Source of the DNA: a virus
DNA: 24,870 bases
Virus record (IMG/VR): IMGVR_UViG_3300034019_000940
Location: 1 to 24,870 of that record
Reading direction: 5' to 3' (one strand)
The position numbers and the translations under genes are program-made. Numbering within the stretch: the stretch's first letter is position 1; each line of letters opens with the position of its first letter. Below the pieces are notes generated by a model, which was not told the DNA's origin, ran no database searches, and was given only the letters and a program-made list of their open reading frames with translations. Shown piece by piece: positions 1-24,870 of this stretch.

Positions 1-2
1 AT

Positions 3-266
3 GGGGAGTTCGTTGTTAACGCTCGTTCAACTCAGTTATTCAAACCATTGTTAACTGCAATCAATGACGCAGGAGCACTACCTCAATTCGCAGTAGGTGG
101 AATGGTTAACAAACAGAATCAACCACAACAAGATAATAGTGCAAGGATTGCTGAGGTTATACAACAGACATTCCAAAATCAACCAATTAGAACATTCGTA
201 ACAGCGACAGATATATCAAATCAACAACAATTTGATAGAGTAATTAAATCTCGTTCGTTGATATAA
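3..266 (+). CDS. Tail tape measure protein, C-terminal end (partial)
   Basis: The reading frame is open from the left edge of the window, so only the last 87 residues of a longer protein are present. They begin GEFVVNARST and continue to a Gly-rich AVGGMV stretch. A 'GEFVVNA' segment followed by '.. lf.plL.aIN' close to the C-terminus is typical of phage tape measure proteins, which set tail length and occupy the tail lumen. The tail ends with polar Gln/Asn-rich sequence. The internal ATG at 48 is not a believable start because the family motif lies upstream of it. The gene is followed by 38 bp and then the protease gene. The identification rests on one short motif and position beside virion genes, so it is likely but not certain. 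Confidence 0.72.
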   Translation, partial: GEFVVNARSTQLFKPLLTAINDAGALPQFAVGGMVNKQNQPQQDNSARIAEVIQQTFQNQPIRTFVTATDISNQQQFDRVIKSRSLI

Positions 267-291
267 AAATTGGAACATTTTATTAAAACAA

Positions 292-299
292 ATATTTAT
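292..299 (+). promoter_or_regulatory. ATATTTAT element before the protease gene
   Basis: ATATTTAT ends 5 nt before the ATG at 305. The same octamer lies 4 nt before three other starts (6424, 19552 and the minus-strand gene starting at 15687). It could be a phage-specific promoter giving a near-leaderless mRNA, or a translation-initiation signal. AT-rich DNA makes chance matches possible. Confidence 0.35.
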
Positions 300-304
300 A
301 AGTA

Positions 305-1933
305 ATGAATCCTACTCGTATTATTGAACTTTTTATTGATGATGAGTTTGAGGAAAGTGGTATTGAAGCAATCTCACTTGTATCAAGACCTGCTCACGAT
401 GAGCAGTGGATTGCTTTTGGTCACGATGAAGAAGTTGAAAAGTTAGAACCCAAATACAATATTGTCGCAGATGACTTCTGTTCACACAACCCAAAATTAG
501 ACCAATTAGGAGAGCCTTATTCTCAATTGATAGAAGAAGGTTGGGAAGTAATTAAAGTCGAAAAAATCACACCTATGATGGTTCAGAAGATGAACCAAGA
601 GAGGTTCTCAGAACCAAACGAGCCATCATTCTTAGATAATGACCAATTTAGAGTTAGATTCAAGTATGTAGGTCCAAGAGATGAGAAGAACAGACAGTTC
701 TGTTCTGATATGTTATCCAAGAATAGAGTTTATAGACAAGAAGATATTGATGAGTTAACTGATTCAGTTGCTAATGAAGAATTTGGTTTCTATAACATCT
801 TTTTGTGGAGAGGTTCATTTAACTGCCGTCACACTTGGGTTAGATTATTATACGCACCGACTGGTAAAATTAGAAACTCAGGTTCATCAACAAGAGGTGT
901 TGAAGATACAAGTGCTCAGTCATCAAATCTTCAACCCGATACAAGAACAGAAACAACAATCAACTCACCAAATCCATCTAAACAATGGAAACCTGGTATG
1001 CCAAGAACAGGTCCAAATCTTTTTAAGAAAGATGAAATGGGACTTGAAGATGCTTGTTGGGAAGGATATGAACCAATCGGGACTAAGATTCTTGATGGTA
1101 GAGAAGTTCCAAACTGTGTTCCAATTAAGATGACTGAGGATGATTTTGCAGATACAATATCTGACTACCCTGAGGGTGTTAAGAACGCAGCAAAAAGTGC
1201 TGTTGAATATGCAGACAAAAACGGATGGGGTTCTTGTGGTACAGGTGTAGGAAAACAGAGAGCATCTCAACTTGCAAAAGGTGAGAACATCTCAGTGGAT
1301 ACATTAAAAAGAATGTATTCATACCTATCAAGACACAAGACAGATTTAACCAAATCAAAATCATATGATGATGGTTGTGGTAAATTGATGTATGATGCGT
1401 GGGGTGGTGAAGCAGGACTCAAATGGTCAGAAAGAAAACTGAAACAATTGGAGAAGGAAAAAATGACCTTCGCAGTTGCGGATGAAGACAAACAAATCCT
1501 TGTGGGTGCAGCGATGGTGCCAAACAAAATGATTCACAGATACGATGACTTGGGGAATATGTACTATGTATATTTTTCCAAAGCGTCAATCCGTAAAATG
1601 GCAGACCGTTTCCTCAAACAGAAACGCACTGACGAAACCTCCATAGAACACAACGGCATTAAGTTAGGTTCAGACAAAGTTTACATTACAGAATCTTGGG
1701 TTTCAGAAGACCCTATCAAAGACAAATCAAATATGTATGGTTTTGAACTACCATCAGGAACATGGTTTGTTCAGATGCGAGTTGAGGACAAGAAGATATG
1801 GAAATTAGTAAAAGATAATATGTTAACTGGATTTTCCGTAGAAGGATTATTCGGTAACAAATCTGTTTTCTCAAAAGAAGACAAACAAATAAACCAAATA
1901 AAGCAAATACTTAAATCAATAACAGATGAATAG
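305..1933 (+). CDS. Fused MuF-like / XkdF-type prohead protease (Peptidase_S78_2-like)
   Basis: This 542-residue protein has several modules. Residues 1-40 carry an IDDE...ISLVSRPA..W segment that I associate with prohead proteases of Bacteroidota phages. Residues ~115-185 look like the C-terminal part of a MuF-type minor head protein (C133, then GSFNCRHTW with C174 and H176). Residues 250-275 carry CWEGYEPIG...PNCVP. Residues 288-380 match a phage domain with GWGSCGTGVGKQRA and LSRHKTDL motifs. Residues ~387-516 match the XkdF serine protease family, with IEHNG (H449) and GFSVEG (S511) as likely catalytic residues. Such proteases trim scaffold and capsid during head maturation. The scaffold-like and capsid genes follow directly, and the next gene overlaps by 8 nt. 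The protease call is strong; the roles of the fused middle domains are inferred. Confidence 0.85.
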   Translation: MNPTRIIELFIDDEFEESGIEAISLVSRPAHDEQWIAFGHDEEVEKLEPKYNIVADDFCSHNPKLDQLGEPYSQLIEEGWEVIKVEKITPMMVQKMNQERFSEPNEPSFLDNDQFRVRFKYVGPRDEKNRQFCSDMLSKNRVYRQEDIDELTDSVANEEFGFYNIFLWRGSFNCRHTWVRLLYAPTGKIRNSGSSTRGVEDTSAQSSNLQPDTRTETTINSPNPSKQWKPGMPRTGPNLFKKDEMGLEDACWEGYEPIGTKILDGREVPNCVPIKMTEDDFADTISDYPEGVKNAAKSAVEYADKNGWGSCGTGVGKQRASQLAKGENISVDTLKRMYSYLSRHKTDLTKSKSYDDGCGKLMYDAWGGEAGLKWSERKLKQLEKEKMTFAVADEDKQILVGAAMVPNKMIHRYDDLGNMYYVYFSKASIRKMADRFLKQKRTDETSIEHNGIKLGSDKVYITESWVSEDPIKDKSNMYGFELPSGTWFVQMRVEDKKIWKLVKDNMLTGFSVEGLFGNKSVFSKEDKQINQIKQILKSITDE

Positions 1934-2714
1934 TAAACAAGCATTAGACAGGATTATGAAAATCCTAAATCTAACTACACAAAAATTTTATGAAGCGAAA
2001 ACCGACCAGGGAATTGCAGTTAAAATTGATGGTGAGTTGGAGTTGGGTGCTCCAATCTATGTCGCAACGGATGAGGGTATGATACCCGCTCCCGCTGGAA
2101 CGCACAAACTCGATGATGGTTCTGAAATCGAAGTTGATGAAGAAGGAAAAGTATCCAAAATTAAAATGGGTGCAATGCCTGACGCAAAACTCGAAGACAA
2201 GAAAGAAGAAGAATCAATCAAGGATGAGAATATGTCTGAGAAGTTCGCTGATGTTAAGATGAAAGACGGAAAGGTAGTTAGAGTTGAAGGTGAAGAACCA
2301 ATGGTTGGTTTGATGGTGAAACTCGTTAACTATGATGGAACTCTTACAGCAATAACAGATGGAGTTTACGAAGCTGAGAATGGAAAGAAAATCAACATTG
2401 TTGGTGGTTCTATTCAAGGTGTAGACGAAGCAGATGAATCAGCAGCGGAAAAAGAAGTTGAGGATATGGAAGATGATATGATGTCTGCTGAAGAAGTGGC
2501 AGAATTATTCTCTCAAGCACTCAAAAAAATCGAGTCAAAAATTGACCAAATCTCTGCTAAACAAAAAGAACTTGAAGGTAATTTCCAAAAGTTTTCAAGT
2601 GAACCAGCAGGTCAAAAAGTGTTCACACAAAAAACAATAAACGAAAACTTCTCGAAAACAGAAGATAAATTAGAGTCATTCAAGAGATTGAAAGCAGCTC
2701 TAAACAGAAACTAA
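1926..2714 (+). CDS. Putative scaffolding protein
   Basis: The gene overlaps the protease by 8 nt and lies just upstream of the major capsid gene, the usual place for a head scaffold. The 262-residue product is strongly acidic. An N-terminal part of short beta-like repeats (GAPIYVATDEG, VKMKDGKVVRVEGEE, YEAENGKKI) is followed by an Asp/Glu-rich stretch at ~165-185 and a helical, coiled-coil-like C-terminus (~185-262, ALKKIESKIDQISAKQKELEG). Acidic and helical composition, position, and a neighbouring protease fit a scaffold that is cleaved and released. I recognise this gene arrangement from Bacteroidota phages, but the sequence has no diagnostic motif, so the function is inferred from context. 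Confidence 0.6.
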   Translation: MNSKQALDRIMKILNLTTQKFYEAKTDQGIAVKIDGELELGAPIYVATDEGMIPAPAGTHKLDDGSEIEVDEEGKVSKIKMGAMPDAKLEDKKEEESIKDENMSEKFADVKMKDGKVVRVEGEEPMVGLMVKLVNYDGTLTAITDGVYEAENGKKINIVGGSIQGVDEADESAAEKEVEDMEDDMMSAEEVAELFSQALKKIESKIDQISAKQKELEGNFQKFSSEPAGQKVFTQKTINENFSKTEDKLESFKRLKAALNRN

Positions 2715-2738
2715 ACAAAAAATAAAATAGATAATAAA

Positions 2739-3698
2739 ATGAAAAACAAATTATCCAAAATGAAATTTAACTACGATTTGTCGGGCTTGGCAAATTATGT
2801 AGACCAACTTTCATCTGATATCATTTCTGAGGCAGTCCTTACACCACAGACCATGAAGTATGTAAATACAATTCCTGGCATAAAGGGGACGCAAAATGTT
2901 AACTTACTTTCAGAAACATTAGTAGTACAAACAGGAACAACTTGTGGTTGGGAAAATTCTGGAACAACAACATTTACTGTTGCTCCATTAACAGTTCAAA
3001 GTTTGAAAGTTAACACTTCACTTTGTTTACAAACCTTAAATGAAGTATGGTTAGGTCAATATTTGAATGCAGGGTCATACAATGAAAATGCGCCGTTTGA
3101 ACAGGCGATAATTGATTTGCAGACCCGTCAGATAAAGCGTTATAACGAAGATTTGCTTTGGAATGCAACAAGTGGTTCTTCAACTTTCTCAGGATTCATT
3201 GAGTTGGTAAATAACACTGCTGGTGTTGTTAAATTAACTGGTCAAACAGCATTATGTTCTGTAACAGGAGCAACAATTCAAAACAAAGCAGAAAGAGTTC
3301 TTGAACAAGTAGATAACATAATCGAAGCGTTAGATAGAAATATCTATTCTCGTGAAGACATTATAATTTTCATGTCCGAGCAGCAATTCAAATGCTATTT
3401 GAAGTCGATTCGTCAGGTGAATAACTTCCATTTCACTGAACCAACATTAGGTCAAGTGTATGAAACATTCCATCCTCAAACACAGTATAAAGTTGTAGGC
3501 GTGCCGGGCTTAAATGGTTCGAACTTAATCGCAGCAGCACCGCAGCAATATTGGTTAGTTGGCGTTGACCTTATGAGCGACGAAGATACATATCGTAGTT
3601 GGTTTTCACTTGATTTTCAAGAAGTCCGCGTGATGGCCGCATGGAAACTGGGCACACAAATTGCGTTTCCGCAGTTTTTTGTAACTAACGGTCTTTAA
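2739..3698 (+). CDS. Major capsid protein
   Basis: The 319-residue product resembles the major capsid proteins of Bacteroidota siphoviruses. It has an N-terminal helical segment, SEAVLTPQTMKYVNTIPGIKG, a beta-rich middle (LVVQTGTTCGW), a conserved ENAPFEQAIIDLQTRQIKRY-like region near residue 120, and a C-terminal LDFQEVRVMAAWKLGTQIAF segment. An HK97-type fold is expected from its position after protease and scaffold genes. A second in-frame ATG at 2760 could be the start; neither has a Shine-Dalgarno sequence. A 13-bp hairpin follows 5 bp after the stop codon. The main uncertainty is the N-terminus. Confidence 0.85.
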   Translation: MKNKLSKMKFNYDLSGLANYVDQLSSDIISEAVLTPQTMKYVNTIPGIKGTQNVNLLSETLVVQTGTTCGWENSGTTTFTVAPLTVQSLKVNTSLCLQTLNEVWLGQYLNAGSYNENAPFEQAIIDLQTRQIKRYNEDLLWNATSGSSTFSGFIELVNNTAGVVKLTGQTALCSVTGATIQNKAERVLEQVDNIIEALDRNIYSREDIIIFMSEQQFKCYLKSIRQVNNFHFTEPTLGQVYETFHPQTQYKVVGVPGLNGSNLIAAAPQQYWLVGVDLMSDEDTYRSWFSLDFQEVRVMAAWKLGTQIAFPQFFVTNGL

Positions 3699-3703
3699 TA
3701 TTC

Positions 3704-3734
3704 ATAATGATTGGGGTTCGTCCCCAATCATTAT
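3704..3734 (+). terminator. 13-bp hairpin after the capsid gene
   Basis: ATAATGATTGGGG at 3704-3716 is the exact reverse complement of CCCCAATCATTAT at 3722-3734, with a 5-nt loop TTCGT. The sequence after the stem (TTCAATAAAC) is not a strong T-tract. It may be a weak terminator or a 3' stabiliser for the capsid message. Confidence 0.65.
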
Positions 3735-3767
3735 TTCAATAAACTAAAAAAATTAAATCAATATAAA

Positions 3768-4298
3768 ATGAGTTGCAATGTAAGTAGTGGAATTGCGTTA
3801 GGTTGCCGTGATGTAGTCGGCGGCGTACAAACCATATGGATTACAGACCAAGACAATCTCGCATCCATCACAAAAAACACAGGCGATACAATTACTCAAA
3901 TCAGTGGAACTGGAAGTTATTACGAATTTCAATTAATTCGTACTTCAAGTCAATATACTGAGACGGTAAATGCGTCACTTGAAAATGGAACTGTGTTCTA
4001 CACACAAGAATTGGTAACATTTTTCTCTAAGTTAGAACAATCGAAAAGAAATATTTTGAAAACACTTGCTCAATCTCCAAAACTATCAATCGTAATGGAA
4101 GATAATACAGGTAAGTACTTTCTGCTTGGCGAAGTATATGGTTCATTCGTGAGTGCTGGTTCATCAGTTACGGGCAAGGCACTGGGCGACGCTCAGGGGT
4201 ATAATATTACCTTCCAAGCGTTGGAACAGAACCCGATGTGTGAACTGAGTGGTCCTTTATCATCAGTTGTTGCAGGTATCACGGTGGTATCCGCTTAA
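3768..4298 (+). CDS. Putative tail tube (major tail) protein
   Basis: The 176-residue product begins MSCNVSSGIALGCRDVVGG. This is a family I know from Bacteroidota phages, usually encoded beside the major capsid gene. A later segment (YFLLGEVYGSFVSAGSS followed by ALGDAQGYNITF) has the beta-hairpin pattern of tail-tube-like proteins, which would line the tail as stacked rings. I chose ATG 3768 because an upstream in-frame TTG at 3711 lies inside the hairpin and would add 19 unrelated residues. Hairpins at 3704-3734 and 4313-4352 bracket the gene, consistent with a separately processed abundant message. Family membership is fairly sure; the tube role is inferred. Confidence 0.6.
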   Translation: MSCNVSSGIALGCRDVVGGVQTIWITDQDNLASITKNTGDTITQISGTGSYYEFQLIRTSSQYTETVNASLENGTVFYTQELVTFFSKLEQSKRNILKTLAQSPKLSIVMEDNTGKYFLLGEVYGSFVSAGSSVTGKALGDAQGYNITFQALEQNPMCELSGPLSSVVAGITVVSA

Positions 4299-4312
4299 TA
4301 AATTTTCTATAC

Positions 4313-4352
4313 AATCACAGGGGGGATTAATACCCCCTTGTGATTATTTTTT
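4313..4352 (+). terminator. Rho-independent terminator
   Basis: AATCACAGGGGGG (4313-4325) pairs with CCCCCTTGTGATT (4333-4345), 13 pairs including one G-T, around a 7-nt loop. Six T follow at 4347-4352. It separates the tube-like gene from the fibre-like gene. Confidence 0.8.
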
Positions 4353-4358
4353 ATCGAG

Positions 4359-6188
4359 ATGATTCTTCTAAAAACAAACCAATTAAATAAGATTGTTGTA
4401 ACCGTTTCTCAGAACGCAGAACTTGCGAATCCTGAGTGGTTATTCTCGTTTACACATATCTTCTCAAAAAGAAGAGTAACAATGATTTTATCTAACATCT
4501 CAACACATAGAGTTAGATATGACGAGTTTGAATTTATTGAAGGACAAAATCCTGGTGAGATTGCATTTCCTTACACAGGGCAATACAACTATGGAATTTG
4601 GGAGCAGCCCGCTGGTAGTGGGAATCTTGACCCAGTGTATGCATACAACCTCGTGGAGTCAGGTATTGCGTTGTTGATTGCACAATCTGCAAACACTACG
4701 AATGATTACTTTATGGAATTCATTTCCAATGATGAAGATGATTCCAATATTATATTCGCTCCTGATGAATTAAATCCACCATCACCAACTCCAAGTGTAA
4801 CTGCGTCTCAAACTGTTACACCAACAATAACTCCATCGAATACACCGACACAACAATTTACTCCGACACCAACTCAAACACCAACGAGAACAGGAACACC
4901 TACGCCTACTACAACAACTACATTAACTTCAACGCCAACAAATACTCAAACACCTACACCTACTACTACAACCACATTGACTGCTACCCCTACACAAACT
5001 CCTACTAATACTGAAACTCCAACTAACACACCAACAAATACTACAACTCAGACCCAAACTCCAACACCATCAATTACAGCAAGTCAAACTCAGACACCAA
5101 CACCGTCTATTACGGCAAGTCAAACACAAACTCCAACTAATACTGAAACCCCTACTCCAACTCCTACAATTACAGCAAGTCAAACACAAACTCCAACACC
5201 GTCTATTACAGCAAGTCAAACTCAGACACCAACTAATACTCAAACTCCAACACAGACACAAACTCCTACAATTACAGCAAGTCAAACTCAGACACCAACA
5301 CCAAGTATAACCGCATCACAAACACAAACACCAACTAATACTCAAACTCCAACACAGACACAAACTCCTACAAGAACGGCGTCTGTTACACCAACTCCAA
5401 CAGCAACTCCACCAGCAGGTCTTACACAAGCGAATGATTATTTGACCGCTATTGTTAACGCAGGTGCTACAGGTATTACATCAACAGTTTCTGCCGCTAC
5501 ACAAACATTATTTACAAGTTTATGGTCTAACAGTTTGAACACGAAAATGATTGCGATGTATCCATTCTTGGGTGGTAATAGTAGTGGATGTAAATTCAAT
5601 GCAATTGACCCACAAGACACAAATGGTGCATACAGATTGGTCTTCAATGGTGGTGTTACATTCAATGCTTCAGGTGTTACCTTCAACGGTAATAACGGAT
5701 ACGCCAACACATATCTATCAGGAAATACAATTACTCCAAACGATAACCACTTGTCTGTCTATATGAGAGATAACACAGCAGTCAACTCGAAGACATATTT
5801 GGGTTATGCTGACGGTTCAACAAACTTCTTGATATCAAATGGTGGTGATAACAATCACTATTATTATTATGGATTAGATACTGCGGGTATTGTTAGCACA
5901 ACATCAGCAACAACAAGTGGATTGAATCTAATTTCCACTACTGCAACAACTTTCCAAAATCTTTATAGAAACGGTAGTATTGTGATAACCAATAGTGGAG
6001 CAGCAACAGGTTCTACAAATCAAGAATTATTAATCGGGGCATTAAACAATGCAGGAACAATTATTCAGTATTATGGAAATGAATATAGATTTGTTACTAT
6101 TGGATATGGATTGAGTGAAGTACAACAATCAACTCTATCTTCAATAATAAACACATTCCAAACAACTCTTGGAAGAAATACATATTAG
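4359..6188 (+). CDS. Virion fibre protein with Pro/Thr stalk and lectin-like C-terminal domain
   Basis: The 609-residue protein has three parts. Residues 1-140 form a beta-rich domain ([31 protein letters not shown]) that I associate with N-terminal virion-attachment domains in Bacteroidota phages. Residues ~140-352 are a Pro/Thr/Gln-rich low-complexity stalk containing repeated [12 protein letters not shown] units. Residues ~353-609 are Gly/Asn/Thr-rich and look like a LamG/concanavalin-like lectin fold ([42 protein letters not shown]). The architecture of anchor, flexible rod and carbohydrate-binding head suggests a fibre or capsid decoration that contacts the host surface. It starts 6 nt after a terminator. 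Domain names are judged by eye. Confidence 0.65.
4776..5415 (+). repeat. Pro/Thr-coding repeat tract
   Basis: About 640 bp encodes a Pro/Thr/Gln stalk. A 36-bp (12-residue) unit [12 protein letters not shown] recurs, interspersed with [12 protein letters not shown] variants. Copies differ at many synonymous positions, so the protein repeat is conserved better than the DNA. The opposite strand has long open frames here that are repeat shadows. Confidence 0.85.
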
Positions 6189-6190
6189 TT

Positions 6191-6403
6191 ATGACTCAAT
6201 TGATTGCAGTATTAACAGTTGAACAAAAGGATTCTCTAATTGGAAAATTGGTTTGTCCTGATGTTTATTTTAATCCAATACAGGATGTTAATCTCGATTG
6301 GTTTATTTCCGTTGAGGAAATTGATAACTCAATTTATCCTGAGAACGAATGGGTAAAATCTTTACCGTTATCAGAATATCCTGGTCCACTCGAAGATGAA
6401 TAA
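6191..6403 (+). CDS. Small hypothetical virion-module protein (70 aa)
   Basis: The ATG lies 2 nt after the stop of the fibre gene, so the two are probably co-translated. The product is small and acidic with a conserved-looking core, VYFNPIQDVNLDWFISVEEI, then WVKSLPLSEY. I recall similar small proteins located next to fibre genes in Bacteroidota phages, but no function is known to me. It could be a fibre-associated or fibre-assembly factor; that rests on gene position only. There is no signal peptide or membrane segment. Confidence 0.6.
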   Translation: MTQLIAVLTVEQKDSLIGKLVCPDVYFNPIQDVNLDWFISVEEIDNSIYPENEWVKSLPLSEYPGPLEDE

Positions 6404-6411
6404 AAAAAGAT

Positions 6412-6419
6412 ATATTTAT
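6412..6419 (+). promoter_or_regulatory. ATATTTAT element before the portal gene
   Basis: The octamer sits 4 nt upstream of ATG 6424, after an A/T-rich run. The same element and spacing occur before the tail chaperone gene (ATG 19552) and the minus-strand gene. This placement argues for 6424 rather than 6418 as the portal start. Confidence 0.35.
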
Positions 6420-6423
6420 GAAT

Positions 6424-7629
6424 ATGAACGAATCTGTAAATGAAAATAATATCCTAAAAGTTTTCGATTTTGCACCCGCACAGGTGCCTCTAATTGAGGA
6501 GAACTTAATCGTAAACACAAGAACGCCATGGGTGTACTACGGGGTTGCGAACCTTGCACCTCAGGAACTTATTCGTTTATACAATACTTCTCCAACGCAT
6601 CGCGCATGTATTACTTCAAAGTGGTATGGAACGAGAGGAGAAGATATTAAATTAACATCGGGAGAAAATGATAGACTGGTAATGGTTAATTCTCTTGGAG
6701 ACAAGATGTATGACCTATGGAATAAGACGATTCTCGACTTCCTGCTCTATGGCTCGTTCGCAATAAATTGTGTATGGCGTCGTGATAGGTCTATGGGATT
6801 CGAAATGTATTACATGGATATGTCTAAATTGAGAGCAGAAAAATCTGATTTTCACGACAGAATAAATAACTGGTACTATTGTGCGGATTGGGCATTCCCG
6901 AAGAAATTCGTTCCTCGTAAATTGCCAGCATTCAATCCAAATACAGAAGAACCAAGTCAGGTTTTTGTATATTCTACTCACTCCGCAGGAAATAACTATT
7001 ATTCAACACCAACTTTTTGGGGTGCTGCCACCGCAATTTCTACTCAAATCGAAATATTCAACTGGCATTTCAACAACATTGTTAATGGATTATCTCCATC
7101 ACTTTTTGTTGGTATCAATTCAGGCGTGCCAGACCCTGAACAGCGCGAACAAATCTATAATAACCTTCTCGCAAAATATGCGGGAAGTAACACATCGGGC
7201 AAATTATTTCTTACATTCAGCGACGGAAAGGACCAAGCGCCAACCATAGAACCCATACCACATAACGGTTCTGATTCAATGTGGACAGAACTTAATGATA
7301 TGGTTCAACAAGCAATCTTAACTGCACATCAAATTTCATCACCTGAATTATTGGGAATTGTTACTCCTGGTCAGTTGGGCAATCCAGACCACCTTGAAGC
7401 TCAGGACCACTTTTTTAATTTAGTAATCAAACCTTTGCAGCGAGAAGTGAAAAGTGTATACGAAAGATTATTATTACTCCGTGATGGTAAACCTGCGGAG
7501 ATTGAAGTAGACCAATTTGAGATGGTTACGATTGCAGACAAAGCACCAATTAAGGTCGAGGAAATCGATGAGAAGAAAGATGTCTCAGTTGATGAGAATA
7601 AAAATTTGAATGAAAATATAACAGAATGA
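6424..7629 (+). CDS. Portal protein
   Basis: The 401-residue product has the order of segments expected of a phage portal. An N-terminal region with LIRLYNTSPTHRACITSKW resembles the early helix where portals carry 'hr.ci..ka'. A central core follows (LLYGSFAINCVWRRDR, then YYMDMSKLRAEKS). The later stretch FNNIVNGLSPSLFVGINSG and the segment ILTAHQISSPELLGI...LGNPDHLEAQDHFF match the 'aH.vp..llG' region and the C-terminal helices. The portal forms the dodecameric DNA gate at one capsid vertex and docks terminase. Another in-frame ATG at 6418 would add two residues. The next gene overlaps by 4 nt (ATGA), so it is in the same operon. Confidence 0.9.
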   Translation: MNESVNENNILKVFDFAPAQVPLIEENLIVNTRTPWVYYGVANLAPQELIRLYNTSPTHRACITSKWYGTRGEDIKLTSGENDRLVMVNSLGDKMYDLWNKTILDFLLYGSFAINCVWRRDRSMGFEMYYMDMSKLRAEKSDFHDRINNWYYCADWAFPKKFVPRKLPAFNPNTEEPSQVFVYSTHSAGNNYYSTPTFWGAATAISTQIEIFNWHFNNIVNGLSPSLFVGINSGVPDPEQREQIYNNLLAKYAGSNTSGKLFLTFSDGKDQAPTIEPIPHNGSDSMWTELNDMVQQAILTAHQISSPELLGIVTPGQLGNPDHLEAQDHFFNLVIKPLQREVKSVYERLLLLRDGKPAEIEVDQFEMVTIADKAPIKVEEIDEKKDVSVDENKNLNENITE

Positions 7630-8231
7630 GTCAAGCACTAATCCCACAGAACATACTCCTCGTGAGCGAAAACAAGCTGAAAAATTTTAGCGACATTGAC
7701 CAAAATGTTACCAGTTCAGTTCTTTTGCCGTTTATTGGCGTTGTGCAACAGACGAAGTTAGAGTATATCATCGGTGCCCGCTATTATAGAACTCTTCTAA
7801 CACAAGTATCAGGTTCAACACTCACAGATATCAACAATAACTTTCTTCAATATTTCGTTCAACCAATGCTCATCTGGGCCGCGTATGCCGAGGCGTTGCC
7901 ATCGATTTTCATGCGTATAAAAAATAACGGCATAGTTACGGGTGCTGAGAATACTGTTACCATCAAAGAGATGGAGTATATGCAAACGAGAGCGGATGAT
8001 AGGAGTCAATTCTTTGAACAACGAATGATACAAGAATTGATATTCAATTCAAACAATTATCCTGAGGTATATTCTTGGACAACTCGTGATGGTTTACAGC
8101 CGCACTTGGGCAAGAACTATTATAGTGGCATCCACTTAAATAATGGTCAATGGTATAACTCCATCGAGAATGTAAGATTCCCTGGTATGGTTTACTACGC
8201 TGACCCAACTTACTATTGTTGTGGATTATAA
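7626..8231 (+). CDS. Head-tail connector-like protein
   Basis: The gene overlaps the portal stop by 4 nt. The 201-residue product has an N-terminal helical part (FSDIDQNVTSSVLLPFIGVVQQ, then IIGARYYRTLL) and a central segment typical of Bacteroidota phage proteins that I associate with DUF6712, ending in an aromatic, Asn-rich tail (PTYYCCGL). In tailed phages the gene after the portal often encodes the adaptor that binds the portal ring and begins the neck. The adaptor role is inferred from location and overall helical pattern; the family assignment is from memory. Confidence 0.6.
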   Translation: MSQALIPQNILLVSENKLKNFSDIDQNVTSSVLLPFIGVVQQTKLEYIIGARYYRTLLTQVSGSTLTDINNNFLQYFVQPMLIWAAYAEALPSIFMRIKNNGIVTGAENTVTIKEMEYMQTRADDRSQFFEQRMIQELIFNSNNYPEVYSWTTRDGLQPHLGKNYYSGIHLNNGQWYNSIENVRFPGMVYYADPTYYCCGL

Positions 8232-8252
8232 ATAAAATAAAACGAGACAGAT

Positions 8253-9065
8253 ATGCCGATACCAAAACCGAAAGAAGGAGAATTAGAACAGGATTACATT
8301 TCAAGATGTGCGAGAGCAATCTCAGATGAATTTCCTGATAATGCACAGAGAGTTGCGGTATGTTATTCTAAATTAAGAGAGAAAATGTCCAAAGAAGATT
8401 TGTTTGTTCTACAACCAAAAAAGAACGAGAACAGGGGAAACTATTTATCTCGTTGTTCAAAGAACGGAAAGATGAGAAGTCAGTTCCCAAACATGAAAGA
8501 GAGGATGGGATACTGTTTGAATTCGTTCAACAGTTATTATAAATATTGGGCACGACTCGAAGAATTTGGAGACATTCCAAAGGACTCCGCACTCGGTATG
8601 TGTATCACTAAAAAGAAAGCACAAGGTATTGATTACAAACAAGCGTACAAAGAATGTGCGTCAAAGGTTATTGTTCCCTCAGGTCCAATAGTATTGGCAG
8701 AGGACCTCAACATATATGGTGTTAGACCTAAACACTTTGATATCTGCCCTGTTGCGGTCGAACTATTCAAACACTTCATCGATATGGGACTGGATGAAGA
8801 AACAATTGGTATGGTTCGTTCCGCAGCACTTGTTGCAGACAGAGTGTTTGAAATTGAAAAACAAGTTATCGAAAACGAATCGGTGAGTGAAGATGAAATG
8901 GTGGAAGCAATATCACTTGTGGAAGATTTCAAGGACATCATTCACGAAGTGGATGAGGAAACAGGAATGGTTCACGATGTATCATTTATGGATGGTCACA
9001 TCGAAAAAATTAAATCATACATAGAAATGGAAGATGATTTAATTGTTGAACCTGTTGAATATTGA
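8253..9065 (+). CDS. Protein with three Cys-x(17-19)-Cys modules, head-associated
   Basis: The 270-residue protein starts MPIPKPKEGELEQDYISRC. A 'fi.RC....EFPD..QR.AvCys' pattern is common at the N-terminus of phage head proteins and proteases. Here it appears three times with decreasing similarity: C19/C37, C68/C88 and C117/C135, each pair separated by 17-19 residues. The C-terminal half (from ~145) is acidic and helical (LDEETIGMVRSAALVADRVFEIEKQ, then EDFKDIIHEVDEETGMVH). The gene lies 21 bp after the connector gene. The Cys pairs may bind metal or form small helical hairpins; no enzyme motif is visible. A head or neck role is inferred from neighbours. Confidence 0.6.
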   Translation: MPIPKPKEGELEQDYISRCARAISDEFPDNAQRVAVCYSKLREKMSKEDLFVLQPKKNENRGNYLSRCSKNGKMRSQFPNMKERMGYCLNSFNSYYKYWARLEEFGDIPKDSALGMCITKKKAQGIDYKQAYKECASKVIVPSGPIVLAEDLNIYGVRPKHFDICPVAVELFKHFIDMGLDEETIGMVRSAALVADRVFEIEKQVIENESVSEDEMVEAISLVEDFKDIIHEVDEETGMVHDVSFMDGHIEKIKSYIEMEDDLIVEPVEY

Positions 9066-9097
9066 ATAAATTAAATTAAATAAAAACATAAAAAAAT

Positions 9098-9577
9098 ATG
9101 GCGAATCTATTCACAATAAGTATGAAGAGCGGTGTTGATACAACAATAACAAGTATATCATCAGCACCAAACCAATCAACTACTTTTACAATAACGGGTG
9201 GAACATTTCCACTTGGTGCGGGAAGTCCCGATATTACAGGAACATATACAACAATAAATGATGGTACTGGTTCTCAAACAGGAACTGTATTTATGTTTCT
9301 TGTTCAAGGTTCTGCTCACATAGATTATTTTGTAGGTGGGTCAAAAGTGTTTGATGGTGATTTTGGTAGTGGATTTGCTGAAATCCCTGGACCAATAGCG
9401 ACAAATCAAGATTTAGTTTTTAATATCTATAATATTGTTGAACCAACACCAACTCCGAGTGTAACACCTACCAATACAGGAACACCAACAAACACACCTA
9501 CCAATACAGGAACACCAACAAACACACCTACCAATACAGGAACACCAACAAACACACCTACCCCATCAAGACCTTAA
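9098..9577 (+). CDS. Small virion protein with beta domain and Pro/Thr tail
   Basis: The 159-residue product has a beta-rich N-terminal domain (~1-112; SGVDTTITSISS, FTITGGTFPLG, GSAHIDYFVGG) and a Pro/Thr/Asn tail (~113-159) built on a 10-residue PTNTGTPTNT unit. The tail resembles the stalks of the proteins at 4359 and 20300, but no terminal binding domain follows, so it may be a truncated fibre or a decoration protein. It is preceded by AAAAAAATATG, the same leader as the fibre-like gene at 22631. A 14-bp inverted repeat and a terminator follow within 160 bp, so this is the last gene of the virion block. I do not recognise the N-terminal fold. Confidence 0.6.
   Translation: MANLFTISMKSGVDTTITSISSAPNQSTTFTITGGTFPLGAGSPDITGTYTTINDGTGSQTGTVFMFLVQGSAHIDYFVGGSKVFDGDFGSGFAEIPGPIATNQDLVFNIYNIVEPTPTPSVTPTNTGTPTNTPTNTGTPTNTPTNTGTPTNTPTPSRP
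9465..9562 (+). repeat. 30-bp perfect tandem repeat
   Basis: Three identical 30-bp copies start at 9465, 9495 and 9525, followed by a partial copy. They encode a 10-residue Pro/Thr unit in frame, so copy-number change would alter tail length without breaking the gene. Identity at DNA level suggests recent expansion. Confidence 0.9.
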
Positions 9578-9615
9578 TTTTCATAAAAATAATTGATTTA
9601 CCAAGATACAATAAT

Positions 9616-9684
9616 ATATTTATAAGTGAGGTGAGTTTGCAGGTTTATCCCATTTAACATCTTTTTTTTTCTCACCTCACTTAT
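9616..9684 (+). ncRNA. Candidate structured RNA: ATATTTAT element plus 14-bp inverted repeat
   Basis: ATAAGTGAGGTGAG (9622-9635) is the exact reverse complement of CTCACCTCACTTAT (9671-9684), separated by a 35-nt loop that ends in ten T. The octamer ATATTTAT overlaps the left arm at 9616-9623, and no gene starts after it. It could be a small RNA, a processing site, a protein-binding palindrome or the first half of a double terminator. No coding potential is apparent. Confidence 0.35.
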
Positions 9685-9704
9685 TTATTTTTATCCATTA
9701 TAAC

Positions 9705-9737
9705 GGGACTTTCTTTTTAGGAAGTCCCTTTTTTTTT
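9705..9737 (+). terminator. Rho-independent terminator ending the virion block
   Basis: GGGACTTTC (9705-9713) pairs with GGAAGTCCC (9720-9728), including one G-T pair, around a 6-nt loop, followed by nine T (9729-9737). The 221-bp gene-free stretch 9578-9798 holds this terminator, the 14-bp inverted repeat upstream of it, and the promoter of the next gene. Confidence 0.85.
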
Positions 9738-9747
9738 GTATCTTTAC

Positions 9748-9778
9748 TTGATACTATACTCTACTTCACCTATCTTTG
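9748..9778 (+). promoter_or_regulatory. Bacteroidota-type promoter
   Basis: TTG at 9748-9750, a 20-nt spacer and TATCTTTG at 9771-9778 match the sigma-ABfr consensus TTG-N19-TAnnTTTG. The ATG at 9799 is 20 nt past the -7 box. It opens the small-gene region. Confidence 0.75.
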
Positions 9779-9798
9779 TAGTATAAAAAAAACACATT

Positions 9799-9966
9799 AT
9801 GGGACAAACAAAAAAACTATTGGACACTATCTTCGAATTGGACTTCGATGATACATCTTATCCTGATGACTTGGATATGGATTATGAGATTTGGTTAGAA
9901 GAAAAAAAAGAAGCTGAAAGAGCAGCATACGAACAACATTTATGTGACCTTTATAAAAACTATTAA
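9799..9966 (+). CDS. Small acidic hypothetical protein (55 aa)
   Basis: This short frame runs from ATG 9799 to TAA 9964-9966. The product begins MGQTKKLLDTIFELDFDD and is rich in Asp, Glu and Tyr, with a charged helical second half (LEEKKEAERAAYEQ). A consensus promoter lies directly upstream and the next start (9968) follows the stop by one base, so it is probably the first gene of a short operon. Its function is unknown. Acidic early phage proteins sometimes inhibit host nucleic-acid enzymes, but nothing in this sequence shows that. Confidence 0.6.
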   Translation: MGQTKKLLDTIFELDFDDTSYPDDLDMDYEIWLEEKKEAERAAYEQHLCDLYKNY

Positions 9967-9967
9967 A

Positions 9968-10213
9968 ATGAGTAACACACAAATCCTGAGGGACTATTCT
10001 TCAATAGTCATAGCGAGACAAGCAGCACTAAAAGCAACACAATCCCTTATTGAATCACATCAGTTAAAGATTTCTATGAAACAGTATGTAAGAATCTTCG
10101 ATAGGTTCTATTCTTTCATAGAGACAGGAGATAGAACTTGGATTGATAAGATGGATGAATACTTCAAGTTAGCGGATGATGAAAACTTTAATAAAATTTT
10201 TCCAAACGAATAA
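9968..10213 (+). CDS. Small hypothetical protein (81 aa)
   Basis: I chose ATG 9968, one base after the stop of the preceding gene; an upstream in-frame ATG at 9944 lies inside that gene. The product begins MSNTQILRDYSSIVIARQAA and is helical with no membrane segment or enzyme motif. I recall small proteins of similar form (an 'ILrDY.sIviARqAa' start, then a central lysine-rich 'isMKqyv.i' helix) in Bacteroidota phages, always of unknown function. It lies 10 bp before the ATPase gene and is probably co-transcribed with it. Confidence 0.65.
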   Translation: MSNTQILRDYSSIVIARQAALKATQSLIESHQLKISMKQYVRIFDRFYSFIETGDRTWIDKMDEYFKLADDENFNKIFPNE

Positions 10214-10223
10214 ATAATTTACT

Positions 10224-10904
10224 ATGAAATTTGAAATTGTAAAAGAACACGAATATCAGAAGACCGAGAGAGTAGGTCAGATTATCAAGTATTTTGATTT
10301 ACAGGGTGATAAAATCGTTGAGAGTTTTATCGGTGATATTGACTTAGATTTCGATTGGAATGTAGGTCTCATTGTCGGTGACTCAGGAACAGGAAAAACA
10401 ACAATCGCAAAACAATTATTCGGTGATGATATTGTTTCTGATTTGTCTTTTTCTGAGAACTCTGTTATTGATGATTTCCCAAAGAATAAAACTATTGATG
10501 AGATAATTCAAACTCTCATATCAGTTGGTTTTTCTTCACCACCAAGTTGGTTGAAACCATATTCAGTTTTATCTATGGGTGAGAAAATGAGAGTAGATTT
10601 ATGTTATTCTTTATTGATGGATAAAGACCTTATTGTTTATGATGAATTTACTTCTGTTGTTGACCGTGTTACCGCAAAGTATGGTTCTGAATTATTCTCC
10701 AATAAGGTTAGAAAACTCGGAAAGAAATTTGTTGGTATATCTTGCCATCAGGATATAGTAGAATCTATGAATCCCGATTGGATATTCGATACAAATAAAA
10801 TGGAATTTGTTATCCCTCAAAAAAAAAAGTCCAACACAGAATTGAAATCTATAAGTCAACTTATAAAGGACTCTGGAATATTTTTGGAAAGTATCACTAT
10901 CTAA
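10224..10904 (+). CDS. ABC-type ATPase domain protein (zero-frame product)
   Basis: The 226-residue product has the complete ABC ATPase motif set: Walker A GDSGTGKTT (52-60), signature LSMGEKMR (116-123), Walker B LIVYDEF (136-142, with E141 as likely catalytic base), a D-loop (SVVDR) and the H-loop histidine H175 in SCHQD. There are no membrane segments, so it is a soluble ATPase rather than a transporter subunit. In phages I recall this ATPase is fused to a C-terminal GNAT domain. Here the frame carries A AAA AAG at 10823-10829, after which the zero frame gives 24 poorly conserved residues, while the -1 frame continues into the GNAT domain. A fused product would have 362 residues. The substrate is unknown. 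Confidence 0.85.
   Translation: MKFEIVKEHEYQKTERVGQIIKYFDLQGDKIVESFIGDIDLDFDWNVGLIVGDSGTGKTTIAKQLFGDDIVSDLSFSENSVIDDFPKNKTIDEIIQTLISVGFSSPPSWLKPYSVLSMGEKMRVDLCYSLLMDKDLIVYDEFTSVVDRVTAKYGSELFSNKVRKLGKKFVGISCHQDIVESMNPDWIFDTNKMEFVIPQKKKSNTELKSISQLIKDSGIFLESITI
10823..10829 (+). other. Candidate -1 ribosomal frameshift site A AAA AAG
   Basis: The heptamer is in the correct phase of the ATPase frame (codons AAA, AAG at 10824-10829) at the end of a ten-A run (10819-10828). It is identical to the E. coli dnaX slippery sequence. A -1 slip joins the ATPase to the GNAT frame, which is open from here to 11311. A weak 6-bp stem (10850-10855 with 10860-10865) lies about 20 nt downstream, further than usual for a stimulator. 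Polymerase slippage or a miscounted homopolymer could give the same result. Confidence 0.6.
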
Positions 10905-10939
10905 GTCATAGGATTAATAACTCATCTGAAAAATTCGTT

Positions 10940-11311
10940 ATGTTCATTGACGGTCATCTTTGTGGTTTCAATGCGTGTTTGAACTTCCCACATCCTACCG
11001 TTAAGAATATGAGAAAGGAACATAGATTGGTTATTCTTCCACAATTTCAAGGACTTGGTCTTGGTTCAATTCTATCTGAGTTCTGTGGTAAATATTATAC
11101 CAATAAGGGATTAAGATTCAGAGGTACAACAACTCATCCATCTCTTATTTATAGAAGGTCTAAAAATCCTAATTGGACCTTTATATCCAAGAAAGAGAAT
11201 AAGGATTCTTATGAAAAAGATTTGATTAAAACAAGATGGTTTGCAGGTTATAGAACAACTTATACCTTCGAATACATTCCAAAAAAAGAAGAAAATGGAC
11301 AGGAAATATGA
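10940..11311 (+). CDS. GNAT acetyltransferase domain, probably expressed as a -1 frameshift extension of the ATPase
   Basis: From ATG 10940 the frame gives 123 residues with a GNAT core: LVILPQFQGLGLGSILSEF contains the acetyl-CoA-binding Q-x-x-G-x-G loop. The same frame is open upstream to the A-run at 10819-10828 and there encodes HRIEIYKS...LWNIFGKYHYL, which looks like the missing first strand and helix of the domain. A free-standing start at 10940 would therefore lack the N-terminal part of the fold. This argues for synthesis as a fusion with the ATPase. The acetyl acceptor is not predictable from sequence. The next gene overlaps its 3' end by 17 nt. Confidence 0.75.
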   Translation: MFIDGHLCGFNACLNFPHPTVKNMRKEHRLVILPQFQGLGLGSILSEFCGKYYTNKGLRFRGTTTHPSLIYRRSKNPNWTFISKKENKDSYEKDLIKTRWFAGYRTTYTFEYIPKKEENGQEI

Positions 11312-11567
11312 AATAGTAATAACCTTTATTTTACCTAATCAACAAGAGATTTATGTTATTTGGGATATAGAGTTATTTTTCAATCTTGTGAATAAAGATA
11401 CATTCCGAGAATTTTTATTGGATGGTGAGAAGACAGGTATCGGAGTCAATCCAATATCTGTTTCTTGTGACCTGTATATCAATCCAAAGATTCAAACATT
11501 GGATACACCAATGGGTCAAGAAATGATTCTGATTGGAAAAAAAATATTTCATGTTGTTTCACTATAA
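11295..11567 (+). CDS. Small hypothetical protein (90 aa)
   Basis: The start chosen is ATG 11295, overlapping the GNAT frame by 17 nt; an earlier in-frame ATG at 11241 would lie deep inside that gene. The product begins MDRKYEIVITFILPNQQEIY and alternates short beta-like strands (VIWDIELFFNLV, GVNPISVSCDLYI, MILIGKKIFHVV). It has no recognisable motif, signal peptide or membrane segment. Overlap suggests translational coupling to the ATPase-GNAT gene and possibly a shared role. The stop is followed by the promoter of the next gene without a clear terminator. Confidence 0.6.
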   Translation: MDRKYEIVITFILPNQQEIYVIWDIELFFNLVNKDTFREFLLDGEKTGIGVNPISVSCDLYINPKIQTLDTPMGQEMILIGKKIFHVVSL

Positions 11568-11572
11568 TTTAT

Positions 11573-11580
11573 TATCTTTG
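11573..11580 (+). promoter_or_regulatory. Bacteroidota-type -7 box TATCTTTG
   Basis: TATCTTTG lies 13 nt before ATG 11594. The nearest TTG upstream is spaced 16 nt, shorter than the usual 19-20, so the -33 element is weak. Confidence 0.55.
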
Positions 11581-11593
11581 TAAAAACAAACAA

Positions 11594-11800
11594 ATGGCAA
11601 ACTACAACGACCAAAACACACTCGAAAATCTACAATCCCATGATGTCCTAAAAACAGCATTCATATCAATTCCTGTCTATTATTCTTTGGACGAATATGG
11701 ACAAATCCACCTATGGAGTGATGTGATTGAAGAAGAGTTCCAACGAACTGTATACGGAATCGAGACCCTCGTAGATGAGTACAATGAAAACCTGAAATAA
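11594..11800 (+). CDS. Small hypothetical protein (68 aa)
   Basis: The product begins MANYNDQNTLENLQSHDVLK and contains a compact core, FISIPVYYSLDEYGQIHLWSD, followed by an acidic helical end. It has its own -7 box upstream and a strong terminator that overlaps its stop codon, so it forms a single-gene transcription unit. The function is unknown and no family is recognised. The presence of a dedicated promoter and terminator supports that it is a real gene despite its size. Confidence 0.65.
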   Translation: MANYNDQNTLENLQSHDVLKTAFISIPVYYSLDEYGQIHLWSDVIEEEFQRTVYGIETLVDEYNENLK

Positions 11801-11816
11801 TTCAGGTTTTTTTTTT
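11787..11816 (+). terminator. Rho-independent terminator
   Basis: AAAACCTGAA (11787-11796) pairs perfectly with TTCAGGTTTT (11801-11810) around ATAA, followed by T to 11816. The stop codon of the preceding gene lies in the loop, and the final TTG at 11815-11817 is also the -33 element of the next promoter. Confidence 0.9.
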
Positions 11817-11844
11817 GTGGGTATGAGAAATAGTTGTATCTTCG
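11815..11844 (+). promoter_or_regulatory. Bacteroidota-type promoter
   Basis: TTG (11815-11817), 19-nt spacer, TATCTTCG (11837-11844). The -33 element shares bases with the T-tract of the terminator just upstream. ATG 11867 follows by 22 nt. Confidence 0.75.
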
Positions 11845-11866
11845 TTTCTCTAAAACATCAAGAACT

Positions 11867-12115
11867 ATGACCAATTTACAATTATTAGATTTCGTATCAA
11901 GAATATCTGTTTGGATTAACGATGAAGTTGATTCCGTATCAAACACAACGGTTTCATGGATTAACAACAAGGGGGAATTTTATTTGGACTTGGAAACCAA
12001 CCATTTTCAATTTGTTGACTCTAAGTTGGACTCTAAGACCTACTTCGCGATTCTCGCCCTGTGTGCGTCTGTTGATGTAACCACAGGAGATTATTTCAAC
12101 GAAAAGAAAAAATAA
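11867..12115 (+). CDS. Small hypothetical protein (82 aa), paralogue of the gene at 13620
   Basis: I chose ATG 11867 because it follows a promoter at the usual distance; an in-frame ATG at 11834 overlaps the -7 box and cannot be in the transcript. The product begins MTNLQLLDFVSRISVWINDE. Its length and pattern match the protein at 13620: a shared SRIS near the start, a middle LDLETNHFQFVD / LDFDTKELGFVD, a DSKTYFAILALC / DDKTYYSLVGVA segment, and a final TT-x-DYF. The pair is likely a duplication. The function is unknown; a small alpha/beta fold is plausible. Confidence 0.7.
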   Translation: MTNLQLLDFVSRISVWINDEVDSVSNTTVSWINNKGEFYLDLETNHFQFVDSKLDSKTYFAILALCASVDVTTGDYFNEKKK

Positions 12116-12117
12116 TT

Positions 12118-12147
12118 TTGGTAGTATCAATCAATTCCTTAACTTTG
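12118..12147 (+). promoter_or_regulatory. Bacteroidota-type promoter (full consensus)
   Basis: TTG (12118-12120), 19-nt spacer, TAACTTTG (12140-12147), an exact match to TTG-N19-TAnnTTTG. ATG 12162 is 14 nt downstream of the box. Confidence 0.8.
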
Positions 12148-12161
12148 TAAAAAACAACACT

Positions 12162-12335
12162 ATGACTGGTTCAAAACTTCAAGTACCTCTTACACAAAGA
12201 GAAATCGAAATTATCCAAGAATGGATTACATATCTTCGTGATGTCGACCTCAAAAGAGGTTGGTCAGAAGAAGAAAATGACCTCGCAGACAGATTCAATG
12301 AGTCACACAGATTTATCGTAGAACTTAATTCCTAA
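12162..12335 (+). CDS. Small hypothetical protein (57 aa)
   Basis: The short frame runs from ATG 12162 to TAA 12333-12335. The product begins MTGSKLQVPLTQREIEIIQE and appears wholly helical (ITYLRDVDLKRGWSEEENDLADRF), with balanced charge. It has a full-consensus promoter immediately upstream, which supports a real gene. The next gene starts 19 bp later without a promoter of its own and is probably co-transcribed. No family is recognised. Confidence 0.65.
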   Translation: MTGSKLQVPLTQREIEIIQEWITYLRDVDLKRGWSEEENDLADRFNESHRFIVELNS

Positions 12336-12354
12336 TCATCAAAATCAATAAACA

Positions 12355-12672
12355 ATGAAAACATTAAATGAACTTTGGTCAGAAGTAGTTAATCATCCTG
12401 ATTTCGTGGATGGTAGAATATGGGGTGTAAATGATGTTGTAACCCACATAGAATCAGATGTAGAGGATTATTTGTCTGAATATGATATGGAATACACTGA
12501 GGAATCTCTAACAGAACTTTCAAACAGAATCATAAGATTATGTAAACACGACTTTGCGAAAATCATCGAGCGTTGGGAAAGTTCTTGTTATGAGTATGAA
12601 GTTTGGTCAGGACAAGAAATTTTGGAAAACTATTTCTCCAAAGAAATGAATTTATCTGAAACTATTTCCTAA
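12355..12672 (+). CDS. Hypothetical acidic protein (105 aa)
   Basis: The product begins MKTLNELWSEVVNHPDFVDG and is acidic with several helices (HIESDVEDYLSEYDMEYTEE, LTELSNRIIRLCKHDFAKII). It contains a VWSGQEILENYF segment near the end. No signal peptide, membrane segment or catalytic motif is visible. The leader before its ATG (CCTAATCATCAAAATCAAT) resembles the repeated leaders nearby but lacks the -7 box, so it probably shares the transcript of the 12162 gene. Its stop codon TAA forms the first three bases of the next -7 box. Confidence 0.65.
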   Translation: MKTLNELWSEVVNHPDFVDGRIWGVNDVVTHIESDVEDYLSEYDMEYTEESLTELSNRIIRLCKHDFAKIIERWESSCYEYEVWSGQEILENYFSKEMNLSETIS

Positions 12673-12677
12673 CTTCG
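12670..12677 (+). promoter_or_regulatory. Bacteroidota-type -7 box TAACTTCG
   Basis: TAACTTCG overlaps the stop codon of the preceding gene. It is followed by GTGTAAAATCA, a leader shared with the promoters at 13269 and 13595. No TTG is found at 19-20 nt, so the -33 element is poor. ATG 12694 follows by 16 nt. Confidence 0.6.
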
Positions 12678-12693
12678 TGTAAAATCAATCACA

Positions 12694-13263
12694 ATGGAGA
12701 CATCAAGAGGAATAGTAAAAAATTTAGACAATTTTAAGGGTATTGAACCACTTATCGGTTGGAATACTTGTTTGTATCGTGCTCAGTTTATGGAGAAGGC
12801 GTATAACTTCACAGCGGAATGTGGAACAGTTCTCTATTGGTCAAATTCTGCTAAATCGTGGAATTGGGGTTACGATTTCCATTACTGGTTAATCGATGAA
12901 AATGGTGACCTATATGACTCTCACTATGCTTTAACTAATGTAAGTGAAATGTCTCCACATAGTTGGAAGTTCAGAGCCCCCAAGACATTCAAATATCTCC
13001 TGATAAATTGTAATGATTTTAATGTGGGTGGTGATTACGACAAACTTAAAATCAAGGATATTGAGAAATGGGCAACCAAATACATTTCAAAATCAAAGTA
13101 TGATATGATTTATGTGTATGGTGTGGGACAATTGAATGGACAGGTTGCCAGAGAAGAAGAACTTTATGACCATTTGTATAATAACTTTAACGACATAAGG
13201 TCTACCACAATGTTGGACACAGTTCAAAGACAAATAAAATTAATTTTGGAAGAATCGAACTAA
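12694..13263 (+). CDS. Hypothetical protein (189 aa), possible Cys-His-Asp hydrolase fold
   Basis: This is one of the largest unknown products of the small-gene region. It begins METSRGIVKNLDNFKGIEPL. A Cys at the head of a helix (C26 in WNTCLYRAQFMEKA) is followed by FHYWLIDENGDLYD (H63, D75). A Cys-helix, then His on a strand, then Asp after a turn is reminiscent of papain/NlpC/transglutaminase-type folds, but the residues around the Cys are not diagnostic. The C-terminal third is helical and basic-acidic mixed. It has its own promoter on each side and is monocistronic. The hydrolase idea is a weak inference; 'hypothetical' is the safe name. Confidence 0.65.
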   Translation: METSRGIVKNLDNFKGIEPLIGWNTCLYRAQFMEKAYNFTAECGTVLYWSNSAKSWNWGYDFHYWLIDENGDLYDSHYALTNVSEMSPHSWKFRAPKTFKYLLINCNDFNVGGDYDKLKIKDIEKWATKYISKSKYDMIYVYGVGQLNGQVAREEELYDHLYNNFNDIRSTTMLDTVQRQIKLILEESN

Positions 13264-13276
13264 TCCCCTAACTTCG
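13246..13276 (+). promoter_or_regulatory. Bacteroidota-type promoter
   Basis: TTG (13246-13248), 20-nt spacer, TAACTTCG (13269-13276), then GTGTAAAATCAT before ATG 13293. The -33 element lies within the end of the preceding gene. Confidence 0.75.
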
Positions 13277-13292
13277 TGTAAAATCATCAATT

Positions 13293-13607
13293 ATGAAACT
13301 ATCATCAGACACAAGAATCAACGCTGTTATGTTATGTGAAATCGGTAAAAACGAAGTTCTTTATTCGAGAGACCTCAACATAACCCTCACGGAATTTTTA
13401 CAACAATCAATCCCACACTATTTGGGTAATCCTACGGATGTTCCAAATCCATCCAAATTGTTGGATATGGATTTTATACAAGGAAGTGTTTGTACTAATT
13501 CATATGGTCATAAATTCACAATTTTAACCTTCAAGAATAAAAATATTTCTTGTGTTATTAATAAATTAGATTTGGTTGGTAAAGTAGAATTCCCTAACTT
13601 CGTGTAA
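13293..13607 (+). CDS. Hypothetical protein (104 aa)
   Basis: The product begins MKLSSDTRINAVMLCEIGKN. A hydrophobic-polar pattern of strands (FTILTFKNKNISCVINKLDL) and one helix (LTEFLQQSIPHYL) suggests a small globular alpha/beta protein. It has its own promoter, and its C-terminal codons overlap the next promoter: the last residues PNFV are encoded by the -7 box region. That overlap suggests the promoter sequence has been retained or acquired at the cost of the coding end. No family is recognised. Confidence 0.65.
   Translation: MKLSSDTRINAVMLCEIGKNEVLYSRDLNITLTEFLQQSIPHYLGNPTDVPNPSKLLDMDFIQGSVCTNSYGHKFTILTFKNKNISCVINKLDLVGKVEFPNFV
13572..13602 (+). promoter_or_regulatory. Bacteroidota-type promoter inside a gene end
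   Basis: TTG (13572-13574), 20-nt spacer, TAACTTCG (13595-13602), all within the 3' end of the 13293 gene. ATG 13620 follows by 17 nt. Confidence 0.75.
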
Positions 13608-13619
13608 AATTAAGAAACA

Positions 13620-13877
13620 ATGGAAAACAAATTAGATGTATGGATGATTTCAAGAATCTCCGCTTTCACAGGATTCAGTGTTGGTTCAACACAAGGTAAT
13701 TTGGTTGTATGGTATTTGAATGATGGTAAACATCATTATGAAATCCGTCTTGATTTCGATACTAAGGAGTTAGGTTTTGTGGATTGGGTTGGGGATGATA
13801 AGACCTATTACTCATTGGTTGGGGTTGCGATGATGGCAGAATTTACAACAGAAGATTATTTCACAGATAAAAACTAA
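13620..13877 (+). CDS. Small hypothetical protein (85 aa), paralogue of the gene at 11867
   Basis: The product begins MENKLDVWMISRISAFTGFS. It aligns along its length with the protein at 11867: SRIS near the start, VVWYLNDG / VSWINNKG, LDFDTKELGFVD, DDKTYY and a closing TTEDYF. Identity looks moderate, so the duplication is old or diverged quickly. It has its own promoter and is followed after 5 bp by a 50-residue gene. The function is unknown. Confidence 0.7.
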   Translation: MENKLDVWMISRISAFTGFSVGSTQGNLVVWYLNDGKHHYEIRLDFDTKELGFVDWVGDDKTYYSLVGVAMMAEFTTEDYFTDKN

Positions 13878-13882
13878 TAAGA

Positions 13883-14035
13883 ATGAAAACACTACTCGTT
13901 AGTTCAGAAGACACCTGCGTTTGGACATTAGCACAAATCCTCAATGAAGAACAGATTTCTGGTTTGTTATGGTCTCTTATGGCTCAGGGAAAATTAAAAA
14001 AAGAATACCAAGAATTTTTTGCCGAATCAGAATAA
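13883..14035 (+). CDS. Small hypothetical protein (50 aa)
   Basis: The short frame runs from ATG 13883 to TAA 14033-14035, 5 bp after the previous stop. The product begins MKTLLVSSEDTCVWTLAQIL and continues as a helical segment (EEQISGLLWSLMAQGKLKKE). It is too short to classify. Tight spacing after the 13620 gene and a promoter directly after it (the -33 TTG lies inside its last codons) make it a plausible second gene of a two-gene unit. Confidence 0.55.
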   Translation: MKTLLVSSEDTCVWTLAQILNEEQISGLLWSLMAQGKLKKEYQEFFAESE

Positions 14036-14048
14036 TTTCCTAACTTCG
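14019..14048 (+). promoter_or_regulatory. Bacteroidota-type promoter
   Basis: TTG (14019-14021), 19-nt spacer, TAACTTCG (14041-14048), then GTATAAAATCAAGAAACA before ATG 14066. The leader is almost identical to that of the 13620 gene. Confidence 0.78.
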
Positions 14049-14065
14049 TATAAAATCAAGAAACA

Positions 14066-14284
14066 ATGAAAAAATTCCTATTGGTCGCAATCACCTCAAT
14101 TGCACTTATGTCTTGTGAGAAAACAGACATCCTTCCAGTATCTAACCAAACCACTACAACTCAACCTTGTAATGGTAAGAGAACTGTATCTGTTCAATGT
14201 GTCGGGACAACTCAGTCAGGTTCTCGTTGTAAGAATTTAACCCTATCTTGTAACTCAAAATGCCATCTCCACGGTGGTAATTAA
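14066..14284 (+). CDS. Phage lipoprotein with Cys-rich C-terminal module (72 aa)
   Basis: The product begins MKKFLLVAITSIALMSCEKT: two lysines, a hydrophobic stretch and a lipobox LMSC place the lipidated cysteine at residue 17. The mature part has a short Thr/Gln linker and a C-terminal QCVGTTQSGSRCKNL...CNSKCHLHGG segment with C45, C55, C62, C66 and H69. I recall this 'C.gtT.sG.rC......C..H.g' pattern in many small bacterial and phage proteins as a probable metal- or disulfide-stabilised knuckle. Export to the envelope of an infected cell suggests a cell-surface role such as blocking superinfection, which is inference. It has its own strong promoter. Confidence 0.75.
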   Translation: MKKFLLVAITSIALMSCEKTDILPVSNQTTTTQPCNGKRTVSVQCVGTTQSGSRCKNLTLSCNSKCHLHGGN

Positions 14285-14295
14285 AATTAATCGTT

Positions 14296-14469
14296 ATGTT
14301 ATTCAAATCTATTGTTAGAGGTTTCGGTCATACTGTTGGTTCAAGAGGAGCAAACAGAGTTATGAGGTCATCAGGTATTGATGGAATATTCAATGTGGTT
14401 TGGGGTTTTGTGAAGTGGTGTATCATCATTACCTTTATCATCGGAATGTTACAAGGTCTATTTTCTTAA
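14296..14469 (+). CDS. Small membrane protein (57 aa)
   Basis: The short frame runs from ATG 14296 to TAA 14467-14469, 11 bp after the lipoprotein gene. The first ~30 residues are basic (MLFKSIVRGF, then SRGANRVMRSSG). Residues ~33-55 form one hydrophobic segment (VVWGFVKWCIIITFIIGMLQ) consistent with a single membrane span, with the basic end likely cytoplasmic. It is probably co-transcribed with the lipoprotein. A holin is conceivable for a small one-span protein, but there is no endolysin gene beside it, so I do not name it one. Confidence 0.6.
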   Translation: MLFKSIVRGFGHTVGSRGANRVMRSSGIDGIFNVVWGFVKWCIIITFIIGMLQGLFS

Positions 14470-14487
14470 TCATTAAAAACTATAACT

Positions 14488-14790
14488 ATGACTGAATTTA
14501 TCACTCGCTTCTCTGAAGCAGACAAATGGTTCATCGATGGTATGACGAATCAATTCTTAGGACTTATATCTGACGATGATAAGGATGCTGAATGGAGTGA
14601 TGTATCCACAACTTCCTTATTTCATATGATATCCCTATACATGGAACTTCGTTCTCAACTCAGAATTAAATCTTGGATTCTCCAAAGATGGGAACAAGAC
14701 CCAAGAGGTGATGGAATTTTCCAAGATATCTATGATGAAATTTTCGAAGATTACAACGATTTTTTTGTTGAGTTAGCAAAATATAATTAA
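14488..14790 (+). CDS. Hypothetical acidic protein (100 aa)
   Basis: The product begins MTEFITRFSEADKWFIDGMT and is acidic and mostly helical (LFHMISLYMELRSQLRIKSW), ending in an Asp/Glu/Phe-rich stretch (DIYDEIFEDYNDFFVELAKY). It follows the membrane protein by 18 bp. The leader before the ATG (AACTATAACT) is identical to that of the next gene. No motif or family is recognised. The -33 and -7 boxes of the next promoter overlap its final codons. Confidence 0.65.
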   Translation: MTEFITRFSEADKWFIDGMTNQFLGLISDDDKDAEWSDVSTTSLFHMISLYMELRSQLRIKSWILQRWEQDPRGDGIFQDIYDEIFEDYNDFFVELAKYN

Positions 14791-14795
14791 CTTTG
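14765..14795 (+). promoter_or_regulatory. Bacteroidota-type promoter
   Basis: TTG (14765-14767), 20-nt spacer, TAACTTTG (14788-14795). The start of the next gene at 14851 is 55 nt further on, giving the longest leader of the promoter set. Confidence 0.7.
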
Positions 14796-14850
14796 TCTTT
14801 TAATCATCAATCAACATCGGGGACAGGACACAATCTGAACAACTATAACT

Positions 14851-15282
14851 ATGATTGGAGCAATCGCCAACCCGACCAAGAAGGTCACTATTGATTTCCC
14901 TATGTCTCAGGTAAAGGACTGTGTTCTTACCATTCCAAAGGTTTTTACCAAATATCGTATTCAATCACAGAACCCAATGTTCAATCAGTATACATTCGAA
15001 GCGTCAGAGTTCCTGTCTCTTGGTGTATTCATCGACATCAACCTCACAGAGGTTGGTCCTAACAAGACCGAGATTTCCATTGAGGTCCGTAGAAAGTTGG
15101 GAGCGTTCGACAATTGGGTTGAGGTTCAGAATGCGAACGAACATATTCAAAATATTATTACCGCCATCTCAAAGGTTTTGACTAATCCTAATGGACAGGT
15201 TCAAGAGGTTAAACAAAAATCTTTGTTACCTGAAATCATTGGATTCGTTATCGGTATCATCATCTTATTATCCTTGTTGTAG
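14851..15282 (+). CDS. Tail-anchored hypothetical protein (143 aa)
   Basis: The product begins MIGAIANPTKKVTIDFPMSQ. Residues ~10-115 alternate strands and a helix (FEASEFLSLGVFIDINLTEVG, then ISIEVRRKLGAF) in a way that suggests a small SRPBCC-like or similar alpha/beta domain. Residues ~124-143 (LLPEIIGFVIGIIILLSLL) form a C-terminal membrane anchor with almost nothing after it, so the soluble domain would face the cytoplasm. A convergent terminator follows within 20 bp. The domain assignment is by pattern only; the anchor is clear. Confidence 0.7.
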   Translation: MIGAIANPTKKVTIDFPMSQVKDCVLTIPKVFTKYRIQSQNPMFNQYTFEASEFLSLGVFIDINLTEVGPNKTEISIEVRRKLGAFDNWVEVQNANEHIQNIITAISKVLTNPNGQVQEVKQKSLLPEIIGFVIGIIILLSLL

Positions 15283-15301
15283 TTTCTTGTTTTTTGATGA
15301 T

Positions 15302-15332
15302 AAAACCCCTGTCGTAATGATGGGGGTTTTTT
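15302..15332. terminator. Bidirectional terminator between convergent genes
   Basis: AAAACCCC (15302-15309) pairs with GGGGTTTT (15323-15330), giving A- and T-tracts on both flanks. It can serve the + strand gene ending at 15282 and the minus-strand gene ending at 15331. Confidence 0.85.
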
Positions 15333-15687
15333 ATTTACAGTCCTCCCAAGTGAAGTGTTTTACATTTTTCGCAGGACGGTCTTTTAAGGTCAAATTAGGG
15401 TGTTTTTTTACAAATTGATAGTGAATATCATCTGACGGATTATAACCGATTTTAGATAGGATTCTGTAAGTGTGGCACCATTCTGACTTCCTGATACCTT
15501 TCATGTCTATGTGACTTGAATCAACATTTCTGTTTTCATCATTTTTTGCTCTATAACCTTGACGATACAATTTACCATACTCACTCTCACACACTCTACA
15601 TTGCCCATTGAGTCCATCGTAGTTGAGTTTTCTTTTACCGAATTCTTCAAGTGGTTTTTCTATTCCACATTTCTTACATTTTTTCAT
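15331..15687 (-). CDS. Zinc-ribbon protein, HNH-endonuclease-like N-terminus without visible HNH core
   Basis: This is the only convincing minus-strand gene. The 118-residue product begins MKKCKKCGIEKPLEEFGKRK, with a second pair CRVC near residue 30: a CxxC...CxxC ribbon of the kind that precedes HNH nuclease domains. The rest (HIDMKGIRKSEWCHTYRILS, then KKHPNLTLKDRPAKNVKHFT) does not show the usual H-N-H residues, so it is either a degenerate or shortened homing-type nuclease or a DNA/RNA-binding regulator. It is convergent with the small-gene region and divergent from the DUF6291 gene. An ATATTTAT element lies 4 nt before its start. Its stop lies inside the terminator stem flank. Confidence 0.7.
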   Translation of the reverse strand: MKKCKKCGIEKPLEEFGKRKLNYDGLNGQCRVCESEYGKLYRQGYRAKNDENRNVDSSHIDMKGIRKSEWCHTYRILSKIGYNPSDDIHYQFVKKHPNLTLKDRPAKNVKHFTWEDCK

Positions 15688-15691
15688 ATTA

Positions 15692-15699
15692 ATAAATAT
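15692..15699 (-). promoter_or_regulatory. ATATTTAT element before the minus-strand gene
   Basis: On the minus strand ATATTTAT ends 4 nt before the ATG (15687), the same spacing as at 6424 and 19552. The 82-bp divergent gap 15688-15769 contains no Bacteroidota-type -7 box that I can see in either direction. Confidence 0.35.
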
Positions 15700-15769
15700 A
15701 AACTTGATTCTTTTGTTTGTAAACGATATACTTATAGATACTAAACTTACTGAACTAAAAAAAAGATAA

Positions 15770-16150
15770 ATGAAAAATGTAATAATCTACGACAGTCACT
15801 TTGAACTGATGAAAAATCTGACTGATGAACAAGCAGGAATCCTAATCAAATCGGTTGGGTTATTCAAGAACGGACAAGAACCCACAATAACCGACCCGCT
15901 TATCTTGGGTATTTTTATGGTAATCCGCCGTGACTTTGAAATTCAATCACAGAATTATTCAAAGAAAGTTGAAACAAACAAGAGAAATGGAGTATTAGGT
16001 GGTAGACCTAAAACCCAAAATAACCCAATGGGTTTTTCTGAAACCCAACCTAACCCACAAAACCTTAAAGATAAAGATAAAGATAAAGATAAAGAGAAAG
16101 ATAAAGAGAAAGAGCAATTGCAACTGGTATTAAAGAAATTCAATTTATAA
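15770..16150 (+). CDS. DUF6291-like protein (126 aa) with Lys/Asp repeat tail
   Basis: Residues ~1-90 match the DUF6291 pattern of phage replication-region proteins: IIYDSHFELMKNLTDEQAGI, a DPLILGIFMVIRRDFE helix and the NGVLGGRPK linker. The usual 'GG.GGRPK' ending is followed here by a low-complexity (KD/KE)n tail coded by eight 6-bp units, and the protein then ends. In related phages the domain often precedes a replication-initiation or DnaD-like part, so this form may be short. Position before a winged-helix and a sigma-like gene suggests a role in replication or its control. The domain function itself is unknown. Confidence 0.7.
   Translation: MKNVIIYDSHFELMKNLTDEQAGILIKSVGLFKNGQEPTITDPLILGIFMVIRRDFEIQSQNYSKKVETNKRNGVLGGRPKTQNNPMGFSETQPNPQNLKDKDKDKDKEKDKEKEQLQLVLKKFNL
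16067..16114 (+). repeat. 6-bp microsatellite (AAAGAT/AAAGAG, eight units)
   Basis: Eight hexamers in frame with the DUF6291 gene encode alternating Lys and Asp/Glu. Slippage would add or remove two residues without frameshift. Confidence 0.9.
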
Positions 16151-16172
16151 TAAAGTATTTATAGTATACCAT

Positions 16173-16463
16173 ATGGAAGAATTTAATAATTTTTTGAACA
16201 AGTACTTGAACACAGATGTGAGAGAATATTTTCAACTTGGAGAAGAAGATAAAGAACACATATCTGATGTTATTACAAATCACTACAAACGAGCATTACA
16301 AATAGAACCAAAACTTATCTGGATGTATATTGATAAGATTAAAGGAACAATACTTAAATCAGAAGAACAGGAAAACTATGAGATAGCAGATATCTTCAAG
16401 AGAACATTGGATAAGTTAAATAAAGATTGTTCTGAATATAAATATTTTCCAAAAGAAGATTGA
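16173..16463 (+). CDS. Hypothetical protein (96 aa)
   Basis: The product begins MEEFNNFLNKYLNTDVREYF and appears wholly helical, with no membrane segment or motif (HISDVITNHYKRALQIEPKLI, then DIFKRTLDKLNKDC). A GTATTTAT sequence, one mismatch from the ATATTTAT element, lies 10 nt before the ATG. The gene sits 22 bp after DUF6291 and 40 bp before a winged-helix gene. It could be a small replication or regulatory accessory; no family is recognised. Confidence 0.6.
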   Translation: MEEFNNFLNKYLNTDVREYFQLGEEDKEHISDVITNHYKRALQIEPKLIWMYIDKIKGTILKSEEQENYEIADIFKRTLDKLNKDCSEYKYFPKED

Positions 16464-16503
16464 TACTTCACCCAACTATACCTATACTTAAAAGAAAAAA
16501 TAT

Positions 16504-16743
16504 ATGAAATTAAATCCAAGAGAGCAAGCCGTACTTGATATCATCATTAAAGATATTGAGAATTCAGACAAACCTTATTCAACTTTATCTAACATTGATT
16601 TGGGAATGAAACTACATATTTCTCCAAACATAACAAGAGATAAGGTAAGAAATTTAGTTCTTAAAGGTGCACTCCAAAGAGTAGAAGATTTTTGGACACC
16701 CGAAGGGAAATATTACAATAGGGTTTTGTATAAAGGAAAGTAA
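16504..16743 (+). CDS. Small winged-helix DNA-binding protein (79 aa)
   Basis: The product begins MKLNPREQAVLDIIIKDIEN. A helix, a second helix (LSNIDLGMKLHISPNITRDK) and a third (VRNLVLKGALQRVEDFW) followed by a wing-like YYNRVLYKG strand pair give the pattern of a MarR/GntR-like winged helix. The small size suggests a stand-alone DNA-binding domain acting as a dimer. It lies just before the sigma-like gene, 11 bp apart, suggesting a joint role in switching phage transcription. The fold is inferred by eye; no ligand domain is present. Confidence 0.65.
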   Translation: MKLNPREQAVLDIIIKDIENSDKPYSTLSNIDLGMKLHISPNITRDKVRNLVLKGALQRVEDFWTPEGKYYNRVLYKGK

Positions 16744-16754
16744 ACCAAATTATC

Positions 16755-17258
16755 TTGAATAAGTGGATAGAACAAAACCTAAAAGAATTAAAACTAATCT
16801 GTAATAAGATTACAAGGTCTGATGATATCGATGACCTACTTCAACTATGTATAGAACAACTTCTCAAAAATCAGAAAGTATATTCCTTACCTGACCAAGA
16901 GAAGTTGTATTTTTTTGCTCGTATAGTTCGAAATAACTATTCATCAAGGAGTTCTCCTTACTATCACCAATACAAGAAACATCAGTACATAGAATTCAAG
17001 GATATTGAAATACCTGATGTTGAATACAAGGAATCACCCATAACGATTGAATGGGTCAATAACAAAATCAATCAGGATAAGAGAACGGATAAGTGGTATT
17101 TTGCTCGTCTATTTCAAATCTACCTTGAAGAAGATTGTTCAATCAAGAACACAGCAAAACGAACCACAATCCCACCCAACACAGTATCCAAAGACATAAA
17201 CACATATCGTAGAGACCTGAGGTTATCACGACAAAAATTTTTAGATTATGGGATGTAA
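16755..17258 (+). CDS. Sigma-70-like (ECF-type) RNA polymerase sigma factor
   Basis: The 167-residue protein has an N-terminal region-2-like part (SDDIDDLLQLCIEQLLKNQK, then YFFARIVRNNYSSRSSPYYH) and a C-terminal helix-turn-helix (DCSIKNTAKRTTIPPNTVSK) like sigma region 4. I recall short proteins of this form, with 'dDlLQe...ll' and 'ffv.RI.rNny.s..SpfY', in Bacteroidota phages annotated as sigma factors. The likely start is TTG 16755, as no ATG precedes it in a suitable place. Position before terminase and tail genes fits an activator of late genes. The recognised promoter is unknown; ATATTTAT is a candidate. Confidence 0.7.
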   Translation: MNKWIEQNLKELKLICNKITRSDDIDDLLQLCIEQLLKNQKVYSLPDQEKLYFFARIVRNNYSSRSSPYYHQYKKHQYIEFKDIEIPDVEYKESPITIEWVNNKINQDKRTDKWYFARLFQIYLEEDCSIKNTAKRTTIPPNTVSKDINTYRRDLRLSRQKFLDYGM

Positions 17259-17562
17259 TTGTAAATCAAAACAAGTACAATCAAGACCACAGATAATTAG
17301 AGAAGGTACGGTCAATATCGTATCACAACCATCCAAACCGAACTACACGAGAGAACAAATTGACCGTGCATTAAACTATGTTCGAGAAATAACAAACTCT
17401 CCAATGGAAAGAAAATGGACAATGGACTTCCATAACTCACAGTTTTCAGACCACCAAGTTCCAAACTGTGTAAACTGTTGGGAAAGAGTTAAAACAAGGA
17501 TGGAACACCTAAACGAAAAACTAACAGAATATGAACAATACGAATCCAGTAGGACGACCTAA
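17248..17562 (+). CDS. Small hypothetical protein with N-terminal CxC (104 aa)
   Basis: The ATG overlaps the sigma-like gene by 11 nt. The product begins MGCNCKSKQVQSRPQIIREG, and a second pair CVNC lies near residue 75. The two pairs (C3/C5 and C74/C77) could bind one metal ion. A helical C-terminus (RVKTRMEHLNEKLTEYEQYE) follows. I recall MGCNCK-type small proteins next to terminase genes in Bacteroidota phages, without known function. The next gene starts inside its last 32 nt. Confidence 0.6.
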   Translation: MGCNCKSKQVQSRPQIIREGTVNIVSQPSKPNYTREQIDRALNYVREITNSPMERKWTMDFHNSQFSDHQVPNCVNCWERVKTRMEHLNEKLTEYEQYESSRTT

Positions 17563-17971
17563 GATAACCCTAAATGATTTACCAACGAATTGGAAACTCA
17601 TTTGTAAAGAGATGGGTCAAGAAGGACATTTTGATGTGGACCTCAGAGTTAAACTCGGAATCAATAAACAAACATTTTGGAGATTGATAGAAGAAGAACC
17701 AGATTTTTCGGAATCCGTTCAAGAGTTCAGAGAATTATCACACACATGGTGGTCCTCAATACCAAGAAAAGGATTTAAGAACGGTGAGTCAAAGAATCTG
17801 AATTCTAATCTTTATTCTCTGATAATGAGGAATAGATTTAAGGATGAGTGGAATGTGGAGAAGAAAGTTGATATCACAACTGGTGGAGATAAGATTGATT
17901 CCAATAACAAAGTTCAAATAGAAATCATTAGAACAAAAATTGAAGATGAAGAATCCAAGTCAAACCAATAG
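17531..17971 (+). CDS. Terminase small subunit-like protein
   Basis: The 146-residue protein begins MNNTNPVGRPKITLNDLPTN, a GRPK start shared by many phage terminase small subunits. Residues ~18-60 form a helix-turn-helix (WKLICKEMGQEGHFDVDLRV, then INKQTFWRLIEEEPDFSESV). The middle TWWSSIPRKG and NSNLYSLIMRNRFKDEW segments match the conserved 'W......nst.w.f.mKNRf.dW' found after the helix-turn-helix. The subunit recognises the packaging site and hands DNA to the large subunit, which is encoded one gene later. Assignment rests on motif pattern and position. Confidence 0.75.
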   Translation: MNNTNPVGRPKITLNDLPTNWKLICKEMGQEGHFDVDLRVKLGINKQTFWRLIEEEPDFSESVQEFRELSHTWWSSIPRKGFKNGESKNLNSNLYSLIMRNRFKDEWNVEKKVDITTGGDKIDSNNKVQIEIIRTKIEDEESKSNQ

Positions 17972-18398
17972 AAAGTTAATGACCTTTCCAATTAAGGATT
18001 ATCCGAACATTCAGGTTAACTCAGGTACAATGGATAGAGACACGATGAAAGCGTGTTACCTTGAATTCAAAGGAACAATTCAGACTGATGGTGAGGATAA
18101 GATAAAAGACATTAACAGGGTCTGTAAAAACATTTCAAGGTCAATATCAAACTCAATCAATACAGATTTGTTTTATGATAAGTTTCTTTGTTCCAAAGAT
18201 ATTTCAGAATCATTTGTCTATACAGGTAAATCATATACAAAGATTGAATACACATTATTCTTGAAACAACCTCTACTCAAAGAACAATTGACCAGTGAAC
18301 TAAACAAACTAACAGACAAGGTTTGGACCGAATCAATTCAAGACACATCATCAGTTAAGTTTTATAAAAACATCATATCAAAGAGAAAGTATAAGTGA
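17940..18398 (+). CDS. Hypothetical protein between terminase subunits (152 aa)
   Basis: The product begins MKMKNPSQTNRKLM; starts at 17946 or 17979 (MTFPIKDYPN) are also possible, the latter leaving no overlap with the small terminase gene. The sequence alternates beta and helix (NIQVNSGTMDRDTMKACYLE, YTGKSYTKIEYTLFLKQPLL) with a Lys-rich end (FYKNIISKRKYK). No family or motif is recognised. The stop overlaps the GTG start of the large terminase by 4 nt (GTGA), so translation is coupled and a packaging-related role is plausible. Confidence 0.6.
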   Translation: MKMKNPSQTNRKLMTFPIKDYPNIQVNSGTMDRDTMKACYLEFKGTIQTDGEDKIKDINRVCKNISRSISNSINTDLFYDKFLCSKDISESFVYTGKSYTKIEYTLFLKQPLLKEQLTSELNKLTDKVWTESIQDTSSVKFYKNIISKRKYK

Positions 18399-19534
18399 AG
18401 ATACAGACCACAAGAGTGTTTGAAGACCTATTAAATTCAGACAAGAGGATTAATGTATTTCAGGGTTCTTCTCGTGCATCCAAGACCTATAACATTCTTA
18501 TATTTCTAATCTACAAACTTCTACAAGAGGAGAACAAAACATTATCCATTGTAAGAAAAACATTACCCGCATTGAAGGGGAGCGTGCTTCGAGACCTCAA
18601 AGAAATTTTATTGAAGTTCGAGTTATTTGATTCTGAGAAGTGGCATTCCGTTGATGGTTATTTTGAATTGGGGTCAAATATCATTGAATGGTTTTCAGTT
18701 GATGATGAGACAAAAATCAGAGGTAGAAAAAGAGATTACCTATTCATCAATGAAGCGACAGAACTATCCTATGACGAATACATCCAACTCGTACTGAGAA
18801 CATCAGACACAATTGTGTTGGACCTTAACCCATCATTATGGAAATCATGGATATATGATTTGGAAGGACAACCTGATGTGAAGTATAACATTGTTACATT
18901 CAAGGACAATCCATTCTTACCACAGGTCCAAGTTGATGAGATATTGAAACTCAGAGACAAGGACGCCAACCTGTGGCGCATCTTTGGTATGGGTATGAAA
19001 GGTGTTCCCACCAAGATGGTATTCAATCACCATCAACTATATGTTGATTTACCAATAGGGTGTTCTTTCTTAGGTTATGGAATTGACTGGGGATACTCAG
19101 ACCCATCAACACTCGTTGGTGTTTGGAAACTCGGTGATTCAATTTATTGTGAGGAGTTCTTGTATCTAAAAAATGTGACCATACCTGATTTCATTTATAG
19201 GATAAAAGATTTGGGGATTAACTTGAAAGATGATTTTATTGCAGATAGTGCTAACCCTCAGGCGATAGAAGAACTTAGAAGACAAGGAATAAATTGCAAA
19301 CCTGTTAAGAAAAATTCGATACTTCATGGAATTGATTTAATTAAGAGGTCAAACTTTTATGTGAAGTTTGATTCATTTAACCTACAAAATGAATTACAAT
19401 CCTACATATGGAAGACAGATAAAAACGGTAATAACCTTGATGAACCGCAACCAGGGTCCGACCACTTAATAGACGGCATTCGTTATGTGATGGAGATGAA
19501 GGTTGGAAGAAATCAATGGATTGGTATAATGTAA
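18395..19534 (+). CDS. Terminase large subunit
   Basis: The 379-residue protein starts at GTG 18395, overlapping the previous stop. It shows a Walker A-like GSSRASKT (24-31), a Walker B with the catalytic carboxylate in YLFINEATEL (E120), and nuclease residues of the RNase H-like fold: D231 in GIDWGYSDP, D284 in IADSANP, and a C-terminal DHLIDGIRY with D356, H357 and D360. This is the packaging motor ATPase plus DNA-cutting nuclease that docks on the portal. Length is slightly short for the family but both domains are complete. It overlaps the upstream AT-rich leader of the tail chaperone gene at its 3' end. Confidence 0.92.
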   Translation: MKIQTTRVFEDLLNSDKRINVFQGSSRASKTYNILIFLIYKLLQEENKTLSIVRKTLPALKGSVLRDLKEILLKFELFDSEKWHSVDGYFELGSNIIEWFSVDDETKIRGRKRDYLFINEATELSYDEYIQLVLRTSDTIVLDLNPSLWKSWIYDLEGQPDVKYNIVTFKDNPFLPQVQVDEILKLRDKDANLWRIFGMGMKGVPTKMVFNHHQLYVDLPIGCSFLGYGIDWGYSDPSTLVGVWKLGDSIYCEEFLYLKNVTIPDFIYRIKDLGINLKDDFIADSANPQAIEELRRQGINCKPVKKNSILHGIDLIKRSNFYVKFDSFNLQNELQSYIWKTDKNGNNLDEPQPGSDHLIDGIRYVMEMKVGRNQWIGIM

Positions 19535-19539
19535 AAAAG

Positions 19540-19547
19540 ATATTTAT
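19540..19547 (+). promoter_or_regulatory. ATATTTAT element before the tail chaperone gene
   Basis: ATATTTAT begins 6 nt past the terminase stop codon (19532-19534) and ends 4 nt before ATG 19552. The arrangement is the same as before the portal gene, including a preceding AAAAAAG run. Confidence 0.35.
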
Positions 19548-19551
19548 GTAT

Positions 19552-20292
19552 ATGAGTGGACTCGTTCTAAAATACGATGGAAGAAAAATAAACATCCAAG
19601 AACCAACAATTCAAATGTGGACGGATGTAATGAAGTTTAGGGAACTACTTGATGAAGAAGAACTCAACATCAGAATGTTGTCTTTAACAACAGGACTATC
19701 AGTTCAAGAGATTAAAGAATCAGATGCTCACTCGATGAGAATCGCAGCCGATACAGTTTATAAATTCTTAAATCAGGAATCTAAAAAACTATTTAAGGAT
19801 ATAGAACACAACGGAAAGAAGTATGTTCTTGTAGATGTACATAAGATGTCGTTTGGTCAATTCGTAGATATAGATACATTCTTACAGAAAGATGAGAATT
19901 ATAGAGTATCAAACTTGAATGAGTTAGCGGCATACCTGTATACAGAAGAAGGTAAGAAATATGGTGAGACAGATTTTAGAAAACAGATTGAAGATTTCAA
20001 AACTCTACCAGTGAAATATGTAGAAGGAGCAATTTTTTTTTTGTTGAGTATAGGCGTGGTCTCTCAACAACTTTCAGTTCTTTATTCCAAGAACAAACCG
20101 TTGTGGATGTGGATGATGATACGAGTTCGTTTGCAAAACATTGGGGATGGTATTCAGCAATTTCTACACTTGCCGACAACAAAGTATGGGTGGTTGACGA
20201 TGTTACTAATCTTCCCCTTATATCTTGTCTCAATCACCTCTCATATCTTATGGACCTCAATCAACAGGCTGAAAAGCAAATTAAAGAAATGA
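19552..20292 (+). CDS. Tail assembly chaperone, zero-frame product
   Basis: I chose ATG 19552 from the spacing to the ATATTTAT element; ATG 19546 is in frame two codons earlier. The protein begins [20 protein letters not shown], with a helical N-terminal domain, [20 protein letters not shown], and a segment ending [14 protein letters not shown]. After a ten-T run (20033-20042) the zero frame gives an atypical hydrophobic stretch ([17 protein letters not shown]). The -1 frame is open and encodes an [17 protein letters not shown] segment that I recognise in phage tail chaperone products. Such proteins bind the tape measure during tail assembly. The zero-frame end may be a real G-like form. Confidence 0.7.
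20037..20043 (+). other. Candidate -1 ribosomal frameshift site T TTT TTG
   Basis: The heptamer is in phase with the tail chaperone frame (codons TTT, TTG at 20038-20043) at the end of a ten-T run. A -1 slip joins it to the open frame ending at 20300, giving a 249-residue fusion from ATG 19552. Phages commonly use -1 frameshifting in the tail chaperone gene (lambda G/GT). A homopolymer error is the alternative. Confidence 0.65.
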
Positions 20293-20300
20293 ACAAGTAA
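20044..20300 (+). CDS. Tail assembly chaperone, -1 frame extension
   Basis: This frame has no good independent start (the first candidate is GTG 20103) and is open from the slippery site. It encodes [19 protein letters not shown], an acidic DVDDDTSS linker, then [17 protein letters not shown] and [20 protein letters not shown]. The FxKxWGWYxxIxxLA pattern is shared with tail-chaperone products of Bacteroidota phages as I remember them. Its stop codon TAA shares a base with the next ATG (TAATG at 20298-20302), the tight spacing expected when this frame is the functional end. It would be made as a fusion with the upstream 160-odd residues. Confidence 0.65.
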
Positions 20301-22624
20301 TGACTCCAATCAATATATCAGGTTTAACTTGGTGGAATCAATATAGTAATCCATCATTTCTAAATTTATCAGGTAATGAAATATTAAGTGTAATTGATGG
20401 ATTAAATTCAACAACCTACTTTCAAACAGAAATTGGTAACAGAGTAAAATTCCAAAATGATATTTATTCTGCAACCACCTCAGGTTTCAGTGGTGGAACA
20501 CTTAATGTAGGAACAAATAGGATGTCCTCACTGAATGGACAATACTCAGGCACATCCGATTTTACAATTTTTACAAGATATATTTTTACAGGAACTGCAA
20601 GTGATGATGTTATTTGTTCTTCTGATGCTGGTGGTGGAATAAATGGTCAATTATATGATGGAACAACAGTCCCTTACAGATGGTTTCAAAATAAGATTAC
20701 AGGTTCAAATATAGAATATAATATTTGGGCAGACCCAAATACTGCTGACGGGTTTGTAAATTTTAATCAAACTTTAACAGCAAATACTTGGATTGACCAA
20801 GCATTGAGATGTTATCAAGATGGTTCACTTTATAGAATTGAGTTATGGATTGATAATGTATTAGTTAATTCAAACTCCACGACATTTACTTCTGTACCAC
20901 CAGTATTAAATCCTGGTATTGTTGTTGCAACTTCATTCAACGGTAGTATAGCGGAACAGTTTTGGTTTAATAAAAAATTGGATTCATCTGAACTAACACA
21001 GATGTTTGATTATCTTGTTCAAAGATATGACGCACCGATTATCACACCAACACCTACACCAACGATAACTCAAACATCAACTCCTACTCCTACATCACAA
21101 ACCCCAACTCCAACTCCTACACAAACAGGAACACCTAACATAACACCAACCCCATCATCAACAGGGATTCCACAACTTGGAATTAACTTCAAGACCATCG
21201 CTGATGATTTCAAATACTTAGCCAACAAACACAAACAAATCAATTCGTTTGGTATTGGTGATACAGACCAATTGGGTTATCTAATTCAGTCAAGAGACAA
21301 ACAAGAGAACCCATCAGATAACTCACCATACTTCCCACTACTTTATGTTGTTCCATCTAATATTAAGAATGACCTTAGATTCAAAACTTGGACATTCAAT
21401 GTCGTAACACTCGATATAGTTGAAAGGGATTTAGCGAACTCACTTGATACATTATCTGATACCTTACAAATCTTGAATGATGTTATAAGTCAATTCAGAT
21501 TATCTGTAACAAACAATCAGGGTAATTTTAACACACTCTATTATCTTGATGATACGGTTCAATGTAACCCCTTCCAAGAGAAGTATCAGGACTTATGTAA
21601 TGGATGGAATGGATTATTACAAATCAAAACTAAGACCCCATTAGACAGATGTGCTGCTGCGTTTAATACATTTACAGGGACACCAATCTATCACGAAGGA
21701 ATCAACCTAAGAACCTTCATATATGATTTCCAATTGTTAGCAGACCATCACAAACAAATCAATTCATTTGGTTGGGGTGACTTCGATGATTTCTCTTACA
21801 ATGTAGATTCAAGAGACAAACAAGATAACCCAACATATAATCCACCATATTATCCTTATATGTATGTGATTCCAAACAACGCAACACAAGAGTTTGGATT
21901 TATGACTTATGAGTTTAATATCATCATTGGAGATATTGTGGATAGAGATTTGAACAATATGATTGATGGATGGTCAGATACAAACCAAATCCTTGATGAT
22001 ATCATTTCTCAATTTAGATTGTCTGTAACAGATTCACTTGGAAACTTTAATCAGGATTATTATCTCGATGATATGGTTGACTGTTCACCATTCATTGAGA
22101 AGTATGATGATATGTTAATTGGTTGGACTGCAACTCTTAGAATACAAGTTAAGACACCTCTTGATAGATGTGATGCAGCGTTTGATACAATGACTGGTCC
22201 TGAACCAACACCAAATCCAACATTGACTCCAACACCAACAGGAACATTAATACCATCACCTACCCCAACTAATACTGAGACACCAACTCCTACTCCTACA
22301 ATCACAGATACTCCTACACCGACTCCTACAATTACGGACACTCCAACATCAACTCCAACACCAACAATAACAGACACTCCAACATCAACTCCAACCCCTA
22401 CAATTACTGCGTCACAGACACCTACAATAACCGCATCTCCAACAGAGACATCAACACCAACGCCTACATTAACTGCATCCCCAACTCCAACAATTACTGC
22501 GAGTCCAACACCAACAATCAACCCAACACCAACTCCTACACCAACTCCACCATCAGGAGCACAACTATGGAACACAAACCCAGATACTTGGGATAATGAA
22601 AATCAACAATGGAATTTAATCTAA
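20300..22624 (+). CDS. Large tail protein: lectin-like domain, Pro/Thr linkers and a duplicated tail-terminator-like domain
   Basis: The 774-residue protein has five parts. Residues 1-245 resemble a LamG-like lectin ([52 protein letters not shown]). A Pro/Thr linker follows (~248-290). Residues ~294-455 and ~467-632 are two copies of one domain, 173 codons apart, each with KHKQINSFG or [14 protein letters not shown]-[ED]-[15 protein letters not shown] or [18 protein letters not shown] and KTPLDRC. A long Pro/Thr stalk (~634-755) and a short Trp-rich end ([15 protein letters not shown]) close it. In other Bacteroidota phages I recall the repeated domain as a single-domain, tail-terminator-like protein. 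Here it is doubled and fused to a lectin. Confidence 0.7.
21041..21170 (+). repeat. Pro/Thr-coding linker tract
   Basis: About 130 bp encoding [20 protein letters not shown]-type sequence between the lectin-like domain and the duplicated domain of the 774-residue protein. Confidence 0.8.
21179..22196 (+). repeat. Tandem domain duplication within the 774-aa gene
   Basis: Copies begin at 21179 (GINFKT) and 21698 (GINLRT), 519 bp apart and in the same frame. The proteins match over about 160 residues, while the DNA has diverged at many positions, so the duplication is not recent. Confidence 0.8.
22200..22555 (+). repeat. Pro/Thr-coding stalk tract
   Basis: About 355 bp encoding [18 protein letters not shown] and TITASPT units. 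Its TITASQT motif also occurs in the stalk at 4776-5415, but with different codons. Confidence 0.85.
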
Positions 22625-22630
22625 AAAAAT

Positions 22631-23419
22631 ATGGCTAACTTATCAGGTCAAACAATACAATCAACATATCCAGGTTTATTAAACTTAAACACTGCGACAA
22701 CAGGTATCACATCAATACCACAAGCAATCACAGATGGTCTTGGTAATGATACAGGACTAAACATTGCAACTAATTATCTTGCAGCACCTAATCTACTCAA
22801 CTATTATAGTGAGTTTGTTCCTGATTATGGGGGTGTAGGATTCGGTGCTGGTTCAGCTGCAAACCCAGCAAACAGTAACAACAGGCTAATTTATAGTGCA
22901 TTTTGGGATTCAGGTGTAAATGCATATTCAGCATTAACTTATAACCTACAAACATTAACAACAACAAATGATACTGTAACATTTTCACTCTATACTGCAC
23001 AGATGGTAGATGGTATTGGAATTGCACCAAAAGATTTAATTTTGAGTGGTGTTTCAATGACTACAACAGGAACAACAGGTGTTAAAAAAACAAATTTGGT
23101 AAGTAATGTAAGTTTCTCAGGTTATAGTGGGGGTGGATATTACATCTACGGATATGTAATAACATCAACAGCTGCAACTCCAACCATAAGATTTACAACA
23201 AGAAATACAACAGTTGGGTCATATTCAAACTTTGATTCAATGGGTTTTTTCTTAACATCTGCTGGAACCTCATTAGTACCAGCCTCAAAGTCACTACTAC
23301 AAGTTAACATGGCCGTTTTGAATACTGTTCAAGAAAGTTATTCCAAATCAGATATACAAAACCAATGGACTGCTACTAACCCTACAAACTGGGGATTTGG
23401 ATTAAACACAGTTAAATAA
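22631..23419 (+). CDS. Tail fibre-like virion protein (262 aa)
   Basis: The product begins MANLSGQTIQSTYPGLLNLN, a start I recognise from environmental phage fibre-like proteins ('nLSGQtIqsTYp.lL.l...tgit..pq.itDGlGn.tgl.iat'). The remainder is Gly/Thr/Ser/Asn-rich and beta-type (GGGYYIYGYVITSTAATPTI, TTRNTTVGSYSNF), with no enzyme motif. The leader AAAAAAATATG matches that of the 9098 gene. It lies 6 bp after the 774-residue gene and overlaps the next gene by one base. It may form a receptor-binding or baseplate appendage. Confidence 0.65.
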   Translation: MANLSGQTIQSTYPGLLNLNTATTGITSIPQAITDGLGNDTGLNIATNYLAAPNLLNYYSEFVPDYGGVGFGAGSAANPANSNNRLIYSAFWDSGVNAYSALTYNLQTLTTTNDTVTFSLYTAQMVDGIGIAPKDLILSGVSMTTTGTTGVKKTNLVSNVSFSGYSGGGYYIYGYVITSTAATPTIRFTTRNTTVGSYSNFDSMGFFLTSAGTSLVPASKSLLQVNMAVLNTVQESYSKSDIQNQWTATNPTNWGFGLNTVK

Positions 23420-23979
23420 TGTTTGAACTATCCGAAATAGAATTACAGAGATTAGGGACTCTATTCGTTAACTTCTTCAAACAGAAGTTACAGGAGAAGA
23501 TATATCCCTATGGTAATCCTCAAAGAGGTGTTGGAGATAAAGTTGCGTCAGGTCAATTATTGAACTCACTCACAGCAACCGTGATGCCGAGACAGAACGG
23601 TGGATTCGAACTTGTAATTACCTATATGGATTACTTCCAAAATGTGAATTTAGGAAGAAGACCAGGAAAGGGGATGGTGCCCATACCAGCACTTCTTGAT
23701 TGGATAAAGCTTAGAAGAATTAAAGGGAGAAATGCAAAAGGAAAATTCATATCCAATCTATCATTAGCGTTCGCTATTAGACAGAACATTTTTAAGTTTG
23801 GTATCCGTCCAACCAATATTTATGATAAAGCGTATGACTCATTTGAAGCACTTTTGGAAAACCCACCACAAGAATTTCAAGATGAATACAACGCACTCTA
23901 TGAAGCAATCGGAAATGATGTAGAGAACTTCATAGCACAAACAGTAAACAAAGAGTTCCCATCAATAATTGACGAATGA
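23419..23979 (+). CDS. HK97 gp10-like head-tail joining / tail completion protein
   Basis: The 186-residue protein begins MFELSEIELQRLGTLFVNFF. Residues ~30-70 carry the amphipathic 'gr.. sGqL.nSl...v' pattern (KVASGQLLNSLTATVMPRQN), then ITYMDYFQNVNLGRRPGKGM with the 'yy..y.d.GrrpG' turn, and a helical IPALLDWIKLRRIKG / SLAFAIRQNIFKFGI segment. This is the gp10-like fold that closes the head-tail joint. Genes on both sides overlap by 1-4 nt, placing it in one operon with the fibre-like and the next tail gene. Its usual neighbours are the portal and connector, which here lie about 15 kb away in the window. Confidence 0.8.
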   Translation: MFELSEIELQRLGTLFVNFFKQKLQEKIYPYGNPQRGVGDKVASGQLLNSLTATVMPRQNGGFELVITYMDYFQNVNLGRRPGKGMVPIPALLDWIKLRRIKGRNAKGKFISNLSLAFAIRQNIFKFGIRPTNIYDKAYDSFEALLENPPQEFQDEYNALYEAIGNDVENFIAQTVNKEFPSIIDE

Positions 23980-24870
23980 GTTTAGATTTAACCATATTAC
24001 AAAAACCATTAGATGTTACTGAATCACATTCAGACCATACTTGGAATGTTTCCCTCAATGACTATTCAGCATATACAGACATTAGATTGGTTGTTGATGT
24101 ATACAAGAATCCGTATCAAAATGATATTGGTCCAAATAATCAACAAGGAACAAACCAACAATACGGAAAGTTTGGAAGATTATTAGTTCCATCAAATGAG
24201 TTCGGTAACTGTATCTTCAATGTGGAAACAGTTATTAGAAACTTCGTTCAAGCGAATCCAAGAAATATGGATATGGTTATGACTATGACCGCAGGAACAG
24301 CACAGAACGACCCCTATCTTGTTGAATACTATAACCAAGCAGGTCTAAACTTTACAGCGAACACATCACAAGCCACAATCGTTAATGAGAGACCCTCCAC
24401 AGTATCTTTTTCTAACGGTTTTAACGGGGGTTTTCCTGGTTTTGATAACATATATCACATCAACGAATATCGTTTAATTTTCGGGGTGCAATACACTTCT
24501 GGTGGGACTTCACAAATCATCATCGATACTACAAATTATAATGTCTATTCAGGTTGGACAGGTCAGAGCATTTCGGTATATTCTGCATCCACCCAACCTT
24601 ATGGAGTTACAATTTATCCTGGCGTTCAGGACAACAAAAGATTTGCTGTCTCATCGAATCCAAATTTTTCGTATTACTACTCTGGCACAAACTTATCTGG
24701 GCAATACAACTACTGGAATACAAAAGTGTTCGACTTCGCAATGAACACAGGGGTCTCCCCACTCAATCAGCCTGGTAGGTTTATGGGAACATTCGGTAAT
24801 GAAACAATCCCAATGACTTTATTCGGTGGACCAGTTATCCAAACAAGATATAGAACACACTACTACAAGT
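23976..24870 (+). CDS. Tail protein, N-terminal part (runs off the window)
   Basis: ATG 23976 overlaps the previous stop by 4 nt (ATGA), and the frame is open to the right edge without a stop, giving at least 298 residues. The product begins MSLDLTILQKPLDVTESHSD and continues with beta-rich, Asn/Tyr/Gly-rich sequence (WNVSLNDYSAYTDIRLVVDV, YGKFGRLLVPSNEFGNC, FDFAMNTGVSPLN). A start of the form 'qkPl...pS.n...w...s' is common among tail and baseplate proteins of Bacteroidota phages. A distal tail or baseplate role is inferred from style and neighbours. Short open frames in other phases here are shadows of this gene. Confidence 0.75.
   Translation, partial: MSLDLTILQKPLDVTESHSDHTWNVSLNDYSAYTDIRLVVDVYKNPYQNDIGPNNQQGTNQQYGKFGRLLVPSNEFGNCIFNVETVIRNFVQANPRNMDMVMTMTAGTAQNDPYLVEYYNQAGLNFTANTSQATIVNERPSTVSFSNGFNGGFPGFDNIYHINEYRLIFGVQYTSGGTSQIIIDTTNYNVYSGWTGQSISVYSASTQPYGVTIYPGVQDNKRFAVSSNPNFSYYYSGTNLSGQYNYWNTKVFDFAMNTGVSPLNQPGRFMGTFGNETIPMTLFGGPVIQTRYRTHYYK

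Follow-up and report, generated by a model that had tools for sequence, protein, structure and literature searches.

The phage lipoprotein P0001 carries at its C-terminal end a module of three cysteines and one histidine (CCCH), and the occurrence of its C-x9-C-x10-C-x2-H pattern in this protein is far above chance. The leading reading, to be taken as tentative, is that P0001 may be a periplasmic and probably zinc-binding lipoprotein that acts on DNA crossing the cell envelope.

The DNA analysed, termed the window, is the whole virus record IMGVR_UViG_3300034019_000940 (24,870 bases). Genes for TerL and the portal protein (Table 1) show that it belongs to a tailed phage. Of 846 records, the 20 listed as matching TerL are Flavobacterium phages at 33% identity, which makes a Bacteroidota host probable. 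Among the window proteins scanned (a part of all ORFs) none could be recognised as an integrase or repressor, and an Rfam search of the window gave no match. Around the lipoprotein gene lie small ORFs, a gene of endonuclease VII/HNH type and a DUF6291 gene.

Table 1. Positions in the window of the features discussed
Feature	Position	Strand	Remarks
Portal gene	6418-7629		
Putative Bacteroidota-type promoter, TTTG-N19-TAACTTCG	14018-14048	+	Ends 18 nt before the lipoprotein ATG
P0001, 72-aa lipoprotein	14066-14284	+	Signal peptide; lipobox LMSC17; linker 18-44; module 45-72
CCCH module, C45-x9-C55-x10-C66-x2-H69, end HGGN	14198-14281	+	DUF5763/HGG_STG relative
P0002, 57-aa one-span protein	14296-14469	+	Basic N-terminal part; hydrophobic stretch about residues 41-57
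100-aa ORF	14488-14790	+	No clear hydrophobic stretch; of the relatives compared, only L002 and L013 match
Putative promoter, TTTG-N20-TAACTTTG	14764-14795	+	56 nt before the P0003 ATG
P0003, 143 aa	14851-15282	+	Helix-grip-like domain about residues 4-117; C-terminal membrane helix 126-142
TerL gene	18395-19534		Terminase_3, 65 bits

Other parts of the record deserve mention. The endonuclease VII/HNH-like gene (15331-15687) is on the minus strand, with its neighbours on the opposite strand, and it stays near the same place in relatives. An ABC-type ATPase ORF and a GNAT-like ORF (10224-11311), in different frames, correspond to the N- and C-terminal portions of a single family, phrog_11143, and are perhaps a fused gene that is split in this phage. 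Tracts of Thr-Pro repeats are found in three ORFs (4359-6188, 9098-9577 and 20300-22624).

Gene and conservation of the lipoprotein

P0001 begins with MKK and a hydrophobic stretch, followed by the lipobox, a linker with several threonines and the C-terminal Cys/His module; the layout, signal peptide and lipobox included, was read by inspection. All nine aligned sequences have a lipobox signal peptide (LMSC, IVSC, MVSC or LQSC after MKK and a hydrophobic stretch), which supports the envelope targeting proposed for this protein by a sequence-only reading of the same DNA.

Scans of the viral collection find the gene in 12 other contigs (L002-L009, L021-L023 and L101), at 55-99% identity in the first 11. 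The lipoproteins of L004 and L005 are identical, as are those of L021 and L022, and contigs L010-L012, which match only at residues 1-17, were left out of the count. Eleven of the 12 keep an intact lipobox and module. The exception is L007, in which the lipoprotein N-terminus is fused in frame with P0002 (L007:821-1156) and the module is gone, either by a true deletion or by an assembly error. The module may therefore be dispensable, unless this contig is misassembled.

Cysteines occupy positions 17, 35, 45, 55, 62 and 66 of P0001, and histidines positions 67 and 69. Among the nine aligned sequences, that of the window included, C17, C45, C55, C66 and H69 are invariant, C35, C62 and H67 vary, and HGGN is the C-terminal end in every case. 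The C/C/C/C/H arrangement that had been described is thus literally present in P0001, but the conserved set is C/C/C/H; as a functional module C/C/C/C/H is rejected, because C62 and C35 vary. Apart from the signal peptide, the module is the best conserved part of the protein. Values of dN/dS are 0.10-0.55 across 28 pairs of eight sequences (for the window, 0.06/0.22 against G003, 0.28/0.88 against L008 and 0.30/0.94 against G004), and by this measure P0001 is judged to evolve under purifying selection.

The CCCH module and its relatives

Only one of the 219 stop-to-stop frames of at least 40 aa in the window contains C-x9-C-x10-C-x2-H, and this is the frame of P0001. Shuffling the residues of all frames gives an expectation of 0.019 per window, and when the residues after Cys17 are shuffled, 54 of 100,000 shuffles contain the motif.

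Two described families come close. DUF5763 (PF19067) has the same spacing, a glycine three residues before the second cysteine, a C-terminal place and often an exported carrier. However, PF19067 (gathering cut-off 26.3 bits) does not pick up the phage modules tried, with no match at E<=10 for P0001, its isolated module, L023 or L009, and these modules end in HGGN, whereas most host rows end in the histidine and 0-4 other residues. HGG_STG (NCBIfam NF041373) shares the Cys/His frame and the HGG with the phage sequences; it scores P0001 at 21.1 bits, and P0001 with five homologues at 21.0-26.4 bits, all below the cut-off of 29. P0001 stops at HGGN and so has no STG part, and HGGxSTG is absent from all nine aligned phage sequences, which share that end. 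Pasteurella phage Pm86 has HGGKSTG, and by eye no signal peptide. In Pfam neither the complete P0001 nor the window's module alone matches any family. As judged from sequence, the P0001 module is related to DUF5763 and HGG_STG, yet under both cut-offs. Neither 'HGGxSTG' nor 'DUF5763' is mentioned in the papers searched.

A module profile (A6) comprises 28 modules, five of them phage rows of the P0001 group and 23 others, hand-picked against near-copies. All 28, the five phage modules included, share the residues C, G, C, C and H without exception. L023 (L031 in the module spacing list) has one additional residue in the first gap; the pattern behind that list allowed 8-10 and 8-12 residues, and other spacings could not show up. 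DUF5763 is matched at E<=10 by 21 of the 28, the window's own module not being among them, and there are weak matches to the zinc-finger families Zf_WRKY19 (6), zf-primase (6), zf-TRM13_CCCH (3) and zf-C3Hc3H (3). Three invariant cysteines and one histidine fit metal binding better than disulfides, and the module is probably zinc-binding. For P0001 the AlphaFold2 model has a pLDDT of 50, too low to be usable, and neither P0001 nor profile A6 has a match among solved structures.

Ligands of this kind might also serve metal handling, with the module buffering or delivering periplasmic zinc as a fitness gene for the infected cell. The conservation of the three cysteines and the histidine agrees with this, as does the extra Cys-rich segment seen in some exported host carriers. 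Yet there is one site per protein, its zinc-finger spacing is structural-looking, and no metal gene or membrane transporter is among the window proteins scanned (part of the ORFs), which show no more than an ABC-type ATPase ORF 3.2 kb upstream, beside a GNAT-like ORF. Metal handling is accordingly a very doubtful role for P0001.

A scan of a genome collection with P0001 gave two loci, L024 and L025, the latter matching residues 1-39 only. L024 comes from a Salibacteraceae MAG; Pfam identifies it as an Endonuclease_NS protein, and it bears two tandem modules. The first is DUF5763 above the cut-off (29.3 vs 26.3 bits), and the second, the last, is the closest bacterial match, with 26 of 35 residues identical to the phage module. 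Third codon positions agree in 12 of the 35, and therefore the link between the two is not recent. In a module tree of 32 columns, in which 17 of the 25 inner branches are open, the last L024 module falls within the phage clade (support 95/84), and 4% of bootstrap trees separate the phage rows from all other rows by a single branch.

The module profile matches 33 of 296 genomes of the phylum at E<=0.01. At the same threshold PF19067 matches 20 of the 296, eight of these above the cut-off, and none of 14 control genomes. Under a simple hydrophobicity rule, 13 of 20 module carriers (E<=1e-4) have a signal-like start, a count that excludes the phage row L031 and matches at E >1e-4 and scores L030 negative though its start falls off its contig; the corresponding figures for control frames, which are stop-to-stop frames and in many cases no genes, are 75 of 242 (130-600 aa) and 105 of 631 (80-400 aa). 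Bacteroidota modules appear mostly to end exported proteins, i.e. DNA/RNA non-specific endonucleases, secreted proteins and small lipoproteins. Among carriers at E<=1e-4 are L033, an Endonuclease_NS protein by Pfam, L049, the same by a DRGH/DKGH motif read by eye, secreted Cys-rich 'KYHxxxC' proteins and the 74-aa lipoprotein L039. A search with L039, which matches 22 of 123 genomes of its order, adds L117, Endonuclease_NS-like by its DRGH/DKGH motif (by eye) and with two modules, and the lipoproteins L112 (about 79 aa) and L106, whose lipoboxes were read by eye. The surroundings of L112 are chromosomal-looking, also by eye. L112 and L039, lipoproteins of the Bacteroidota phylum, are like P0001 in their lipobox, short linker, single C-terminal module and length of about 74-79 aa, and differ in linker and tail.

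The sequence-only reading had considered an outward-facing knuckle to be new for a lipoprotein that excludes superinfecting phages. For exported proteins generally the knuckle is not new, with 13 of 20 host carriers signal-like and small lipoproteins among them; as far as sequence can tell, it is already in use on exported proteins of Bacteroidota, and P0001 is a maintained protein that is less unusual than first thought. To our knowledge, a CCCH module in phage superinfection exclusion would still be new.

Two further carriers of the viral collection were read by eye: L166, a lipoprotein with two modules that is taken for an Endonuclease_NS from its DRGH/DKGH motif, and L102, a single-module protein of GIY-YIG-like type. 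In Streptomyces phages, proteins annotated as HNH endonucleases match the module weakly (E 0.02-0.4; two were read), and plasmids gave one weak match, an HGGxSTG protein. A viral scan with three host lipoprotein modules returned four loci, L166 to L169, of which L167 is a large protein with a C-terminal module, L168 a secreted 'KYHxxxC' protein and L169 a protein with an internal module. None of the four is a small lipoprotein, and further stand-alone phage lipoproteins of the host type were not found there.

The nucleases L024 and L166 resemble P0001 in having a C-terminal module of the same frame, together with a lipobox in L166 (by eye) and an HGGN end in the second copy of L024; the phage protein differs in having one module only and no nuclease domain. 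An end of HGG and one residue, as in phage, is found in three host rows of 35 (one row being phage), and all three are nucleases: L030, which is L024, L033 and L117. The nucleases L049 and L166 lack it. A recognised nuclease domain is missing from many exported carriers, and therefore the nuclease link may be incidental.

Perhaps P0001 is a passenger gene, captured from the end of a host lipoprotein or nuclease and without a strong role in the phage cycle. This would be in keeping with a nuclease end as the closest bacterial module, with the absence of the module from L007 and with the different place of the gene in contig G005, but not with the dN/dS values or the intact gene in 11 of 12 other contigs, and a passenger is rather improbable.

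Putative promoters and neighbouring genes

The Bacteroidota promoter consensus is TTTG/TANNTTTG, and boxes in the window fit it (PMC6847099). A pattern chosen post hoc, after the upstream regions of three genes had been viewed (TTTG-N17-21-TAACTT[CT]G), has five sites on the plus strand vs none in 100 shuffles. The strict consensus TTTG-N17-21-TANNTTTG has two plus-strand sites vs 0.4 expected (at most 3 in 100 shuffles), which is not significant alone, and the looser TTG-N17-21-TANNTT[CT]G has 10 vs 1.7 expected (at most 5 in shuffles). TANNTT[CT]G precedes the lipoprotein gene in six of nine sequences, and one-base variants, read by eye, do so in the other three. The lipoprotein gene would have its own putative promoter of Bacteroidota type. 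The separate promoters that had been suggested for these genes are seen as putative boxes before the lipoprotein gene and P0003, but the TAACTT[CT]G pattern is not found before P0002.

The five boxes, with N19 or N20 spacers, lie on one strand between 12117 and 14795, and four of them end 15-18 nt before small ORFs. A leader element, TCGGGGACAGGACACAATCTGAACAA (14817-14842), is situated 8 nt before the P0003 ATG and is nearly unchanged in nine of ten sequences, the window included; it has no Rfam match and no stable fold. Despite this conserved leader, synonymous changes in P0003 between the window and L008, G004 or G005 are too many to estimate.

ORF calls and inspection confirm the lipobox protein, the one-span basic protein and the tail-anchored protein reported earlier as a cluster, but the three genes do not form a conserved unit. 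P0002, which starts 12 nt past the lipoprotein stop, has matches in near relatives alone; none was seen in L008, G004, G005 (20,000 of 22,727 bases compared) or G006, all of which retain the lipoprotein. The gap between the two genes is 274 bases in L002 vs 11 in the window. P0003 has no match in G006 (possibly a fragment); in G005, where the lipoprotein gene is at another place, 2.2 kb separate the two. Gene order was compared by blastp at E 1e-3 with ORFs of at least 40 aa, and some records are fragments, so that absent genes may fall outside them. A conserved three-gene cassette is rejected, given the relatives without a P0002 match and the distance of P0003 in G005.

The predicted model of P0003 shows a helix-grip-like domain and a terminal membrane helix (pLDDT 80), with Z scores of 11.6 to a PR-10 protein and 10.5 to the BamC N-domain. 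No function was drawn from the structure, as PR-10 allergens, the BamC N-domain, KA1 domains and others match alike. Since the helix is at the very C-terminus and is preceded by basic residues, the modelled domain is probably cytoplasmic, on the inner membrane. The basic part of P0002 is probably also inside (N-in), as its charge indicates. With the soluble parts of both proteins probably cytoplasmic, P0001 would be the sole one of the three to have a domain on the outer side of the inner membrane.

Prevotella phage Lak-A2 has a membrane protein (L126, 487-1326) with a DUF5763-like module at the C-terminus and a P0002-like N-terminus. The pairwise match of P0002 to that N-terminus has E 4e-4, for a pair chosen by eye. 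Further searches did not uphold a connection of P0002 with the module: phage matches to P0002 have E values of 1 or worse, P0002 against 198 genomes gave 16 with weak matches that were chance-like on reading (best E 0.004), and the N-termini of both proteins against 247 genomes gave 21 with weak matches (best E 0.003), many FabI-like by eye.

Small outer-membrane lipoproteins serve as o-spanins in other phages, and a one-span protein directly downstream raises the question of whether P0001 is the outer-membrane subunit of a spanin paired with P0002. However, the span of P0002 is C-terminal and leaves no periplasmic domain, P0002 is unmatched in the four relatives named above that keep the lipoprotein, and P0001 itself has no C-terminal span; a lysis role is thus most improbable.

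Expected placement in the envelope and possible role

Surface export signals reported for Bacteroidetes lipoproteins are K-(D/E)2, Q-A-(D/E)2, SDDDD and SDDFE, defined in three other species; C. canimorsus needs at least K-(D/E)2 or Q-A-(D/E)2, KD alone being insufficient (PMC5080379). Read by eye, none of these follows the lipid-bearing cysteine in any of the nine sequences (CEKTD, CSKSD or CSKDV). One would expect P0001 to face the periplasm, and the outward facing first proposed for the knuckle is not borne out as far as these signals go.

A small, periplasm-facing phage lipoprotein, as P0001 is predicted to be, brings to mind T5 Llp and Cor. Llp is such a lipoprotein and jams FhuA, and its gene adjoins the receptor-binding pb5 gene (PMC9586334). 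Were P0001 to exclude other phages in this way, it would bind an outer-membrane receptor from the periplasmic side and the module would be a compact scaffold only; its size, predicted lipidation and own putative promoter would suit that role. But no receptor-binding protein is recognisable among the P0001 neighbours scanned, though none was identified in any other part of this phage either. PHROGs, through which the comparison was made, detect no kinship with Llp or Cor, P0001 matching only families of unknown function, and weakly (E 0.05 or worse). In addition, the best-conserved part of P0001 is a zinc-finger-like module common to unrelated bacterial proteins, which is unexpected in a receptor-specific binder. 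Receptor blocking is thus an unlikely role.

Three points, the link to nucleases, the zinc-finger frame and the predicted periplasmic location, hint instead at an action on DNA in the envelope. In this tentative scheme P0001 would be made from its own host-type promoter, become lipidated and sit at the periplasmic face of the outer (or inner) membrane, where its module would bind zinc and contact nucleic acid. It may then interfere with DNA that crosses the envelope, either by excluding the DNA of later phages or by competing with host nucleases that bear the module. Superinfection exclusion by P0001, the role first proposed, is possible; competition with nucleases suggests itself as the bolder form of the same action. 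Taken furthest, P0001 would be a catalytically empty mimic of an envelope-anchored, module-bearing host nuclease, occupying its DNA or docking sites in the periplasm and thereby protecting incoming phage DNA or trapping that of competing phages, a version that is itself quite doubtful.

The findings connect an envelope gene of a phage with the zinc-finger-like module present on exported nucleases and lipoproteins of Bacteroidota. If the module binds DNA in the periplasm, P0001 would offer a handle on how phages and hosts alike deal with DNA that crosses the envelope in Bacteroidota.
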